Part shown: positions 1 through 64,000 of the stretch, piece by piece
How the letters are laid out: each line of letters begins with the position of its first letter
Position numbering within the stretch: the first letter of the stretch is position 1
Source of the DNA: Cohnella candidum
GTDB taxonomy: Bacteria > Bacillota > Bacilli > Paenibacillales > Paenibacillaceae
Reading direction: 5' to 3'
Assembly (NCBI RefSeq): GCF_003713065.1
Contig: NZ_CP033433.1
Coordinates: 4,675,501 to 4,739,500 of the forward strand
Length of the DNA stretch: 64,000 nt
Program-made: the position numbers and the translations under genes
The notes under the pieces: generated by a model
Seen by the model: only the letters and a program-made list of their open reading frames with translations
Told to the model about the DNA's origin: nothing
The model's database searches: none

Positions 1-2674
1 CGCGGACAAAGAGAAGGCCTGCGAGAAACAGTTGGCGGAACAGAAAGAGTGGATCGTACGGTGGCGGGGCAGCTTGCGTCATCTCGCTCTGGAGGAGGAA
101 GAATTATCCGCCATGCTTCGGCGTTTGTCTGAGTTGACCGTTTCCCATCGAACTTACGGCAACGTCAGAGCGTTTGCGGTGCAAGCGCACGACAGATTTC
201 GGCGCGGTTTGACCGAGCAAGAGCTGAGGCTGATCGCCGAGAAGCAGGCGGCGGAAACCAGCCGGTCCGCGGCTGCGGCCGAGCTGCAGGCTTGGAAGGA
301 GAGCCGCGAACCCGAGCCGGCAAGGACCGAGAAGCGGTCACGGGAGCGCGAATCGCGTCAGGCGGGGCAAGGGGCTCCGCTGTATGCGGTTTGCGAATTT
401 CAGCCGCATATTGACGAGGTCAAACAAGGGCTTCTGGAAGCCGCGCTCGCATCCGCGGGTGTGCTCGATGCCTGGATTTCACTGGACGGTAGAACGTTTT
501 TGGTTACGGATGAAGGGGAGGAAACATGGGCCGTTCCCGAGCCGATCGAATTCGGTTATACGCTGGCCGACTATTTGAAAGCGTCCCCTTCGGAAGAGAG
601 CGGTTTGACGACCGACGCGATCGAAGCCGTGCTGCGCTCTTTCGCCTGGTCCGAGGATGACGTGGGGATTCGGTCCCTGTCGGCCGATGCCGTATGGGGT
701 GTCGGGGAAGCGGCTATGCCGACGCTGGGATTCGGCAAGTTTCATCTGGGACCGTTGCACGGCAAAATAACTTCGCAGGGACCGGCTCAATTTATCGGCA
801 AAGAAGCAAGACGCCGGTACAAGAAAACGCAGATGACCCGATTGGAAGCCGAGATCGAAGCGTGGGAGACCGAACTGACGCGAATCGGCGAATCGCTGCG
901 CGAATTGCGGGAACGGGCCGCCGAAGCGGAAGCGGAGCTGAATGATTTTCCGGACGATGCTGGTCTGCAGGAGAAATTACAGGAGTGGGCCACGGCACTT
1001 AACCGCATGCAAGTATTGGTTGAACAAGAGCAGCGGATGTCGGAACGGCTTCGGCAAATGACCGCGGATTGGCAGCGGCTGCGGACGGAATTCGTGGCCG
1101 GCATGTCGGGCTGGTCGCGGCTGAAGACGTTGAACGATTTGCGGGAAGCGGCAGAGCAGATGCGATCCTATTCGGAGAATATTACGGCGCTGTGGTCGGA
1201 GTGGAAGCAATATCGCCAAGCGTCCGGAACGCTGGAACGCATCCGGGCGGAGCTCGCCGAGCTGGCGGAAACGAAGGAGAACGAACAAGAGGAGCTGGAT
1301 CAGCTGTCCGTCAAACGGCAGCAAACCAAGGTCCAGGCGGACAGCTTGCGCAAGTGGATGAAGGAACAAGGCATCGAGAACCTGTACGAACAAATCTCGG
1401 CGCTCGAACTAAGCAAGCGCTCGCTGGATGAACGTCGTAACCGGGAGGATAGGCAAATCCGGGCGGCCGATCGGGAAATTGCCGTCCTTCAGGAGAGGGA
1501 GAAAAACCGGGAGGAGCGGGTTCGGGAAGAGCAGATGAGGACGGACCGAGCGCTCCATCGATGGCGGACGGAACTTGGTTTAGGGCTGGTTTCCGATTGG
1601 GTGGCGTCTACTCCTTCGGGAGATTCGAACGAGGACAAGGAAGCGGGGTACAGGCTGTGCCGCGAGATCCGTTCGTCACTTCAATCGCTTGCCGGCAGGA
1701 GCGTATCGAGCGCGACGACGAGCCTGCACGACCAGTTTCATGCGGTGAAGCATTTGCTGTTGGATTATGCCTTGGAAATGCAGGAAACACCTGAAACCGG
1801 ACGGCTTCAAATGCTCTCAATGCAAGACCGCAGCCGCCCGAAATCGCCGGCCGTTCTGCTGGCGGAAGTGGAGTTCTACATCGAAGAACAGAACGGACTG
1901 CTCGGCGAGAAGGATCGCGAGCTGTACGAGGAAATCATCCTTCGCAGCGTAGGCAAGGCAATCCGGCAGCGAATACAGAGAGCGTCCCACTGGATCAAAG
2001 AAATCAATAAGCTGATGGGACAACGCAACACGTCGGGTGCATTCAGGTTGCAGCTCGACTGGGTACCCCGACCCGCGCAATCGGAACAGGAAATGAACGC
2101 CGAGAAACTGGTCGATTTGCTGATGAAGGACGCCCGGCTGCTGCATCCCTCCGAAATCGACGAAATGAGCAGGCACTTCCGCTCCCGGGTCGGATGGGCA
2201 AAACAGGCGGCGCAGGAAGAACGCGAATCGCTGCGCAAGCAGATTTACGAGCTCCTCGATTACCGCACCTGGTTCCAATTCGAGCTGCGGTATCAGAAAG
2301 GGGAAGCGACCGCGTACCGACCGCTTACGGATGCCCGTTTCAATACGTTCAGCGGCGGGGAGAAGGCGATGAGCATGTACATTCCGCTGTTCGCCGCCAC
2401 GTCTTCCCGCTATGCCGATGCCGGTCCGGAGACGCCGAGGATCATTTCGCTCGACGAAGCGTTCGCAGGTGTCGACGACGAGAATATCCGGGATTTGTTC
2501 GAGCTGCTCACGGACATGGATTTCGATTATATGATGACTTCCCAGGCGCTGTGGGGATGTTACGATACGGTGCCTCGTCTGGGGATCGTGGAAATCTATC
2601 GCCCTAAAGACGCAGATTACGTTACGCTGTTCCGTTACCGGTGGAATGGCAAACAGCGCGAACTCGTCGAATAG
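1..2674 (+). CDS. jetC: Wadjet SMC-like ATPase JetC (TIGR02680), 5' end outside window
   Basis: C-terminal part of the SMC-like ATPase of a type II Wadjet system (TIGR02677 to TIGR02680 set). In this family JetA, JetB and JetC form a DNA-loop-extruding complex that senses small closed circular DNA, and JetD cuts it, which removes plasmids. The frame is open to the left edge, so the N-terminal Walker A half lies outside; family members are roughly 1,350 residues and about 890 are present. Seen here: long charged coiled-coil stretches over about the first 750 residues, then the ABC signature FSGGEKAMSMYIPL near base 2350 and the Walker B/D-loop RIISLDEAFAGVDD near base 2450. jetD begins 24 bases downstream. 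The family call is firm; jetA and jetB are expected just upstream but not visible. Confidence 0.9.
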   Translation, partial: ADKEKACEKQLAEQKEWIVRWRGSLRHLALEEEELSAMLRRLSELTVSHRTYGNVRAFAVQAHDRFRRGLTEQELRLIAEKQAAETSRSAAAAELQAWKESREPEPARTEKRSRERESRQAGQGAPLYAVCEFQPHIDEVKQGLLEAALASAGVLDAWISLDGRTFLVTDEGEETWAVPEPIEFGYTLADYLKASPSEESGLTTDAIEAVLRSFAWSEDDVGIRSLSADAVWGVGEAAMPTLGFGKFHLGPLHGKITSQGPAQFIGKEARRRYKKTQMTRLEAEIEAWETELTRIGESLRELRERAAEAEAELNDFPDDAGLQEKLQEWATALNRMQVLVEQEQRMSERLRQMTADWQRLRTEFVAGMSGWSRLKTLNDLREAAEQMRSYSENITALWSEWKQYRQASGTLERIRAELAELAETKENEQEELDQLSVKRQQTKVQADSLRKWMKEQGIENLYEQISALELSKRSLDERRNREDRQIRAADREIAVLQEREKNREERVREEQMRTDRALHRWRTELGLGLVSDWVASTPSGDSNEDKEAGYRLCREIRSSLQSLAGRSVSSATTSLHDQFHAVKHLLLDYALEMQETPETGRLQMLSMQDRSRPKSPAVLLAEVEFYIEEQNGLLGEKDRELYEEIILRSVGKAIRQRIQRASHWIKEINKLMGQRNTSGAFRLQLDWVPRPAQSEQEMNAEKLVDLLMKDARLLHPSEIDEMSRHFRSRVGWAKQAAQEERESLRKQIYELLDYRTWFQFELRYQKGEATAYRPLTDARFNTFSGGEKAMSMYIPLFAATSSRYADAGPETPRIISLDEAFAGVDDENIRDLFELLTDMDFDYMMTSQALWGCYDTVPRLGIVEIYRPKDADYVTLFRYRWNGKQRELVE

Positions 2675-2698
2675 CGCGGTGCGGAAAGGACTAGCTGC

Positions 2699-4069
2699 AT
2701 GGAGAAGGATCGCCAAGTTTGGAAAACGTATTTCGAGCAGCCGGGTCTGGCCCGGCTCATTGCCGCCGTCAGGCAGAAATTCGATGCGCTTGGTGCCAAA
2801 GGCAACGTTACGTTAAGAGAGTTGACCCAGGAGGAGAGTCAAGAGGTCTCTTCCCTGATGGGGGAGTACCATCCTCCGGGGAAACCGGCGGTCATCAAGC
2901 TTCGCGATCTGGAAGCAAGTTTGGTCGGCAGCCCCTTTGGCGGCGGGGTCCGGGACATGCTGGAACTGCTGGATGGACGCCCGGTGGCCATACGCTCGGA
3001 ACGCAAGCAATGGCATGAGGAAGCATGGCGGGGAATGATCGAGAACGCCTCGTCGGCGTCCGGTCTCGTTCGCTCGGGCACGGATAGCCTCCACGCTCCG
3101 GTATATAGATGGCTTAACCAATTAAACGAGCGGACGGCGGTCGGAACCCGGACGCTTCGTAAGATCGCGGATATCGATTTCTCCGTGGCGGAAAGTCATT
3201 TGGCGATATGCTTGTCGGCGCTGATGGAATTGATCGATCGTCAGGCTTCCCGCTCGAAATCGCTCATCCGACTTCCTGTTTTTGCGGCTGTCTCCACGGG
3301 CGACGCGCACGCGTTTGACTGGAAAGAACCGCTCGGAAGGCTTCTGATCAGTGGAATTCAAGCAGTTTGGGGGCAGAAAGGGGAGCCGCAAGCGGATTTA
3401 GACGAGGATGAGGAGAACTTTACGGGCGAGTTGTCAGTCGATGCTTGGCTGGCTGAGGGGGCGCTGCTTCGTCGGGAGCTTTACCGCGCAGCGGGCATTG
3501 CGGATGACGATATTAGCTCGCAGGTCATATTTTACGCTCCGTGCTGGACGGGGGATCAGGAAGAGCGGATTTTAACCCTTCGGCAGGTCGAGCGCTCGGA
3601 CAGAATTCCTCGTGTCTCACGGATTTATGCGGTAGAAAATCCATCTCTGTTCGGTGCTTTTCTCGATCGAGGGCTAGACTGGTCCACGAATGACGTCATG
3701 CTCGTATGCGTAAACGGGTATCCGAGTTCAGCCACGCTTCGGTGGCTGGACCGGTGTTTGATTCCACAAGGCAACGACTCAGAAACAACATTGATCTATG
3801 CTGGTGATCTAGACGTCAAAGGGCTGGAAATCGCCGGTTTCCTGCAACGGAGGTATGGGAGCCGGTTTCGTGCGTGGCGAATGTCGGCCGACGATTATCG
3901 GCAAGTGTCCGCGCACGGCCTCCCGCTCAGCGATGATGAAAAAGTACGTTTGAAGCGGCTGCAGGTTCTTTGGGATGAGGAGCTGATTTCCGATATGATC
4001 GAGATGAGAACGAAGGTCTATCAGGAATTATTGGTCGAATGGTTATGGCAGGATCTTCAACTCGTTTAA
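2699..4069 (+). CDS. jetD: Wadjet nuclease subunit JetD (TIGR02679, DUF3323/DUF2399)
   Basis: 456-residue protein of the TIGR02679 family, the JetD subunit that nicks or cuts plasmid DNA held by the JetABC complex. The C-terminal DUF2399 half is Toprim-like: an acidic VENPSLF motif at about residue 313 and a GDLDVKGLEIA motif at about residue 370 supply the expected metal-binding Glu and Asp residues. The N-terminal half (DUF3323) is the DNA-binding region. ATG 2699 is preceded by a GGAAAGGA ribosome site at 2683-2690, 8 bases away. It follows jetC by 24 bases and is closed by a terminator at 4084, so it is the last gene of the defence operon. Nothing suggests inactivation. Confidence 0.9.
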   Translation: MEKDRQVWKTYFEQPGLARLIAAVRQKFDALGAKGNVTLRELTQEESQEVSSLMGEYHPPGKPAVIKLRDLEASLVGSPFGGGVRDMLELLDGRPVAIRSERKQWHEEAWRGMIENASSASGLVRSGTDSLHAPVYRWLNQLNERTAVGTRTLRKIADIDFSVAESHLAICLSALMELIDRQASRSKSLIRLPVFAAVSTGDAHAFDWKEPLGRLLISGIQAVWGQKGEPQADLDEDEENFTGELSVDAWLAEGALLRRELYRAAGIADDDISSQVIFYAPCWTGDQEERILTLRQVERSDRIPRVSRIYAVENPSLFGAFLDRGLDWSTNDVMLVCVNGYPSSATLRWLDRCLIPQGNDSETTLIYAGDLDVKGLEIAGFLQRRYGSRFRAWRMSADDYRQVSAHGLPLSDDEKVRLKRLQVLWDEELISDMIEMRTKVYQELLVEWLWQDLQLV

Positions 4070-4083
4070 GGATTTAGTTAAGG

Positions 4084-4110
4084 AGCCGCCCTTCCCAGGG
4101 TGGCTTTCTT
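4084..4110 (+). terminator. Rho-independent terminator of the jet operon
   Basis: An 8-bp stem AGCCGCCC/GGGTGGCT with one G-U pair and a 6-base loop is followed by TTCTT. It lies 15 bases after the jetD stop codon. Confidence 0.7.
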
Positions 4111-4120
4111 CACGAGATTT

Positions 4121-4148
4121 TTAAGAACAACTTGCTAGTCCGTATAAT
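4121..4148 (+). promoter_or_regulatory. Candidate sigma-A promoter of the toxin-antitoxin pair
   Basis: A perfect -10 TATAAT at 4143-4148 sits 16 bases after a poor -35 TTAAGA (4121-4126). It lies between the jet terminator and the antitoxin gene and leaves a leader of about 75 bases, enough room for autoregulatory antitoxin binding. No operator repeat was identified with confidence. Confidence 0.45.
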
Positions 4149-4228
4149 TTTACGTAACATATTGGGTAGGAAGTTATGGTCAATTCATGAATGGGGCATA
4201 AAATAAATTAAGCAAGGGGGACTTAAGG

Positions 4229-4531
4229 ATGGTGAGGACGATGGCGAAACCGACTTTTAACGTGGATCAGCTGACCACGTCATCGGATGCAGCCAAAAAA
4301 TTCGGCGACCTTCGAAAAAAAGCAAAGGAGCTCCCGCAGTACATTACGGATAACGGCACCGTTGATTCTGTACTCATAGGCTATGAGCTCTTCGAGCAAA
4401 TCTATGATCGGCTCACTCGTTTAGAGGAAGAAGAAGAGCGCCGGATCTTGTTACAGCGCATCGAACGGATCGACCGGAATCCAGCAGCTGCGAAATCATG
4501 GAAAGAAATCCGGCGTAATCCGATAACGTGA
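4229..4531 (+). CDS. Phd/YefM-like antitoxin
   Basis: 100-residue acidic protein likely to be the antitoxin of the following toxin. It shows the Phd/YefM pattern: an N-terminal segment with SSDAAKKFGDLRKKA and SVLIGYELFEQIYDRL, which is the DNA-binding and dimer fold, then a charged helical tail rich in E and R that would wrap the toxin. ATG 4229 has an AAGGGGG ribosome site at 4214-4220; an internal ATG at 4241 (MAKPTF) is an alternative. The stop codon overlaps the toxin start as TGATG. In this family the antitoxin represses its own operon, alone or with the toxin. Family call from motif and gene pairing; no exact subfamily is claimed. Confidence 0.75.
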   Translation: MVRTMAKPTFNVDQLTTSSDAAKKFGDLRKKAKELPQYITDNGTVDSVLIGYELFEQIYDRLTRLEEEEERRILLQRIERIDRNPAAAKSWKEIRRNPIT

Positions 4532-4953
4532 TGCCAGAAGAGCGTTTTGACGTTCGATTCGATCCGGATGCTGAAGATGAATATAACCGGCTGGATGGTT
4601 CTGTTCTTGGCATCGTAAACAAAGTGATCGACGAATTGGTCCAACGAGCCGATGAAGTCGGAAAGGCACTCAGGAATAACAATGAGACCAAACTGGCAGG
4701 CTGTAGGGAAATTAAACTGCGGGACGCCGGCATTCGAATCGTATATCGCGTGACGGATCAAGTCGTTGACGTACTTCGAATTGTTCATATTCTGACGATT
4801 GAACGACGAACAAGTGATATGGCTTTTAAGATAGCACATTCGCGGATGAAGATATTTCGGAAACTAACTAAAGAAGAGGCCCGGAAGCTTCACGCTAAAC
4901 AGAAGCGATGGGAAGAAATGATGCGTCGTAAAGGATCTAAACAAATGGAATGA
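4531..4953 (+). CDS. RelE/ParE-superfamily toxin
   Basis: 140-residue basic protein that resembles the RelE/ParE superfamily in pattern: an N-terminal strand (ERFDVRFDPDAEDEYNRL), two helices, and a C-terminal sheet with KLAGCREIKLRDAGIRIVYRV and VVDVLRIVHI. Members block translation as ribosome-dependent mRNA nucleases or poison gyrase; which applies cannot be told here. ATG 4531 overlaps the antitoxin stop by one base (TGATG), so translation is coupled and no separate ribosome site is needed; a GTG directly before it is the only other choice. The tail of about 45 lysine- and arginine-rich residues after the core is longer than in typical 90-100 residue RelE proteins. Confidence 0.75.
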   Translation: MPEERFDVRFDPDAEDEYNRLDGSVLGIVNKVIDELVQRADEVGKALRNNNETKLAGCREIKLRDAGIRIVYRVTDQVVDVLRIVHILTIERRTSDMAFKIAHSRMKIFRKLTKEEARKLHAKQKRWEEMMRRKGSKQME

Positions 4954-4974
4954 CCAACGATGCCGACAATGTGG

Positions 4975-5001
4975 GCCACCCTGACGAAGGGTGGCTTTTT
5001 T
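4975..5001 (+). terminator. Terminator of the toxin-antitoxin operon
   Basis: Perfect 8-bp stem GCCACCCT/AGGGTGGC with a 5-base loop, followed by six T. Confidence 0.85.
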
Positions 5002-5082
5002 CTGACCCGAAATTCACGCGCTCAACCGGAGGTTGAATACGATCAAAATTCACAAGGTTCTGCTCACGCCGACGGAATGTCG

Positions 5083-5108
5083 AAGGGAGAGCCGCAAGGC
5101 TCTCCCTT
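5083..5108 (-). terminator. Hairpin terminator after the membrane-protein pair
   Basis: Perfect 11-bp stem AAGGGAGAGCC/GGCTCTCCCTT around a GCAA loop, located 10 bases beyond the stop of the minus-strand gene at 5118. The T tract is better on the plus side, so it may act in both directions. Confidence 0.65.
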
Positions 5109-5117
5109 TTCCTTGTA

Positions 5118-5633
5118 TCACGAGGTAGCCAGTCTTCCCCCTGCCGGTTGGCGGCTTCTTCTCCGAATCATTTCGAAATAGATCCCCGTTACGGTCTGCG
5201 TGAGCAGGAACACGGGGAACGAATAGGCCAGCCGGTAGCCTTTTTGGAGCGTGATGATGTCCAAAACGGTGAAGAGCCACTGTAAGGCCAAGCCGACGAA
5301 CGACCATGCCAGCACGTAGAACAGGAACGTCTTTTTGTCGATCTTCAGAGTTTCGTAAAAGTAAAAGAAGAAATAACCGAAAGGCGCGTACAATATGTAG
5401 TACAGAACGTCCGTGCCCTCGTAGCGGTTCGAATCGTTCACTTTATAGAAATCGATCAGCCCGCCGCCGATCGTGAAATCGAACAGGATGCCGACCGCAA
5501 GTCCCCACATCAGCGCGACGTTCCGGATTTGAGGAGGGAACTTCTTCCGCAGCAGAAAAAACACCAAGTACGCGAGGACGTTCAAAATAATCAAGGAGAT
5601 CTCGTTCTTGTCGAAGTTTTGCCACAGGGTCAT
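5118..5633 (-). CDS. Small polytopic membrane protein of unknown function
   Basis: 171 residues with about five hydrophobic segments (for example ISLIILNVLAYLVFFLL near the N-terminus and FLFYVLAWSFVGLALQWLF near residue 115) and a basic C-terminal tail, typical of an inner-membrane protein. Conserved-looking polar residues lie between segments (GGGLIDFYKVNDSNRYEGTD), which recalls uncharacterised Firmicute membrane families of the CBO0543 kind, but the match is by eye only. Its ATG overlaps the stop of the upstream gene as ATGA, so the two are translationally coupled and probably act together. Function unknown. Confidence 0.7.
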   Translation of the reverse strand: MTLWQNFDKNEISLIILNVLAYLVFFLLRKKFPPQIRNVALMWGLAVGILFDFTIGGGLIDFYKVNDSNRYEGTDVLYYILYAPFGYFFFYFYETLKIDKKTFLFYVLAWSFVGLALQWLFTVLDIITLQKGYRLAYSFPVFLLTQTVTGIYFEMIRRRSRQPAGGRLATS

Positions 5634-6103
5634 GTCCGTTGTACCCCTCTCTCTCCTGCGCGGTCAAAGGCTGACAACAAAAGATAAGCAATAGCGAGCA
5701 ACACCAAGTAGTACACAACGTCATATCCGTAATTCCAACGGATGAATTTCACGATTCCGTAATAACGGGCAGTCGCGGTGATCGCCTCGAGCAGGACCAC
5801 CGAGAGCACCGCGGTTAACAATTGGCTTCCGATTGAACGAGCCCTCCTCATCAGGTTCATGGCGATCAGGATGACGACTGGAATCGTGATGCTTCGGTTA
5901 ATGAGAAACGCCGTATTCTGCAGGGGTTGCTGTGAGATCCCGACCAGATTCATTTCCTCGAAAGCGATCCAAGACCAGTTAATGTTGAGGACGAGAATCA
6001 ACAAAAAAACGAAGGTGTTCTCGGCTAACGTAAGTTTCTTGTTCATCGTTAAGGCGATCACGACCAGGAGCCAAGCGACAAGAAAAAGAATGGTAAATCC
6101 CAC
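5630..6103 (-). CDS. Small polytopic membrane protein of unknown function
   Basis: 157 residues, about five predicted membrane segments starting with FTILFLVAWLLVVIAL at the N-terminus. The segment ENTFVFLLILVLNINWSWIAFEE is a likely family signature, and the protein resembles by eye the partial protein at the right end of this window (63544). It is the first gene of a two-gene minus-strand unit with a 4-base overlap to the next gene. No catalytic motif is visible and no function can be assigned. Confidence 0.7.
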   Translation of the reverse strand: MGFTILFLVAWLLVVIALTMNKKLTLAENTFVFLLILVLNINWSWIAFEEMNLVGISQQPLQNTAFLINRSITIPVVILIAMNLMRRARSIGSQLLTAVLSVVLLEAITATARYYGIVKFIRWNYGYDVVYYLVLLAIAYLLLSAFDRAGERGVQRT

Positions 6104-6136
6104 GTCAATCCCCCCGAGCTGCTTATTTCCACAGTA

Positions 6137-6475
6137 TTGTTTCCTGTATTGGAGACGTTATGCATACCGGCTGCCCAGAGAGGGCCGGATAACCGGGATC
6201 ACAAGGATCGGTATCAAGGCATTCCGGCTCTTGCCGTCGAAGTGCTGTCTGTTTCTACCCGAAGCAAGGACTTGGTCAAAAAGCTGGATTTGTACATGCA
6301 ATGCGCAGTAAAGGAGTACTGGGTCGTCGACCCGATCAATGAGTCGGTGACCATCTATCAATTGGCGGACGGCGATATCTTGAACAACAGTACCTATCTC
6401 AAAAGCGCGGACCAAGAGACCGAATCTTATCATTTTGGAGGCCTCCGGGTCGCCCTTCGCGAGATTTTCGGATAA
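6137..6475 (+). pseudogene. Truncated Uma2 (DUF820) family endonuclease remnant
   Basis: The C-terminal part of an Uma2/DUF820 protein of the PD-(D/E)XK nuclease fold can be read: PALAVEVLSVST, KKLDLYMQ and VKEYWVVDPINESVTIY match the conserved second half of the family. Intact members are about 190 residues, and roughly the first 70-80 are missing here. The segment that should carry the conserved Pro-Asp is degraded (GPDNRDHKDRYQG). The open frame starts inside the spacer next to the divergent membrane-protein gene and has no good ribosome site. I read it as a decayed fragment rather than a working gene; Uma2 genes are often multicopy and unstable. Confidence 0.65.
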
Positions 6476-6541
6476 AGCAGGCAAGAGCCAAAAAAGCGGT
6501 TACCGCTTTGCCGGTTGGCGATCTTATACGAATCTGTGAAA

Positions 6542-6575
6542 AAGCGGCCGCTTCCCGACGGGGAGGCGGTCGCTT
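6542..6575. other. Strong intergenic hairpin
   Basis: A 15-bp stem with two G-U pairs (AAGCGGCCGCTTCCC against GGGAGGCGGTCGCTT) around a GACG loop. A smaller hairpin (AAAGCGG/CCGCTTT) lies at 6493-6509. These probably stop transcription through the Uma2 remnant, although T tracts are short. Otherwise the spacer 6476-6700 shows nothing. Confidence 0.5.
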
Positions 6576-6705
6576 GGTTGTTTAGAAGTGACCGACCAAG
6601 GTGAATAAAGATTGTTGTGTACATGCGATATACGAAAATATTAGCCAAGTTCGTACATTGACCCCCATTTTACAAAAACGAACATCTTTCCCAAATTAGC
6701 CTTGC

Positions 6706-6711
6706 TATAAT
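6706..6711 (+). promoter_or_regulatory. Candidate -10 element for the nucleotidase gene
   Basis: Perfect TATAAT 51 bases before the start codon at 6762. The sequence 17 bases upstream (CATCTT) is a poor -35, so an activator may be needed. A PhoP-type control would fit the enzyme, but no clear repeated TTWACA boxes were found. Confidence 0.4.
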
Positions 6712-6761
6712 AGGTGCGCCTACATAGGTGCATACCAATTTTATCCAGGAGGTTTGATTCC

Positions 6762-8981
6762 ATGCAACGGCGTACCAAGAAGTGGCTGTACCCGCTGGCA
6801 TCCGGTGCTTTAAGCTTAGCGGTCCTTGCCGGGACCTGGTCGAACGTACCGAGTGCCAAAGCAGCAACAGACGCAACCGTCGAGCTTCGTCTCCTGCAAA
6901 CCACGGACATCCATGTCGCCCTCATGAACTACGACTACTACAAAGACGCTCCCACGGACGAGTATGGGCTTGTTCGCACGGCTACGCTGATCAACCAGGC
7001 ACGCGCGGAAAAACCGAATTCGATGATGTTCGACGCCGGCGACCTGATCCAAGGCAACCCGATGGGCGACTACATGGCGCGCGTGGATGGCATGAAGACG
7101 GAAGGCGAAGTCCATCCCGTTTTCAAAGCGATGAACCTGATTAAGTATGACGCCGCTGCGATCGGGAACCACGAGTTCAACTACGGTCTCGACTACCTGC
7201 AAAGAACGCTGAAGGGCGCCCAATTCCCGTATGTGAACGCCAATATTTTCGTGGACGATCACGACCAAGACCCGAATAACGACAAAAACTATTTTACGCC
7301 GTACGTCATTCTCGATAAGAAAGTGAAGGATTCGAACGGCGCCGAGCAGACGATCAAGGTGGGCGTCATCGGTTTCGTTCCGCCGCAGGTCATGGCCTGG
7401 GATAAAGCGAATCTCGAAGGCAAAGTCATCGCCAAAGACATCGTGGAAACCGCCAAAAAATTCGTACCCGAAATGAAAGCCAAAGGCGCCGATCTTGTCG
7501 TCGTGATCAACCACAGCGGCATGGGCCTGCCTCAGCTCGGCAGCATGGATGAGAACACCGCATGGGAGCTCTCCAAAAACGTGCCGGGCATCGACGCGCT
7601 GCTATTCGGCCATTCCCACGTGGTGTTCCCGTCGGCAACCTTCAAAGATACGCCGGGCGTCGATCTCGAAAAAGGGACGGTTAACGGCGTTGCGGTGGTG
7701 GAGGCCGGCTTCTGGGGCAACAACCTCGGCGTCGTCGATCTCACCCTGGCGCAAAAAGACGGAAAATGGACGGTCACGAACAGCCACACGGAAGCGCGTC
7801 CGATTCTCGGCAAGAAAGACGGCCAAAACGTGGCGCTCGTGCAGTCCGATCCGAAAGTCGTGGACGCGATCAAAACGGAGCACGAAGCCACTTTGAATTA
7901 CATTCGCGGACCGGTTGGCACCACGACGGCCCCGATTAACAGCTATTTCGCGTTGGTGGCGGACGATCCGTCCATCCAATTGGTCACGAACGCGCAAAAA
8001 TGGTACGTCGAAAACAACATCCAAGGCACCGAGCTCGAAGGGCTGCCGGTTCTGTCCGCTGGCGCTCCGTTCAAAGCGGGAGGCCGTCAAGGCGCGAGCT
8101 ACTACACCGACATCCCGGCAGGCACGATCGCCATCAAGAACGTCTCGGACCTGTACATCTATCCCAACACGTTGAAAGCCGTTCTGCTGAACGGGGACCA
8201 AGTCCGCGAGTGGCTGGAGCGGGCGGCGGGGCAATTCAACCAAATCGACCCGAACAAGAAGGAAGAGCAGCCGCTCATCAACAACAGCTTCCCGACGTAC
8301 AACTACGATGTCATCGACGGTGTTACGTATCAGATCGACGTGACCCAAGCTTCCCGTTACGACGATCAAGGGAAAGTCGTTAACCCGGATGCTCACCGGA
8401 TCGTGAACCTGCAATATCAAGGCAAACCCGTCACGAAAGACATGAAGTTCGTGGTGGTCACGAACAACTACCGCGCGAGCGGCGGCGGCTTCTTCCCGGG
8501 GCTGGACGGCAGCAACATCGTCATCGATTCCCCGGACGAGAACCGTCAGGTCGTGATTAACTACATTAACGCGAACAAAACGATCAATCCGTCGGCCGAC
8601 AACAACTGGACGTTCGCGCCGATCAAGGGTAACGTGAACGTCACGTTCGAAACTTCGCCGAACGCGCAGACGGCGGCGAAGAGCATGAAGGGCATTAAGT
8701 ACTTGAGCACTGAGGACAGCGGCTTCGCGAAATACAGCATCGATTTGAAAACCGCGGCCGTTCCCGCAACCCCGGACAAACCGGAAAAGCCCGAAAAGCC
8801 GGAAAAACCTGAAAAGCCGCCGGTTAAAGCGGACATCGTGTACATCGTGAAGGCAGGCGACTGGCTCTCCAAAATCGCAGAAGCCTACCATGTGGATTGG
8901 CACGCGCTGGCGGAATACAACCGCCTGAAAAACCCGAACCTCATTCGGGTCGGACAGAAAATCCTGATTCCTCAGAAGTAA
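6762..8981 (+). CDS. cpdB: Secreted CpdB-like 2',3'-cyclic-nucleotide phosphodiesterase/3'-nucleotidase with C-terminal LysM
   Basis: 739-residue exported enzyme expected to release phosphate and nucleosides from extracellular nucleotides. A signal peptide (residues 1 to about 34, ending SAKA) precedes a metallophosphatase domain with TTDIH, FDAGDLIQG, GNHEFNYG and GHSH metal-ligand motifs. TDEYGLVRTATLINQARAE is typical of CpdB rather than plain 5'-nucleotidases. The 5'-nucleotidase C-terminal substrate domain follows (about 375-590), then a KPEKPE spacer (about 672-690) and a LysM domain (about 690-737) that would hold it on peptidoglycan. ATG 6762 is chosen over upstream codons because AGGAGG at 6747-6752 lies 9 bases before it and the signal peptide then starts correctly. 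Single-gene unit with its own terminator. Confidence 0.9.
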   Translation: MQRRTKKWLYPLASGALSLAVLAGTWSNVPSAKAATDATVELRLLQTTDIHVALMNYDYYKDAPTDEYGLVRTATLINQARAEKPNSMMFDAGDLIQGNPMGDYMARVDGMKTEGEVHPVFKAMNLIKYDAAAIGNHEFNYGLDYLQRTLKGAQFPYVNANIFVDDHDQDPNNDKNYFTPYVILDKKVKDSNGAEQTIKVGVIGFVPPQVMAWDKANLEGKVIAKDIVETAKKFVPEMKAKGADLVVVINHSGMGLPQLGSMDENTAWELSKNVPGIDALLFGHSHVVFPSATFKDTPGVDLEKGTVNGVAVVEAGFWGNNLGVVDLTLAQKDGKWTVTNSHTEARPILGKKDGQNVALVQSDPKVVDAIKTEHEATLNYIRGPVGTTTAPINSYFALVADDPSIQLVTNAQKWYVENNIQGTELEGLPVLSAGAPFKAGGRQGASYYTDIPAGTIAIKNVSDLYIYPNTLKAVLLNGDQVREWLERAAGQFNQIDPNKKEEQPLINNSFPTYNYDVIDGVTYQIDVTQASRYDDQGKVVNPDAHRIVNLQYQGKPVTKDMKFVVVTNNYRASGGGFFPGLDGSNIVIDSPDENRQVVINYINANKTINPSADNNWTFAPIKGNVNVTFETSPNAQTAAKSMKGIKYLSTEDSGFAKYSIDLKTAAVPATPDKPEKPEKPEKPEKPPVKADIVYIVKAGDWLSKIAEAYHVDWHALAEYNRLKNPNLIRVGQKILIPQK

Positions 8982-8995
8982 GCCGCGCATAAGCA

Positions 8996-9028
8996 AAGCA
9001 CCCGTCTCCGTAAGGGACGGGTGCTTTT
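8996..9028. terminator. Bidirectional terminator between convergent genes
   Basis: Stem AAGCACCCGTC extending to an 11-bp pairing with GGGACGGGTGCTT, loop CGTAA, then TTTTGCTTTT on the plus strand and A-rich sequence on the left side. It serves the nucleotidase gene and the convergent peptidase gene. Confidence 0.8.
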
Positions 9029-9032
9029 GCTT

Positions 9033-10127
9033 TTATCCAATCACGGTTAATTCCTTCGGATACGAAGTCAGCACCTCGACGCCGTCCGGCGTGACGAACA
9101 CGTCGTCTTCGATCCGGACGCCGCCGACGGAAGGCACGTAGATGCCCGGCTCCACGGTGAAAGTCATGCCGGCTTGCACGAGATCTTCATTCCGGCCGTG
9201 CACGGACGGATACTCATGAATGTCCATGCCGAGGCCGTGCCCGAGGCGGTGGTTGAAGTAGGGCCCATAGCCCGCCGCCTCGATCGCTTGCCGGGCTGCG
9301 CGGTCCAGGCTGCCGAAGGTGACGCCCGGCCGGATGGCTTCGATGGCCCGAAGATTCCCCTCCAGGACGGCAGCGTAAATCTTCTTCGCCTCTACGGAGA
9401 TGTCTCCTACCGCGAATGTCCGGGTGATGTCCGAGGCATAACCGTCCGCGTACACGCCAAGATCGAACAAGAGCAGCTCGCCATCGCGAACTGGATCGTT
9501 GTTCGGCGTGCCATGAGGCATTGCGGATTTGGCGCCGGACAGGACCATCGTATCGAAGGAAGGTCCCTGCGCACCGAGCTTCTTCATTTGATACTCCAGC
9601 TCCGCGACCAGCTCGATCTCCGTGACGCCCGGCTTCACTCGGGCAACGCCTGCCCGCAGAACGTCCTCGACGATGCGGACGGCGTGCTTCATCCGCGCGA
9701 CCTCGTCCGGCGTTTTGACCGCGCGCATCTCGCGAAGCGGGGCTCCGATATCGGCATAAGTCGCCGCGCCCACCGCCCCGTGAACCGCTTCGTAACGACG
9801 GACGCTGAGGTCGTCTTTCTCCACGCCCAGGTTCCGGATGCCTCGGGGCATCAGTTTGCTCAGGATCTCATAGGCATCGTCGGTGTCAGAATGCGTGTGG
9901 ATGTTCGGCACGGTTGAAGCGGCTGCGGCTTGGGCGGCTTCGTAATCGAGCGCCGGAACGAGCAGCAGAGGTTCTTCGCCCTTAGGCAGCAGCAAACCGA
10001 GAAATCTCTCGTGAGGGTTGGTGGCGAATCCGGTCAAGTAATACACATGCTTGGGCGATGTAATCAGCATCGCGTCGAGCCGGTTATGGTCCAGATAGTC
10101 ATGCAGCTTATTCATTCGGGATGTCAT
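9033..10127 (-). CDS. M24 family Xaa-Pro peptidase (PepQ-like)
   Basis: 364-residue cytosolic metallopeptidase that removes residues ahead of proline from peptides. The creatinase-type N-terminal domain contains MLITSPKHVYYLTGF. The C-terminal pita-bread domain carries the five metal ligands in LLFDLGVYADGYASDITRT, the His in GHGLGMDIHEYP, and the Glu residues in EPGIYVPSVGGVRIEDD. Length fits the Firmicute YqhT/PapA/PepQ group. Start ATG 10127 has an AAAGGCGG ribosome site 8 bases upstream; ATG 10115 is a possible internal start. It is divergent from the sulfite-oxidase-like gene with about 70 bases between them. No sign of damage. Confidence 0.9.
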   Translation of the reverse strand: MTSRMNKLHDYLDHNRLDAMLITSPKHVYYLTGFATNPHERFLGLLLPKGEEPLLLVPALDYEAAQAAAASTVPNIHTHSDTDDAYEILSKLMPRGIRNLGVEKDDLSVRRYEAVHGAVGAATYADIGAPLREMRAVKTPDEVARMKHAVRIVEDVLRAGVARVKPGVTEIELVAELEYQMKKLGAQGPSFDTMVLSGAKSAMPHGTPNNDPVRDGELLLFDLGVYADGYASDITRTFAVGDISVEAKKIYAAVLEGNLRAIEAIRPGVTFGSLDRAARQAIEAAGYGPYFNHRLGHGLGMDIHEYPSVHGRNEDLVQAGMTFTVEPGIYVPSVGGVRIEDDVFVTPDGVEVLTSYPKELTVIG

Positions 10128-10196
10128 CTCATCAACCGCCTTTCACCCTCCATTCTACTGAGTCTGAAAGAGCGACGCCAGCCATACATTAGGTTA

Positions 10197-11282
10197 ATGA
10201 TCTTAAGCGTGGTGGACCCTGTGCCTGACGAAACCGTAAGACCTTACTTGACCACCAGACAACTCGTTCCGGAGAATCAAGAGTCGCCTGTCCATTTTAT
10301 GAATCTCACGAACATCCCGGAAGAGCTTCTCTATAGAAGGAATCATTTTGCTTATCCGACGCTTCAAGAGGAAGCTTACCGCATCACGATTCAAGGAGCG
10401 GTGTCCCAGCCGCGTGTCTTCGATAATCAAACGATCCGCTCGCTGCCATCCAGGAACGTTCACGTCGTACTGGAATGCGCGGGCAACAAACGGGCTTTTT
10501 TCGAGCCGAAAACGTTCGGTGAACAGTGGGAAAGAGGGGCGTGGGCGCAAGGCGTCTGGACGGGAGTTCCCCTCTCCGAGTTGCTTCGGTACGCGGGCAT
10601 GAAACCGTCGGCTCAGGAAGTCGTCGCGGAAGGCTGGGACATGGGACGCCGTCACGACATGCCGGGAATATTCCCGTTCGCGCGCAGTATTCCGGTTGCG
10701 ACAGCCATGCACCCCGATACGCTCCTTGCTTACGCCTATAACGGAAGTCCGCTGTCGCCGCGGCACGGGTTCCCTTACCGGCTGATCGTTCCCCGATGGT
10801 ACGCCATGGCGTCGGTGAAATGGGTTCGAAGAATCTTCGTCACCGAGTCGCCTTTTCAGGGGCCTTTTCAAAGTATCGATTACCAGTACTATCCCGACAA
10901 GACTAACCCACAAATCAAATATCCCGTGACGATTCAGCATGTGAATTCATCTATTCTAACACCGCGGGATCGATCCATCATGAGGAAAGGCAGGCATGCG
11001 ATTCATGGCACCGCTTGGACGGGGCTGGGGGAAATCGATCGGGTCGAGATCAGCGTGGATGGAGGAACTTCATGGCGGGAAGCGAAAATAGAAAGACCTA
11101 CCGATCGGCCTCATGGCTGGGTGCTTTGGCGCTACGATTGGGACGCGAACCAAGCAGGCGAATACTCGATACTCTCGAGAGCCAGGGACACCTCAGGCAG
11201 GATCCAGCCGATGAGGGCGTACTGGAACCGGAAGGGGTACGGGTATAACGCGGCGGATCGAATCAAAATCTTGATTGAATAG
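10197..11282 (+). CDS. Sulfite oxidase-like molybdopterin enzyme
   Basis: 361-residue protein of the sulfite oxidase family: molybdopterin domain (about 40-240) followed by the Ig-like dimerisation domain (about 250-355). The Mo-coordinating cysteine is Cys94 in VVLECAGNKR; YLTTRQLVPENQESPVHF near the start and GFPYRLIVPRWYAMASVKW are typical. There is no haem domain, no Tat signal and no membrane partner (such as MsrQ/YedZ) nearby, so it is probably cytosolic and its electron acceptor and substrate are unknown. The start is uncertain because no good ribosome site precedes ATG 10197; GTG 10209 is an alternative. The open frame continues upstream into the divergent gene, which I discount. Confidence 0.85.
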   Translation: MILSVVDPVPDETVRPYLTTRQLVPENQESPVHFMNLTNIPEELLYRRNHFAYPTLQEEAYRITIQGAVSQPRVFDNQTIRSLPSRNVHVVLECAGNKRAFFEPKTFGEQWERGAWAQGVWTGVPLSELLRYAGMKPSAQEVVAEGWDMGRRHDMPGIFPFARSIPVATAMHPDTLLAYAYNGSPLSPRHGFPYRLIVPRWYAMASVKWVRRIFVTESPFQGPFQSIDYQYYPDKTNPQIKYPVTIQHVNSSILTPRDRSIMRKGRHAIHGTAWTGLGEIDRVEISVDGGTSWREAKIERPTDRPHGWVLWRYDWDANQAGEYSILSRARDTSGRIQPMRAYWNRKGYGYNAADRIKILIE

Positions 11283-11286
11283 CGGA

Positions 11287-11316
11287 ATGGCCCCTTCCTG
11301 ACGAGGAAGGGGCCAT
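11287..11316. terminator. Bidirectional hairpin between convergent genes
   Basis: Perfect 13-bp stem ATGGCCCCTTCCT/AGGAAGGGGCCAT with a GACG loop. T tracts are short on both sides. It lies between the sulfite oxidase-like gene and the small minus-strand gene. Confidence 0.65.
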
Positions 11317-11343
11317 GTCGTTCAAGTAGGAAAATTAACGGCT

Positions 11344-11571
11344 TTAGTCGTTCAGCCCATTGAGCGATTCTTTTTCCTCGTTCAGCTGCTGGGACAGAGC
11401 GCCGGCTTGGCTGCTCTCGTCGGCTTGCCGGACGGAGATTTCTGCATGGGCGACGGCGTTTTGCGCTTCGTTGATTTTGTCCGCCGTCGGATGCGATTGC
11501 GCTTGGTCTACCGCATGCTCTACGTTTTCGAGCGCGTTTTGGGCTTGATCCGATTTGTTTTGTTCGGTCAT
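11344..11571 (-). CDS. Small helical hydrophilic protein, unknown
   Basis: 75 residues, rich in Gln, Ala, Glu and Asn, with no hydrophobic segment; the pattern (ALENVEHAVDQAQ, INEAQNAVAHAEISVRQADE) suggests two to three amphipathic helices or a coiled coil. ATG 11571 has a very good GAGGAGG ribosome site 10 bases upstream and the gene is closed by a hairpin at 11287-11316, so it is probably real despite its size. Not recognised as a named family; small proteins of this look are common in spore-formers. The spacer to the divergent DUF3231 gene holds both promoters but no clear -10/-35 pair was identified. Confidence 0.6.
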   Translation of the reverse strand: MTEQNKSDQAQNALENVEHAVDQAQSHPTADKINEAQNAVAHAEISVRQADESSQAGALSQQLNEEKESLNGLND

Positions 11572-11719
11572 GTGAAGGGATCCTCCTCAATGAGTGAATT
11601 TGACCTTTTCAATATGCAGTCTTTTCCTGAGGATTATTCATTTCATGTCCGTTCGCTTCGATCTGAGTTTTTTTGTGGACGATGAGGAAAACTTAAACAA
11701 AACGTCTGGAGGTTTCCTC

Positions 11720-12769
11720 ATGAGAATGGTAAAACCAATGAGCCCCAGTAAGCCGGTTCCTTTAACTCCGCTAAATGCGGCCGGACCCTTAACATCAGCA
11801 GAACAGGCGAAACTCTGGGCCACCTATATGGGGAATTCGATGGCCATTCGCGTGCTGAGTTACATGCTTCAGAACGTGGAAGATCAGGAAATCGAACAAA
11901 CTTTGCAAACTGCGTTGGACATTTCCACCCAGATGGTGGAGACGATCGTGCAGATTTTTAACCAAGAGAATTATCCCATCCCCGCAGGATTCTCCGAGGA
12001 GGATGTGAATTTAGGAGCGAAAAGGTTATTCTCGGACGAATTTTATCTCCATTACCTCAAATATACGGGCAAAGCGGGAATGAGCGTCTACGGAATCGCC
12101 GTCGGTTTAATGACCAGGCTCGATATCCGCGAGTTTTTCACGCAATGTCTGGCTTCTACGAACCAATTGATGAACCGCGTGAATGAACTGCTCATCGCGA
12201 AGGGCTTGATGACCAAACCTCCGTTGATCCCGTATCCGACTCATCGCGATTTCGTGAAAAAACAAAGCTACCTGAACGGATTCTTCGGAGACGTAAGGAA
12301 GTTGCACGCGCTGGAAATCGCCCATCTGTACGAGAACATCGAAAATAACGCGACCAGCAGGGCCGTATTGATTGCATTCGGCCAAGTCGCCCAGTCGGAG
12401 CAAGCAAAATCTTATTTTCACAGAGGAAGGGAAATCGCCGGCAAGCATTACGATATTTTCAGCAGGGTGCTGGAAAAAGAGAATTTGCCCGCTCCTCCAA
12501 TCCTTGATCCCTATGTGACGACCTCCACGTTTTCGCCGTTTTCGGAGAAGCTGATGCTGTACCATAAGCTCGACATGTATTCCATGAGAATCCGATCCTA
12601 CGGCAATGCTTTGGCTTTCTGCGCGAGACATGATCTTGCCCAAAAATACGGACGACTGCTTCTGGAAGTGGGCAATTATCTGGAGGACGGCGCGAACATT
12701 CTCATCGATCATGGGTGGATGGAGCAACCGCCGCAAGCTGTCGACCGCGAGGCATTGTCCTTCGAATAA
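11720..12769 (+). CDS. DUF3231 family protein (two-domain, possible spore coat-associated)
   Basis: 349 residues made of two similar ferritin-like helical DUF3231 units, about 25-185 and 195-345 (compare AKLWATYMGNSMAIRVLSYMLQ in the first with EIAHLYENIENNATSRAVLIAFGQ in the second). The family is mostly restricted to spore-forming Bacillales and some members are coat-associated, but no biochemical role is established. Start ATG 11720 is chosen because GGAGG (11708-11712) lies 7 bases before it; upstream in-frame codons lack a ribosome site. It lies 91 bases before the LuxR-type regulator; whether it belongs to the peptide system is unknown. Confidence 0.8.
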   Translation: MRMVKPMSPSKPVPLTPLNAAGPLTSAEQAKLWATYMGNSMAIRVLSYMLQNVEDQEIEQTLQTALDISTQMVETIVQIFNQENYPIPAGFSEEDVNLGAKRLFSDEFYLHYLKYTGKAGMSVYGIAVGLMTRLDIREFFTQCLASTNQLMNRVNELLIAKGLMTKPPLIPYPTHRDFVKKQSYLNGFFGDVRKLHALEIAHLYENIENNATSRAVLIAFGQVAQSEQAKSYFHRGREIAGKHYDIFSRVLEKENLPAPPILDPYVTTSTFSPFSEKLMLYHKLDMYSMRIRSYGNALAFCARHDLAQKYGRLLLEVGNYLEDGANILIDHGWMEQPPQAVDREALSFE

Positions 12770-12860
12770 GGCCGGCGAGCGCGATCTGTCGGAAATCCGG
12801 CCTGTCCTGTCGAATCGTTTGCCAGTATACTGGAATCAAGACGACATTTGGAGGACAACC

Positions 12861-13829
12861 ATGATTACGCTGCCGGGCTACACGTTTCTCGGCGTGGTGT
12901 ACGAGGATGAACGGATCCGCGTCGTACACGCCTATTCGCAGCCGACGCTCCGGGTAGCCGCGATTAAAATGGTGAAGCCGGGACCGCGGATGGCGATGGA
13001 GAACGCGAAGCTTATCCACGAATACGAGCTTCTGAGCGGGCTGGAAATGAGCCGCGTGCTCAAGCCGCATGCGCTTGAATGGCAGGACGACACGGTATTG
13101 CTCGTCCACCACATCCTTCAAAGCGTGACGCTGCGGCATTACATAAGCAAGGAAGAGCGGACGCCGGAGCAGACGCTTGCCGCCGCGCGCGCGATTTGCG
13201 ACGTGGTAGCGGAGCTGCATGGACACGGCGTCATTCACCACAACATTCGTCCGGATACGATTCTGCTGCAGCCGGAAACCATGCAGGTCCATCTCACCGG
13301 ACTGCCGGAAGCGGTGCGACTTCGCTCGGACGGCACCGTAGCCGCGGCTCCTCCGCAGGCGCCGGAAGGCCATCCCTTCTATAACGCGCCGGAACTGACG
13401 GGGATGGTCGCCCGCGGTTCTTACGATCCGCGAACGGATCTGTATTCGCTCGGCGTGACGTTGTACGAGCTATTCGGCGGGCGGCTGCCCGCGGATGAAG
13501 CGGGTTTGGCTGCGCTGCCGGAAGGCGTGGCGGCGGTGCTCGGCAAGCTGCTCGCCGTCCGGCCGGAAGACCGGTATGCGTCCGCCGCGGAAGCGGATGC
13601 GCAGCTGAAGAGGTACACGGACGGCCTGGGGGCGGTGCCGCAGCTCACGACGCGCGAGCTGGAGGTGCTGGCTCTGATGGCGTCGGGCTCCTCTAACAAA
13701 GAGATTGCGGCACGGCTGCAGGTCACGACGGAGACGGTTAAAGCGCACACAAAAAACATTTTCGCCAAACTCGGGGTGGGCAGACGTATTCAGGCAGTCG
13801 AGGAAGCCCGAAGGCTTCATTTTCTATAA
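12861..13829 (+). CDS. Pseudokinase-LuxR helix-turn-helix fusion regulator
   Basis: 322-residue protein with an N-terminal protein-kinase-like domain (about 1-255) and a C-terminal LuxR/NarL HTH (262-322, LTTRELEVLALMASGSSNKEIA and VTTETVKAHTKNIFAKL). The kinase fold keeps Lys36 in VAAIKM, the NAPE motif and the DPRTDLYSLGVTLYEL helix. However, the catalytic HRD is HHN (Asn128), the DFG motif is absent (LTGLPE) and there is no glycine-rich loop, so phosphotransfer is unlikely and the domain may act as a ligand or protein sensor. ATG 12861 follows GGAGG at 12850-12854. It lies directly upstream of the two leader-peptide genes on the same strand and is the obvious candidate to control them. Confidence 0.8.
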   Translation: MITLPGYTFLGVVYEDERIRVVHAYSQPTLRVAAIKMVKPGPRMAMENAKLIHEYELLSGLEMSRVLKPHALEWQDDTVLLVHHILQSVTLRHYISKEERTPEQTLAAARAICDVVAELHGHGVIHHNIRPDTILLQPETMQVHLTGLPEAVRLRSDGTVAAAPPQAPEGHPFYNAPELTGMVARGSYDPRTDLYSLGVTLYELFGGRLPADEAGLAALPEGVAAVLGKLLAVRPEDRYASAAEADAQLKRYTDGLGAVPQLTTRELEVLALMASGSSNKEIAARLQVTTETVKAHTKNIFAKLGVGRRIQAVEEARRLHFL

Positions 13830-13843
13830 GATTCGTGACAAAA

Positions 13844-13914
13844 TCCCCCAAACGGGGAATGGCTTCGCGCTTAATCGCCATTGTACGATGGGGTTAACAG
13901 ACAAACCCCGGAGG
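13844..13914 (+). promoter_or_regulatory. Hairpin-bearing leader before the first peptide gene
   Basis: Two short hairpins lie in the 92-base spacer: TCCCC/GGGGA (13844-13858, loop CAAAC), possibly an end signal for the regulator, and GGGGTT/AACCCC (13890-13909) that abuts the GGAGG ribosome site at 13910-13914. The second could affect translation initiation. Only a weak -10-like TACGAT (13884-13889) was seen. Confidence 0.35.
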
Positions 13915-14150
13915 GATCGAGATGGCGGAAGAGAAGAAACCGGCCGAGCAAGAGCTCAAGGCGCAGCACGAGATCGAGCTGAACGATCTGGAACAGGAAC
14001 TGACGGCCGAGCAGCGAGGCGAAGTGGATGGCGGCATCAGCTTGCCTGGAATTTTCGGTCCGGAGAAGCCCAGGCAGAGAAGAAGGGGAGCTTAAACATT
14101 CCATTCAATGGAGGGATCGAGATGGCGGAAGAGAAGAAACCGGCCGAGCA
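13910..14150 (+). repeat. Tandem duplication of the precursor gene, 200-bp offset
   Basis: The 41 bases at 13910-13950 (ribosome site, start codon and first leader codons) are identical to 14110-14150, exactly 200 bases apart. Similarity continues at a lower level through both leaders and stops at the GG codons. Confidence 0.9.
13922..14095 (+). CDS. Double-glycine leader precursor peptide 1
   Basis: 57-residue peptide with an acidic helical leader (starts MAEEKKPAEQE, contains EIELNDLEQELT) ending in a Gly-Gly at residues 37-38 (GEVDGG). Cleavage there by a C39 peptidase would release a 19-residue core, ISLPGIFGPEKPRQRRRGA, with a hydrophobic N-terminus, three prolines and a basic tail. The core has no Cys or Thr and one Ser, so lanthionine or sactionine chemistry is unlikely. 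GGAGG at 13910-13914 is a good ribosome site. It is the first of two near-duplicate precursor genes placed before a prolyl isomerase and a C39-peptidase exporter. Precursor role inferred from the GG motif, the repeated leader and the context. Confidence 0.8.
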   Translation: MAEEKKPAEQELKAQHEIELNDLEQELTAEQRGEVDGGISLPGIFGPEKPRQRRRGA

Positions 14151-14277
14151 GGAGCCGAAAGCGCAGCAAGAAATCGAGCTGAACGACCTGGAGCAGGAGC
14201 TCACGAACCAGCAACAAGATAAAGTGGAAGGCGGCTGGGGCGGCGGTCGTAATCGACCGAGAGTCAGAGGCTCTTAA
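14122..14277 (+). CDS. Double-glycine leader precursor peptide 2
   Basis: 51-residue paralogue of the previous peptide. The leader is nearly identical (MAEEKKPAEQE, then EIELNDLEQELT) and again ends in Gly-Gly (KVEGG, residues 37-38). The predicted core differs completely: WGGGRNRPRVRGS, 13 residues, strongly basic, glycine- and arginine-rich with one proline. The same GGAGG ribosome site and surrounding bases are copied from gene 1. Conserved leader plus variable core is the mark of exported ribosomal peptides such as bacteriocins or pheromones. A terminator follows at 14304-14333, which would favour precursor over exporter transcripts. Confidence 0.8.
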   Translation: MAEEKKPAEQEPKAQQEIELNDLEQELTNQQQDKVEGGWGGGRNRPRVRGS

Positions 14278-14303
14278 TTCCATTATGAATAAAAAATAAG
14301 AGG

Positions 14304-14333
14304 AAGGATCCGTGTAAAGCGGGTCCTTTTTTT
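14304..14333 (+). terminator. Terminator or attenuator between precursor genes and isomerase
   Basis: Stem AAGGATCCG/CGGGTCCTT (one T-G pair) with loop TGTAAAG and seven T. No separate promoter for the downstream genes is evident in the 29 bases before the next start, so partial read-through is likely. Confidence 0.8.
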
Positions 14334-14362
14334 CAAGTTGCGGTCAAGGAGGAGGTGAAGGG

Positions 14363-15121
14363 ATGGAAGCGATCGAGATGAACGGCAGAAGCGTGTCCCT
14401 TCGGGAGCTTCTGCTCTATGGGCGACTAAGCGGTACGATGCCTGCGGTTCGGCGGATCGCCGACGATGCCGCGATTGAATTGTGGGCGGAGCAGCTTAGT
14501 GTGCAAGCCGAAACGGACGATCTGCAGCGGGAATTGACGGCATTTCGGAAAGAGCACGGATTGTTCAAGGCCGCTTCCGCGCGTGCTTGGCTGGAGGAGC
14601 GGGGGGCCGAGTTGGACGACCTCGTCACGATGCTGCGTCCTAGAGTGCTGAGGCGATTGTTGAAGGGGCGCATTATCGAAATGGATGCCGTCGAGCGATA
14701 TTTTGCGGAAAACCGTATGGCCTATGACCTCGCGCAGCTGTCCACCCTCGTCGTCCGCGAATACGGGGAGGCGCAGGAGCTGCGGTTTCGTTTGGAGGAG
14801 GGCGCGGATTTCCATGCGCTTGCCCGGACGCACTCCACGGATGAGAACAGCCGTCCGGCCGGAGGTTATGTCGGTTGGAAAAGCCGGGAGGAGCTGAATC
14901 CGCTGACAGCGGCCGCCGTCTTCGGCGCGAAGAATGAAGAAGTGCTGGGGCCGTTCGAGACAGATCAAGGATTTTGGCTCGTCAAAGTCGAGTCCCTGCG
15001 TACGGCAGAGCTGGATGAGCAGACGACGGCGGACATCCGTGAACGGTTGTTCGAAGAAGCTTTCGAGAAGTTCAGGCGGTCATTGGACATCCGCGAAACG
15101 ATTTGGCGACTGGAAGGTTAG
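14363..15121 (+). CDS. Parvulin-type peptidyl-prolyl cis-trans isomerase
   Basis: 252-residue protein with a SurA/PrsA-like helical N-terminal part (about 10-115) and a parvulin domain (about 121-212: AQLSTLVV, ADFHALARTHSTDENSRPAGGYVGW, VLGPFETDQGFWLVKVE). It has no signal peptide or lipobox, unlike PrsA, so it should work in the cytosol before export. Placed between the precursor genes and the exporter; both predicted cores contain proline, making them plausible substrates. Parvulins of this layout are known next to cyclic-nucleotide-domain C39 exporters in cyanobacterial bacteriocin-like loci; the parallel here is inference. AGGAGG at 14348-14353 is the ribosome site. Confidence 0.85.
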   Translation: MEAIEMNGRSVSLRELLLYGRLSGTMPAVRRIADDAAIELWAEQLSVQAETDDLQRELTAFRKEHGLFKAASARAWLEERGAELDDLVTMLRPRVLRRLLKGRIIEMDAVERYFAENRMAYDLAQLSTLVVREYGEAQELRFRLEEGADFHALARTHSTDENSRPAGGYVGWKSREELNPLTAAAVFGAKNEEVLGPFETDQGFWLVKVESLRTAELDEQTTADIRERLFEEAFEKFRRSLDIRETIWRLEG

Positions 15122-15148
15122 AGGGGAAATCAGCGGGGGAATGACGGA

Positions 15149-18100
15149 ATGAATCAACGAATCACCGCATTTTTGCGGGAGATCAGGCTGTTCGACGTGT
15201 TTACCGATGCAGAGCGGCAGCTGCTGGCCGAACGGATGAGCATGGAAACGTACCAAATGGGACGCACGGTGGCCGGTATCGGGGCGGAGCAAGCGGCCTT
15301 CTATCTCGTCGTGAACGGACAAGCCCGGAAAATCGGGATCACCGCGGACGGTAAGGAGACGAACCAGGGATTGATTGTTTCCGGCGGCCACTTCGGCGAG
15401 CAGTCGCTGCTGGGAACGGAGGCGCAGCCGGTTGTCGTGCGGGCGTCGACGGAATTGACCGTGCTGCGGATGGGACGTGAGCCGTTCCGCGAGATGATCG
15501 GGCAGCACCCGGAAATGGAAAAGTATTTTCGCGAGTATGTCTCTTCCGACATTTTGCGTACGTTCCTCAAGAACAACACGGTGCTCACGCATGTCGATCA
15601 CGGGGCGTTGCGTTCGCTGCTGGACCGGCTGGAAATGTGCGTCTATGAGCCTGGCGGGTATTTGGTCCGTGAGGGAGAGGACGGAGACGCGTTTTATATA
15701 TTGAAGGAAGGCACCGCGCTCGTGGAAAAAGGCGAAGAAGGGAACGTCGTCAACCGGCTGTACCCCGGCGACTTCTTCGGCGAACTGGCGCTGCTGACGG
15801 GCGAACCGAGGCAGGCCAGCGTCCGCGCTTCCGGTGCCCGAGTCGAGGCGTTCCGGCTGGCCAAATCGGACTTCGACGAACTCATTCGCCGTTACCCGGT
15901 TATTCTGGAGTCGATCCGCCGCATTTCCGCTCATTATGCACCCGCCCCTGTGAAGGAGGCTGTGGAGGAAACGGCGGCAACGGCGGCGGTGACCGCGGAT
16001 GCGGAAATCGAACTGCCCGAAGGCGGACCGACGCCGGCACGGAGGCGGCGCTTTCGGCTGCCCTCGCTGCGGTTCCGCCGGTATCCGGCGCTGTTGCAGC
16101 AAAACGAGATGGACTGCGGTCCGACGTGCCTCACGATGCTCGCGCGTTATTATGGCATGAACGCCAGCGTAAACCGCATGAGGGAGCGGTGCAACGTCGG
16201 CACGGAGGGCGCCTCGATGCTGGCGCTGACCGAGACGGCGGAATCGCTCGGTTTCGAGACGCGGGGGTTGAAGACGTCGATGCCCCTGCTGCGAGAGCTG
16301 CACACCCCGTTCATCGCGCATTGGAACGGCAACCACTATGTGATGGTCTACGAATTCGACGAGCGGCGCGGCGCGGTTGTCGTCGATCCCGCGATCGGCA
16401 GCGCGGAAACCGTATCGCCGGAGGCATTCGCGAAGCACTGGAGCGGTTACGCGATTGAGTTGAAACCGACCGAACGGCTCGGAGGGCTGGATGACCGGGA
16501 GCCTCTGTGGTCCAGGTACTTGGCGTTTTTCCGGCCCTATGCCGGGCTCGCTGTCTGGACGGTGGGGCTGTCCGTTCTGATCGAGCTGGTCTACCTAGTC
16601 TTCCCGGTCATGACGCAGCAGGTTTTCGACCGCGTGCTGGACAGCCGCGACATGCCGTTGCTGAGCTTGCTTCTGCTGGCGATGTTGGGACTGGCAGTGT
16701 TCAGCACGGCCGGCATCGCCGTTCGGCAGGTGCTGGTCGGCCGACTGGCCAACCGCATCGACGCCGCCATGCTGGACGGGTTCTACCGGCATCTCATGCG
16801 CTTGCCGTTCTCCTATTTCGCGAGACGGACGACCGGCGACATCATTACGAGAGTTTACGAAAACGAGAAGATCCGCCGGCTGCTCACCGACCATGGCGTT
16901 CATCTCCTGTTGGACGGCTTGACGATGGCCGTGTACGGGGGGCTTATGATTTATTATCACGCCGGATTGGCGTTGATTCCGCTGGTCGTTATCCCGGTGT
17001 ATGCCGTCCTGTACGGATTCGCGCTTCCGAGAATGCGCCGTAATTTCCGCAAACAGTTGCAGGCGGAAGGCGACTCGCAATCGGCGATCGTCGAGATGGT
17101 CGGCGCCATCGCGTCGGTGAAGGGGATGGCGGTAGAAGAGACCGTGCGGGCGAAGCTGATGCGTTTGCTGCAGCGGCAGCTGCAGCTTCGGCTGGAAGGG
17201 AACCGGCTCGAGGTGATCGTGCAAGCGGGTAGCGCCGGCATCCGCCAGGCCGCCAACATCGCGCTGCTCTACTTCGGCGCCATGCAGGTGATGGACGGAC
17301 GCTTAAGCGTCGGCACGCTTGTGGCGTTTACCGTGCTGTTCACGTCGTTCATGTACGCGGTCGAGACAATCTCGGCCATGGCGGGCGAGCTGTCCGAAGC
17401 GAGAACCTCCATGGAACGGCTGAACGACGTTTATGAAGCGGCCGTGGAGCACCCGGAGTCGGATCGCTTCCGCGTGTTGTCCGGTTTGCGCGGACATATC
17501 CGGTTTGAAAACGTGTCGTTCCGATACTACAACGGCGGGAAAATGATCCTGCAAAACCTGAACCTCGAAATCGAGCCGGGACAGACGATCGCGCTGGTCG
17601 GCCGCAGCGGGTCGGGTAAGTCAACGCTCGCCAACCTGCTGTTGAAGCTGCTTGAGCCGACGAGCGGCACGATCTACGTGGACGGCTATCCGCTGAGTGG
17701 AGTCCACGCGGACTCCATCCGCCAGCAGGTCGGTACGGTGCCCCAGGAGACTGTACTTTTCCGCGGCACCGTGCGGGAGAACATTGCGCTGAACGGGGAA
17801 GAGGCTTCGTTCGCCGAACTGGAGCGGGCAGCGAAGCTTGCCGGCGCGGACTCTTTCATCGAGTCTTTGCCGCTCGGCTACGACACGATGATCGGCGAAG
17901 GCGGCGTCCGGTTGTCCGGCGGGCAGCGCCAGCGTATCGCGATCGCCCGTGCGCTGATCCGCGATCCGCGCATCCTCGTTTTTGACGAGGCGACCAGTGC
18001 GCTCGATACGGAATTGGAGAGGATCGTGCAAGACAATATGGAGACGATGATGAGGAACCGCACGACGATTATCATCGCCCATCGGCTCAGCACGATCCGC

Positions 18101-18217
18101 AGCGCGGATCGGATCGTCGTGCTCGACCGGGGAGCGATCGCCGAGTCGGGCACGCATGAGGAGCTGCTGGGGCGCAAAGGGCTGTATCATTACCTGGTGC
18201 AACAGCAGGGGGTGTAG
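15149..18217 (+). CDS. Peptidase-containing ABC exporter with two cyclic-nucleotide-binding domains
   Basis: 1022-residue exporter that should cleave the GG leaders and pump the cores out. Domain order: cNMP-binding domain 1 (about 10-135; HFGEQSLLG lacks the phosphate-binding Arg), domain 2 (about 145-265; GDFFGELALLTGEPRQASV keeps the full phosphate cassette), linker, C39 peptidase (about 315-445; Cys323 in QNEMDCGPTCL, His396 in NGNHYVMVY, Asp413 in VDPAIG), six-helix membrane domain (about 460-740), and ATPase domain (about 785-1022; Lys824 in GRSGSGKST, LSGGQ, ILVFDEATSALD). All catalytic residues are present. The usual lactococcin-type exporters lack the cNMP domains, so transport may be gated by a nucleotide. 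GGGGGA lies 8 bases before ATG 15149. No HlyD-type partner is present. Confidence 0.92.
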   Translation: MNQRITAFLREIRLFDVFTDAERQLLAERMSMETYQMGRTVAGIGAEQAAFYLVVNGQARKIGITADGKETNQGLIVSGGHFGEQSLLGTEAQPVVVRASTELTVLRMGREPFREMIGQHPEMEKYFREYVSSDILRTFLKNNTVLTHVDHGALRSLLDRLEMCVYEPGGYLVREGEDGDAFYILKEGTALVEKGEEGNVVNRLYPGDFFGELALLTGEPRQASVRASGARVEAFRLAKSDFDELIRRYPVILESIRRISAHYAPAPVKEAVEETAATAAVTADAEIELPEGGPTPARRRRFRLPSLRFRRYPALLQQNEMDCGPTCLTMLARYYGMNASVNRMRERCNVGTEGASMLALTETAESLGFETRGLKTSMPLLRELHTPFIAHWNGNHYVMVYEFDERRGAVVVDPAIGSAETVSPEAFAKHWSGYAIELKPTERLGGLDDREPLWSRYLAFFRPYAGLAVWTVGLSVLIELVYLVFPVMTQQVFDRVLDSRDMPLLSLLLLAMLGLAVFSTAGIAVRQVLVGRLANRIDAAMLDGFYRHLMRLPFSYFARRTTGDIITRVYENEKIRRLLTDHGVHLLLDGLTMAVYGGLMIYYHAGLALIPLVVIPVYAVLYGFALPRMRRNFRKQLQAEGDSQSAIVEMVGAIASVKGMAVEETVRAKLMRLLQRQLQLRLEGNRLEVIVQAGSAGIRQAANIALLYFGAMQVMDGRLSVGTLVAFTVLFTSFMYAVETISAMAGELSEARTSMERLNDVYEAAVEHPESDRFRVLSGLRGHIRFENVSFRYYNGGKMILQNLNLEIEPGQTIALVGRSGSGKSTLANLLLKLLEPTSGTIYVDGYPLSGVHADSIRQQVGTVPQETVLFRGTVRENIALNGEEASFAELERAAKLAGADSFIESLPLGYDTMIGEGGVRLSGGQRQRIAIARALIRDPRILVFDEATSALDTELERIVQDNMETMMRNRTTIIIAHRLSTIRSADRIVVLDRGAIAESGTHEELLGRKGLYHYLVQQQGV

Positions 18218-18285
18218 GAAATCCGATTGACGCGCTAGGCAACGTGTAATAATATGAAATAAATACCAAACCGCGAGTGGTGAAG

Positions 18286-18328
18286 AACACCCTGTCAGAT
18301 GCCGAAGGCGTCTGTCAGGGTGTTTTTT
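18286..18328 (+). terminator. Terminator closing the peptide-export operon
   Basis: Long stem: AACACCCTG, a T-T mismatch, then CAGATGCC pairs back to the mirror arm around a GAA loop, and six T follow. It separates the exporter from the DUF1444-like gene. Confidence 0.85.
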
Positions 18329-18357
18329 GCGTCTTGGCGTCATGGAGGAGATGCAAG

Positions 18358-19212
18358 ATGAAAACGGCCCGTTTGTACGATCAACCCGAACAATTTGCGG
18401 AAATGATGATGCATCAACTGAGAGAAAGCATGGGCGTGCAGGTCGAGAGCAAGGAGGACGAACCGCTGCTTCTGGACGTCATCTTAAAGCAAGACGCGCC
18501 GGAAGAGAAAATTCGGGTCAGCCTTCATGAAACGTTCCGAACCTACCTGGCCGGCGGGGATTTGAACGTGGCTGTCGATTACTTGAATGATATCGTAAGG
18601 AACTCGCAATTTATCCTGACCCAGCAAGACAAAATGCTGAAGCTCGACATGACTTATCTGTATCCGGCGATTCGTGATGCCAGATATGTCCTTGAAGCAG
18701 GGCGGGATTGTCCGATGGTCTCGGAAGAGTGCGGCTTGCCCGGACTTCGCGTGATTTTTCTGGAGATTAAAGACGGCGTTAGCAAAATCATCAACGAAGG
18801 TTCCTTGGAGGCAAATCCCCGGTTAACCGAAGAGAGAGTGAAGCGAATCGCATTCCGCAATTTGCGGTCGGCGGGTTGGGAACATCCCCGGCTAGAGCTG
18901 CAAAGTCCATTTCGCCCGTCTTGTACGGTCGAAGTGTACACGGACTACTCTCATCCGATTGATTATCAGTTTATCCACCCGGAGATGGCTGCTTCCAATA
19001 CGCCGCGCAACTTCGTGCTCGCATTCACGAACCGGAAGTACGCCTTGCTGCTGCGCTCCACCGAAAACATGGATACGAAGCAGAAGGCGAAGAGGTTGGT
19101 CGAAAAGTCCAAATTCGCGGAAGTCGTAAAACGAAGTTTTCATCTGTTGCCCCACCCGGTGTCCCAACTGATGTACTGGTTTCACGATGGGAAAGCGGAG
19201 TTGTTGGATTAA
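18358..19212 (+). CDS. DUF1444-like (YtpQ-type) protein
   Basis: 284-residue cytosolic protein without membrane segments or known catalytic motifs. YPAIRDARYV, GLRVIFLEIKDGVSKIINEGSL and the C-terminal NTPRNFVLAFTNRKYALLLRSTENM recall the uncharacterised DUF1444/YtpQ family of Bacillales; the assignment is by eye and moderate. ATG 18358 has GGAGGAG 7 bases upstream. It sits behind the exporter terminator, so probably has its own promoter and may be unrelated to peptide export. No function is known for the family. Confidence 0.55.
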   Translation: MKTARLYDQPEQFAEMMMHQLRESMGVQVESKEDEPLLLDVILKQDAPEEKIRVSLHETFRTYLAGGDLNVAVDYLNDIVRNSQFILTQQDKMLKLDMTYLYPAIRDARYVLEAGRDCPMVSEECGLPGLRVIFLEIKDGVSKIINEGSLEANPRLTEERVKRIAFRNLRSAGWEHPRLELQSPFRPSCTVEVYTDYSHPIDYQFIHPEMAASNTPRNFVLAFTNRKYALLLRSTENMDTKQKAKRLVEKSKFAEVVKRSFHLLPHPVSQLMYWFHDGKAELLD

Positions 19213-19356
19213 CAATACCCCGCATCATCATGGGTTCTAAAAACGGATATCAACTTCTCTTGTAATTTTTCGAACTGTTCTATTAATTCTTCTGCATTAT
19301 CTGAGTACTTACTTTGTGTGTAGAACCAAGAACATGTGAATAGTAATTCGTGCATT

Positions 19357-19380
19357 GCCTGCCGGATACTGCCGGCAGGC
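19357..19380. terminator. Hairpin after the DUF1444-like gene
   Basis: Perfect 9-bp stem GCCTGCCGG/CCGGCAGGC with a 6-base loop, followed by TGTTTCATT. It lies between convergent genes. Confidence 0.6.
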
Positions 19381-19419
19381 TGTTTCATTGATGTATCGTT
19401 CCCCGATTGCTTAATGAGA

Positions 19420-19983
19420 TCATTGAAACAACTCCGATGAGTTTAAAACTAAAATTCCATTTGTAGAAAGTTTTTTGATTGACGCTTCTCTCTTTTTATC
19501 TGTTGCACTAGCCACAGCATCTCGAATGACGGTAACCTTAAATTTTTTACGCAAAGCACCTTTCGCTGTGGCAGTAACACAACCTTCTGTAAAAACCCCT
19601 GCAATTATTAAATGTTTGATACTCCTGTTATTTAAATAATTTACTAATTGTGCATTACTTAAAGCATCGCCTTGTTTTTTGGGGAAGTAGACCTTATTAA
19701 CAATTTGAAGGCGTTCATCCAGCTCAGCACCCACACTACCTTTTAGTGCGGCACGATTACGAAACCAGTTCGAAAAAAATTGTTTCTTTTCGAATTCGTT
19801 CCCTACATAGATAATCGGTATTTCAGCCATATCAGCTTTCTTAATAATAGAATTTATACTGTCGATCATAGGACTAACCTGATTCTTTGCTATAGGCATA
19901 CGAGCTTCATTTCCCACAAAATCTTTTTGAATATCCAAAATAAGCAATGCCGAATCCGGTACATCTTCATTTTGACCTCTCAT
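19420..19983 (-). CDS. Isochorismatase-family cysteine hydrolase
   Basis: 187-residue hydrolase of the isochorismatase/nicotinamidase superfamily, with the catalytic triad visible as Asp in LLILDIQKDF, Lys in VYFPKKQGDA and Cys in IAGVFTEGCVTATA. Substrate cannot be told; many members act on small amides. ATG 19983 is preferred over the GTG directly before it because AGGGGAG then lies 7 bases upstream. The gene and its flanks (about 19.2-20.05 kb) are visibly AT-rich with A/T-ending codons, unlike all neighbours, which suggests recent transfer from a low-GC Firmicute. Confidence 0.85.
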   Translation of the reverse strand: MRGQNEDVPDSALLILDIQKDFVGNEARMPIAKNQVSPMIDSINSIIKKADMAEIPIIYVGNEFEKKQFFSNWFRNRAALKGSVGAELDERLQIVNKVYFPKKQGDALSNAQLVNYLNNRSIKHLIIAGVFTEGCVTATAKGALRKKFKVTVIRDAVASATDKKREASIKKLSTNGILVLNSSELFQ

Positions 19984-20088
19984 CACATATCTCCCCTAAT
20001 TGGAGTTGTTTATGTGTTTACTATACCTTTGCTGCAAAAATAATTAATCAAGCTTAGGATGGACTCCGATTCAGTCTTGGGACTGACA

Positions 20089-20901
20089 TTACTTCATTAA
20101 CGGCTGCACGCCGCCGGCTCTATATTGCCCTGGAGCGATCCCGTAACGCGCGCGAAAAACGCGATGAAAATACGTATAGCTGCCGAACCCCGCTTCTTCC
20201 GCGATCCTTTCCAGCGTATATTGGCTGTTGCTCATGAGCCGGACGGCGTGTGCCAGTCTCAGCTGCTGGGCGTATTGCATCACCGACAGGCCGAACTGTG
20301 ATTTGAACACGTGAACCGCTCTCGTCACGCTAATCCCCGCATGATCGGCGATCTCTTGCAGCGTAAGCGGGGCGAGTGCATGGGCCTCGATGTAAGTCTT
20401 GATTTTATGTGCATGGTTGGCCGACGCGGAAGTAGAGGACGGAGCCTCGTCAATCGCCCGGTCCAACAGGCTGAACAGGGCGCGGAGCAAGGCTTCGAGT
20501 ACCTCAGGGTTTCCTCCGTCCAGCCGCAATTTCTCCAGAATGAGCTGCTCCCAGACGCCGTGGATTTTAGGGTCGTCGGCGAGGCGCACCATTTTGGGGC
20601 GGTTACGTTTCTTCCACCATTCCTCCACGAACGTTCCGGAACAGAGGACGTAGTAATCGCCGCTGGGTCTGAGTGGGCTGGCTTGATGTCCGATCCTAAG
20701 CTCGTAGTATTCGCCGGGCTGGGACAACGTGAGGTCTCCCGGCAGAATGGGGACGAGCCGGCCGTCGATGAACGCTTCGCTCTCGCCCTCCGCTTGTAGT
20801 CGGACGATATAGGTTTCGGGCCCTTCCGGATAACGTTGATGGAAAGGCTGCGAGTGGCGGGAATATGCGCACAATTGGATTTCAACCGCGGGCTGGCTCA
20901 A
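20089..20901 (-). CDS. AraC-family transcriptional regulator
   Basis: 270-residue regulator with an N-terminal cupin-type sensing domain (about 1-150: VEIQLCAYSRHSQPFHQRYPEG, GEYYELRIG) and a C-terminal AraC double HTH (about 170-268: LTLQEIADHAGISVTRAVHVFKSQFG and LERIAEEAGFGSYTYFHRVFRARYG). I choose the TTG at 20901 as start, because GGGAGG lies 7 bases before it. The open frame runs much further upstream into the divergent gene, but that part is the shadow of the GH30 gene. It is divergent from the GH30 gene and is its likely activator. Confidence 0.85.
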   Translation of the reverse strand: MSQPAVEIQLCAYSRHSQPFHQRYPEGPETYIVRLQAEGESEAFIDGRLVPILPGDLTLSQPGEYYELRIGHQASPLRPSGDYYVLCSGTFVEEWWKKRNRPKMVRLADDPKIHGVWEQLILEKLRLDGGNPEVLEALLRALFSLLDRAIDEAPSSTSASANHAHKIKTYIEAHALAPLTLQEIADHAGISVTRAVHVFKSQFGLSVMQYAQQLRLAHAVRLMSNSQYTLERIAEEAGFGSYTYFHRVFRARYGIAPGQYRAGGVQPLMK

Positions 20902-20978
20902 GCTGTTTCCTCCCTGGATGACCAGATCGTTGAGGCATTCAACCATATCGTTTCTACAAGTGTCCTCCGTTTTCCTAC

Positions 20979-21005
20979 TATAATGAATGAAATCGTATAG
21001 GGAGG
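20979..21005 (+). promoter_or_regulatory. Candidate -10 and ribosome site of the GH30 gene
   Basis: Perfect TATAAT at 20979-20984 without a recognisable -35, followed by AGGGAGG at 20999-21005. A missing -35 fits control by the divergent AraC activator. Confidence 0.4.
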
Positions 21006-21012
21006 TTCTGGG

Positions 21013-22365
21013 ATGCAGCCGAACACCATTCGAATCATCCAGACGGCTAAGGATACGGGAGACCGCTTGGCGGAACTGTCGCCGCTGTCGTTCGTTCCGG
21101 ACGCGAACGGCCAGGAAAACCAATTGATCAATATTTATGACGATGTGGAATATCAGACCATCGAAGGCTTCGGCGGCGCGATCACGGAAGCTTCGGCGGT
21201 TACGCTGGCCAAGCTGAGCGCCGATAAGCAAGCGGAGGTCATGAAAGCCTACTTCGACCCCGTTGACGGCCTGGGCTATACGATCGTGAGATCGCATATC
21301 CAAAGCTGCGACTTCTCGCTCGGGAACTACGCTTACGTGCAGAATAACGACGAGAGCCTCGAAACATTTAATATTGACCATGACATGAAAGAACTCATTC
21401 CAACGATTCGGAAGGCGGCTGCCCACATCGGCGAAGACTTCCGGTTGTTCTCTTCTCCTTGGAGCCCGCCGCCATGGATGAAAACGAACGGAACGATGAA
21501 CGGCGGAGGCTCGTTAAAACCGGAGTATCGCGCGGCATGGGCGGAAATGTACGTGAAGTACATCCAAGCTTATGAAGCGGCAGGGCTTCCGGTCTGGGCG
21601 CTCAGCGTTCAGAACGAAGCGAAAGCGGTTCAGATTTGGGATTCGTGCATCTACACCGCGGAGGAAGAGAAGGATTTCGTTCGGGATTACCTCGGACCCG
21701 CGCTGGAGAAGGCGGGCATGTCCCACGTGAAAGTGATGATTTGGGACCACAACCGCGAACGCGTATATGAGCGGGCGAAGACGGCTTTCACGGACGAGGC
21801 GGCTTCCAAATACATTTGGGGGATTTGCTTCCACTGGTACTCCGGCGACCATTTTGAATCGCTGGCAGCCGTGCACGACAAGTTCCCGGACAAAAAGCTG
21901 TTTTTCAGCGAAGGCTGCCAAGAGGGCGGCGTCCATCTCGGTTCCTGGGCGACGGGCGAGCGGTACGGCCATGATCTCATGGGCAACCTGAACAATTGGA
22001 CAGCGGCTTGGACGGACTGGAACGTCGTGCTCGATGAGCAAGGCGGGCCGAACCATGTCGGGAACTTCTGCGACGCGCCGATCATCGCCGACACGACGAA
22101 GAACGAGGTCGTGTACGAAAGCTCGTACTACTATATTGGCCATTTCAGCAAATATATCCGCCCAGGCGCCAAGCGCATCGCGGCTTCCCGGTATACGGAG
22201 AAGCTGGAGACGACCGCGTTCAAGAACGGCGACGGCACGATCGCGACGGTCGTGTTGAACCGGACGGACAGTGAAATTCCTTACATCGTGCGCTATCGCG
22301 ATCAACTCGCGCACGTTACGATTCCGGCGCATGCCATTCAGACGCTGCTGTTCGCGCAAGGGTAA
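21013..22365 (+). CDS. GH30 family glycoside hydrolase (glucosylceramidase-like)
   Basis: 450-residue GH30 enzyme: a TIM barrel with EGFGGAITEASAVTL near residue 50 and a C-terminal beta-sandwich (about 375-450). The acid/base is Glu202 in SVQNEAKA and the nucleophile Glu300 in LFFSEGCQEGG. SPWSPPPWMKTNGTMNGGGSL is typical of glucosylceramidase/beta-1,6-glucanase-type members. There is no signal peptide, so it should act on imported oligosaccharides in the cytosol. Start ATG 21013 follows AGGGAGG by 7 bases. Its TAA stop lies inside the first unit of a 51-bp tandem array. Regulated probably by the divergent AraC protein. Exact substrate unknown. Confidence 0.88.
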   Translation: MQPNTIRIIQTAKDTGDRLAELSPLSFVPDANGQENQLINIYDDVEYQTIEGFGGAITEASAVTLAKLSADKQAEVMKAYFDPVDGLGYTIVRSHIQSCDFSLGNYAYVQNNDESLETFNIDHDMKELIPTIRKAAAHIGEDFRLFSSPWSPPPWMKTNGTMNGGGSLKPEYRAAWAEMYVKYIQAYEAAGLPVWALSVQNEAKAVQIWDSCIYTAEEEKDFVRDYLGPALEKAGMSHVKVMIWDHNRERVYERAKTAFTDEAASKYIWGICFHWYSGDHFESLAAVHDKFPDKKLFFSEGCQEGGVHLGSWATGERYGHDLMGNLNNWTAAWTDWNVVLDEQGGPNHVGNFCDAPIIADTTKNEVVYESSYYYIGHFSKYIRPGAKRIAASRYTEKLETTAFKNGDGTIATVVLNRTDSEIPYIVRYRDQLAHVTIPAHAIQTLLFAQG

Positions 22366-22611
22366 AAAGTAACGTTGCAGTTTGGCAGTGGCGTCCAAGA
22401 ACGGCTGCAGAGGTAAAAAGTAACGTTGCAGTGCGGCAGTGGCGTCCAAGAGCCGCTGTAGCGGTAAAAAGTAACGTTGCAGTTTGGCAGTGGCGTCCAA
22501 GAGCGGTTGCAGCGGTAAAAAGTAACGTTGCAATGTGGCAGTGGCGTCCAACAGCAGCTGTAGCGTTAAAAAGTAACGTTACAGTGCGGCAATGGCGTCC
22601 AAGAAAGCAGG
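22361..22611. repeat. Tandem array A: five 51-bp units
   Basis: Units start at 22361, 22412, 22463, 22514 and 22565, an exact 51-base period. Each opens GGTAAAAAGTAACGTTGCAG and contains GGCAGTGGCGTCCAA. Copies differ by a few substitutions and no gaps, and the last is shortened. The array begins at the GH30 stop codon and ends just before a terminator, so it would be transcribed as a 3' region. Because 51 is a multiple of three, long artefactual frames run through it on both strands. Confidence 0.95.
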
Positions 22612-22618
22612 AGAGAGA

Positions 22619-22657
22619 ACGGATCACGGAGAAATATCCTCTGTGATCCGTTTTTTT
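22619..22657 (+). terminator. Terminator downstream of array A
   Basis: 13-bp stem ACGGATCACGGAG/CTCTGTGATCCGT (one G-T pair), loop AAATATC, then seven T. It probably ends the GH30 transcript. Confidence 0.85.
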
Positions 22658-22678
22658 ACCGCATGTCTGGGGGTTCCA

Positions 22679-22846
22679 ATGGACAAAGAACGTATTCGTT
22701 TGCTCGTGGCCTTACCGATTGTTTTATTTACTGCATGTTATAAAATTTTTTACCAGAGCGGCTGGAACTTTTACTTTGGAATCCTTCTTTTGTTGTTGGT
22801 AGTCGGTTTATTTGTCTACCTATTTGTTATTAAAAAGAATGCCTAA
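22679..22846 (+). CDS. Small two-helix membrane protein, unknown
   Basis: 55 residues starting MDKERIRLLVALPIVLF, with two hydrophobic helices separated by YKIFYQSGWNFYF and a KK-NA end. ATG 22679 has a GGGGGT element about 5 bases upstream, and a hairpin follows at 22868, so it may be a real small gene. It is AT-richer than its neighbours. No family is recognised. Confidence 0.5.
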   Translation: MDKERIRLLVALPIVLFTACYKIFYQSGWNFYFGILLLLLVVGLFVYLFVIKKNA

Positions 22847-22867
22847 TTACATAAACCACTTCTCATC

Positions 22868-22905
22868 AAGAAGCCGACGTTAGTATTCACTGGCGCCGGC
22901 TTCTT
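22868..22905 (+). terminator. Hairpin after the small membrane-protein gene
   Basis: 9-bp stem AAGAAGCCG/CGGCTTCTT with a 20-base loop; weak T tract. Confidence 0.4.
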
Positions 22906-23022
22906 AGCGTACGCGCAAATTATTGCGGTCAAGCCGCAAAAACAAGGCGCGCAGGCCGACATCGAACCGAGACGCGAAGGTATGATAGACGCAGAAAGAA
23001 CGGCTGAGAGGAGAATCGAATA

Positions 23023-23310
23023 GTGAAGCCTATTCTGCGACTGAAAGACGTAACGAAAGTAATCCGCGGCAAAAACCCTCATCGACCATCTGTCCCTGAC
23101 CGTGAATGAAAGGGAGTTGTTCGGTTTCCTTGGACCCAACGGAGCGGGCAAAACGAACGGTTGGCCAAGGAAGAGGGCATCGCGGTGATCGTCTCCAACC
23201 ATCTGCACTCCGAGATGGAGTTAAATGTGCGATCGCGTCGCGATTATCCAAGGCGGGAAGCTGGTCGACGTACAGCCGATCGGGAAAATGACGGAGATGG
23301 CTCGTGTTTA
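23023..23310 (+). pseudogene. Decayed ABC transporter ATP-binding protein
   Basis: Recognisable pieces of an ABC ATPase occur in order but in different frames: a GTG start behind GAGAGGAG with [13 protein letters not shown], then after a frameshift [26 protein letters not shown] (Walker A), then a deletion that removes the rest of the ATPase core, then [21 protein letters not shown], and after another shift MCDRVAIIQGGKLVDVQPIGK. About 600 bases are missing compared with an intact gene, including the signature and Walker B motifs. Clearly non-functional. Confidence 0.85.
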
Positions 23311-23444
23311 ACCGCAGGGACGTGGCTTCTTAATGAAGCTAATCGTTACTGGAACCCCTCCTCCGAGGCAAACATGGAAGATAGAGACAGGTGTCGAACT
23401 CCGTGGTAGAATGGGTTTTACACTGCGGAGGGGAGTAGCAAGCT

Positions 23445-25748
23445 ATGACGTTTATGAGAAGGATCAGGCAGTACCGCGTGTATCGGCGAATGGTACTGTC
23501 TTATTTGCTTCTGACCGTGGTTACGCTTACATTGCTATCTTTCATTTTATATAGTCTGTTTTCCAACAAGGCGGTTCAGGAAATCGACCAGTCGTCCAGG
23601 CAGATGCTGGCGCAGGTCAGTTATACCGCCAACGTGGTTTACGAGCAGGTTCAGACGATTACGGGCCAGCTGCTAAGCGACCATGAGATCGTGTCGTTCC
23701 TCGGAGAGAGAGAGGACAACAAGATCGCGAACTACACGGCGAGCTTGTTCCTCGCCCGGATCCAGGGCGTTTACCCTTTTATCGAAAATTTAAGTCTCTA
23801 TAATTTCACGACGGGCGGATACGTGGACAGTCTGGGTCTGCCGCTCGACCCCGGCATGTTCCGGCAGGATGAATCGGGGTACTTCGGTTTCTTCCCGCGT
23901 AAGGTGACCAGGGTAGATAACAAGCCGCTGCGGCTGCTAACGTTCAAATTCATCCCGGAACGCTCGTTCACCCAAGTGCCTCGGTCGGCAATCGTATTCG
24001 ATTTGGACGAATCCTATATCCGCAATACGATGCGCAGCATCGGCGGATCCTCCCGGGAATCTGGTACCTTCGTCATGGACGGCAAAGGCAAGGTATTGTC
24101 CCATTCCAATCCGGAGTTTTTCATGGAGGACTTCTCTTCCTACCCCTACGTACGGAAGATATTGTCCGATACCGCTCAAGGTCAAGGGAGCTTCGTCGAA
24201 AAGATCGATCATCAGAAACAGCTGGTTACGTACGTGAAGTCTTCCAATCTGGACTGGTATTTCGTCAGTACGCGACCCTACGCCGAGATGATCTCCAACA
24301 TCAATCAGATCCGCTACTGGACGATTCTCGTCGCTTTGCTCCTGATCGTCGGGGGGACCGGGTTGTCGCTCTTGATCAGCGGCAACATCTATAACCCGAT
24401 CCGGGCGCTGCTCGATAAGGTCAATGCCGGTGCAGAAGGAACGAAAGACAAGGCGCTGCTGCGGTACGACGAATACGAGATGCTGACTGACGCCTTCGAC
24501 CATTCCATACAAACCGCGAAGTCATTGGAGCTGACGCTGAATAGGTCGTCCAAGGCGCTGAAGGACAGCTATCTTTCCCATCTGCTCCAAGGGAACTCGA
24601 ATAAAATTGCCGTCTCTGCGGAAATGAAGCGGGAGTGGGAAAGCCGGCTGAGCGGCCCTTTCTTGACGGTGGTGCTCTTCAAGGTCGACGGGTATCGGTC
24701 GTTCCGGGAAGGGAATAACGCTTTCGACCGGGGATTGTATCGCTTCGCCATCAGCAATATCGCGCAGGAACTGCTGGGCAAGCTCTACCGGGTCGACGTG
24801 GCGAACATGGAAGAGGACGAAATCGCCCTTATTCTTCAATCTGATGAGGAAAGGCTGCAGGACAGCGTTTATTTGACGCTCGGCGAAATCCAGGATAGGG
24901 TGCGCGAATACTATCAAATGAGTTTATCGGCAGGCATCGGAGTCCCTTCCGCCTCCATCAGCGAGATTTACACGTCCTATAAATCGGCGCAGGAAGCGCT
25001 GAAAATGCGGCTGTTCCAGGGCTATGGCTGCATCGCGGATGCCCGTCGGATTCAAGAAGCGGAGGACACGCCGTCCCGCTATCCGATCTCCGTCGAGAGG
25101 CGGCTCATCGAGGCCGTGAAGCTTGGAAACCGGGATGCGGTGCTGAAGGAAATCGAGGAGTTCCGCAAAATTCTGTCGCAAAGCGGCTATATGAACGCGA
25201 TGCACAACATGAATTTCATGGTGCTCGGCATCATACGCGAATTCGAGTACATTACGGAATGGTGGAGCGTCGACGTCGAAAGGCTGGACAAAAGTCTCGA
25301 ACGCATCCGGGAAATCGAAACGATGGATGACATGCAAAAGCTGCTCTCCGGTCTATGTTTCGATATCGTCGACATCCTGGAGGAGAACAAGAAAAACACG
25401 ACGGTTTCGAAAAACGCGAAAATCGTGGAGGATATCCAGCAATACGTGAAAGAGCATTATTCGGAGCACGGGTTGTCGCTGGAATCCGCCGCGGAACGGT
25501 TCGGATTCTCTGCCGGTTACATCGGCAAATTGTTCAAGAGCATGGCAGGCACGACCTTCAACGATTTCGTGACGCACACCCGGATGGAGCAGGCGAAGCT
25601 GCTGCTCGTCACGAAAAACGACCCGATCGCGCAGATCGGGGAAATGGTGGGCATGTACAACGTGCCGTACTTCACCACCGTATTCAAGAAGAAATACGGC
25701 GTAACGCCTTCGCAGTATCGGGAGCAGGCCCCCAAGGACGAGGGATAA
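23445..25748 (+). CDS. Membrane-anchored AraC-family regulator with extracellular sensor domain
   Basis: 767-residue one-component regulator: membrane helix (about 17-39), an extracellular Cache-like sensor (about 40-290), a second helix (about 295-318, YWTILVALLLIVGGTGLSLL), a cytosolic linker region, and a C-terminal AraC HTH pair (about 665-760: LSLESAAERFGFSAGYIGKLFKSMAG and IAQIGEMVGMYNVPYFTTVFKKKYG). This architecture is common in Paenibacillaceae beside LplABC-type sugar transporters and is thought to activate them on sensing extracellular glycans. ATG 23445 follows GGAGGGGA. The gene ends with its own strong terminator and the transporter genes follow on the same strand, which it probably regulates. 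Confidence 0.88.
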   Translation: MTFMRRIRQYRVYRRMVLSYLLLTVVTLTLLSFILYSLFSNKAVQEIDQSSRQMLAQVSYTANVVYEQVQTITGQLLSDHEIVSFLGEREDNKIANYTASLFLARIQGVYPFIENLSLYNFTTGGYVDSLGLPLDPGMFRQDESGYFGFFPRKVTRVDNKPLRLLTFKFIPERSFTQVPRSAIVFDLDESYIRNTMRSIGGSSRESGTFVMDGKGKVLSHSNPEFFMEDFSSYPYVRKILSDTAQGQGSFVEKIDHQKQLVTYVKSSNLDWYFVSTRPYAEMISNINQIRYWTILVALLLIVGGTGLSLLISGNIYNPIRALLDKVNAGAEGTKDKALLRYDEYEMLTDAFDHSIQTAKSLELTLNRSSKALKDSYLSHLLQGNSNKIAVSAEMKREWESRLSGPFLTVVLFKVDGYRSFREGNNAFDRGLYRFAISNIAQELLGKLYRVDVANMEEDEIALILQSDEERLQDSVYLTLGEIQDRVREYYQMSLSAGIGVPSASISEIYTSYKSAQEALKMRLFQGYGCIADARRIQEAEDTPSRYPISVERRLIEAVKLGNRDAVLKEIEEFRKILSQSGYMNAMHNMNFMVLGIIREFEYITEWWSVDVERLDKSLERIREIETMDDMQKLLSGLCFDIVDILEENKKNTTVSKNAKIVEDIQQYVKEHYSEHGLSLESAAERFGFSAGYIGKLFKSMAGTTFNDFVTHTRMEQAKLLLVTKNDPIAQIGEMVGMYNVPYFTTVFKKKYGVTPSQYREQAPKDEG

Positions 25749-25752
25749 AGAG

Positions 25753-25793
25753 CGATAGAACGGCGGTAAGTCAGCCGTTCTATCGTTTTTTTT
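25753..25793 (+). terminator. Terminator of the membrane-bound AraC gene
   Basis: Perfect 12-bp stem CGATAGAACGGC/GCCGTTCTATCG followed by eight T. Confidence 0.9.
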
Positions 25794-25920
25794 GATACTG
25801 AGAACGCGAAATTGAAAGCCGGAAAACGCCGAAGTGAAAGCAAATCCGAAAGTCGAAATTTACGGACCCGGCGGTCTCCCGCTATGATGCAATCACGGAC
25901 CACAACAAGGGAGGGCTGAC

Positions 25921-26847
25921 ATGGCAAGCTTCTTTCGCGAACTGAACAAGAATCGGTATTCTTATCTTCTCGCCTTGCCGGCGATGGCTTATGTGTTCAT
26001 TTTTTCCTACGCGACCTATCCGTACCTGCTGATCGCGTTCCAGCGCTTCAATTATCAGAAGAAAGGCCTGATGGGCCTCCTGAACGGGGACTGGGTCGGG
26101 CTGGACAACTTCAAGTTCTTCTTCCAATCGAACGACGCGGTGCGCGTGACGATCAATACGATCCTATTGAATGTGTATTTCCTGGTCGCCGTCACTTTCT
26201 TCGCCGTGGCCCTGGCGCTGCTCTTCAATGAAATCCGCCACCGGCTGTTCATTAAATTCGCTCAGACGACGATGATTTTCCCGAGCTTCCTGTCCTGGAT
26301 CATCGTGAGCTACATGATGTACAGCCTGTTCTCGACCGACTACGGCATCATCAACAAGCTGCTCGCGACGCTCGGCATCGAACCGATGAACTGGTACTCC
26401 ACCGCGAACGTATGGCCGTCCATTTTGGTAGGCATGAAGGTGTGGAAAGAAGCGGGGATGTCGTCAATCATCTACCTGGCGGCGATCGCCGGCATCGACG
26501 GCTCGCTGTATGAGTCGGCCGATATTGACGGCGCGACGCGGTGGAAGAAGATGACGCGGATCACGCTTCCGCTGCTCGCGCCGACAATCGCGATCCTGAC
26601 GCTGCTGAATCTCGGCAAGATCTTCTACGGCGATTTCGGCATGATCTACGCGATCATCGGAGACAACGGCGTTCTCTATCCGACGACCGACGTTATCGAC
26701 ACGTACGTATTCCGAGCTTTAAGGAAGATCGGCGACCCGTCGAACGCGGCTGCGGTCGGGCTGTTCCAGTCAACGGTCGGCCTGCTGCTCGTCTTTGTCG
26801 CGAATTGGTTCACCCGCAGATTTTTCAAGGAAGGAGCGCTGTATTGA
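25921..26847 (+). CDS. ABC transporter permease, LplB type
   Basis: 308-residue inner-membrane permease with six predicted helices and the EAA-loop motif ESADIDGATRWKKMTRITLP that contacts the ATPase. GMIYAIIGDNGVLYPTTDVIDTYVFRAL is characteristic of LplB/YtcP-group permeases for complex oligosaccharides. AGGGAGGG lies just upstream of ATG 25921. The gene for the second permease begins 2 bases after its stop. As usual for this class, no dedicated ATPase gene is present; a shared MsmX-type ATPase encoded elsewhere would energise it. Confidence 0.9.
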   Translation: MASFFRELNKNRYSYLLALPAMAYVFIFSYATYPYLLIAFQRFNYQKKGLMGLLNGDWVGLDNFKFFFQSNDAVRVTINTILLNVYFLVAVTFFAVALALLFNEIRHRLFIKFAQTTMIFPSFLSWIIVSYMMYSLFSTDYGIINKLLATLGIEPMNWYSTANVWPSILVGMKVWKEAGMSSIIYLAAIAGIDGSLYESADIDGATRWKKMTRITLPLLAPTIAILTLLNLGKIFYGDFGMIYAIIGDNGVLYPTTDVIDTYVFRALRKIGDPSNAAAVGLFQSTVGLLLVFVANWFTRRFFKEGALY

Positions 26848-26848
26848 T

Positions 26849-27727
26849 ATGGGAGGAAGAAGAAGATTCAGCGTCGGCGTGATGCTGATCTACGCAGCCC
26901 TGACCCTATTCTCGCTCGCTTGCCTGCTGCCGATTCTTCTGACGCTGGCCGTATCCTTCTCGAATGAAGACAGCATCGTCCAGCACGGATACAGCCTGTT
27001 CCCGGACGGATGGTCGCTCGACGGCTACCGCACGATTTTCGTCAACAAAGCCATTATTTTCAGAGGGTACGGGATCTCGATCATCGTAACGGTCGCCGGA
27101 ACGTTGCTGGCGCTGGTCGTCACGACGCTGGCCGCTTACCCGCTGTCCAATCCGAACGTGAAGTACCGAAACTTCCTCGCGCTCTACTTCTTCATTACGA
27201 TGCTGTTTAACGGCGGGCTCGTCCCCTGGTATCTGATGTGCATCAAGCTGGGGCTTGCCAACAACATTTTATCGCTGATCGTCCCGATGCTGATGTTCAA
27301 CGCGTTCAACATGTTCCTGGTGCGCAACTTCATGGAGAGCCTGCCCAGCGCGCTTCGGGAATCGGCGTATATCGACGGGGCGAACGACTTGCGGATCGTG
27401 TTCCAGATCTACATGCCGCTGTGCAAGCCGGTGTTGGCGACGGTTACGCTGTTTTACGCGCTGGCTTATTGGAACGACTGGTTTAACGCGATCATGCTGG
27501 TCGACGACAAGGCGCTGAACCCGCTTCAATACATCCTGTTCCAGCTGCGTTCCAACATTCAGATGCTGGAGATGCTGCCGAAAGGCGCGTCCAACGAATA
27601 CACGATGCCGGCGGAATCGGCCAAGATGGCGACGGTGATCATTACGGTCGGCCCGATCGTCTTCCTGTATCCGTACCTTCAGCGTTACTTCACCAAAGGG
27701 CTCATCATCGGGTCCGTTAAAGGCTGA
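26849..27727 (+). CDS. ABC transporter permease, LplC type
   Basis: 292-residue partner permease with six helices and an EAA loop (ESAYIDGANDLRIVFQIYMPL). AYPLSNPNVKYRNF and LVRNFMESLPSALRESAYIDG are typical of the LplC/YtcP group. ATG 26849 is chosen just after the upstream stop, using AAGGAG at 26831-26836, a rather long 12-base spacing; coupling with the upstream gene probably helps. Together with the preceding permease and the following lipoprotein it forms an importer for an oligosaccharide, most likely a beta-mannoside given the enzymes downstream. Confidence 0.9.
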   Translation: MGGRRRFSVGVMLIYAALTLFSLACLLPILLTLAVSFSNEDSIVQHGYSLFPDGWSLDGYRTIFVNKAIIFRGYGISIIVTVAGTLLALVVTTLAAYPLSNPNVKYRNFLALYFFITMLFNGGLVPWYLMCIKLGLANNILSLIVPMLMFNAFNMFLVRNFMESLPSALRESAYIDGANDLRIVFQIYMPLCKPVLATVTLFYALAYWNDWFNAIMLVDDKALNPLQYILFQLRSNIQMLEMLPKGASNEYTMPAESAKMATVIITVGPIVFLYPYLQRYFTKGLIIGSVKG

Positions 27728-27785
27728 TATATCCCTCGCGAGAGGTGCATATATACATGATTTTTCATACAAAGGAGAGGTCACA

Positions 27786-29348
27786 TTGAAAAAAGCGTCC
27801 ATACTCTTGCTGACGTGCTTCATGCTTGCTCTGCTGCTCAGCGCGTGCGGCGGCGGCAACAAAGACAAAGATGGCGGCACCGACGCAAGCCTGCAAGCTT
27901 CGAATGAGTCGGGAGCCGGAGCATCGGGCGATTCCGGCTCCAAGCAAGACATCGTCACGATCAAATACGTCATTCCGGGCACGGAGCCGAAGGAGTGGCC
28001 GGCCGTCAAAGAAGCCGTGAACAAAAAACTGCTCGCGGACGGGTTGAACGTTCAAATTGAAAAAGAATACATCGACTGGGGCGCTTGGGAGCAGAAAATC
28101 AACCTGAAGCTGTCCACGAACGAAGATTTCGACATGTTCCACGTCATGAACGACTGGGTCGGTCTGGCGAATTACGCCGGCCGCGGCGCCTTGAAAGACA
28201 TCACCAAAGAAGTCGAGCAATACGGCCCGAACTTGAAGAAAGTGATCCCGGCTTCCGTATGGAGCGGGGTGACCAAGGACGGCAAGATTTTCGGCGTACC
28301 GGCCTATTGGTATGAGGCTTCGGTCGACGGCTCGATCACCCTCAACAAGTATTTGCTGAACAAAGCCGGCGTGACGAACCCGATCACCAACCGCACCGAA
28401 CTGATGAGCGCGATGGAGCAAGTCAACAAGAACCTGGGCATGAAGCTGACGATCCCGCTGCGCGGAGGCACGGCCGGTCCGGCTGACATTTTCCAGCGCA
28501 CTTATGACGATTATCCGTTCACCGTGCGCGACAACGTCGCCTTCATCGGCCAAGACGGAGTCGTGAAGAACTGGGTGGAAACCGACCAATTCAAGCAGGA
28601 CGCTGCTTGGTTCCGCGAGGCGTACCAGAAGAAGCTGATCGACCCCGACGTGCTGACCGTGAAACAAGAGCAGATCGCCGATCAGATCAAATACGGCAAA
28701 TACGTGTTCACCCTGGGTACGCCGAACAAATTGTCCGACGTTCAGAAGACGTATCCGGATGCGACCGACAAAGATTTCGAACTCGTCCGTTTGAATCCCG
28801 ACAAGCCGCACTACCGCATGGTCAACGCGAAAAACGTCAACGTCGTGGCCGCAAACAGCAAACATCCGGCCGAGGCGGTGAAATTCCTGAACTGGCTGTA
28901 CGACAACCAGGACAACTACGATTTGTTCATGTACGGAATCGAAGGCAAGACGTATAAGAAAGTCGGCGAACACGGCCTCGAATCCGTTATGGATCCCGCG
29001 ACCAACCTGCCGCTGTACCTGCAGGACGACTGGATGATCGGCAACTTGAACTTCATCCGCGTCGACCAAGATTACCTGTCCGCCAACAAAGCTCTGTACG
29101 TCGCGGATCCGGAAGCCAAAAACTTCTTCGCGGCCGACTTCTTCTTCGACCCGTCTCCGGTCAAAGCCGAGCTGGCGAACGTGCAAGCGGTGTTCACTTC
29201 CGACGTGTCGCCGATCTACCGCGGCGTCGTCGACTACGACAAGTACATCAAGTCCGCGACTTCCAAGCTTAAAGCAGCGGGTATCGACAAAGTGCTGGCC
29301 GAATACCAGAAACAATTGGATGCTTATAAGGCTACGCTGAAGCAATAA
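27786..29348 (+). CDS. Extracellular sugar-binding lipoprotein (LplA-like)
   Basis: 520-residue solute-binding lipoprotein. The signal peptide ends in a lipobox LLSAC with Cys21, then a Gly/Ser/Asp-rich tether leads to the two-lobed family 1 binding fold. It delivers oligosaccharide to the two permeases encoded just upstream. It starts with TTG at 27786; AAAGGAGAGG lies 5-6 bases before it and the signal peptide only makes sense from there. The size (over 500 residues) fits the LplA subgroup that binds larger glycans. Confidence 0.9.
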   Translation: MKKASILLLTCFMLALLLSACGGGNKDKDGGTDASLQASNESGAGASGDSGSKQDIVTIKYVIPGTEPKEWPAVKEAVNKKLLADGLNVQIEKEYIDWGAWEQKINLKLSTNEDFDMFHVMNDWVGLANYAGRGALKDITKEVEQYGPNLKKVIPASVWSGVTKDGKIFGVPAYWYEASVDGSITLNKYLLNKAGVTNPITNRTELMSAMEQVNKNLGMKLTIPLRGGTAGPADIFQRTYDDYPFTVRDNVAFIGQDGVVKNWVETDQFKQDAAWFREAYQKKLIDPDVLTVKQEQIADQIKYGKYVFTLGTPNKLSDVQKTYPDATDKDFELVRLNPDKPHYRMVNAKNVNVVAANSKHPAEAVKFLNWLYDNQDNYDLFMYGIEGKTYKKVGEHGLESVMDPATNLPLYLQDDWMIGNLNFIRVDQDYLSANKALYVADPEAKNFFAADFFFDPSPVKAELANVQAVFTSDVSPIYRGVVDYDKYIKSATSKLKAAGIDKVLAEYQKQLDAYKATLKQ

Positions 29349-29361
29349 TCGGATCGCAGAG

Positions 29362-29398
29362 CGAGCCCGCCTTTATCCAAGCGACGAAGGCGGGTTCG
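29362..29398 (+). terminator. Intercistronic hairpin after the binding-protein gene
   Basis: 12-bp stem CGAGCCCGCCTT/AAGGCGGGTTCG (one G-T pair) with a 13-base loop and only TATTTGTTT after it, so it may be a partial terminator or an mRNA-stabilising end for the abundant binding-protein message. Confidence 0.55.
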
Positions 29399-29421
29399 TA
29401 TTTGTTTGGAGGAGTAGGATC

Positions 29422-30273
29422 ATGTTGCAGTTCAAGCATCTTTCCGTCAAGGGCAGTTCCGAGCTGAACGAGGACGCGCTGGTCGCGGACAGTTTGCGGA
29501 ACGTGTTCGGCGTCATCGACGGCGCGACTTCGCTCTCGCCTTATGCTTCGGCGGACGGGAAAACCGGCGGCTATTTGGCGTCCCGCCTCGTGGCCTCCAC
29601 GATCGAAGGGGCTTTGCAACGGGAGGACGCGATGCCGCTTCCCGACCTGCTGTTGATGGCGAACCGGGCGCTTCGGGAGGAAATGCTCCAGGCCGGCATC
29701 GATGTCAAACGGAAGGAGCAGCTGTGGTGTGCGGGCGCCGCGTTCGTCCGCATCTCTTCGTGCGGCGTCGAATACGCGCAGACGGGAGACTGCATGATTG
29801 TCGCCATTTACCGGGACGACACGGTCCGGGTGATCACAAGGGACCAGTTGGCCGAGATCGACAGGGAAACGTACCGGCTTTGGGCGGAGGGCGTCAGCTT
29901 GGGTTTGAAGGCTCGCGGGGAGTTGTGGGCGTACGTGAAGTCGCAAATCGTAAGAGGCCGTCAATCGGCGAACACCTTGGACGGTTACGGCGTGTTGAAC
30001 GGGGATCCCTCGGCAGGCTGTTTTTTGGAATTCGGTCGTTTGAACCGCAACCATCTGAAGTCGCTGCTGCTCATGACGGACGGTCTCTATATGCCGAAAC
30101 GGGCGGGGGAGCCTTTGTTCGACGCGGCGGAGACGGCCGGCATCATCCGGCAATCGGATCTTTGCGATTATATGAAGCAAGTGATCGAAATCGAAGAGAG
30201 CGATCCCGAATGCCTTGTCTATCCGCGCGTGAAGAAGTCGGACGACAAGACGGCGATATGGATCGATTTCTGA
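29422..30273 (+). CDS. PP2C-like serine/threonine phosphatase domain protein
   Basis: 283-residue cytosolic protein with the PP2C/SpoIIE pattern: GSSELNEDALV and VFGVIDGATSL supply metal-binding acidic residues near the N-terminus, AQTGDCMIVAI is the central strand and LLLMTDGLY the later Asp-Gly motif. A phosphatase inside a glycan uptake operon is unusual; it could control a phosphoprotein or have a divergent role. GGAGGAG precedes ATG 29422. It stands between the binding-protein gene and the mannoside-enzyme genes on the same strand. Confidence 0.75.
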   Translation: MLQFKHLSVKGSSELNEDALVADSLRNVFGVIDGATSLSPYASADGKTGGYLASRLVASTIEGALQREDAMPLPDLLLMANRALREEMLQAGIDVKRKEQLWCAGAAFVRISSCGVEYAQTGDCMIVAIYRDDTVRVITRDQLAEIDRETYRLWAEGVSLGLKARGELWAYVKSQIVRGRQSANTLDGYGVLNGDPSAGCFLEFGRLNRNHLKSLLLMTDGLYMPKRAGEPLFDAAETAGIIRQSDLCDYMKQVIEIEESDPECLVYPRVKKSDDKTAIWIDF

Positions 30274-30313
30274 TTTGTTGATTGGACACTTACCGTAGAA
30301 GGGAATTTCCAGT

Positions 30314-31273
30314 ATGCTGCCGACATTGAAACAGATTCATCAGCCGGTCGCCATACCTTGCGAGAGGCTGCTGCAAGACTTCGAAATGAGCGGCAAAACG
30401 GTTGCCGATCCGAGGCGGCTCGTCTTTCGCGGCGTCGGCGATCGGGACGTGTACAATATCGCCGCTCCGTTCGAATACCACGGAGAAAGCGTCATTGCCG
30501 GACGCGTGGAACCGCGGGACAGCGAACATTCGGAAGTCGTTTTTTTCATCGAAAGAAGCGGGGCATGGGAGCCAATTGAGGGTGCCCCCACCCTTCTTCT
30601 GCAAGATCCTTTCCATACGCGGATCGGCGGTCGACTAATCGTGGGAGGCGTGCAGACCTTCCCGCATCCCCAGCTTGAGGGCATGCTAGCATGGCGTACG
30701 ATCTTCTATAAGGGTGAAGGAATCGGGGATTTGGAGCCGTTCTTCACGGGACCGGACGGTATGAAGGACCTCCGGCTAGTTGAATTGAAAGACGGGAGCG
30801 TAGGCGTCTTTACCCGGCCGCAAGGCGCTAAAGGAGGGCGCGGCAAAATCGGATTCACCCACGTCGCATCGTTGGACGATCTAAGCCTCGCCGTAATCGA
30901 ATCCGCGCCGCTGCTCGAAGGACAGTTTACCGACGAGGAATGGGGAGGAGCCAACGAGCTTCACCTGCTGGAGAACGGATGGGTTGGCGTGCTCGGCCAT
31001 ATTGCTTGTTACGACGGATATGGGGACCGCCACTATTATCCCATGGCGTTCGTTTTGAATCCCGAGGACGGAAGCTTCACGCGCATCGAGCTGATCGCGA
31101 CGAGAAGCCGTTTTCTGCCCGGCGCGGCCAAGCGAAGCGACCTGCTCGACGTCGTGTTCAGCGGCGGTCTCATTCGCAAGACGGACGGGACGGCCGACCT
31201 GTATGCCGGCATCAGCGACGCGGAGGCGCACCGGATCACGATCGCCGATCCTTTCCTCCGATACGAACGATAA
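30314..31273 (+). CDS. DUF1861 family protein (GT108-like mannoside enzyme)
   Basis: 319-residue protein of the DUF1861 family, predicted five-bladed beta-propeller. DVYNIAAPFEYHGESVIAGRVEPRDSE is the family signature. The Leishmania members of this family are the mannogen mannosyltransferase/phosphorylases assigned to GT108, related in fold to GH130. That gives a plausible role here in synthesis or phosphorolysis of beta-1,2-mannosides, an inference from family and neighbourhood. It is 18 bases upstream of a GH130 gene, so the two are co-transcribed. AGAAGGGA precedes ATG 30314. Confidence 0.75.
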   Translation: MLPTLKQIHQPVAIPCERLLQDFEMSGKTVADPRRLVFRGVGDRDVYNIAAPFEYHGESVIAGRVEPRDSEHSEVVFFIERSGAWEPIEGAPTLLLQDPFHTRIGGRLIVGGVQTFPHPQLEGMLAWRTIFYKGEGIGDLEPFFTGPDGMKDLRLVELKDGSVGVFTRPQGAKGGRGKIGFTHVASLDDLSLAVIESAPLLEGQFTDEEWGGANELHLLENGWVGVLGHIACYDGYGDRHYYPMAFVLNPEDGSFTRIELIATRSRFLPGAAKRSDLLDVVFSGGLIRKTDGTADLYAGISDAEAHRITIADPFLRYER

Positions 31274-31291
31274 GCGATAAGGAGTGCCTCT

Positions 31292-32353
31292 ATGAAAACA
31301 TACCGATACGAGCAAAATCCGCTTATTACGCCGAAAGACGTGAAGCCTTTCCACGAAGGATTCGATGTAATCGGAGCTTTCAACGCGGGGGTCGCGGTCT
31401 ACGGCGATGAAATCCTCATGCTGCTTCGCGTTGCGGAGCGGCCGATCAGTCCGGACCCGGACCTCGTGCTGGCTCCCGTGTTTAACCCGGACCGGGGAGC
31501 CGTCGATTTGGTGGAAATCCGCAAAGACGACGTCCGGTACGACTTTTCCGATCCGCGCGTCATTCGTGACGTGACCGTGACCTCCGGCTTTGCCTACTTA
31601 ACGTCGCTGTCTTATATCCGGATCGCCCGCAGCAGGGACGGCCGCCATTTCACCGTGGACGATCAACCGTTCGTCTACCCGTCCCAGCAGCTCGAAAGCT
31701 TCGGCATCGAAGATCCCCGGGTCACGCAAATCGGCGACACCTATTACATCTATTTCTCTGCCGTTTCCCCGGTCGGCATCGGTGAGTCGATGGTGTCCAC
31801 CAAAGACTTCGTCAGCGTCGTGCACCACGGCATGATTTTCGGCCCCGACAACAAAGACGTCTTGATTTTTCCGGAGAAAGTGAACGGCAAGTATTACGCG
31901 CTTCACCGCCCGACCGTGAAAAGCATCGGGTATCCGGAAATCTGGATCGCCGAGTCCGACAACCTGCTGTATTGGGGCAACCACAAACATCTCGCCGGCC
32001 TGCGGGAAGGCATGTGGGACAGCGGCCGGATCGGCGGCGGCGCCGTTCCGTTCCGGACGGAGAAGGGCTGGCTGGAACTCTACCATGGGGCGACGAAGGA
32101 GCACCGCTATTGCATGGGCGCGCTGCTGCTCGATCTGGACGATCCTTCGAAAGTCATCGCGCGTTCCGGCGTGCCCGTACTGGAGCCGGTGGCGGATTAC
32201 GAGAGAAACGGGTTCTTCGGCGATGTCGTTTTCTCTTGCGGGGCGATCGTGGAAGGCGACACCGTGAAAATGTATTACGGCGTGGCGGACACGTCTATGG
32301 CCTGCGCCGAGCTGAGCTTGCAGGAAATCCTGGACAGCTTGGTTTATCTGTGA
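31292..32353 (+). CDS. GH130 family beta-mannoside phosphorylase
   Basis: 353-residue five-bladed propeller enzyme. ARSRDGRHF and SFGIEDPRVTQIGDTYYIYFSAVSPVG are the GH130 core; the catalytic Asp is Asp141 in EDPR. Family members split beta-1,4- or beta-1,2-linked mannosides with phosphate to give mannose 1-phosphate; the DUF1861 neighbour points to beta-1,2 linkages, which is inference. AAGGAG lies 10 bases before ATG 31292. It is the last gene of the locus; imported oligosaccharide would be broken down in the cytosol with energy saved as sugar phosphate. Confidence 0.88.
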   Translation: MKTYRYEQNPLITPKDVKPFHEGFDVIGAFNAGVAVYGDEILMLLRVAERPISPDPDLVLAPVFNPDRGAVDLVEIRKDDVRYDFSDPRVIRDVTVTSGFAYLTSLSYIRIARSRDGRHFTVDDQPFVYPSQQLESFGIEDPRVTQIGDTYYIYFSAVSPVGIGESMVSTKDFVSVVHHGMIFGPDNKDVLIFPEKVNGKYYALHRPTVKSIGYPEIWIAESDNLLYWGNHKHLAGLREGMWDSGRIGGGAVPFRTEKGWLELYHGATKEHRYCMGALLLDLDDPSKVIARSGVPVLEPVADYERNGFFGDVVFSCGAIVEGDTVKMYYGVADTSMACAELSLQEILDSLVYL

Positions 32354-32633
32354 GGCGAAGGCGGAGGTAAATAAGGCGCTTTTTAAGTATTCTTTATATC
32401 TTTAAAGCTCTCTAGCAGGCTCTTTTCCAAGCCCGCTCTTTTGTTAATAATGTTAATATGATATAGTAATCATGCTTGAACACAAATGCTAGCGTTTTCC
32501 AACCGCATATCAGGTAAATGAGTGAATCTATCTTCGGATAAAAGTCACTTTCATGGCCTAACTTTCTGGCAAGGGGGGAAAGTTAGGTCTTTTTTGTTTG
32601 CCAATTTAAACCAAGTTGTGGATGGGCCTTAAC
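32354..32633 (+). promoter_or_regulatory. AT-rich structured spacer upstream of the histidine kinase
   Basis: No gene is seen in these 280 bases. They contain an AT-rich part (32380-32470), a hairpin AGTGA..TATC-TTCG-GATA..TCACT at about 32521-32549, and a terminator-like stem CCTAACTTTC/GAAAGTTAGG (32557-32587) with a run of T to 32596. The stem may end transcription from upstream or act as an attenuator in the kinase leader. I could not match it to a known riboswitch class. Confidence 0.45.
32557..32596 (+). terminator. Rho-independent terminator or attenuator
   Basis: Perfect 10-bp stem with an 11-base loop (TGGCAAGGGGG) followed by TCTTTTTT, 38 bases before the kinase start codon. Confidence 0.75.
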
Positions 32634-33488
32634 ATGGAAAAACATCCGAGAAAACTTCCGTCGGTTTCCCTGATTATTCTGGCGGGAGCCATCGTCATCC
32701 TCGTGGATCAAGGCGTGCTTATGGCGCTGCACGTGAACAAATGGGTGAACGTTTGGGGTTTGGTGAGGACTTCGGCGATCGTGGCTTTTTTCGGTTTCCT
32801 ATCCCGCAAGGTATATGTGCAGGCCATTCAACGATCCGAGCAATTGAGGATCACCGGTACGCTCGCGGCTTCGATCGCGCACGAAATCCGAAATCCGTTA
32901 ACCAGCTTAAGAGGATTCATTCAGCTGAACAAAACGGATCCAAAGGCAGCTTACACCGATATCATGCTCACGGAAATCGACCGCATCAACGACATCGTGA
33001 ATGAACTGCTCATTCTTGCGAAGCCGCAGAAGGGCGAATACGTCATCCGAGAGCTGCGTCCCCTGTTGCAGAGCGTGTTTACGCTCATCAATCCGCAAGC
33101 GATCCTTCACGACGTTCATTTGATGGATGGCTATCCGGGCGAGCTCGAATCGCTCACGATCGTATGCGTGGAGAGCAAGCTGAAGCAAGTTTTCATCAAT
33201 GTGATTAAGAACTCCGTGGAAGCCATGTCGGACGGCGGGGAAATCACGATTACGGTAACGGCGGACGAAGAGTGGGTATCGATCGTAATCGCCGATAACG
33301 GTCCGGGCTTTCCGCTAGAACAGCTGGATCGGATCGGGCAGCCTTTCAACAGCACCAAAGAGAAGGGGACGGGTCTCGGTCTCATGATCTGCCAAACGAT
33401 CGTGGAGGATCACGGAGGCACCATCCATTTTCAGAATCAACCGGTCGGCGGCGCGGTCGTTACCGTTAAACTTCCGATACATCGTTAG
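32634..33488 (+). CDS. Sporulation-type sensor histidine kinase
   Basis: 284-residue kinase with two N-terminal membrane helices (about 9-30 and 38-58) and almost no extracellular part, a HisKA domain with the phospho-accepting His83 in SIAHEIRNPLTSLRGF, and an HATPase domain with IKNSVEAM (N box), IADNGPGF (G1) and GTGLGL (G2). The compact layout resembles KinB-like phosphorelay kinases that feed Spo0F, and no response regulator gene is adjacent, which fits an orphan phosphorelay kinase. The start is uncertain: ATG 32634 is used, with ATG 32622 as an alternative; neither has a good ribosome site. Confidence 0.85.
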   Translation: MEKHPRKLPSVSLIILAGAIVILVDQGVLMALHVNKWVNVWGLVRTSAIVAFFGFLSRKVYVQAIQRSEQLRITGTLAASIAHEIRNPLTSLRGFIQLNKTDPKAAYTDIMLTEIDRINDIVNELLILAKPQKGEYVIRELRPLLQSVFTLINPQAILHDVHLMDGYPGELESLTIVCVESKLKQVFINVIKNSVEAMSDGGEITITVTADEEWVSIVIADNGPGFPLEQLDRIGQPFNSTKEKGTGLGLMICQTIVEDHGGTIHFQNQPVGGAVVTVKLPIHR

Positions 33489-33522
33489 CAGGAGGATAAA
33501 CAAGCTCGTTTGTTTACATACT

Positions 33523-33543
33523 TAGTGTAAATATTTCACACTA
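33523..33543. promoter_or_regulatory. Inverted repeat operator candidate before the MpsC-like gene
   Basis: TAGTGT-N9-ACACTA immediately before the AGGGGG ribosome site. The core GTGTAAATATTTCAC resembles Rex or Fnr/CRP-type operators but is offset by one base from both. A -35-like TTGTTT lies about 15 bases upstream. Confidence 0.4.
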
Positions 33544-33554
33544 GGGGGCTTTGT

Positions 33555-34274
33555 ATGGACGAGTCCAATCCTATGAACCAGACCATCATCCAATATCAGC
33601 AGCAGATCGCGAGTTATGCCGGCAAGCTGTTCCGGGATCATTTCGGCAAAGGCCCGGAATCCGCAGTCGTGTCGATCGGCTCCAAGTACATAACCGTATA
33701 TTTTCGCAACTTCCTGACGCCCTCGGAACGTGTCCTGCTGGAGCAGGACCATGAGATGATCGTCGACCAAATGAGGGAAACGCTGTTGCAGACGATGATT
33801 CCCGAGTTCGCGAGTTACATTGAAATCGTGACGGGCGTGAAACCCCAGGAGTTTTATTACGACTGGTCTTTGCACAATAAGTCGGGCATGCTGATCGCGA
33901 TTTGTCCGGAACCGATTCCGGGCGGCCAGGATGTGAACCAAGATTACGCCGGCAAAGCGGAACTCGAACAAGAAATCGTCAATATCAGCCACCAGGCTCA
34001 GAAGGTTCCTGAAGAGATCGTTTCATTCGAAATCAATCCGCGCACGATTCTGATTATCCGAAATGGAATTCTTGTACGCATCGAGAAGGAGCTCATCCGC
34101 TTGGGACACAGCGAACTTCTGAAGAGCGTGAAAAGAAATTTGGAGAAGAGCTATTTGCACAATAACATCAGCTTCGAGGGGATTTTGAAGAAACGCGTGG
34201 TGGATGCCTTCGTCGATTGGAAGTTCGATTCGGACAGCAGCGTGATCGTGCTGGTGCTGAATCCGGCGAAGTGA
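33555..34274 (+). CDS. MpsC-family (DUF2294) protein, two domains
   Basis: 239 residues made of two DUF2294 units (about 12-125 and 135-238). The first contains GKGPESAVVSIGSKYITVYFRNFLTPSERVLL, the hallmark of the family; the second repeats the fold with a more divergent sequence (EEIVSFEINPRTILIIRNGILVRIEKELI). The family is named for MpsC, encoded beside the cation-translocating MpsAB pair in staphylococci, but its own role is unclear and no mpsAB genes are adjacent here. ATG 33555 follows AGGGGG; the protein lacks membrane segments. Confidence 0.85.
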   Translation: MDESNPMNQTIIQYQQQIASYAGKLFRDHFGKGPESAVVSIGSKYITVYFRNFLTPSERVLLEQDHEMIVDQMRETLLQTMIPEFASYIEIVTGVKPQEFYYDWSLHNKSGMLIAICPEPIPGGQDVNQDYAGKAELEQEIVNISHQAQKVPEEIVSFEINPRTILIIRNGILVRIEKELIRLGHSELLKSVKRNLEKSYLHNNISFEGILKKRVVDAFVDWKFDSDSSVIVLVLNPAK

Positions 34275-34297
34275 AGGCGTGAATACGGAATGAACGG

Positions 34298-34320
34298 AGG
34301 CCCTGTATAGGGCCTTTTTT
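34298..34320 (+). terminator. Terminator of the MpsC-like gene
   Basis: 7-bp stem AGGCCCT/AGGGCCT with a GTAT loop and six T. Confidence 0.85.
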
Positions 34321-34374
34321 GCAACTCTTGTCCATAAGGCTGTAGACAATATGTGGCTTTGATTTGGTTGCTTC

Positions 34375-34389
34375 ATGAAAGCGCTCTCC
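34375..34389 (+). promoter_or_regulatory. CcpA binding site (cre) candidate
   Basis: ATGAAAGCGCTCTCC matches the cre consensus WTGNAANCGNWNNCW at every defined position except the last. It lies 41 bases before the HPr-like start codon, where CcpA binding would affect transcription of that gene. Confidence 0.55.
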
Positions 34390-34429
34390 TTATGCTGGAA
34401 TAAGATCCACTCGAGAGGAGAGCAACCGC

Positions 34430-34684
34430 ATGAAGAAAACATACACCGTAACGAACCGTCTGGGATTCCACGTCATGCCGTCCAAACGCCTCGCGACAGC
34501 TGCCGGAAATTTCGCGTGCGACATCACGCTTGAGTTTAAGGGCGCTCAGGCTAACCCTAGAAAAATGATCGAGATTCTCAAACTCGGCATCAAATGCTCT
34601 GACGAAGTCACCTTGATTACCGAGGGAGCCGACTCGGAACAAGCGCAAGCGGTGCTGGGAGAGTTGTTGTCGCAGGAGCATTGA
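34430..34684 (+). CDS. HPr-like phosphocarrier protein with altered regulatory residues
   Basis: 84-residue HPr-fold protein. The active-site His is kept (His14 in LGFHVMP), but the neighbouring Arg of the HARP motif is Met16. The position of the regulatory Ser46, which HPr kinase phosphorylates for carbon catabolite control, is Lys45 in NPRKMIEILKLGI. It is thus the reverse of Crh, which keeps Ser46 and lacks the His. No PTS enzyme is adjacent. GAGAGGAG precedes ATG 34430 and a cre-like site lies upstream. Likely a specialised phosphocarrier or regulator rather than the housekeeping HPr. Confidence 0.8.
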   Translation: MKKTYTVTNRLGFHVMPSKRLATAAGNFACDITLEFKGAQANPRKMIEILKLGIKCSDEVTLITEGADSEQAQAVLGELLSQEH

Positions 34685-34693
34685 TTAGACGCA

Positions 34694-34724
34694 AAAAGCC
34701 ATCCTCGGGATGGCTTTTCGTTTT
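34694..34724 (+). terminator. Terminator of the HPr-like gene
   Basis: 11-bp stem AAAAGCCATCC/GGATGGCTTTT with a TCG loop and further T bases. Confidence 0.8.
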
Positions 34725-34780
34725 CTTGAAAGATACGTGGACCTGGTGTCACCTATTAAACGATCCGAGGTATGCCATGG

Positions 34781-34828
34781 AGTCCGACATCTCTAACCTT
34801 GAAGGCATGGGGTTAGCGTTGTCGGACT
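34781..34828. other. Long imperfect inverted repeat in a 440-base gene-free spacer
   Basis: AGTCCGACATCTCTAACC pairs with GGTTAGCGTTGTCGGACT (three mismatched positions) around a 12-base loop. The spacer 34685-35123 has no convincing gene; it also holds a TATAAT at 34925-34930 that may be the -10 of the binding-protein gene. The repeat lacks a T tract, so it is more likely an operator, RNA structure or a decayed mobile-element end than a terminator. Confidence 0.6.
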
Positions 34829-35123
34829 TCCTTGCGTTGGAGAAGATAGGGGAAGTCGGCCGTCGATCAAAACATTTAACCTTAGTGTCATTTTTTTCGA
34901 CCTAAGTCGGTCGGCCTGTCCCTATATAATCAATTCGTACCCAACAAGACATGACATCCCGAACCGGCAAGTTCCGAGAGGAGGCGAAGAAAGAAGACGC
35001 TGGACAGAGTCTTCATCGAGCTCTGAAGCAAGGCAGCGATCAAGAGAACGAGATCGCCGCTCAACAGCAATACTATCTTCATGCGGCAGTCAATCCAGCA
35101 GTGAAAGGGAGTCAACAGACACA

Positions 35124-36167
35124 ATGAAAAAGAAAAGCTTGTCCATGATAGCGGCCGGCGTGTTGGCATTCGCGCTCGTGATCACCGGTTGCGGAAAATC
35201 CAACAACGATTCGAAAGCTTCGAGTTCCGCGCCTGCAGCGAGCGCATCCGCAGGAGCAAGCGCTCAGACGGGATCTTATGAGTATAAGACGAAAAAGGAC
35301 GGTAAAATCACGATCGGTTTCTCGCAAGCCGTCATGAACCATCCGTTCCGTATTGCAATGGTGGAGTCCGCCAAGAAAGCGGCCGCCGATCTCGGCGTCG
35401 AACTGATCGTCACCGACGGCCAAGGCGACGTGAACAAAGAGATCTCCAACATCGAGAGCTTGATCGCACGGAACGTCGACGCCATCGTCGTTTCCAGCCT
35501 CTCCGGCAAAGCGATCTATCCGGCATACAAGCAAGTCGCCGAAGCGAAAATCCCGCTCATCATCGCCGCCTCCGGCGTGCCGGACGACGAGAGCATCCCA
35601 TACGTGAGCTACGTTGCAACCGACGAAGTATCCATGGGGCAACAGGCTGCCCAATACATCGCGAAATTGCTCAACAACAAAGGCAACATCGTCGTCCTCG
35701 ACGGCGTGCCGGAATCCACGAACTCGGAGCTTCGCCGTAAAGGCTTCATGCCTGAAATCGAGAAATTCTCCGACATCAAAGTGGTCGCCCACCAGTCCGC
35801 CGACTGGCTCCGTCTGCCGGCCATGCAAGTCATGACGAACATTCTGCAAGCTAACGACAAGATCGACGTCGTATTCGCGCAGAACGACGAAATGGGCTTC
35901 GGCGCTCTCGAAGCCATCAAGAAAGCCGGACGGGAGAAAGAAATCAAAGTCGTCGGCATGGATGCCCAGAAAGAAGCGCTCGAAATGATCAAGAACGGCG
36001 GCAGCTACATTATGTCCGTGAAGAACGAATGGTCAACGGAGACCGCTCTACGCCTGGCGATAGACGCCGTACGCGGCAAGCCGATCGACAAGCGCGTCTT
36101 GCTGGATTCGCCGGTTATCGACAAGTCCAACATAGACAAGTACTACGACCCGAACTCCGTATTCTAA
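35124..36167 (+). CDS. Ribose-type ABC transporter binding lipoprotein
   Basis: 347-residue lipoprotein: signal peptide with lipobox VITGC (Cys23), an Ala/Ser-rich tether, then a periplasmic-binding-protein type I fold (KITIGFSQAVMNHPFRIAMVESAKKAAADLGVEL, IESLIARNVDAIVVSS, DVVFAQNDEMGFGALEAIKKAG). This is the RbsB/XylF class that captures monosaccharides or similar small ligands. The substrate is unknown; the co-located creatinase-like peptidase leaves a non-sugar ligand open. Codon use here and in the next gene is strongly biased to C-ending codons, suggesting high expression. An AAAGGGAG ribosome site is rather far (about 14 bases) from ATG 35124. Confidence 0.9.
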   Translation: MKKKSLSMIAAGVLAFALVITGCGKSNNDSKASSSAPAASASAGASAQTGSYEYKTKKDGKITIGFSQAVMNHPFRIAMVESAKKAAADLGVELIVTDGQGDVNKEISNIESLIARNVDAIVVSSLSGKAIYPAYKQVAEAKIPLIIAASGVPDDESIPYVSYVATDEVSMGQQAAQYIAKLLNNKGNIVVLDGVPESTNSELRRKGFMPEIEKFSDIKVVAHQSADWLRLPAMQVMTNILQANDKIDVVFAQNDEMGFGALEAIKKAGREKEIKVVGMDAQKEALEMIKNGGSYIMSVKNEWSTETALRLAIDAVRGKPIDKRVLLDSPVIDKSNIDKYYDPNSVF

Positions 36168-36261
36168 TACCGGCAGCACCGAATTCCAAATAGACAACCA
36201 GAAGCTGCAATTCCACACCGAGTCGCACAAGACAAAACAACCGCAATTGGAGGTATTATCC

Positions 36262-37443
36262 ATGTCTAACCTGAACTTCCGTTACGAAGACGTAATGCAA
36301 GACATTCCGGTCACCGAATACCAAGGCCGCGTGGAAAAAGCTCGCGCAGCCATGGAAAAAGAAGGGCTTGACGGCCTGCTCGTATGGTCCGACGCCGCCC
36401 GCATGTCCAACGTTCGTTGGCTCGCTGACTACCGCGCATTCGACGGCGTATTCCCTTACCCGGCCATGGTATTCCTTCCGCTGGTAGGCGAGCCGACCCT
36501 GTTCGCCGAAGGTTCGATGGTATCCTACGCGGCTGACGAAACCTGGTTCAGCGATACCCGCGGCATCCGCCAAGAGCTCGGCAACAGCATCAAGGACTTC
36601 CTGCGCACGAAGCCGAACGCCAAGATCGGTCTGTCCGGCTCGAAGTACCTGGCTCTGGAATTCTACGAGCAAATCATGGGCGCCCTGAACGATCCGTCCC
36701 AGCTCAAGAAAACGAACATCATCGAGTACCTGAAATCCATCAAGAGCGAAAACGAGATTCGCAACATGAAGGTTGCCGGCCGCCTGGCTGACATCGGTCT
36801 CGAAAAAATCCACGAACTGCTCGCTACGGAAGGCCTGTCCGAGCGCGAACTCGTTCGCCAAGCATACGCCGCCATGTTCCAAGCCGGCGCCGACACGGTT
36901 TCCTTCGACATCATGGTTCAATCCGGCTCGAACTCCTCCGACTTCTTCCTGGCGCGTCCTCGCGACAAGAAAGTCGTCAAAGGCGAAACGATCCTCATCG
37001 ACATCGGCTGCCGCTTCAACGGCTATTCGTCCGACATGGCCCGAGGCGTAGGTTACGGCAAAGTGTCTGACGACAAACGCCGCATGCTGGACGCTTGCCT
37101 CGAAGCTTGGACCGCCGGCATGAAAGCGATCCGCCCGGGCATGACCGGCGCGGAAGCGGACGTTGCCGCCAACGAAGTTCTGCACGAGTACGGTTATCCG
37201 CACATGTCCGGCGAAGGCCGCGGCTGCGCGCACTCCACGGGCATGGACCCGGAGGAAGAAATCCCAGTCATCGGTCCGGACAGCCAGGACGTGCTGGTCG
37301 AGAACCAAACGATCGCGTTCGAAATCACGCTGATGGTTCCGGGCGTCGGCGGAACCCGCGTGGAAGACACCGTCGTCATCCGCAAAGACGGAGCCGAGTC
37401 CCTGACTAACTTCCCGCACAGCTGCTACTGGTACCAAGACTAA
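36262..37443 (+). CDS. Creatinase/Xaa-Pro peptidase-like M24 protein
   Basis: 393-residue pita-bread fold protein. The metal-ligand set of M24 enzymes is present: LIDIGCRFNGYSSDMARG (two Asp), CAHSTGMD (His, replacing the usual GHGxG surround), FEITLMVPGVGGTRVEDT (two Glu). The altered histidine motif suggests a substrate different from ordinary proline dipeptidases, and creatinase-type amidinohydrolases share this fold. ATG 36262 is chosen because TTGGAGGT lies 8 bases before it. It sits between the binding-protein gene and the permease and ATPase genes of the same importer, so it probably processes the imported compound. Confidence 0.8.
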   Translation: MSNLNFRYEDVMQDIPVTEYQGRVEKARAAMEKEGLDGLLVWSDAARMSNVRWLADYRAFDGVFPYPAMVFLPLVGEPTLFAEGSMVSYAADETWFSDTRGIRQELGNSIKDFLRTKPNAKIGLSGSKYLALEFYEQIMGALNDPSQLKKTNIIEYLKSIKSENEIRNMKVAGRLADIGLEKIHELLATEGLSERELVRQAYAAMFQAGADTVSFDIMVQSGSNSSDFFLARPRDKKVVKGETILIDIGCRFNGYSSDMARGVGYGKVSDDKRRMLDACLEAWTAGMKAIRPGMTGAEADVAANEVLHEYGYPHMSGEGRGCAHSTGMDPEEEIPVIGPDSQDVLVENQTIAFEITLMVPGVGGTRVEDTVVIRKDGAESLTNFPHSCYWYQD

Positions 37444-37471
37444 TACGGGAAACCGGTTGGTTCAATCCGAC

Positions 37472-37554
37472 AAAAAGGCTTTGCACCGCTTGTTGCAAGA
37501 GGCGGGCGCATCCCGTGCGCCCCTTCTTACATGCGCTTGCGAAGCCTTTTTTTT
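37472..37554 (+). terminator. Branched terminator inside the importer locus
   Basis: An outer stem AAAAAGGCTT (37472-37481) pairs with AAGCCTTTTT (37542-37551) and encloses a strong inner hairpin GGGCGCA/TGCGCCC (37504-37522), followed by T bases. It would lower expression of the permease genes relative to the binding protein and peptidase. Confidence 0.75.
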
Positions 37555-37608
37555 ACCCAAAACACAACTTGAAGACCGGAATTTTACGGATGAAGGGGAA
37601 CTTCCGAT

Positions 37609-38592
37609 ATGGAAATGAAACTGGGATGGAGAAACAGACTTGGTTTGATGATCAAGAGCCATCAAGAGGAATCGCTGCTGACGCTGCTCATCGTGATCAT
37701 CATCGCGATTTCCCCTATTTTTTCGCCCGATTTTTTCACGGAATACAATCTGTTTAATTTGCTTCGGCAAATTTCCTATACCGCCATCGTCTCCATAGGC
37801 ATGCTGCTTACGATCCTGATCGGCGGCATTGATCTGTCCGTAGGATCCACCATGCAGGCGGTAGGTTTGTCTTCGATTTTACTGATTCAGAATGATATGC
37901 CCGTCTGGTTGGTCGTCATCGTCGTCCTTCTTATCGGCATGGCGTTAGGGCTTATAAACGGTTCGCTGATCGTGTACGGACTGCTCCAACCATTCATCGT
38001 AACGCTGGGAACCAAGATCATCATCGACGGCCTGACGCTAGTCATCTCGGACGGTAAAGGCGTCAGCGGCAACGCTCCGGACAGCTTTCTGGAAATCGGG
38101 GCGGGGCACGTCGGCTCGGTGCCGATTCCCGTCATCATCATGTTCGTTCTGATCTTCCTGGGCTCCGTCGTGTTGAACCGCACGGTTTTCGGCAGACAGA
38201 TCTACGCCGTCGGATCGAACCGTCTGGCTGCCCACAACTCGGGTATTCACGTAAATAGAATTCAACTTCTCGTTTACATGTTGTCCGGTTTGTTCGCCGC
38301 CATCGCAGGGCTGCTCGTAGCGGCCAGAACCGGCGCGTTCCAGCCGATCACGGTAGGCGGCGGTGCCGGGGGCATGGAACTCAATGCCATCGCCGCGGTC
38401 GTCGTCGGCGGCGCGAGCCTTGCTGGCGGTAAAGGCACTGTCGGCGGAGCCTTCCTGGGCGCACTGCTGTCCGGTTTGCTGTTCAATCTGCTCGTTTTTC
38501 TAGATCTCAATCCTTATATCCAGCAATTCGTCTTGGGCGCCATCGTGCTGGCCGCGGTCATCTTCTCTGCCTCCAAACGCCAAAAGCGTTGA
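37609..38592 (+). CDS. Ribose-type ABC transporter permease
   Basis: 327-residue RbsC-family permease with 8-10 helices. LTILIGGIDLSVGS near residue 70 and VGGASLAGGKGTVGGAFLGALLSG near residue 265 are family signatures. It pairs with the second permease gene at 40121 to make a heterodimeric channel. AAGGGGAA lies about 9 bases before ATG 37609. The ATPase gene follows 32 bases downstream. Confidence 0.9.
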   Translation: MEMKLGWRNRLGLMIKSHQEESLLTLLIVIIIAISPIFSPDFFTEYNLFNLLRQISYTAIVSIGMLLTILIGGIDLSVGSTMQAVGLSSILLIQNDMPVWLVVIVVLLIGMALGLINGSLIVYGLLQPFIVTLGTKIIIDGLTLVISDGKGVSGNAPDSFLEIGAGHVGSVPIPVIIMFVLIFLGSVVLNRTVFGRQIYAVGSNRLAAHNSGIHVNRIQLLVYMLSGLFAAIAGLLVAARTGAFQPITVGGGAGGMELNAIAAVVVGGASLAGGKGTVGGAFLGALLSGLLFNLLVFLDLNPYIQQFVLGAIVLAAVIFSASKRQKR

Positions 38593-38624
38593 TCGCCAAC
38601 CTGAAGAAGTAAAGAGGGATAGAT

Positions 38625-40115
38625 ATGAATAACGTGATTCTCGAACTTAAAGGGGTTTCCAAAAAATTCGGTCCCGCTTACGCCAACCAGAATATCAACG
38701 TGCAGCTGGAGCAAGGGGAGTTTCACGCGATCGTCGGCGAGAACGGGGCGGGAAAATCCACCTTGATCAAGATGCTCTCCGGGGTTCACCTTCCGGACGA
38801 AGGCGAAATCATTTGGAAGGGCAAGGCGGTAAAGCTGACTTCTCCCCATGCGGCGCAGAGCCAGGGGATCAGCACTCTGTTCCAGGAAATTCAGGAAATT
38901 CCGGCGCTTTCGGTGGCGGAAAACATCTTTCTGGGCCGCGAACCGAAGTCCATGGGCTTCATGCAGTGGTCGGACCTTTTCAAGGAAGCCGAAGTCCTTC
39001 TCCGCAGCCTGAACATCATGATTGACCCCCGGACGAAGATGGAAGACTTGAGAATATCCGAGCGGAAAATGGTCGAGATCGCGCGAGCGGTATCGATCAA
39101 AGCGGAACTGATCATCATGGACGAACCGTCGGCGAACTTGAACGAGGACGAGCTGAAAATTCTGTTCGATACGATCGCGCTTTTGCGCAGGCAAAACGTG
39201 ACCATCGTCTACATCTCGCACCGTTTGCGCGAAATATTCGCCATGGCGGACCGCGTCACCGTGCTCCGCGACGGCAAACACATCCAGACGATCAACATCA
39301 GGGACACGAATGAAGCCGCGCTCGTCACGAGCATGATCGGCCGCAAGCTGGAAGAGTATTATCCGGCCAAAACGGTGGAGAGCGGCGACGTGCTGCTCGA
39401 CGTGAAGAACTTGAGCCTGCCGGACGGCGAACTGCAGAATGTAAGCTTCCAGCTCCGCAAACGCGAGGTCGTCGGACTTGCGGGGCTTGCCGGTTCGGGT
39501 CAGGAACTCGTGACGAAAATCCTGTTCGGCCTGGTCAAGGGGTTTACGGGCAACATCGTCCTCGACGGCCGATCGTTCGTTCCGCACTCTCCACGCCAGA
39601 GCATGAACGCCGGCATCTCGTTCGTGCCGGAAGACCGCAAGACGCAGGGCCTGTTTCTTAACCAGAGCGTGAAGGACAACATGTCGATCACCGCGCTGTT
39701 TAAGAATTTCCTGACCGGGGGCCTGATCAATAAGTCGAAGGAACTCCGCAAGGCGAATAGCTTGATCGCGCAGTTGTCGGTTCGGCCGCAAGATCCGTAC
39801 AAACATGTGGGCAACCTGAGCGGGGGCAACCAGCAGAAGGCGCTTATCGGCCGGTGGCTGATCGACAAGTATAAAATCCTCATTCTGGAAGAACCGACCC
39901 GAGGCGTTGACGTTGGCGCGAAAATGGACATCTATCAGGAGATCAACAAACTCCTGGAACAGGACTTGGCCATCCTCATGGTATCATCGGAGCTTCCTGA
40001 ACTGCTCGGCATGTGCGACCGCATTCTCGTCTTCTCGGAAGGCAAGATGACGGCGGAGTTCAGCCGCGATGAGGCAACGGAAGAAAAAATTATGGAATAC
40101 GCTTTTCCGAGGTGA
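38625..40115 (+). CDS. Ribose-type ABC transporter ATP-binding protein (double ATPase)
   Basis: 496-residue RbsA/MglA-class protein with two ATPase domains. The first (about 5-235) has Walker A GENGAGKST and Walker B IIMDEPSANL but a weak signature (LRISERKMVEIARA). The second (about 255-490) has the degenerate Walker A GLAGSGQEL usual for the class and an intact signature LSGGNQQKALIGRWL with LILEEPTRGVDVGAK. Its stop TGA at 40113-40115 lies 5 bases before the next permease start, so translation is probably coupled. Confidence 0.92.
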   Translation: MNNVILELKGVSKKFGPAYANQNINVQLEQGEFHAIVGENGAGKSTLIKMLSGVHLPDEGEIIWKGKAVKLTSPHAAQSQGISTLFQEIQEIPALSVAENIFLGREPKSMGFMQWSDLFKEAEVLLRSLNIMIDPRTKMEDLRISERKMVEIARAVSIKAELIIMDEPSANLNEDELKILFDTIALLRRQNVTIVYISHRLREIFAMADRVTVLRDGKHIQTINIRDTNEAALVTSMIGRKLEEYYPAKTVESGDVLLDVKNLSLPDGELQNVSFQLRKREVVGLAGLAGSGQELVTKILFGLVKGFTGNIVLDGRSFVPHSPRQSMNAGISFVPEDRKTQGLFLNQSVKDNMSITALFKNFLTGGLINKSKELRKANSLIAQLSVRPQDPYKHVGNLSGGNQQKALIGRWLIDKYKILILEEPTRGVDVGAKMDIYQEINKLLEQDLAILMVSSELPELLGMCDRILVFSEGKMTAEFSRDEATEEKIMEYAFPR

Positions 40116-40120
40116 GACAG

Positions 40121-41059
40121 ATGAAAAGACTAAACAACCAGCTTCCGTTGATCACGCTCATCATCCTGGTGATCGTGGGATCTTTCCTCTCGGACAGCTT
40201 TCTGACCGTGAAGAACCTGATCAACCTGATCCAATTCGCCGCCGAGACCGGCATCATCGCGGTCGGCATGGCGTTCGTCATCTTCACCGGCGGCATTGAC
40301 CTGTCCGTGGGCTCCACCGTGGCGCTCGCAGCCGTCATCGCCGCGAGCACGCAGCAACTGGGCGTGCCCGGCGTGCTTGGTTTATGCGTCGTACTCGGAG
40401 CGCTGATCGGGATCATCAACGGCCTCGTCATTACCAAAGCCAGAGTCGAACCGTTCATGGCCACGCTCGCGATGATGGCGATCGTCAGGGCCGTTACCTT
40501 GTGGATCACGAACGGCGGACCGGTGCTGAAGCCCGTTTCCGCAAGTTATCAAGCGATTGCAGGCGATGCGTTCGGCATTCCGCTGCCGGCGATTTATCTG
40601 GTCGTGATCTTCATTCTCGGCTATATCCTGCTGAGACGTCTGCCTTTCGGACGCCACGTCATGGCGGTCGGCGGCGGCGAAGAGACCGCTCGGCTGTTCG
40701 GCGTCAAAGTCGAGAAAGTCAAGCTCATGGTGTACACGCTGAGCGGCATTCTGGCCGCTCTGGCCGGCGCGCTCATCACCGCGCGGATCGGCATGGGCGA
40801 ACCGCGCTCGGGTCAAAGCTTCGAACTGACCGCGATCGCGATCGTTATCGTTGGCGGCACCTATCTGCTGGGAGGACGCGGCACCATCGGAGGCACTTTT
40901 ATCGGCGCCATGATTTTCGCGGTGATCCTCAATCTGATGAACCTGCTCGACGTGTCGGCGTATATTCAGCCGATCGTACGGGGCCTGATCATCATCATTG
41001 CCGCTCTGCTCATTTCCCGGTCCTTCGCCAAAAACAAGAAAACGGCGGAAAGCGCCTGA
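40121..41059 (+). CDS. Ribose-type ABC transporter permease, second subunit
   Basis: 312-residue RbsC-family permease (FVIFTGGIDLSVGSTVALAA, VGGTYLLGGRGTIGGTFIGA). GAGGTG, which overlaps the end of the ATPase gene, is a good ribosome site for ATG 40121; the in-frame GTG at 40112 is less likely. Last gene of the importer block; a hairpin follows at 41075. Confidence 0.9.
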   Translation: MKRLNNQLPLITLIILVIVGSFLSDSFLTVKNLINLIQFAAETGIIAVGMAFVIFTGGIDLSVGSTVALAAVIAASTQQLGVPGVLGLCVVLGALIGIINGLVITKARVEPFMATLAMMAIVRAVTLWITNGGPVLKPVSASYQAIAGDAFGIPLPAIYLVVIFILGYILLRRLPFGRHVMAVGGGEETARLFGVKVEKVKLMVYTLSGILAALAGALITARIGMGEPRSGQSFELTAIAIVIVGGTYLLGGRGTIGGTFIGAMIFAVILNLMNLLDVSAYIQPIVRGLIIIIAALLISRSFAKNKKTAESA

Positions 41060-41074
41060 CAATTCTGCGATAAA

Positions 41075-41111
41075 CTCCCGGACATGGCGATTATTGAAAC
41101 TTGTCCGGGAG
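41075..41111. terminator. Hairpin after the importer block
   Basis: Perfect 10-bp stem CTCCCGGACA/TGTCCGGGAG with a 17-base loop and no T tract. A cre-like AGGTAATCGTTATCT (one mismatch) follows at 41133-41147, ahead of the kinase gene. Confidence 0.45.
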
Positions 41112-41180
41112 AATCATTGGGAATAAAATTGCAGGTAATCGTTATCTTTGACTGCACTGCTCGTCATTTAAGGGGTTGCC

Positions 41181-42941
41181 ATGATGAAACAACTGCTGCG
41201 AAACTTAAATGACTATTTTTTCTCCAGCGTAAAGCGGGAATTGATGCTCATGGTGACGGCTACGATCATTCTGGTCGTGGGCGCCATCGTCATCGTCACT
41301 TACAACGTTTCCATCGACCTGCAGATGAAAGACGCCAAAGCCAACGATGCTGCGAAAGTGCGGTTCATCGGAGATAACATCGATGAAACCGTTATCACGA
41401 TTAATCGGCTCATGGACAGCCTGACCCAGGATACGGAAGTACAGGCGCTGCTCAATATACCGGAAAGTCCGACGCTGTCGGAGATCAGGCAGCTTGAGGA
41501 TCTATTTCTTTCCAAGGCCGTTTTTTCATCGGATATGTTCAATGCCATCTATTTGTTCAATACCCGGGATCTGTTGTTCCGTCTTACCCTGGGAAGCAGC
41601 GCGCCGGATAAGCAAACACTGAACTACAACAAATATCGGTACGATACGATCGGCAGAACGACCTGGCGGATCGACAACGGCACCGTTTACGTGGAGAAAT
41701 CGCTTCGGCAACGGGAATCCCTGCGCACGATCGGCTATGTCAGCATCGAAATCAACAAGGAATATCTGCGTAACCGACTCCAATCCGAAGGCAACCGTTT
41801 TACTTATGTTTATGACGAAAACGGCGGGATGCTGGTCGGCAGCCGCGAAGACCCCGCCTTGAATACGGAAGATTTGTTCGCCCTGGCGAAACAAGAGCAG
41901 AACGGCGAGCCCCATGTGGTGAAAATTCCGCCTTACCATGACATGCTGCTGACCACCCGTTTATCGGAATACGGAAAATGGCGGGTCGTTTCGGTCGTTC
42001 CGGTGAAGGAACTCGCCAGAGGCCCGGAGTTGATCGGATTGTGGATCTCCATTATCGGCATTTTGGGGGCGTTATCCGGATTCGTCGTCTTTTGGTATGC
42101 GTCACGCCGTTTGACCGCGCCGCTCCACGACTTGAGGAAGCTCATGGATCTGGCCGACGTCGACAACTTCCAGCATCAGGCGAACATTCATCGCCGCGAC
42201 GAGTTCGGCAGGCTGGGCCGCAGCTTCAACCACATGATGCGGAAAATCAATTTCCTCATCTCCGAAGTGTACCAGAAAGAGATTGCCCAGAAAGAGTCCG
42301 AGTACAAAGCGCTGAAGGCGCAAATCAATCCCCATTTTCTATACAACACGCTCGATACGATCCGCTGGCTGGCCATGTATGGGGAGACGCAAAAAATCGA
42401 GAAAGTCGCCGTTTCGCTTTCCCAGATTCTAAGAGCTAGCCTGAACAGCAAGGATATGGTGCCGATTCGCACGGAAATGGAGTCGATCGACGCCTATCTC
42501 GCCATTCAGAAAAACCGATTCGAGCATCGTATTACCGTTGCCGTCCATTTCGACGAAAGGATCATGGATCTTCTGATTCCCCGGTTCGTTTTGCAGCCCC
42601 TTGTGGAAAACTCCTTTATCCATGGTCTGGAACCGAAATTGGGTAAAGGGAGCTTATTGATTCAAGGGTCTCTCGGCACGAACGGGGTCACCATTCGCAT
42701 CATCGACGATGGAGTCGGGATGGACGAACAACGGGCGCGGGAGCTGTTGGAGGAGCGCAAGCCGGCAGGCATCGTAAGCGCCACCGGAACGGGAAGCGGA
42801 GTCAACAATGTGCACGAGAGGATACGGACGCTGTTCGGCGAAGCCTACGGTTTGTCCATCGTCAGTTCCCCGGATTCGGGAACGATCGTAGAGGTCGTTC
42901 TCCCCGCGAAACAGGAACAGCAGGCTGCATCCAACGGATGA
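41181..42941 (+). CDS. YesM-type sensor histidine kinase
   Basis: 586-residue kinase: membrane helix (about 20-42), extracellular Cache-like domain (about 45-285), second helix (about 288-308), HAMP, His_kinase domain with phospho-acceptor His385 in QINPHFLYNTLDTIRWL, and HATPase with DDGVGMD and TGSGVNNVHERI. AAGGGG precedes ATG 41181. The response regulator gene begins 12 bases downstream. The pair probably senses the ligand of the neighbouring ribose-type importer, either directly or through the binding protein encoded convergently. Confidence 0.92.
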   Translation: MMKQLLRNLNDYFFSSVKRELMLMVTATIILVVGAIVIVTYNVSIDLQMKDAKANDAAKVRFIGDNIDETVITINRLMDSLTQDTEVQALLNIPESPTLSEIRQLEDLFLSKAVFSSDMFNAIYLFNTRDLLFRLTLGSSAPDKQTLNYNKYRYDTIGRTTWRIDNGTVYVEKSLRQRESLRTIGYVSIEINKEYLRNRLQSEGNRFTYVYDENGGMLVGSREDPALNTEDLFALAKQEQNGEPHVVKIPPYHDMLLTTRLSEYGKWRVVSVVPVKELARGPELIGLWISIIGILGALSGFVVFWYASRRLTAPLHDLRKLMDLADVDNFQHQANIHRRDEFGRLGRSFNHMMRKINFLISEVYQKEIAQKESEYKALKAQINPHFLYNTLDTIRWLAMYGETQKIEKVAVSLSQILRASLNSKDMVPIRTEMESIDAYLAIQKNRFEHRITVAVHFDERIMDLLIPRFVLQPLVENSFIHGLEPKLGKGSLLIQGSLGTNGVTIRIIDDGVGMDEQRARELLEERKPAGIVSATGTGSGVNNVHERIRTLFGEAYGLSIVSSPDSGTIVEVVLPAKQEQQAASNG

Positions 42942-42953
42942 GGGGGCGCAAGT

Positions 42954-44537
42954 ATGCACAACGTCGTTATCGTGGACGATGAGGCGATCGTAAGCCGCGG
43001 GCTGAGCGAGAAGATCGACTGGGCGGAGTTGGAATGCCGGGTCGTCGGCATCGGCGGAAACGGACTGGAAGGAAAAGCGTTAGTCGACCGCTGCCGTCCG
43101 GATATCGTCATTACCGATATTAAAATGCCGGGGATGAACGGACTTGACCTGGCTCAATACATGAAAGAAAACTACCCGGAATGCGTGACGATCCTGCTTA
43201 GCGGCTATACGGAGTTCGACTACGCCCGGGCGGCCGTCCGCCATCAGGTGTTCGATTATTTGCTGAAACCGGTCGATCTGGAGGATTTGAAATCGTGCAT
43301 CCGAAAAGTGAAGAAACATCTCGCGAGTATCGGAACGGCGGGAAAACAAACGGAAATCAACCGGGAAGCGGAGGCACGTAAAGCTTCTTTGGTCGAATCG
43401 GGCATAATGTTGAATGTGATCGTCAACGGAAACAAGGATATCGGCATTCTCGTCAGAAAGCTGGACGAGCACGGGCTATCTCTGCGCAAGGGACAAACCG
43501 TTCTTTTCGAAAGGTATGACCGAGAGGAGGATCCCGTCACCGCTTCCTTGTTACAGTACGCCATTCAGAATATCGTCAGCGAAACTTACGACAATCTGAA
43601 TATCCGGGCGGCCGTATTCAGTCATGAAGGACAAAATGTCGCCGTGATCAAATACAATCCCGAAATCCAGCCAGTCGTATTCGAACGCCGCGTGTTGGAA
43701 GCGACGGAACTGTGCCGCATCCATGTGGAACAGTATTTGAAAATCAACGTGAACATCGGGGCAGGCAGGGTATTCGAAGGCCTTCAGGGACTTCACGCCT
43801 CATATCAAAGCGCGAACCGAATGCTCGAAGATAATCTGTTCTGGGGCATGCGCGAGGTGCCGGCGCCGACCGAGACGGCAGACGGGCAGAAGGCCGGCGT
43901 GAACGTGGCCGTTTCAACGGACTGGCTGGAGTCCATAAGCGAAGGGAAGGAAGAGGAGGCCGTCCGCCATCTGGAAGCTTTTCTCCAAGAGGTTCGAAGA
44001 TATCAGAACAAGACGATCGCGTTTAACGGCTTGATGGATTTTCTCGTCGGCTTGACGCGGCTTGTGTCCGACAAAGAAATGAAGGCCCTGATCACGAAGA
44101 CGATTACGGAAATCCCCTCGATCAGAACCTTTAAGGACTATCGGTCCGTGCTGACACGAACGGTCGAAACGGTAAGCCGGAAGGCGAGGCGGGAATTGAA
44201 GGACATGAGTGCTTCGCTCGTGGACCGGGTGATCGATTACATCGGCGCGAACTACCAGGATTCACGCCTGAGTCTGCAATTCGCGGCCGAAACGTTCCAT
44301 GTCAGCGACGGTCACCTCAGCCGGCTGTTCAAGAAGGAGACGGGAAGCAATTTCAGCGAGTATCTGATCAAGAAACGCGTCGACAAGGCGAAAGAACTGC
44401 TCGAATTGGATCCTCGCATTCCCATTGCAGGCGTGGCCGGGCGGGTCGGTTTTACCGACGCGAAATATTTCGGCCAAGTGTTCAAGAAACATTACGGGAT
44501 GACCCCGTCGGAATTTAAGGAAAACGTAATGGAATGA
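42954..44537 (+). CDS. YesN-type response regulator with AraC output domain
   Basis: 527-residue regulator: receiver domain (1 to about 120; VDDE acidic pair, phospho-acceptor Asp55 in VITDIKMPG, Lys in YLLKPVDL), a long helical middle, and an AraC HTH pair (about 420-525: LSLQFAAETFHVSDGHLSRLFKKETG, IAGVAGRVGFTDAKYFGQVFKKHYG). It is the partner of the kinase directly upstream and the likely activator of the adjacent importer. GGGGG lies about 8 bases before ATG 42954. Confidence 0.92.
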   Translation: MHNVVIVDDEAIVSRGLSEKIDWAELECRVVGIGGNGLEGKALVDRCRPDIVITDIKMPGMNGLDLAQYMKENYPECVTILLSGYTEFDYARAAVRHQVFDYLLKPVDLEDLKSCIRKVKKHLASIGTAGKQTEINREAEARKASLVESGIMLNVIVNGNKDIGILVRKLDEHGLSLRKGQTVLFERYDREEDPVTASLLQYAIQNIVSETYDNLNIRAAVFSHEGQNVAVIKYNPEIQPVVFERRVLEATELCRIHVEQYLKINVNIGAGRVFEGLQGLHASYQSANRMLEDNLFWGMREVPAPTETADGQKAGVNVAVSTDWLESISEGKEEEAVRHLEAFLQEVRRYQNKTIAFNGLMDFLVGLTRLVSDKEMKALITKTITEIPSIRTFKDYRSVLTRTVETVSRKARRELKDMSASLVDRVIDYIGANYQDSRLSLQFAAETFHVSDGHLSRLFKKETGSNFSEYLIKKRVDKAKELLELDPRIPIAGVAGRVGFTDAKYFGQVFKKHYGMTPSEFKENVME

Positions 44538-44539
44538 CA

Positions 44540-44560
44540 AAAGGCGCCGCAGCGCCTTTA
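44540..44560. terminator. Bidirectional terminator between convergent genes
   Basis: 8-bp stem AAAGGCGC/GCGCCTTT with a CGCA loop; it overlaps the last codon of the minus-strand gene and has T bases on both exits. Confidence 0.7.
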
Positions 44561-45868
44561 GTCGATCAAATCTTTCTGCGCGCGCCGGACCGCTTGATTC
44601 AAAGCGTCCTGGGGCGTGTTTTTTTGCTGCAGAGCGAACATTAAGGAAGCCTGCAGGTCCCGTGCCCACGAATGATAGGAGGCGGTGAGCGGCTGGTTGA
44701 TGGCGTACTCGAACTGTTCCTTCATGATGTCGATGGACGGATAGGTTTGCCGGAGCGTCGCCAGGTCGATCATGTCGTTCCACACCGGCAAGCCGCCGGT
44801 ATAGTCGGTGACGATAACGTCATTACGCTTTTCGCTCATCATTTGGATGAATTTCCAGCCCCAATCTTTGTTCCGGGAGTTCCGGACGAGGCCGATGGCG
44901 CTGCCCCCTGCAACGCTTGAGCTTTTGAGAGACTTGTCGAAGCCGGGAATGAGGGCGACCTTGATATTGGAATAATCCTTCAATTTAAGGGCGGCGTATG
45001 ATCCGGCAATGAGAAACGGAACGCGTCCTTTGGCGAATTCCTCCGAAGCTTTCGATTCGTTCACGCGGATGGACAACGGATCGGTCAGTTGGTTGTCGTA
45101 TAGCGAATCGACCATGAACTGCAAGGCTTTCAGTCCCGCGCCCCGGTTGAAAATCCATTTGCCGTTGACGTCCTTGTACTGTCCGCCCATGGCGTTGAGC
45201 AGCAGCGTGTAGTCGTCCATCAGTCCTTCGCTGTCGTTCCATCCCCAAATCACGCCATGTTCGACGAGGTTTTTCTCGCGCATGAAGGTGACCGCGTCCA
45301 TCAATTCTTTCCATGTGGATGGCGGCGCGTATAACCCGACTTTGCACAGCAGGTCCTGATTGTAAAAAAGGAAATGCGCCTCCATGCTCATGGGAAACGC
45401 ATACAATTCGGGAAGCGTGTACAATTCGTTGCTGAGCACTCGTTGGTCGTACGCGAGCGGGATCGTATTGCCTTTCAGTTCGGTCGTCACGAATTTGTTC
45501 AGCGGTTCGAGGAACCCGGATGCCGCGAACTCCCGTGTCCATTCGGACTTTACCTGTATAAGGTCGATATCGGAAACCTCGGTGTCGACGCGTTTGACGA
45601 TTTCATCGTGCAAATCGTCCGACGGCGCGGCGAGGACTTCGACTTTAATGCCGTATTCGCGTTCGAATTCCGTACTGATTTTCTCAATGTAGGGCTGATA
45701 AACGTTATCCACCATCACTTTGAGGGAGGCCGGCCGCTTCTGCACGGCGGGTGCAGCGGATTCCGAGACTTCAGAAGGCAAAGCTGTCGTTTTGGAATAT
45801 AGAACAGAGAGCGCATAAGCAGCTACGATGATGGCAATAAGAAAAATTGAAGCTCTCTTGAAGCGCAT
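44558..45868 (-). CDS. Family 1 extracellular solute-binding protein with membrane anchor
   Basis: 436-residue binding protein. An N-terminal helix (about 7-24, SIFLIAIIVAAYALSVLYS) has no lipobox cysteine, so it is held by an uncleaved anchor or secreted rather than lipidated. The mature part has the family 1 fold (FEREYGIKVEV, YAFPMSMEAHFLFYNQDLLCKVGL, WKELMDAVTF, GGSAIGLV). GGAGGT precedes ATG 45868. A -10 TATAAT on the minus strand lies at 45941-45936 behind a -35-like CGGACA. It is convergent with the YesM/YesN pair and has no permease partner next to it, which suggests a sensing accessory of the kinase instead of a transport subunit. That role is inference. Confidence 0.85.
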   Translation of the reverse strand: MRFKRASIFLIAIIVAAYALSVLYSKTTALPSEVSESAAPAVQKRPASLKVMVDNVYQPYIEKISTEFEREYGIKVEVLAAPSDDLHDEIVKRVDTEVSDIDLIQVKSEWTREFAASGFLEPLNKFVTTELKGNTIPLAYDQRVLSNELYTLPELYAFPMSMEAHFLFYNQDLLCKVGLYAPPSTWKELMDAVTFMREKNLVEHGVIWGWNDSEGLMDDYTLLLNAMGGQYKDVNGKWIFNRGAGLKALQFMVDSLYDNQLTDPLSIRVNESKASEEFAKGRVPFLIAGSYAALKLKDYSNIKVALIPGFDKSLKSSSVAGGSAIGLVRNSRNKDWGWKFIQMMSEKRNDVIVTDYTGGLPVWNDMIDLATLRQTYPSIDIMKEQFEYAINQPLTASYHSWARDLQASLMFALQQKNTPQDALNQAVRRAQKDLID

Positions 45869-46169
45869 GGAGTACCTCCGGCATCGGTGAAAGATAGATT
45901 ATCGAATTCATCTAAACAGTAGAGGAAGTAAGGAAATTATACTATATTTTCGCGCTTGATGTCCGTGTATGTTCTGGTAAGTCAGTCTAACGGATGCGTT
46001 GTACGATCAGCGAGAATTAAATATACCCTGAACAGCGGAATTATTTAATCTTTCTATGATTTAATAGGACTTTATGGCAGCCGACTCATATCGGCGAAGC
46101 CCCGGAGTTGATGGACATCTTGATGGACTAGCTGTCTTTCGCACTGGCTCGATGGCCGAAGTGAACCAG

Positions 46170-46401
46170 CAAAAACGTCGCGAAATGCGACGATAACGGG
46201 CTGTAACCGGCCGGACCGATCAAAATCGTCACAAAAAACGACGATAACGAGCCGTAATCGGACGGACCTATCAAAATCGTCACAAAAAGCGACGAAAACG
46301 AGCCGTAACCGGCCGGACCTATCAAAATCGTCGCAAAAAGTGACGATAATGGGCCTCAGCCGGCTAGAACAAGCAAAATCGTCGCAAAATGTGACGATAA
46401 T
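46170..46401. repeat. Tandem array B: five 51-bp units with internal hairpin
   Basis: Units start at 46170, 46221, 46272, 46323 and 46374 (exact 51-base period; the last is partial). Each carries TCGTCRC-AAAA-GYGACGA, able to form a short hairpin, followed by GCCGTAACCGGCCGGAC in the better copies. Upstream, 45869-46169 holds the promoter of the minus-strand gene and a degraded unit; nothing else is seen there. Confidence 0.92.
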
Positions 46402-46423
46402 AAGTAGGATCCTGCTGCTGCGT

Positions 46424-46951
46424 CGGTTTCACCGTCTTACGAAGCGGTCTGACGAGTTTAAAGTTACCAAAGACGGTTTAACCGTCTTGCGTAGTTGGTT
46501 CGGCGAGTTTGAAGTTACCGAAGACGGTTTCACCGTCTTGCGGAGCGGATTTGGCGAGTTTGAAGTTACAGAAGACGGTCTCACCGTCTTGGGGGGCAGG
46601 TTCGACGAGTTTGAAGTTACCGAAGACGGTTTAACCGTCTTGCATAGTAGGTTAGGCGAGTTTGAAGTTACCGAAGACGGTTTCATAGTCTTGCGGAGCA
46701 GATTCAGCAAGTTTGAAGTTACCGAAGACGGTCACACCGTCTTGCGGGGCGGATTAGGCGAGTTTGAAGTTACAGAAGACGGTCTCGCCGTCTTGGGGGG
46801 CAGGTTCGGCGAGTTTGAAGTTACCGAAGACGGTCACACCGTCTTGCGGAGCGGATTAGGCGAGTTTGAAGTTACCGAAGGCGGTTTCATAGTCTTGCGG
46901 AGCAGATTCAGCAAGTTTGAAGTTACCGAAGACGGTCTCACGGTCTTGCGG
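46424..46951. repeat. Tandem array C: about 10.5 units of 51 bp
   Basis: AAGTTACC-type unit starts fall at 46461 and every 51 bases to 46920, ten copies plus a partial copy before. Most units contain AAGACGGT-NNN-ACCGTCTT, an 8-bp hairpin, followed by a variable GC-rich stretch and GGCGAGTTTG. Units 5 and 9 share a variant that breaks the hairpin (CATAGTCTT). Units 3-6 resemble 7-10, so a 4-unit (204-bp) block was duplicated. It follows directly on array B. Confidence 0.95.
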
Positions 46952-46957
46952 AAAACG

Positions 46958-47002
46958 AAAAGCCTGAAGATCACCGCTAAGCGGCGTACTTCAGGCTTTT
47001 TT
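46958..47002. terminator. Terminator of the SLH-protein gene
   Basis: Perfect 12-bp stem AAAAGCCTGAAG/CTTCAGGCTTTT with an inner CCGC/GCGG, A- and T-rich on both sides. It directly follows array C and lies 16 bases past the stop of the minus-strand gene. Confidence 0.8.
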
Positions 47003-47017
47003 CCTCGTCTAGGCCCA

Positions 47018-48694
47018 CTAAACCTTCACGTTCAGCATGCGGACGATCGCGGAGGCCGCTTCCGCTCGAGTAGTAGGCGCCAGAGGCATGAATTTGCCGT
47101 CCGGAAGGCCGCCCACGATGATGATGCCGGTTTCCTGCGCTTTGGAGGCTGAGGGCTTTGCCCATTTCGGAATGTCCGCGTCGTCGGCGAAGCCGGTTTT
47201 CAGCGATTGGGAAGGGGGCAGGCCGGAAGCGCGGATCACCATGGAGACCATCTCGGAATGGGTGATATTCGCGTTCGGCCGGAACGTCCCGTCCGCGTTG
47301 CCGCTGACGAATCCGAGCTTCACCGCTTGCTGCACCGCATTCACCGCCCAAGACGGGATGTCGGTTTTGTCCTTAAACGCCAATGGATCGCCATCGACGG
47401 CAGGTTTGAGCGCTCGGATGAGCATGCTGGCGAACTCCGCCCGGGTGACTTTGCCGTCCGGCTTAAACGTTCCGTCGCCATACCCGAACACGATCCCGAG
47501 TTCCGCCGCCTTATCGATCTCCGCCTGGGCGGGGTGGCCGGCAAGATCGGAGTAGGAGGAGGTTTTGGGAGGCGAAGTGACCGTAACGACGCAAACGTCC
47601 GTAAAGTTGCCCATCTCCGTAATGGCGACGATCTTCGCGATGCCCGGCGATTTCGCCGTCACTTTGCCGCTGGTGTCCACTTCCGCCACTTGGGGGTTGG
47701 TGCTGCTCCAAGCCACCTTCAAATTGGCCGCGTCGGCAGGGGCGACCGTCGCGGTCAACGAGGTCTGCTCTCCCTTTTTGAGCGCAAGCGCATTATGACT
47801 CAGCTTGACGCTGGTAACGGCCGGTTTTGAGAGATCGCCGACCGACAAGGGAAAGTCTTTAAGATATCGGAAGGCGTCCACTTTGTTGATGGGCGTTTTG
47901 GGATCAATGCCTTTGATTAAGTCCGGGATAGGGACAGCGATGCCCGGATTGATGAAAATCTTTTTAGGGTCGATCGGAGGAACTTTCGTTTTCACCAAGG
48001 CCCATTGGTCTCCGAACACTTCTTCTTCTGATAACGGGTAGGCGTCGACCACCGGGTTTAACCTGTACATGTAAATCGTTTCCTTGGAAGTGTCGGTCTG
48101 TTTGTCCGTATAGCTGAGCGGGCCGAAGTGGTCTTTCGTACGATCCACGATAAACGTTTTATCGCCGTCGGGACCGCTGCGGGTAATTCGGTAATAGGAC
48201 TCCATATCCGAATTATCGTTCCAATTGAGCGTCACGGATCCGTCCTTGTTCGGAGTCGCGGTGAAATCCGACACCGTTCCCGGTTGACGGAGGCGATACC
48301 GGTCTGTCGTCCATCCGGAGTGCGTGGTGGTTCCGACGAACGGATCGAATTTCACGTCAATCCGGAAAGTGACGTAAGTCACGCGCGAGGTGTAAGGCAG
48401 ACTGAAGCAAACCTTGTGGAACCCGCAGTTCGTGTTCGGCAGGGGAATCCATGAGGCACCGTCGTCGAAACTATAACGGTATTCGGGGAATTCATCGGTT
48501 CCCAGCATCGCAGTGGACAAATATTCTAACGTATACGACTTTCCGGCGATTAAATAACTTTCGTCATAACCGTGTTCGTAGTCGTCGACTTCGAAGCCGA
48601 AAACCTCGGCCGCGAAAGCGGACTGCGCGGGCCATATCGCGAGCAGCGGCAGCAAAGCCGCAAAGAGCATGAGCATTCTCCGGGAAACGCGCAC
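47018..48694 (-). CDS. S-layer homology (SLH) domain surface protein with Big2 domain
   Basis: 558-residue secreted protein. A signal peptide (ends QSAFA) is followed by a beta-rich N-terminal region with an FN3-like part (about 125-230: GTVSDFTATPNKDGSVTLNWNDNS), a Big2 Ig-like domain (about 290-375: LKKGEQTSLTATVAPADAANLKVAWSSTNPQVAEV) and three SLH domains (about 380-558: GIVFGYGDGTFKPDGKVTRAEFASML and two more) that bind pyruvylated cell-wall polymer. The start is the GTG at 48694: AAAGGAGG at 48712-48705 then has a 10-base spacing, whereas the upstream GTG is too close to it. Ligand or partner unknown. Confidence 0.88.
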   Translation of the reverse strand: MRVSRRMLMLFAALLPLLAIWPAQSAFAAEVFGFEVDDYEHGYDESYLIAGKSYTLEYLSTAMLGTDEFPEYRYSFDDGASWIPLPNTNCGFHKVCFSLPYTSRVTYVTFRIDVKFDPFVGTTTHSGWTTDRYRLRQPGTVSDFTATPNKDGSVTLNWNDNSDMESYYRITRSGPDGDKTFIVDRTKDHFGPLSYTDKQTDTSKETIYMYRLNPVVDAYPLSEEEVFGDQWALVKTKVPPIDPKKIFINPGIAVPIPDLIKGIDPKTPINKVDAFRYLKDFPLSVGDLSKPAVTSVKLSHNALALKKGEQTSLTATVAPADAANLKVAWSSTNPQVAEVDTSGKVTAKSPGIAKIVAITEMGNFTDVCVVTVTSPPKTSSYSDLAGHPAQAEIDKAAELGIVFGYGDGTFKPDGKVTRAEFASMLIRALKPAVDGDPLAFKDKTDIPSWAVNAVQQAVKLGFVSGNADGTFRPNANITHSEMVSMVIRASGLPPSQSLKTGFADDADIPKWAKPSASKAQETGIIIVGGLPDGKFMPLAPTTRAEAASAIVRMLNVKV

Positions 48695-48744
48695 GCCATG
48701 CACTCCTCCTTTAATATCGCATCATTCTCATTCTATGGCGGGCT

Positions 48745-48785
48745 GCGCTTCAAAAGCGCTTCATCATGAAACGCTTTTGAAGCGC
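48745..48785. other. Perfect 14-bp inverted repeat between divergent genes
   Basis: GCGCTTCAAAAGCG and CGCTTTTGAAGCGC flank a 13-base loop. There is no T tract. It lies between the divergent SLH-protein and stalk-domain genes, so it may be a shared operator. Confidence 0.6.
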
Positions 48786-48841
48786 TCCGCCTGCTATACT
48801 TCCTCGTGGTCAATAGAATGAAAATGAAAGGATGTTGAAGC

Positions 48842-49561
48842 ATGAGGAAAAGAACCGTAGCCCTGCTGCTTGCGGCAACTTCGCTGTTCTCGTTGTCGAC
48901 CGGCGCGTTCGCCGCCAGCAACCTCACCCAGATTAAAGCTTATCTGAACGGCGGCATCAAATTCCGGCTCGACGGCAAGCCTTGGAGGCCCCTCGACGAC
49001 AAGGGGAAAGAGGTCCTGCCGATTACTTATAATGGAACGACATACTTACCGCTTCGGGTCATTTCGGATGCATTTGATATCCCGATCAATTGGGAAGGCA
49101 GTACGTCGACGATCGGCTTGAACGAGAGCCCTAACGTCAATCTGTTCTCCAAGGAAGTGAAAGCCGACTTCTGGGCGGAGAAGTCCTATGACGTGATCGA
49201 CAAAAAGCAGCTGGTATTCGGAGGCAAGCAGTACACGGGGGCCTATGCGTTCTCCGCGGAAAACGTCGGGCTCGGCTGGTACGAGGGATCACCCAACCTG
49301 AAACTCGACTTCGGCAAAAAATACAACACCCTGCATCTCGTCCTGGTCGCGCAGTCGGACATGAAGATCAGGGTGCTGAACGGGAACAAACAGCAGCTGT
49401 CGGAGGAAATGAGCTTGAAGGAGGGCGTGGTTACGGAGGTGGATGTCGACCTGCAAGACAGCCAATTTGCCTATGTATCGGCTTACGATGCAACAAATAA
49501 GGCGGAGAAGCCGCTGCTTTACGTTTTGAAAGACAGCTACGTGACGGTAAAGAAACCATAA
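48842..49561 (+). CDS. Secreted stalk-domain protein (copper amine oxidase N-terminal domain)
   Basis: 239-residue secreted protein: signal peptide (ends GAFAAS), a stalk domain (about 28-95: IKFRLDGKPWRPLDDKGKEVLPITYNGTTYLPLRVISDAFDIPINWEG) of the type once named copper amine oxidase N-terminal domain, then a beta-rich C-terminal domain (about 110-239) possibly of NPCBM or carbohydrate-binding kind (YTGAYAFSAENVGLGWYEG). No copper or catalytic site is implied. It is divergent from the SLH-protein gene; both are likely wall-associated. AAAGGATG lies 7 bases before ATG 48842. Confidence 0.82.
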   Translation: MRKRTVALLLAATSLFSLSTGAFAASNLTQIKAYLNGGIKFRLDGKPWRPLDDKGKEVLPITYNGTTYLPLRVISDAFDIPINWEGSTSTIGLNESPNVNLFSKEVKADFWAEKSYDVIDKKQLVFGGKQYTGAYAFSAENVGLGWYEGSPNLKLDFGKKYNTLHLVLVAQSDMKIRVLNGNKQQLSEEMSLKEGVVTEVDVDLQDSQFAYVSAYDATNKAEKPLLYVLKDSYVTVKKP

Positions 49562-49574
49562 CCAAGGAACGGCG

Positions 49575-52500
49575 TCACTCGTTTAAATACCGGTCGATTT
49601 CCTCCAGCACCCGGCGGGAAACGGTTCGGTTCAACGCGGCCTCCGCCGCGAACCGCGGCATCGGACGGGCCGCGATCGCAGCGGGGGCCTCGCCCATTTC
49701 CCGGCAGCGGACAAGATAGTCCACCTTGCCGCCCGATTTCCGGTACAGTTCCTCGTTCAGGCGAACGGAAGCCGTCCGAAAATCGGGCGATTCCGGTTTC
49801 AGCTTCCACTGCGCGAAACGAATCTCGGCTTCCCGCTGGGGGAGGGAGGCCGACTCCATCAGCCGCTCCAGGCTGTCTATCGCCTCGTCAGGCGTAATGC
49901 GGCCGAGCTCCGATTCTAAGAGGATCCGCCGAACGCGAAGCGATATTTGCATATCCTTGCGACTTAGCCGGTCTGCGATTCGAAGCGCTTCTTCGGCGGC
50001 TTCAAGCGCGCTGCCGATTTGAGCCCGGCGATGCATCAGCAGGCTCTTGAGGGCGAGTCCGTCGCATTCGGAGAAAGGAATCATGATTTTCCTCGCCAGC
50101 CGAATCGCACGATCGATCATTGCAGCGGCTTCCTCGTAACGGCGTTGTTCCAGCAGGATGCTCCCTTCGATGCCGAGCACGACCGTCACGATGTGCCAGT
50201 CCTTCAGCCGCACGGATTCCTCCAGGCAGAAGGCAATGCAAGACTGCGCCTGAACATACGAGCCGAGCATCTGATAATATTTGCCCAGCATGCCGACCGC
50301 CGTAGCGAAACCCGCGCGCGTTCCGATCGCTCGGCTGATTTCGATTTTCTCCACGATGCGGCCGAAAGCTTGATCCATTTCGTCGATTTCAAGATACACG
50401 AGCGCGAGTCCGCCCATCGCGTCTCCGACATGCTGGCGGTCCCGTATGTCCGTGGCCAGGCGGATTTGTTTCTTGAACCAGCCGAGCGCTTCTTCATATT
50501 CACATTGATCGTAAGACAGGAACCCCAAGCAATGATAAAAGCGGCAGTCGTCCCGGGTACGATTATCGACCTCCGGCAGCCGCAGCCGGGCCAACAGGTA
50601 ATTCCGCGCTTGCTCGTATTGCCCCATGAAATAATGCAAATACCCCAGCGTGCCGTAGACGAGGCTAAGACCGGCCTGGTCTTCCGTCAGCGAAAAATAG
50701 TCCAGCGCGCGCTCCAGATGGAACCTCGCTTCCCCATACCTTCCTTGAACCCGCAGGCAATGGCCGAGCGCAACGTCGCACAGCGACCGTTCGCGGATGG
50801 CCGCGGTATATCCGTAACGCTCAAGCCAGTTTCTGTATGTTCTCTCCGCCTCCTCGCCGTCTCCGACGGTGAGGAGGGCTTCTCCGAGCTTGATCACGAC
50901 CGGCAGCAGCGGTTCCTGCGGCTGCAGCGACATCAGCTTCCGGTAGTATTGGATCCGGGTTTCATTGGCGAACAGTTTTTCCGCCGCCAGCGCTGCGGTT
51001 TCATAGTGAAGGATGGCTTCCTCATCCATTTCCGCGAGTTCATAATGCAAGGCGGCCTCGGCCGCGGCGGATTCCGGCAGGCGCCGATGGGAATCGGTCA
51101 GGCAACGCGCGATTTGCCCATGGCACTTGCGTCGAACGCCTGCCCGTTGCATTCGGTATGCGGTTTCCCGAATGAGATCGTGCGTAAAATCGTAGCTGCC
51201 TCCGCCGACCTCCCGCAAAATTTTCAACGACGCCAGCCGGTTCGATTGTTCCGCGACCGTTTCTTCTTCCATGTCGGCAACGGCTGCCAGGAATGCCGGT
51301 TTTGCGGGTTTTCCGACTGCCGCCATGACTGCGGCAAGCCGGCGCTGCACCGGCGTCAACTTGCCCAGCCGATGTTCGACGATCGATTTCGCGACCGGCG
51401 ATAGTCCGGCTTTGCGGCTGCCTGTTCCCGATTGCCAATCGCGCATCGTCTCCACGATAAACAGCGGATTGCCGCCGGTTTGGACATAGACGTCGCTCCC
51501 CAGTCGTTCCGCCGCCGCGTCGCTCGCCGATTGGGCGATCAGCCGCTTCGTCTCCTCTTCGCTGAGGGGAGCAAGCGTCCATTCGGTCAGCTTCCGTTCG
51601 ATGCGCAGCGCGTTCAGCAACTGCGCTGCCGCTTCTCCCATAGACTCTTCCGTTCTCATCGTCGCGATGACGAGAAGTTTGGCGTTCGAATCGCTCCGAA
51701 GCAAATAAGCGAGCAGCTGCAACGTCTCGCCGTCGCTCCATTGCAGGTTGTCGAGAAGGAGCAGCAACGGCTGGCGGTCCAGAAGCATCCGCTCGATCGC
51801 TTCGTACCACACGTTCAGCTGCCAATTTTCCCGGATCGGATTCGGCCCAGCCAAGTCGGGATACCGATCGAGCAACTCGGGCAGCAACCGCGCCAACTCC
51901 GACAGCCGGGCGCGGCTGAGTTGGGGCATCGGCAGGCTTCTCAGCCATGCCTTTACCGGGGAGTAGGACAACGATTTTACAGACGGGAGACAGACGGCCA
52001 TCGCCGTCCGTATGCCTTGGCGCTCCGCCCACCCTCGAAACTCTTCGGCTAATCGCGTCTTGCCGATCCCCGCCTCCCCCTGCAAAGCGAGCAGCGACGG
52101 CCGTCCGTCCGCTGCCTGTCTCCAGGCTTCACTCAGGGCATCCCATTCCGCGATTCTGCCGATCAGCGGTCCCGGCGCGGAAGGGGTGAAAGAGGGCGCG
52201 CGGGCATTTTCGGTCAGTGCCATCAGGAGCTCCGTCGTTTCCCCTGACGGGCCGATTCCCAATTCGTCTTGCAGCGTTCGAGCTAACTGCCTGTACGTCT
52301 TCGTCACGCTTGCCGTGTCCAAGTTCAAGGCATGGAGCCGCATGAGCGTACGGTATGTTTCTTCTCTTGTTCGTTGATGGATCAGCAGCTTGCCCGCATA
52401 GTGCAGAGCCGTCTTGTAGTCCCGCCGATTTTCCATAATCGACGTCAGTTTCTCCAGCACGTTGACGTACGCCTGGGCGAACGACTCCCGTTTTGGCTCG

Positions 52501-52916
52501 AGCCAATCTTCATAGAAGCCGGGAAGCAGTTCGCCGCGGTACAACGTTTCCGCGCGAAGAAGCTCCTCCAGGGCGTCCCCCTGCGCCGACCGCATGAACG
52601 CGCCGGCGTCGCAATGGAAACCCGCATCCGGATTCCAGTGGATAGAGGTTTGCGTCACCACGAGGTAACGGTCGATACGCGGGAGGGTGGCCCTCAGGTC
52701 GTGGAGCAGCTTCCGCAGGTTGGACAAAGCTTGCTTCTCGGAGGAATCCGGCCAGAAGGCGAACGCGATCTGCCTTCTTCCGGGGTGCTCGCCGTAAGCC
52801 AGCGCCAAATAAGCCAGCAATAGCCTGGCTCTCCCGCCGGGAACCGAACCTGTGCAATCCTCGCCGCCGATGGACAGTTTCCAACCGCCCAAGAGTTGAA
52901 AGCAGCATCCGTCCAC
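49575..52916 (-). CDS. Large BTAD/AAA-ATPase/TPR transcriptional regulator (AfsR/MalT-like)
   Basis: 1113-residue regulator. N-terminal winged-helix (about 10-85, FQLLGGWKLSIGGED and GRRQIAFAFWPDSSEKQALSNLRKLLHDLR), BTAD helical domain (about 95-235), STAND/AAA ATPase (Walker A QGEAGIGKTRLAEEF near 280; LLLLLDNLQWSDGETL as Walker B) and a long TPR-like tail to the end. Such proteins hold ATP and open on ligand binding. The start is the GTG at 52916, since GGAGG lies 8 bases before it; ATG 52931 is in frame but has no ribosome site. It is divergent from the YesM-type kinase gene of the alpha-glucan locus. Its target is unknown. Confidence 0.82.
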   Translation of the reverse strand: MDGCCFQLLGGWKLSIGGEDCTGSVPGGRARLLLAYLALAYGEHPGRRQIAFAFWPDSSEKQALSNLRKLLHDLRATLPRIDRYLVVTQTSIHWNPDAGFHCDAGAFMRSAQGDALEELLRAETLYRGELLPGFYEDWLEPKRESFAQAYVNVLEKLTSIMENRRDYKTALHYAGKLLIHQRTREETYRTLMRLHALNLDTASVTKTYRQLARTLQDELGIGPSGETTELLMALTENARAPSFTPSAPGPLIGRIAEWDALSEAWRQAADGRPSLLALQGEAGIGKTRLAEEFRGWAERQGIRTAMAVCLPSVKSLSYSPVKAWLRSLPMPQLSRARLSELARLLPELLDRYPDLAGPNPIRENWQLNVWYEAIERMLLDRQPLLLLLDNLQWSDGETLQLLAYLLRSDSNAKLLVIATMRTEESMGEAAAQLLNALRIERKLTEWTLAPLSEEETKRLIAQSASDAAAERLGSDVYVQTGGNPLFIVETMRDWQSGTGSRKAGLSPVAKSIVEHRLGKLTPVQRRLAAVMAAVGKPAKPAFLAAVADMEEETVAEQSNRLASLKILREVGGGSYDFTHDLIRETAYRMQRAGVRRKCHGQIARCLTDSHRRLPESAAAEAALHYELAEMDEEAILHYETAALAAEKLFANETRIQYYRKLMSLQPQEPLLPVVIKLGEALLTVGDGEEAERTYRNWLERYGYTAAIRERSLCDVALGHCLRVQGRYGEARFHLERALDYFSLTEDQAGLSLVYGTLGYLHYFMGQYEQARNYLLARLRLPEVDNRTRDDCRFYHCLGFLSYDQCEYEEALGWFKKQIRLATDIRDRQHVGDAMGGLALVYLEIDEMDQAFGRIVEKIEISRAIGTRAGFATAVGMLGKYYQMLGSYVQAQSCIAFCLEESVRLKDWHIVTVVLGIEGSILLEQRRYEEAAAMIDRAIRLARKIMIPFSECDGLALKSLLMHRRAQIGSALEAAEEALRIADRLSRKDMQISLRVRRILLESELGRITPDEAIDSLERLMESASLPQREAEIRFAQWKLKPESPDFRTASVRLNEELYRKSGGKVDYLVRCREMGEAPAAIAARPMPRFAAEAALNRTVSRRVLEEIDRYLNE

Positions 52917-53116
52917 TTTGGAGACCTCCATTTTCCGATAAGGTCCATTTATTCTTATTTCTGTAAATTCCCAGAGAATCCTTCCTTGCACAAATAAGCC
53001 CCGATTTACAAAACGCCCCGATAGCGGTAGCATATTTTGTTGGCGCAACGGGCAGGATGTTCCCAGATTCCCAGCCGACCGCTGCAGTCGATCAACCGAA
53101 AAGAGTGGTACCGACC

Positions 53117-54898
53117 ATGAGGCATGTCCGGCAATTATTCCTTCATATGGGCCTCAGGCAAAAGTTGATCCTGACTTTTGCCTGTTTCATTTTGCTCCCC
53201 CTTCTCCTCGTCGGCGGCGCCTTGTCGTGGCTGTACGTGGAGTCCAACCGCAGCATGCTGCTCGACGCGGCGAAAGAGAACAACCGGCAGATCGTCCGCA
53301 ACATCGATACCTCGATGAGTCCGCTCCTCCGTTTATCCATGTTCCCGGTGCAGAATCCGGCCCTGTTCCGTCTGATGAAGAAGGACTACGACGCGGTCCC
53401 TTATCCTTTGTTGGAGAGACAGGAGGACTTCGACGAAGTGAACACGATCATCCGCGACAGCATCATGCTGTACTCGGACCTAATCGACTCGACGGTTATC
53501 TACCAACTGACGAACCATCTAGTGCTGGGCCGCAGCTCGCTCGATTACTTGAACCGCGCTTATTTGGAAACGGAATTCCCGCAAGAGCCTTTCGTGCAAA
53601 GCATTATCGCCAAGAAAGGCATCTACGTCCCTGTCGGCATCCATGACGAGAAGCTGCTGTCCAACCCGCCCATTCCCGTCGTCTCGCTCGGCCGCGCGAT
53701 CGTCGATCCGTTCACCAAAGAGCCTTACGGCTTCATCCTTTTCAATATTAACGTGGCCAATTTGAAGGCGCTGTGGAGCGACATCCACATCACCGACAAC
53801 ACGAGATTTTACTTGGCGGACGAGCACGGCAATCTGATCTACAGTCAGGACGCCGCGGAAATCGGCCGACCGGCAAACGATATTCTCGGACCGCAGAAGG
53901 ATGCCGGCCATTATTACATTTCATCCGCCTCGCAACTGACGGGCTGGTCTACGGTAACGGTGATCCCGAAAAGGGAGCTGTTCGGCTTCGTATACACGAT
54001 CGTGGAGACGGTGGCAATTTCCTTGGTCGTGCTGCTGGCGCTGTCCGTCGCGGCTTCGGTGTTCATCACGACAGGCATCACGAGGCCGCTGCTCAATCTG
54101 GAGCGGAAAATGAAACTGGTGACCGAGGGCAACCTGGACGTGACGATAGAGGCCGGGCCGGGCGAAGTCGGCAGAATCGGCACGGCGATCGACCGGATGC
54201 TGAAGGAAATCCGCCGGCTCATCCGCACCATCTACCACGAGGAGCAAGAAAAACGCCAAATGGAGATCCTCGCGCTGCAGTCGCAGATCCGGCCCCATTT
54301 TATGTACAACACGTTAAACGCCATCAAATGGATGGCCAAAATCCAGGGAGCCTCCGGCATCGAAGAGGCGCTGACGGCATTCTCCTCGGTGATCCGGTTC
54401 ACGGCGACGACCAAGAGCGATTTCGTCACCGTGAAGGAAGAGATCGACTTCATCCGCGACTACGCGAAGATCCTGAGCTTCCGGTATTTAAACCGGTTCG
54501 AGATCGAATTCGACGTGGATCCGAACGTCTTGGAGCACCGCATACTCAAATTTATGCTCCAGCCGCTCGTGGAGAACGCCATTTTCCATGGGTTCGACGA
54601 GATCTCCTATAAAGGCAAAGTAGCCATTCGGATTACGGAGGAAGCCGGCGACATCGTCATGACGGTGACCGACAACGGACGGGGCATGACGCCGGAGGAG
54701 CGTATCGCCGCAGACCGCAGCGAAGCCCCGGAAAAGCTGAACTCCATCGGCCTCGGCAACATTCATAAGCGTATCGAGCTGCATTTTGGGCAGGGTTACG
54801 GCTTGTCTTTGCACAGCGAACTCAACCACGGAACGACCGCGAAAATCATCGTGCCCGTGATCGATAAACCGGAACAGGAAGATGGTGATCCGTTGTGA
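53117..54898 (+). CDS. YesM-type sensor histidine kinase
   Basis: 593-residue kinase: helix (about 17-40), extracellular Cache-like domain (about 42-290), helix (about 292-315), HAMP (about 318-370), His_kinase with His394 in QIRPHFMYNTLNAIKWM, and HATPase with VTDNGRGMTPEE and GLGNIHKRI. The start is uncertain: ATG 53117 places the first helix normally but has a weak ribosome site; ATG 53057 is in frame. Its stop overlaps the GTG start of the response regulator gene. It likely senses alpha-glucan fragments handled by the following transporter. Confidence 0.88.
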   Translation: MRHVRQLFLHMGLRQKLILTFACFILLPLLLVGGALSWLYVESNRSMLLDAAKENNRQIVRNIDTSMSPLLRLSMFPVQNPALFRLMKKDYDAVPYPLLERQEDFDEVNTIIRDSIMLYSDLIDSTVIYQLTNHLVLGRSSLDYLNRAYLETEFPQEPFVQSIIAKKGIYVPVGIHDEKLLSNPPIPVVSLGRAIVDPFTKEPYGFILFNINVANLKALWSDIHITDNTRFYLADEHGNLIYSQDAAEIGRPANDILGPQKDAGHYYISSASQLTGWSTVTVIPKRELFGFVYTIVETVAISLVVLLALSVAASVFITTGITRPLLNLERKMKLVTEGNLDVTIEAGPGEVGRIGTAIDRMLKEIRRLIRTIYHEEQEKRQMEILALQSQIRPHFMYNTLNAIKWMAKIQGASGIEEALTAFSSVIRFTATTKSDFVTVKEEIDFIRDYAKILSFRYLNRFEIEFDVDPNVLEHRILKFMLQPLVENAIFHGFDEISYKGKVAIRITEEAGDIVMTVTDNGRGMTPEERIAADRSEAPEKLNSIGLGNIHKRIELHFGQGYGLSLHSELNHGTTAKIIVPVIDKPEQEDGDPL

Positions 54899-56433
54899 AA
54901 ATTTTGATCGCGGACGACGAACCCCTCGTCAGGATCGGACTGAAGTCCTCCTACAACTGGAACGAAGCCGGCATGGAGATCGTCGGCGAGGCGGCGGACG
55001 GAGAGGAAACGCTAAGGCTGATGGAGCAGCTGCGGCCGGATGTTCTCATACTCGATATCAAAATGCCCAAAAGAGACGGCATCGACGTCCTGACGGAAAT
55101 GCGGCACCGCGGCATGCACGCGAAAGTCATTATTTTAAGCAGCTTCGACGACTTCCTCCACGTCAAGAAAGCGATGAAGCTCGGCGCCGTGGACTATTTC
55201 CACAAACCGAGCATGAACGTGCAGGAGATCGTCGGCGTGCTGCAAAAGCTGCAAAGCGTCATCGGCGAGAACCGGACTTCTGGAGCGACGAATGGCGGAG
55301 CCGGCGCGCCCACGCGGGAATCGATCCTTCGCGACATGGTGAACGGGAATGCTCAGCATGCCTCGGAAACCCGCCTAAGAGAAAACAACTTGTATGCCGT
55401 GCTGTTTTCGGTCAAGAAGCTGGGCCAGACGCTCCAGCGTTACTCGGGCGAAAACGCGGGCTTCCTTCAGGGAACCATAGCGAATCTGCTCGGCGAGCTG
55501 CTGTCCAAGGAGCAGGAGACGGAGTACGTGCAGCTCCAGGACAATTTGTTCGCCATCCTGACGTCTCACGGCGAATCCAAGAGCGGACAAGCGTCGTTCG
55601 CGCACGTCAACGATCTCGTCTATTTGGTGCACAGCTCGCTGAAGCGTTTCGTGAACATCGAGACCGTATTCGGCATCAGCGAGGCCTGCCATGCGTTCTC
55701 CCAGCTGCCCCAAGCCGTGGAGCAGGCCCTGCAGGCGCTTGAGATGAAGTTTTATCACCCGAACGATCCCTTATTCTATTACCGCAACCGCAACCTGTAC
55801 GACGAAGCCGCGCAGGCGAAGATCCAGACGCTGATCGCGGCGATGAAGAACGGCTTGAAGGAAGAAAAGTACGAAGGGTTCGCGTCATCGCTGGCGGAAT
55901 GGGAAGAATATGTCCAAAGCTGCGAATGCATGGCCGAAAACGACGTGAAAAAGGTGTACGAAGGGCTGCTCTTCATGATGGCCGACGAAGACGACTTCGG
56001 GGATGGCCGCGGAAGGGCGGACGGATTGGACGACTTCACCGAATGCTCGGCTTTTTACCACGCGCTGTTCAACGACATGCTGAAGACGCGGATCGCCGGG
56101 AAAAACAAGGACTACAGCCCGCTCATCCGCAACGTGGTCCAGTATATCGACGGCCATTACCGCGAGGATATTTCGCTGACGCTGCTTGGGGACACGTTCC
56201 ACGCCAGTCCGAATTACATCAGCCGGCTGTTCAAGCAGGAGACGGGCAGGGGCCTGTTCGATTACCTGAACCTGGTCCGGATCGGCCAGGCGAAGGAGCT
56301 GCTCAAGGACTACAAGTACAAAATTTACGAAGTCGCGGAAATGGTCGGTTTTCACAGCCAGGTCCATTTCGCGATCGTATTCAACAAGTACGAAGGGATG
56401 TCTCCGACCGACTACCGCAAGGAGTTAGGATGA
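54895..56433 (+). CDS. YesN-type response regulator with AraC output domain
   Basis: 512-residue regulator: receiver domain (ADDE acidic pair, Asp in LILDIKMPK at about residue 55, Lys in YFHKPSM), a helical middle region and an AraC HTH pair (about 405-510: ISLTLLGDTFHASPNYISRLFKQETG, IYEVAEMVGFHSQVHFAIVFNKYEG). It starts with GTG at 54895, overlapping the kinase stop as GTGA, so the pair is translationally coupled. It probably activates the SBP-permease-glucosidase genes that begin 170 bases downstream. Confidence 0.9.
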   Translation: MKILIADDEPLVRIGLKSSYNWNEAGMEIVGEAADGEETLRLMEQLRPDVLILDIKMPKRDGIDVLTEMRHRGMHAKVIILSSFDDFLHVKKAMKLGAVDYFHKPSMNVQEIVGVLQKLQSVIGENRTSGATNGGAGAPTRESILRDMVNGNAQHASETRLRENNLYAVLFSVKKLGQTLQRYSGENAGFLQGTIANLLGELLSKEQETEYVQLQDNLFAILTSHGESKSGQASFAHVNDLVYLVHSSLKRFVNIETVFGISEACHAFSQLPQAVEQALQALEMKFYHPNDPLFYYRNRNLYDEAAQAKIQTLIAAMKNGLKEEKYEGFASSLAEWEEYVQSCECMAENDVKKVYEGLLFMMADEDDFGDGRGRADGLDDFTECSAFYHALFNDMLKTRIAGKNKDYSPLIRNVVQYIDGHYREDISLTLLGDTFHASPNYISRLFKQETGRGLFDYLNLVRIGQAKELLKDYKYKIYEVAEMVGFHSQVHFAIVFNKYEGMSPTDYRKELG

Positions 56434-56606
56434 TTCGGTTAAAGAAAAGTCAATTTCGATAAAAGCCTGCAAGAGCGCGCCGTACGGCCTGTGAAAACAA
56501 GTTAATCAGATTAAAGGAAACGCGGTTTGAATAATTTGAATGAACTCCCCGAACCTATAGGATGAAGAAGCAAGAGGAAACACTCCATCGAGGGGGATTA
56601 GAAAAC

Positions 56607-57869
56607 ATGAAGAAAAAGTGGAAATACTCGGCTCCGCTCCTGCTGGCTCTGTGCCTGGCACTCGTGCTTACGGCATGCGGCGGCAAGAACAACAACGCGG
56701 GAACCGACAACGCTCAGCCATCCGCCAGCGCATCCGCCGCAACCGGCCAGAAAGCGACCATTACGATGGGCTTCTGGGGAACGGCGCAGGACTTGAAAAC
56801 GTATCAGACCGCAGCGGATAACATCTCCAAGACCTACCCGAACATCACGCTGAAAATCAAGCAGTACCCGAGCAGCGACCAGTTCTGGAACCAGCTGCCC
56901 GGCGAGATCGCAGCCGGCGTCGCTCCGGACTTCATCAAGCTGTCGAACGAAGGCTCGTACGAGTACATCCAGAAGGGCATGTTCGCCCAGTTGGACGATC
57001 TGGCCACGCAAGGCAAGCTTGACATGAGCCGCTTTACGCAGACTTCGCTGGACGTATGGAAAGTGGACGGCAAGCAGTACGGCATCCCGAACAGCGTCAT
57101 GCCGGGCATGTTCTTCATCAACGAAGACATGTGGAAAAAAGCCGGCCTCGGCGCTTACCCGACGACTTGGGATGAAGTGAAAGCCGCAGCGCAGAAGCTG
57201 ACCACCAAAGACGTCAAGGGGATCGTCATCAACATCGACCCGTTCCACATCACGAACTACATCAAGACCTACGGCGGCGGCTGGAACTACGGCAAGTCGA
57301 TCAACTCGCCGGAGAACGTCAAGGCGCTGCAAACGATCTTCGACATGTACAGCGCAGGCGTCGCGGTTACCCCGAAATCCCTCGGCTACGGCTGGGACGG
57401 CGAAGTATTCGCGAACGGCAAGGCCGCGATGTCGACGGGCGGCTACTGGTACAAGAGCTTCCTGAAGGACGCGGCTCCGAACCTGAAGTACGCGGCCATT
57501 CCGGTACCGAAAGGCACGACGGAAGGAAGCACGATGATCTCCGACGGTTACGTCGTGCTGAAGGACGCCAAGGACAAGCTGGCGGCAGCCCAAGCGGCTT
57601 ACTACATGACGAACGACGCTACGCAAACGGAATTCATGCAGAACGGGCTGAACTCCGCGGTAGCGACCTTGTCGCCGAAGTATTTCGAAATGAACCCGGA
57701 ATTCAAGGCGCTTGAACCGGCGCTGAAAACGGCCACCGACTTCGCTTATCCGTCCGAAACGAAGAAATTCAAGGACGAGCTGGTTACCCAGCTGGAGAAT
57801 ACGCTGCTCGGCGGCGCGAAACAAACGCCTCAGCAAATCCTCGACACCATCCAAGCAGAATTCAAGTAA
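56607..57869 (+). CDS. Family 1 sugar-binding lipoprotein
   Basis: 420-residue lipoprotein with lipobox VLTAC (Cys24) and a family 1 solute-binding fold (ITMGFWGTAQDLKTYQTAADNISKTYPNITLKIK, FFINEDMWKKAGL, GKAAMSTGGYWY). ATG 56607 is used because AGGGGGAT lies about 10 bases upstream and the signal peptide then has a normal KKKWK start; an upstream in-frame ATG at 56562 would give an abnormal extension. It is the receptor of the permease pair that follows; with the two glucosidases downstream a malto-oligosaccharide or isomalto-oligosaccharide ligand is likely. Confidence 0.9.
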   Translation: MKKKWKYSAPLLLALCLALVLTACGGKNNNAGTDNAQPSASASAATGQKATITMGFWGTAQDLKTYQTAADNISKTYPNITLKIKQYPSSDQFWNQLPGEIAAGVAPDFIKLSNEGSYEYIQKGMFAQLDDLATQGKLDMSRFTQTSLDVWKVDGKQYGIPNSVMPGMFFINEDMWKKAGLGAYPTTWDEVKAAAQKLTTKDVKGIVINIDPFHITNYIKTYGGGWNYGKSINSPENVKALQTIFDMYSAGVAVTPKSLGYGWDGEVFANGKAAMSTGGYWYKSFLKDAAPNLKYAAIPVPKGTTEGSTMISDGYVVLKDAKDKLAAAQAAYYMTNDATQTEFMQNGLNSAVATLSPKYFEMNPEFKALEPALKTATDFAYPSETKKFKDELVTQLENTLLGGAKQTPQQILDTIQAEFK

Positions 57870-57877
57870 GCGATCCG

Positions 57878-57918
57878 AATCCCGTTCTCGTTTCCACAAG
57901 AAACGGGGACGGGTTTCT
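57878..57918 (+). terminator. Intra-operon hairpin after the binding-protein gene
   Basis: 17-bp stem with one mismatch and two G-T pairs (left arm 57878-57894, right arm 57900-57916), CACAA loop and weak T tail. It likely limits read-through into the permease genes. Confidence 0.6.
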
Positions 57919-57963
57919 TATCTCCGGGCGAGGTGATCTCAGCCCGTTAGCAGGAGGAGGGTA

Positions 57964-58854
57964 ATGATGTTCCGTAAAGCGAGGGATTCCGATTTTTTCG
58001 TCGGCTGGCTGTTCAGCTTGCCGTTCCTGATCCTATGGGCGTGGTGGTTCTTCTACCCGTTCGTGCAATCGTTCATCCGCAGCTTCCAGGATGCCAACTT
58101 CGCAGACCTGGGCGCGGCCAAGTTCATCGGTTTTCAGAACTACGCGAAGATCCTGCACGATCAGGCCTTCTACCGGGCCATTCTTCATTCGCTTGAAATC
58201 GTCCTGATCGCCGTGCCCGTGCAGACCCTGCTCGGCTTGCTCATGGCGATTCTCGTCAATCGGAAAATCAAGGGCAAAGGCTTGTTCCGCACCTTGTTTT
58301 TCATCCCCTACATTACTTCGACCATAGCCGTAACGACGGTGTTCATGATGCTGTTCAAGCAAGGGACGTTCGTGACCAACTTCTTCGGAATGTTCGGTTT
58401 CGGCAATGTCACTTGGTTCGCGAACACGCATTATGCGCTGTTGTTCGTCGCCATATTGTTCATTTTCCAGCAAGTCGGCTTCAGCATGATCGTCTACCTG
58501 TCCGGCCTGCAGGAAGTTCCGAAGGACCTGTATGAAGCGGGGCAGATCGACGGAGCCTCCGGCTTGCAGGCATTCCGCTACATTACCGTTCCGTTCATGA
58601 AACCGATCACTTTCTTCGTCGTGTCCGTCGCGACCATTCTGGGCTTCCAAATTTTCGACCAGATCGCCGCGATTTCCCGTTACGGTGCGCTGGGATCCCC
58701 GGCAGGCGCGACCGGTACGGTCGTGACGTACTTCTACCAGAACGGGATCCGGTACATGAACATCGGCTACGGCAGCGCCGCGGTCGTCCTGTTCTTCTTC
58801 ATCATCATGATCATTACGTTCCTTCAGAAAAAACTGTTGGATGAAAAGGAGTGA
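57964..58854 (+). CDS. Sugar ABC transporter permease, MsmF/MalF type
   Basis: 296-residue permease with six helices and EAA loop YEAGQIDGASGLQAFRYITVPFMKP. GGAGGAGGG lies directly before ATG 57964 (a second ATG follows at once). It is five bases upstream of the partner permease gene. No ATPase gene is present, so a shared MsmX-like ATPase is expected. Confidence 0.92.
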   Translation: MMFRKARDSDFFVGWLFSLPFLILWAWWFFYPFVQSFIRSFQDANFADLGAAKFIGFQNYAKILHDQAFYRAILHSLEIVLIAVPVQTLLGLLMAILVNRKIKGKGLFRTLFFIPYITSTIAVTTVFMMLFKQGTFVTNFFGMFGFGNVTWFANTHYALLFVAILFIFQQVGFSMIVYLSGLQEVPKDLYEAGQIDGASGLQAFRYITVPFMKPITFFVVSVATILGFQIFDQIAAISRYGALGSPAGATGTVVTYFYQNGIRYMNIGYGSAAVVLFFFIIMIITFLQKKLLDEKE

Positions 58855-58859
58855 GGGGC

Positions 58860-59684
58860 ATGAAAACCAAAAAGGGCTTGGCGCTGACCGGCAACTACGT
58901 GCTGCTGATCGTCCTTGGGGTTCTTTTCGCCCTTCCATTCCTATACACGCTGTACACGTCCCTTGTGACGATGCAAGACGTGAACCATTTGGCGGGTTTT
59001 TCGAAATGGACCCTGGCCAACTACAAATTGTTCTTCACGAACGATGCCTATAACGTGCCGCAATGGCTTTGGAATACCGTGGCCATGACGGCGATCGTGA
59101 TCGTCGGCAACCTGATCATCAACCCGATGGCGGGCTTCGCGCTGGCGAAGCTGGATTTCGCGGGCAAGAAGTGGATTTACTGGATCGTCGTCGCCACCAT
59201 GATGGTGCCGTACCAAATGATCCTGATCCCGGTATACGTGAACGTAGCCCATCTCGGCTGGTTGAACTCGGTCCTCGGGCTCACGATTCCGTTCCTGTAC
59301 CAGAGCTTGTACATTTTCATGCTGCGCCAGTTCTTCATCAGCATTCCGGGCGAGTTCATCGAAGCCGCACGGCTGGACGGGCTCACGAAAATGGGGGCGT
59401 TCTGGCGGATCGTTTATCCGCTGGCGAGATCTTCGCTCATCACGATGTCGATCCTCGCGTTCTCCGGTACGTGGAACAGTTATCTGATTCCGAGCACGTT
59501 CACGAGCGACCCGACCAAGTACGTGCTGGTCGTCGGTTTGAACAGCGTGAAGGACATGTTTTTCGAGAACACGCCGCTCATCATGGCGGGCGTCGTGCTC
59601 GCCACCTTGCCGATCCTGGTGTTCTTCTTCATCTTCCAGAAACAGTACATCGAAGGCGTATCCAGTTCCGGCGTCAAAGGCTAA
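58860..59684 (+). CDS. Sugar ABC transporter permease, MsmG/MalG type
   Basis: 274-residue permease with six helices and EAA loop IEAARLDGLTKMGAFWRIVYPLARS. ATG 58860 is chosen since AAGGAG, which overlaps the end of the upstream gene, lies 8 bases before it; an in-frame GTG at 58851 overlaps the upstream stop but is too near that site. It completes the importer; the two glucosidase genes follow in the same direction. Confidence 0.92.
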   Translation: MKTKKGLALTGNYVLLIVLGVLFALPFLYTLYTSLVTMQDVNHLAGFSKWTLANYKLFFTNDAYNVPQWLWNTVAMTAIVIVGNLIINPMAGFALAKLDFAGKKWIYWIVVATMMVPYQMILIPVYVNVAHLGWLNSVLGLTIPFLYQSLYIFMLRQFFISIPGEFIEAARLDGLTKMGAFWRIVYPLARSSLITMSILAFSGTWNSYLIPSTFTSDPTKYVLVVGLNSVKDMFFENTPLIMAGVVLATLPILVFFFIFQKQYIEGVSSSGVKG

Positions 59685-59715
59685 CGAGATCATTCACGGG
59701 AAGAGGCGTTAACGG

Positions 59716-61809
59716 ATGGATTACCGCGTGATTAAAGAAGGGGATTTGTTCTTCCTGACGGACGTGCATGGGGACGTGACCGGCAACGACGAAGCCGGCC
59801 ACGGCTTATATACGCAGGACACCCGGTTTCTGAGCCGGATGGAAATGCTGATCGACGGGGAGAAGCCGACGCTTCTCGCCTCGGAAGGGACGAAAGGGTA
59901 TTTCGCGTCCATCCGGTCGATGAAGGTCAGCAAAGACGAAGGCGCCATTGAGATGCTGCGGGAGCGCTACATTCAAGGCGGCATTCTGCATGAACGCGTA
60001 TCGCTGACGAACTTCTTCCCCGGAGAGGTCCGGTTCGACTTCGCTGCCGCTTTCGACGCGGACTTCCAGGACATGTTCATCGTCCGCAAATACCGGACCG
60101 GCGACGTCGGGGAAATCGTCGACCGCGACATCGGACCGAGCGGCATGTCCATTCGGTACCGAGGCAAGGACGAAATCGAGCGGGAGACTCAGGTCGCATG
60201 GGATTGTGCGGAGGCCGCTCAAGCCGGACCCGACGGCTGCTTCCACTTCGCGGTGTCGCTGGCGCCGAAGGAGACGAAGCGGATTTGCTTTACGGTGACG
60301 CCGGTCATCGCCGGAAAGGTGCCGGAAGCGCGCTCCTTCGAAGATGGACTTGCGCTGCTGGAGCAGTCGTACGACAGTTGGCGGGCGGAAACGACCGGCG
60401 TCGCTTCCGACGTGCCGGCGTTCGACGAAATCTACCGCCGCGGCGTCACGGACGTGCGCATGCTGATGACCGACATTGGTTACGGCGACGTGCCGGTGGC
60501 GGGCCTTCCGTGGTTCGCGGTGCCGTTCGGCCGCGACAGCCTGATCACTTCGCTGTTCATGCTGCCGCTGAACGCGGGTAAAGTGCGGGGAACGCTGCGC
60601 ACGCTTGCGGCGACCCAAGGCGAGAAGACCGACCCGTGGCGGGACGAGCGCCCGGGCAAGATCATGCATGAGATCCGTTTCGGCGAGCTGGTGCAAACGG
60701 GACAATCCCCTTTCGGTCCCTATTACGGGACGGTTGACGCGACGCCGCTGTTTCTGGTGGTGCTCGGGGAGTATGTCCGTTGGACCGGAGACGCCGCGCT
60801 GGCGGAGGAATTGAAGCCGAACGTGCTGCGAGCGCTGGCTTGGATCGATGAGAACGCCGGCGGCACGGAGGGCGGTTTCCTGAGCTATCGGCAGGAAGCC
60901 GAGAAGGGGTTCCCGAACCAGGGTTGGAAAGACTCGTCCAACTCCATCGTCCATGAAACCGGCGAGTATGCGTCTTCCCCGATCGCGCTCTCCGAGGTAC
61001 AGGGCTATGCCTATCAAGCGAAGAAAACCCTCGCGCCGATCTTCCGGTTGCTTGGGGACGTTGAACTGGCGGACCGGCTGGAACAAGAAGCCGCCGCGCT
61101 GCAAGCTCGGTTCGAAGAAGCCTACTGGATGGAGGACGAGCGGTTTTACGCGATTGCGCTCGACGAGGATGCCCGGCAGGTTCGCTCGGTCTCCTCGAAT
61201 CCGGGACATCTGCTGATGTCGGGCCTTCCCGAGCGTTCCCGCGCGGAGTCCGTTGCCCGGCGGCTCGTGTCGGAGGACATGTTCAACGGGTACGGCGTGC
61301 GCACGATGAGTACCCAAGCGACGGGCTACTATCCGATGAGCTACCACAACGGCAGCGTATGGCCGCATGACAACGGCATGATCCTGCTCGGTCTCGGCAA
61401 GCTCGGGCTCAAGCAGGAAGCGGGCCGCGTCATCACCGGTTTGCTCGACGCTTCCTCCCATTTCGAATACCGACGGCTGCCGGAGCTGTTCTGCGGCTAT
61501 GGTTCTTCCGAGTCGGACGGCCCGGTGCCGTATCCGACGACCTGTTCGCCGCAGGCTTGGGCGGCCGCGACGTCTTTCGCTTTCGTGCAGGCGATGCTCG
61601 GCATCGACCCGAACGTGCCGGAGCGGAAGATCGCGCTCAATCCGTTCCTGCCGGAAGGATTCGGCGAGCTGACGGTAAGCCGCTTGCCCGTGGGGCAAGG
61701 GCATCTCACCGTCAAGCTGGTCCGGACGCCCGGTCAAGACGATTACGGCAAGGTTCGCATCGAAGTCGTCGACAACACGACCGGCTGCGAGTTGCAAATC
61801 CAGGAGTAA
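59716..61809 (+). CDS. Amylo-alpha-1,6-glucosidase-like (glycogen-debranching family) enzyme
   Basis: 697-residue enzyme. The N-terminal GDE-type beta domain (about 1-200) has LFFLTDVHGDVTGNDEAGHGLYTQDTRFLSRMEM, the family signature. The C-terminal (alpha/alpha)6 barrel (about 245-670) has AGLPWFAVPFGRDSLITSLF, NQGWKDSSNSI and SYHNGSVWPHDNGMI. Such proteins lack a signal peptide and act on imported branched or alpha-1,6-linked glucans. It lies 13 bases before the GH13 gene. The exact substrate is not settled, since related proteins also include mannosylglycerate-type hydrolases. Confidence 0.85.
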   Translation: MDYRVIKEGDLFFLTDVHGDVTGNDEAGHGLYTQDTRFLSRMEMLIDGEKPTLLASEGTKGYFASIRSMKVSKDEGAIEMLRERYIQGGILHERVSLTNFFPGEVRFDFAAAFDADFQDMFIVRKYRTGDVGEIVDRDIGPSGMSIRYRGKDEIERETQVAWDCAEAAQAGPDGCFHFAVSLAPKETKRICFTVTPVIAGKVPEARSFEDGLALLEQSYDSWRAETTGVASDVPAFDEIYRRGVTDVRMLMTDIGYGDVPVAGLPWFAVPFGRDSLITSLFMLPLNAGKVRGTLRTLAATQGEKTDPWRDERPGKIMHEIRFGELVQTGQSPFGPYYGTVDATPLFLVVLGEYVRWTGDAALAEELKPNVLRALAWIDENAGGTEGGFLSYRQEAEKGFPNQGWKDSSNSIVHETGEYASSPIALSEVQGYAYQAKKTLAPIFRLLGDVELADRLEQEAAALQARFEEAYWMEDERFYAIALDEDARQVRSVSSNPGHLLMSGLPERSRAESVARRLVSEDMFNGYGVRTMSTQATGYYPMSYHNGSVWPHDNGMILLGLGKLGLKQEAGRVITGLLDASSHFEYRRLPELFCGYGSSESDGPVPYPTTCSPQAWAAATSFAFVQAMLGIDPNVPERKIALNPFLPEGFGELTVSRLPVGQGHLTVKLVRTPGQDDYGKVRIEVVDNTTGCELQIQE

Positions 61810-61822
61810 AGGAGCCTCCGCG

Positions 61823-63424
61823 ATGAAGAAAACATGGTGGAAAGAAGCCGTCGTTTACCAGGTTTATTGGCGGAGCTTTCTCGATACGGACGGAGACGGA
61901 TACGGCGACCTCGAGGGCGTCATCCGCAAGCTGGATTACATCAAGGAGCTCGGCGCGGATGTCGTGTGGCTGAATCCGTGCTACGGTTCGCCGGACGTCG
62001 ATAACGGCTACGACATTTCCGATTACCGGTCCGTCATGCCGAAGGCCGGCACGATGGACACGTTCGAACGGCTGCTGAAGGAAGTCCATGCCCGAGGCAT
62101 GAAGCTGATCATGGACTTGGTCGTGAACCATACTTCGGACAAGCACCCGTGGTTCATCGAATCCCGGTCGTCCAAGGACAACCCGAAGCGGGATTACTAC
62201 ATTTGGCGGAAGGAAGCGAACAACTGGCGCTCCTACTTCACGCCTTCTACTTGGGAGTACGACGAGGCGACCGAAGAGTATTATTTCCACTCGTTCGCCG
62301 TCGAGCAGCCCGATTTGAACTGGGCCAACCCGCAGGTGCGGGAAGAAATCTACGACATGATGCGCTTCTGGCTCGACAAAGGGATCGACGGCTTCCGCAT
62401 GGACGTCATCAATCTGCTGGCCAAGCAGGAAGGTTTCCCGGACGCGGAAAATCCCGACGACATCTCCTATTTGGGCAACAACCCGGGCATTCACGAGTAC
62501 CTGCATGAGATGCACGATCGCGTCCTGAAGCATTACGACGTCTTCACCGTGGGCGAGATCCCCTTCGTTACGCCGGAGGACGGCGTGCTGTACGTGGGAG
62601 AGGACCGGGGCGAGCTGAACACGCTGTTCCATTTCGAAGTGCTGGATTACATGGCGCATTGGGACATGAAGAAGTTCAAGGAAATCCAAAAACGCTGGTA
62701 CGACGGCATGTGGGGCAAAGGCTGGAACTCGCAGTTCATGAACAACCACGACCACACCCGCGTCGTCACCCGTTTCGGAAACGATCGCGAATACCGCGTG
62801 GAATCGGCCAAATGCTTCGCGACGCTGACCCATACCCTTCCGGGAATGCCGTACGTGTATCAGGGTGAAGAGATCGGCATGACCGGCGTGCGGTACCCGT
62901 CGATCGACGATTACAACGACATCGCTTTGAAGAACAAGTACAAGGAAGAAGTGGCCAAGGGTAGGGACCCGCAGGAAGTGTTCGACAGCCTGCTCCATCT
63001 GGCGCGGGACAACTCGAGAACTCCGATGCAATGGGATGAATCCGCAAACTCCGGGTTCAGCGAAGGCGATCCATGGCTCAAAGTGAACCCGAACTATAGT
63101 GAGATAAACGTCAAGCAGGCGCTGGCGGATCGGGATTCCGTTTTCTATTACTATCAAAACCTCATCCGGCTGCGGAAAGAGAACGAAGTGATGGTGTACG
63201 GAAGCTATGAGCCGATTCTCGAAGATCATCCTCAGTTGTACGCCTACTTCCGCGCGCTTGGAGACGAGAAGTGGTTCGTCCTGCTGAACATTTCCGAACA
63301 GGAAGTTCGAGCGGAGCTGCCGGAAGAGGTTGCGTCCCGGTTGGGCGAGACGATCGTCCGCAACTACCATAAGGCTGATACTCTTGTGCTGAAGCCGTAC
63401 GAAGCCCGAGTTTACAGGATTTGA
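61823..63424 (+). CDS. GH13 alpha-glucosidase (oligo-1,6-glucosidase/MalL group)
   Basis: 533-residue GH13 enzyme: TIM barrel with MDLVVNHTSD, the nucleophile Asp194 in GIDGFRMDVIN, acid/base Glu245 in TVGEIPF and the transition-state Asp in NNHDHTR. QVYWRSFLDTDGDGYGDLEGVIRKLDYIKELGADVVWL is typical of the GH13_31 alpha-glucosidase/oligo-1,6-glucosidase group. The residue after the nucleophile motif (Val in MDVIN) is the one that separates alpha-1,6- from alpha-1,4-preferring enzymes, and Val favours alpha-1,6. AAAGGAG lies about 9 bases upstream. Last gene of the alpha-glucan locus; it degrades the imported sugar to glucose in the cytosol. Confidence 0.92.
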   Translation: MKKTWWKEAVVYQVYWRSFLDTDGDGYGDLEGVIRKLDYIKELGADVVWLNPCYGSPDVDNGYDISDYRSVMPKAGTMDTFERLLKEVHARGMKLIMDLVVNHTSDKHPWFIESRSSKDNPKRDYYIWRKEANNWRSYFTPSTWEYDEATEEYYFHSFAVEQPDLNWANPQVREEIYDMMRFWLDKGIDGFRMDVINLLAKQEGFPDAENPDDISYLGNNPGIHEYLHEMHDRVLKHYDVFTVGEIPFVTPEDGVLYVGEDRGELNTLFHFEVLDYMAHWDMKKFKEIQKRWYDGMWGKGWNSQFMNNHDHTRVVTRFGNDREYRVESAKCFATLTHTLPGMPYVYQGEEIGMTGVRYPSIDDYNDIALKNKYKEEVAKGRDPQEVFDSLLHLARDNSRTPMQWDESANSGFSEGDPWLKVNPNYSEINVKQALADRDSVFYYYQNLIRLRKENEVMVYGSYEPILEDHPQLYAYFRALGDEKWFVLLNISEQEVRAELPEEVASRLGETIVRNYHKADTLVLKPYEARVYRI

Positions 63425-63429
63425 TGAAT

Positions 63430-63474
63430 GAGGCCGTCCTAAGCAAATTCGTTTGCTTACGGGCGGCCTTTTTT
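63430..63474 (+). terminator. Terminator of the alpha-glucan operon
   Basis: Stem AGGCCG..TAAGCAAA pairs with TTTGCTTA..CGGCCT around a TTCG loop, with a small internal bulge and six T. Confidence 0.85.
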
Positions 63475-63543
63475 GCGTTGACGCATAAACCGATTCAGAA
63501 AAGCGAACGTTAAGTGGAAAATGTGGGAAAAGGAATTGCGCGT

Positions 63544-64000
63544 ATGTCCGTTGTTGTTTTCCTCCTGCTCGCGTGGTTTAGCGTGATGGTTTTGGTAACC
63601 TTGCCGTCTAAGCTGCCGCTGATTGTCAATGTGCTTTTGTTCATGGCCATCGACATCGTGCTCACGAACAAGTTGACCATCATTGGCTTTAATCTGCAAT
63701 GGTTTAAAATCCACACGGACAGCGTACTCCGGTTCCTTTCCTTGATTCTGCACAATGACGTAACCGTTACGTTCGCTCTCCTGGTTTTCGCCAACGTGTT
63801 TCTGTTGACTCCGCATGCCGGCGCGAGATGGGCCGTTTCACTCTATGCATTCCTTTTCCAGATTCTCAGCGGGCTCACGCTCCGATGGAATGGCGTACTC
63901 ACCGATGTGTCGTGGAACTTCATGAAAGAGTCGCTCATGATCGCGCTGATGATGGGGTACACCTTGCTCGTGGGAAGCATTCTGCAGCGGATGGCCGCGA
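63544..64000 (+). CDS. Small polytopic membrane protein, 3' end outside window
   Basis: 152 codons from ATG 63544 run open to the right edge. Four to five hydrophobic segments are visible, starting VVVFLLLAWFSVMVLVTL. The N-terminal layout (LLAW..V, then a KLPL/KLTL turn, a second long helix and an FNLQW/FEEMN segment) resembles the 157-residue protein at 5630-6103, so both may belong to one uncharacterised membrane family. AAAGGA lies about 9 bases upstream. Function unknown. Confidence 0.65.
   Translation, partial: MSVVVFLLLAWFSVMVLVTLPSKLPLIVNVLLFMAIDIVLTNKLTIIGFNLQWFKIHTDSVLRFLSLILHNDVTVTFALLVFANVFLLTPHAGARWAVSLYAFLFQILSGLTLRWNGVLTDVSWNFMKESLMIALMMGYTLLVGSILQRMAA

Follow-up and report, generated by a model that had tools for sequence, protein, structure and literature searches.

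The window, as the whole 64,000-nucleotide stretch of the Cohnella candidum genome analysed here is called, carries at 12861-18328 one run of genes, delimited from the sequence and its ORF list: a regulator, two tandem peptides with Gly-Gly leaders, a parvulin and an exporter. A same-direction cluster within 5.5 kb had been described in the first-pass annotation, and all of the genes, with the features given below, do lie on the + strand in that span. The first gene (12861..13829) encodes a protein of 322 amino acids which in Pfam matches Pkinase at residues 21-212 (7.6e-21) and GerE at residues 261-314 (1.1e-18). Its kinase motifs, read by eye, are degenerate: HRD has become HHN, the K after HRD has become R, and DFG has become TGL. 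The HRD and DFG of an active Ser/Thr kinase are therefore missing, and the earlier assignment as a pseudokinase-LuxR transcriptional regulator stands. The degenerate motifs are common to the relatives at loci L005 and L006. In those two regulators and in that of L127 there is an additional segment between the kinase and LuxR parts, with a GAF domain found by Pfam in L127. The gene order regulator-peptide-parvulin-exporter is repeated in L127, where the exporter ORF is split.

Precursor peptide A (13922..14095) is made up of the leader MAEEKKPAEQELKAQHEIELNDLEQELTAEQRGEVDGG and the predicted core ISLPGIFGPEKPRQRRRGA, and GGAGGGATCGAG lies upstream of its ORF; its leader belongs to a conserved family. 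Peptide B (14122..14277), a tandem duplicate of A, has the leader MAEEKKPAEQEPKAQQEIELNDLEQELTNQQQDKVEGG and the predicted core WGGGRNRPRVRGS. These are the twin Gly-Gly peptides and cores proposed from the first reading. The two genes have common sequence ahead of the start codon, and the ORFs, of 57 and 51 amino acids, match no curated family. Computed monoisotopic masses of the predicted cores are 2134.2236 and 1453.7763 Da, respectively. A terminator-like hairpin (14299..14333; -19.5 kcal/mol, z -4.4) separates the peptide genes from that of the parvulin, and the clade C loci described below also have a hairpin at this spot. A second one (18280..18330; -37.5 kcal/mol, z -8.6) closes the unit.

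The parvulin gene (14363..15121) encodes a SurA/PrsA-like protein of 252 amino acids with a Rotamase domain (Pfam, 4.7e-15). Its AlphaFold2 model has a mean pLDDT of 90.7 and the parvulin fold, with TM-scores (target) of 0.85 and 0.89 to the PrsA domains 1zk6 and 6xd8; SurA is the best match both in structure and in sequence. No signal peptide is apparent by eye at the N-termini of the module parvulins. Catalytic parvulins of the PpiC/PrsA type have two conserved active-site histidines. When the motif is compared with the SurA alignment, the window protein has T and W at these positions, and its relatives have other residues. Among about 30 aligned module proteins the first histidine occurs in none, and the second only in L085 and L099. 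Among the parvulin paralogues of the source genome, L107 is also without them and does not serve as a catalytic control.

The exporter (15149..18217; 1022 amino acids) is composed, by Pfam, of two N-terminal cNMP_binding stretches, Peptidase_C39 (2.4e-36), ABC_membrane and ABC_tran. The C39 residues (QQNEMDCG, GNHY, VVDP) and the ATPase motifs (GRSGSGKST, LSGGQRQR, DEAT, AHRLS) are intact, in agreement with the description given before. By gene content this is a PCAT, having a catalytic C39 domain (Cys/His/Asp, Gln) fused to ABC domains and a Gly-Gly leader gene nearby. It is established for such transporters that the ABC exporter releases the core once C39 has cleaved the precursor behind Gly-Gly. 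The second cNMP domain has kept its phosphate-binding cassette, FGELALLTGEPRQASVRA, and FGE...R.A.V is kept in domain 2 of all aligned loci except L097, L098 and L100; in domain 1 the cassette is degenerate. The solved domains nearest to the second are those of the cGMP- and cAMP-dependent kinases (PKG/PKA), and two genes of the source genome match the class III cyclase family. Judged from these motifs, nucleotide gating of the exporter is plausible. The N-terminal cNMP-type domain of HetC is needed in vivo, and in vitro it bound ppGpp, not cAMP (PMC10986499).

Pfam was run on seven genes at the window locus, and the remaining neighbours were read from the ORF list. On that basis none of the ORFs nearby was recognised as a RiPP tailoring enzyme, which agrees with the earlier remark that classical tailoring enzymes are missing. 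Nor was HlyD recognised among those seven genes or, by eye, among the ORFs at 9-23 kb. Immunity proteins of bacteriocins are diverse, and an unsystematic look for this class of protein beside the precursors recognised none. Two flanking genes, one upstream with DUF3231 and one downstream at 18358-19212, were considered as members of the module and rejected; neither shows any sign of membership, and neither turned up next to other modules. Further along the window, a tandem array with a 51-bp unit (4.8 copies) lies at 22361-22604, downstream of a glucosylceramidase-like ORF, and there are two more 51-bp-unit arrays at 46170-46400 (4.5 copies) and 46424-46952 (10.4 copies).

The module in related genomes

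The first-pass annotation took exporter, parvulin and peptides for a unit, a Gly-Gly leader export system, and suggested a search of related genomes for the three together. Genome contigs were scanned with the exporter, giving 13 relatives in Paenibacillus and Cohnella, and in all 13 of these first-found relatives the parvulin gene is directly upstream. The parvulin-exporter pair occurs at 40 loci besides the window. Of 44 non-window loci, 36 have a leader gene no more than 1 kb from the parvulin, and the leader profile matches nothing else in those stretches; L092 and L106 are one locus, which makes 35 of 43 distinct loci. About 25 of these loci stood outside the training set of the leader profile. 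An exporter kept while its leaders are not had been named beforehand as counter-evidence; the leaders are in fact conserved with the exporter across relatives, and these sequence comparisons support the view that exporter, parvulin and peptides belong together as a Gly-Gly leader peptide export module.

No adjacent leader was recognised at six loci with an intact parvulin-exporter pair (L003, L005, L006, L097, L099 and L125). Relatives lacking the small genes had also been named in advance as counter-evidence, and this refutation failed, as the genomes of L003, L005 and L006 each keep 3-5 leader genes elsewhere. A pattern search of the stretch examined gave no leader gene for L097, L099 and L125. 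In the genus, the parvulin is present in 9 of 37 genomes, and the leader in 7 of these 9 carriers and in 0 of the 28 others (hypergeometric chance about 3.5e-6, counting genomes as independent and ignoring relatedness). The two carriers without a profile leader, G015 and G027, have more diverged ones (L101 and L096).

Module parvulins (E ≤ 8e-39) are separated from ordinary paralogues (E ≥ 2e-28) by a gap in the profile scores, a criterion that assigns the module protein to 17 of 400 family genomes. Matches with E up to 1e-30 were obtained for 24 of 399 genomes sampled from the order and for 3 of 399 from the phylum; among the latter, the match in G706 is weak and has no exporter beside it. 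On these counts the module is patchy and rare.

Leaders, cores and regulators

The leaders of peptides A and B differ mostly by synonymous changes (83% DNA identity; pS 0.44, pN 0.10), and the clade C leaders have a mean pN of 0.12 and pS of 0.49. On this pattern of substitution the leader is under purifying selection. Its likeness to bacteriocin leader models (TIGR01847, the cerein 7B family and others) is weak, the best E values being about 0.004-0.02.

Behind the leader, cores run from 3 to about 110 amino acids and five classes, A to E, can be distinguished. Group A comprises the window, L127, and scattered genes in P. mesophilus and in the genomes of L003, L005 and L006; its cores have 8-20 residues and a net charge of +3 to +6, are free of Cys, and mostly end in a motif of the RG or RRG type. 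The core of peptide B is resembled by WGGARNYLRPKVRGA in another genome, that of P. mesophilus (L078). A common functional neighbour for the scattered precursors was rejected, as the neighbouring genes vary between loci. Group B cores have about 17 residues and are DLKTGTKPIIKKVTIRP-like. The tails of group C are RFI, RFF, KRAL, KRYSY and RQSRASY, all five proline-free, plus one of 13 residues. No Cys is present in any listed core of groups A-C. Group D cores reach about 110 residues, several being proline-rich, and in group E the leader ends in AGG, IGG or NGG and the tail begins with V, A or G.

At L008, L012-L015, L084 and L128, about 42 conserved leader residues are followed after Gly-Gly by RFI or RFF only, and in most of these a conserved hairpin comes next. 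Read from the sequence, such genes are possibly tripeptide precursors. P. mesophilus has another RFI leader gene, which adjoins a truncated parvulin ORF of 117 amino acids (L084:6388-6901); the two look like the remains of a decayed module. At L102, L103, L129, L130 and L133 the leader and exporter are of the same kind as in the module and the cores are long, several of them proline-rich, of the type GLYVxVxDGxI ... FTPPPxF; four of these cores match no Pfam family above cut-off.

The parvulin tree recovers each of B, C and D as a monophyletic group, with A paraphyletic to B. The same grouping of B, C and D appears in the exporter tree, where support for B is low (0.13). Matching regulators to cores from the neighbourhood tables gave a pseudokinase-LuxR protein for four group A loci including the window (in L006 about 9 kb off), a 7TMR-DISM histidine kinase with an OmpR-type regulator for 10 distinct group B loci, a HisKA_7TM kinase with a BTAD regulator for four group C loci, and AAA-LuxR for three group D loci. 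Regulator class follows core class, a match which provides candidate peptide-regulator pairs. With a pseudokinase-LuxR protein here and two-component systems elsewhere, no common receptor was identified. The 7TMR-DISM kinase and OmpR-type regulator adjoin the group B peptide and exporter at L004, L007, L085, L087, L092, L093, L122-L124 and L126, with about 61-78% identity to those of L093; they are a candidate peptide-sensing or peptide-controlling pair.

Function of the module

We consider it probable that the locus serves regulated, chaperone-escorted and nucleotide-tied C39 export of short basic peptides which act outside the cell. It would be a dedicated secretion module for Gly-Gly leader peptides that are probably unmodified. 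The pseudokinase-LuxR regulator would control production of the two precursors, and these may be made in excess over the exporter, since a terminator-like hairpin stands between the peptide genes and the genes downstream. The SurA-like pseudo-parvulin would bind the precursor, most likely by its conserved leader, and hold it open or hand it to the exporter. There, to judge from the conserved residues, the C39 domain would cleave behind Gly-Gly and the ABC exporter send the core outside. The two N-terminal cNMP domains may tie export to a nucleotide, which could be cAMP, cGMP or, as for HetC, ppGpp. The weakest step is what the peptides do once outside. Signals or modulators are slightly favoured over classical bacteriocins because peptide classes have their own regulator classes and neither an immunity gene nor a tailoring gene was recognised. 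A bolder version is that these are secreted Gram-positive signals, that a catalytically dead parvulin escorts the leader to a cyclic-nucleotide-gated exporter, that one clade frees bare RFI, and that peptide and regulator classes (pseudokinase-LuxR, 7TM histidine kinase pairs, AAA-LuxR) have co-evolved; this is put forward tentatively and, taken whole, is more to be doubted than believed.

One rival to the main reading differs from it only in peptide function: the cationic cores would be antimicrobial, the regulators would trigger killing, and the exporter would be a conventional bacteriocin PCAT. The net charge of +3 to +6, the weak resemblance of the leaders to TIGR01847 and the cerein 7B family, and the naming of the cyanobacterial relatives as bacteriocin clusters (PMC3140520) all point that way. 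However, no immunity gene was recognised at the locus, a membrane-active peptide would have to be longer than the three-residue tails of clade C, and several precursors of one genome are scattered among unrelated neighbours, so that a bacteriocin module is possible rather than probable. Clade C bears also on the idea that the leader itself is the functional product, controlling exporter or regulator, and that the variable tail is dispensable. A tail of mostly 3-7 residues beside a conserved leader of about 42 would suit it, but RFI is retained through synonymous codon changes, clade B cores show conservation across about 17 residues, and the Gly-Gly site and intact C39 domain are retained throughout; we regard it as unlikely. 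That the small ORFs arose by chance, or are paired with the exporter by accident, could be argued from their shortness and from their having no match in curated families. The mostly synonymous leader differences, together with the leader family beside the parvulin in most other loci, show that they are not chance; adjacency, purifying selection and co-occurrence in the genus refute that reading.

The parvulin had earlier been suggested to set proline geometry before export. An active prolyl isomerase would be in keeping with the intact Rotamase fold, with the 1-3 prolines of many cores and with the proline-rich cores of clade D. Its histidines are nevertheless replaced in nearly all module proteins, and the gene is retained where the tails are proline-free, which together disfavour isomerisation as the general role and leave that suggestion distinctly improbable. 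Losing these histidines does not necessarily end activity. An analogy is offered by MirC, a TIGR04500 protein which works with the graspetide synthetase of a PCAT-encoding cluster and is proposed to be a chaperone (PMC13097080). A chaperone that binds the precursor suits the module better than isomerisation of proline, because the active-site histidines are lost and most clade C tails are without proline, even if a chaperone seems elaborate for a precursor of 45 amino acids with a tail of three.

Comparison with known systems

The first-pass annotation did not recognise the gene combination as a named system in Firmicutes. Complete novelty is ruled out by the cyanobacterial bacteriocin clusters classed as groups I, II and VI, in which a long-type C39 exporter with CAP_ED occurs with SurA and HlyD (Wang et al. 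2011, PMC3140520), and by plasmids of Nostoc, Tolypothrix and Leptolyngbya on which exporter, HlyD and parvulin lie side by side. What remained of the claim is the Gram-positive form, of which no report was found in the open-access literature searched. The clusters of Wang et al. resemble the window in the N-terminal CAP_ED of the C39 exporter (two cNMP stretches in the window), the SurA/rotamase gene and the Gly-Gly precursors nearby. They differ in carrying HlyD, which was not recognised at the window, in the further modification or S8 peptidase genes of groups II and VI, none of which was recognised in the window unit, and in their precursors, the window peptides having no match to a curated NHLP/Nif11-type family. 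On a plasmid of the betaproteobacterium Caballeronia (L138, 6001-9762) there is an unannotated pair, a parvulin with an exporter match immediately after it that is full-length and of 34% identity; a Gly-Gly type small ORF lies some 2.4 kb away.

HetC of Nostoc PCC 7120 is likewise a PCAT with an N-terminal cNMP-type domain and is a proposed exporter of a signalling peptide (PMC10986499); its description does not mention a parvulin, and no Gly-Gly leader gene was found near hetC, whereas in the window the cNMP domains of the exporter number two and the precursors are encoded beside it. The rosaritide cluster mir shares with the window a PpiC-like protein encoded with a PCAT, MirC of TIGR04500, proposed to act as a chaperone and not as an isomerase, but it includes a graspetide synthetase, and MirC has an extra N-terminal domain (PMC13097080). 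Membership of the window parvulin in TIGR04500 was rejected, as its match covers only positions 93-335 of 340 and, at 74.1 bits, is far under the curated cut-off of 180 bits; a match below cut-off is also found in Synechococcus elongatus. In that species EbfG1-4 are small Gly-Gly proteins whose efficient secretion needs the C39 exporter PteB and whose role is in biofilm formation rather than killing; neither a parvulin nor a nucleotide-binding domain is mentioned for them (PMC4997328).

The pairing of a parvulin with a cNMP-domain exporter has thus been documented from cyanobacteria since 2011. What is new here is the HlyD-less Gram-positive form, a leader family not previously filed, and core classes that track regulator classes. 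A compact version with adjacent precursors, in named Paenibacillus and Cohnella species, makes several questions directly testable: what a parvulin does if it is unable to isomerise proline, which nucleotide controls the gating of a peptide exporter, and whether a tripeptide can be released by a C39 exporter.

Follow-up and report, generated by a model that had tools for sequence, protein, structure and literature searches.

Precursor genes A and B, which stand in tandem in the window (the whole 64 kb stretch of DNA that was analysed), encode putative double-glycine peptides of a Paenibacillales family. Their leaders have probably been homogenised within the genome, or their cores swapped, between core types that are themselves old. 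The similarity of the two genes ends at the two Gly codons, and leader and core appear from the alignments to have partly separate histories.

Twin precursor genes and the adjacent export genes

The locus comprises the following features:

12861..13829, + strand, Ser/Thr protein kinase fused to a LuxR-type HTH, a likely regulator (Pfam Pkinase, GerE)
13910..13950, + strand, first copy of the exact 41-nt repeat, with RBS GGAGGG, start and 9 codons
13922..14095, + strand, precursor A, 57 aa, with a 38-aa leader to GG (13922-14035) and core ISLPGIFGPEKPRQRRRGA
14110..14150, + strand, second copy of the exact 41-nt repeat, identical to 13910-13950
14122..14277, + strand, precursor B, 51 aa, with a 38-aa leader to GG (14122-14235) and core WGGGRNRPRVRGS
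14299..14333, + strand, terminator-like hairpin with a U-run, separating the precursors from the export genes (RNA fold -19.5 kcal/mol, z -5.4)
14363..15121, + strand, SurA/PrsA-like parvulin-type prolyl isomerase (Pfam Rotamase, E 4.7e-15; AlphaFold pLDDT 90.7; Foldseek to SurA/PrsA)
15149..18217, + strand, exporter of 1022 aa with two cNMP-binding stretches, a C39 peptidase, an ABC membrane domain and an ATPase (Pfam)
18352..19212, + strand, 286-aa protein 3' of the exporter, with no Pfam or NCBIfam hit above cutoff

When the sequence is compared with itself at an offset of exactly 200 bases, 41/41 nt are identical between 13910-13950 and 14110-14150, which upholds the preliminary description of an exact repeat spanning the ribosome site and first codons. 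In 64 kb of sequence, chance alone would not be expected to yield an exact repeat of 41 bases, and the remaining 30-mer repeats of the window all lie inside 51-bp tandem arrays. There are three such arrays (22361-22604, 46170-46400 and 46424-46952), which have different units and about 5 to 10 copies. No match to the exact 41-mer was found in viral contigs. Upstream of the repeat, A and B agree at 18/88 nt, which is the chance level; the RBS segment is identical (12/12 nt), the leader DNA agrees at 95/114 nt over 38 codons, and the first 42 nt past GG are again at chance level (10/42). Both genes match the precursor profile (A, E 4.4e-13; B, E 3.2e-16), which includes the two sequences themselves, and a profile search of their own genome found no precursor copies beyond A and B. 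A scan of genome contigs for sister strains returned only Paenibacillus cymbidii, with a prolyl isomerase identity of 41%; none of the genus members carries a close copy of the locus, and no close relative of the species was found.

Neither peptide matches any Pfam or NCBIfam family, including the NHLP, Nif11 and CTB models, and the CTB model matches only 3/31 family members, weakly. Nevertheless, the SurA/PrsA-like isomerase and the C39 exporter with cNMP domains lie directly 3' of A and B, which are therefore almost certainly double-glycine export peptides. The exporter has a strong Peptidase_C39 match (E 2.4e-36), placing a C39-ABC exporter close to the precursors. The prolyl isomerase has no evident signal peptide by eye, and its match to TIGR04500 (74.1 bits) is below the curated cutoff of 180. 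Homologues of the kinase are also found near related exporters (L064 and L106). The hairpin at 14299..14333 is not listed by a consensus terminator scan. Scanning of the adjacent genes against Pfam and NCBIfam recognised no modification enzyme, HlyD or immunity gene. The 286-aa protein gave no tblastn match in the related loci examined, and its membership of the system is doubtful.

The same arrangement was found in related genomes by tblastn and a leader profile. In one related family (f6), 17/105 genomes carry the exporter and exactly these 17 also carry the precursor, while the 88 genomes that lack the exporter also lack the precursor. The positives are not independent, since the profile was partly trained on those 17 genomes; the 88 negatives are. 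No simple probability is claimed for the co-occurrence, because the genomes are related by descent. This co-occurrence and the adjacent C39-ABC exporter bear out the claim that double-glycine precursor genes stand here with a cognate exporter. The co-occurrence already contradicts the very improbable reading of A and B as chance open reading frames or a non-coding repeat, which could appeal to the missing family matches but is opposed by purifying selection on the reading frame and by homologues in many genomes. Two genomes (G236 and G226) carry exporter genes broken over several frames (L071 and L072) and have no precursor by profile, an apparent joint decay of both components.

Precursors are not confined to the neighbourhood of the exporter. 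In four genomes (G446, G418, G313 and G317) the profile search found no precursor beside the exporter, but 3 to 5 elsewhere in each, and a fifth (G503) also has extra precursors away from its exporter. These dispersed genes (L142-L160) stand among unrelated neighbours; those of the 10 dispersed precursors inspected are mostly unrelated and include DNA polymerase III, an S-layer protein and a histidine kinase, among others, which offered no hint of function. As a separate observation, related precursors at six loci (L034 6442-6579, L039, L040, L115, L116 and L158) have a predicted mature peptide after GG of only 3 residues, RFI (relatives have RFF, KRAL and KRYSY), and this is kept across families of the order.

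Conservation of leader and core

The leader proteins of A and B are identical at 30/38 residues (79%). Nei-Gojobori counts for the pair give dS 0.67 and dN 0.11 (dN/dS about 0.16), which shows that purifying selection acts on the leader protein and that neither gene is a very recent copy of the other. Leaders that had been described as nearly identical are so mainly in the first 41 nt: the 19 nucleotide differences between the pair are all confined to the remaining 85 nt (hypergeometric p = 2.7e-4). The clean 41 nt could be either a short conversion tract or the result of translation-initiation constraint, the synonymous sites alone being too small a sample. Codons 10-28 carry 8 synonymous and 2 nonsynonymous changes. 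In codons 29-38, directly 5' of GG, there are 2 synonymous changes and 7 of the 9 nonsynonymous ones. Selection on the leader, as previously proposed, is thus supported by the dN/dS ratio and by the co-occurrence of precursor and exporter, yet in this pair conservation is lowest in the segment adjoining GG.

Recognition by the C39 peptidase LahT follows a rule of hydrophobic residues at -4, -7 and -12 together with GG (PMC6363468). The leaders of A and B both end in GG, with V at -4 and L at -12, and among 51 family precursors the GG end is found in 51/51, V at -4 in 48/51, and L, V or M at -12; in GG, -4 and -12 the family leaders therefore resemble LahT substrates (PMC6363468). Position -7 is R in A and Q in B, so neither leader has the hydrophobic residue, whereas the 51 precursors mostly have M, L or A. 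These polar residues depart from the LahT rule, where a Lys or Asp in this place greatly reduced cleavage (PMC6363468), although a hydrophobic -7 is not universal among peptides exported by C39 systems.

The cores of A and B are short (13-19 aa), contain Arg and Pro, and both end in R-G-(A/S). The statement that nothing is shared past GG holds at the nucleotide level, where gapped alignment is not significant (shuffle p about 0.13-0.20), but not entirely in protein, where there is weak similarity (p = 0.036). Core groups were compared by alignment-score shuffles. Core B matches that of a dispersed precursor elsewhere in the order (G503 L160; WGGGRNRPRVRGS / WGGARNYLRPKVRGA, 67%, z 7.2, 0/50,000 shuffles), and the leaders of these two genes are only about half identical. 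The nearest relative of the B leader is thus the A leader, and that of the B core is G503 L160. Core A fits a group with RRG ends (z 4.3, p 2e-4) but does not fit the B-type WGG group, while core B shows the reverse; the link of core A to the RRG group depends on a sequence that is short and rich in Arg, and on a group that was chosen post hoc.

In related loci, core types follow the exporter. In the exporter tree, each of three core types, DL (10 loci), long Pro-rich (8) and short (10), is confined to one side of a branch with full support, which indicates that core type and exporter travel together across two families of the order. Cores are in many cases conserved to the same degree as leaders: in the DL type the mean identity is 0.61 for each, and several cores from different genera are distinguished by only one or two residues. 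An independent case resembling A and B is provided by the two precursors of G215, which agree at 70/76 nt upstream and 109/117 nt in the leader, and then at 18/66 nt past GG. Each of their cores pairs with a different one of the two G349/G351 cores (p 0.0003 and 0.0013 against G349), and the crossed pairs are weaker (p 0.038 and 0.17). The break at the GG codons is as in A/B, and the cores appear by alignment to be of two older types. In a survey of 42 precursors, the nearest neighbours of leader and core differ in 34/42, a suggestive count that is inflated by short sequences and ties.

The suggestion of core diversification was accordingly half right, but not as first worded: leader and core do seem to have partly separate histories, while cores A and B resemble types of other genera, and near-identical cores recur in related loci. 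Old core types, together with homogenisation or swapping of leaders, account for the evidence better than the invention of new cores does.

Origin of the pair and a possible mechanism

The likeness of the A and B leaders reflects common origin and purifying selection and, most likely, also homogenisation (gene conversion of RBS and leader) or a core swap. Gene conversion of the leader and a swap of the core predict one identical pattern. Cores A and B would then belong to two older core types.

An alternative is the plain tandem duplication of one B-type precursor, after which core A was relaxed or diversifying and the leader was held by exporter selection, with no recombination. The 3' flanks of A and B share TTCCAT..AAT (p = 0.012), a weak hint in the sequence that the whole unit may once have been duplicated, and this flank, together with the weak similarity of the two cores in protein, leans slightly towards B-type duplication followed by divergence of core A; a leader dS of 0.67 would also have allowed time enough. 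This account nevertheless appears unlikely, as core A looks like another type that occurs across genera, no difference falls within the first 41 nt, and G215 repeats the break with cores that belong to two older types.

Slightly less credit is given to a recent event in which a core from another precursor gene replaced, like a cassette, that of A or B. Cassette-like exchange of cores, as such, is possible, since the B leader and core have different nearest relatives and G215 is likewise discordant. The break at the GG codons would fit a replacement, and the dispersed precursors of several related genomes are possible donors. A recent event is opposed by the leader dS, and free exchange by the way in which core type follows exporter phylogeny; moreover, no donor is left in the genome itself, because it holds only the two precursors.

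Under the favoured reading of homogenised leaders or swapped cores, the C39 domain of the neighbouring exporter would recognise the acidic 38-aa leader. By analogy with LahT, the leader helix, with V-4 and L-12, may dock in the peptidase groove and be cut after GG during export of the core (PMC6363468). The exported product would be an Arg/Pro-containing peptide of 13-19 aa. The SurA/PrsA-like isomerase is probably a cytosolic chaperone or partner that holds the precursor, and the cNMP domains suggest that export may be regulated. Any signalling or antagonistic function of the cores would be putative, as would their biological role. More tentatively, the locus may exemplify a modular mode of export in Paenibacillales, in which one exporter and one chaperone serve leaders and cores that behave as separate modules, with homogenised leaders and few old core types across genera, some of them on dispersed genes.

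Comparison with known systems

Cyanobacterial bacteriocin clusters of groups I, II and VI resemble the window in having a long C39-type ABC exporter, a SurA-type rotamase and GG precursors nearby (PMC3140520), and two annotated cyanobacterial plasmids carry an exporter with HlyD and a prolyl isomerase. However, the cyanobacterial clusters include HlyD and sometimes modifying enzymes, neither of which was seen among the flanking genes scanned in the window. Group 21 graspetide clusters also combine a PpiC-related protein, a C39 exporter and a short precursor, and require a TIGR04500 protein, MirC, as partner (PMC13097080). They differ from the window in that the prolyl isomerase here falls below the TIGR04500 cutoff (74 vs 180) and no graspetide synthetase is present among the flanking genes examined. 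In addition, the C-domain of MirC is reported to be unlike a prolyl isomerase domain (PMC13097080), whereas that of the window protein resembles one.

A conserved GG leader, variable cores and precursors located away from the export genes are shared by the window family with NHLP/Nif11 precursors and prochlorosins, for which intragenic recombination has been proposed and leader conservation has been ascribed to the transporter (PMC2887384, PMC10783134). The NHLP/Nif11 leaders are, however, long sequences akin to nitrile hydratase or Nif11, and those models do not match the window precursors; nor was a lanthionine or heterocycle enzyme seen nearby. HetC of Nostoc PCC 7120, like the window exporter, unites a cyclic-nucleotide-binding domain, a C39 peptidase and ABC in one protein, and its cyclic-nucleotide-binding domain binds ppGpp in vitro (PMC10986499). 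The window exporter differs in its two cNMP stretches, and in being accompanied by a prolyl isomerase gene and two precursors, whereas HetC has no known precursor nearby. For a group of Bacillota C39 exporters with cyclic-nucleotide-binding domains, the window offers a precursor family that is matched by no library model, while the similarly built HetC has no known substrate. The A/B pair makes recombination between leader and core at the GG codons testable and, if it is true, core repertoires could be mined by the leader alone.
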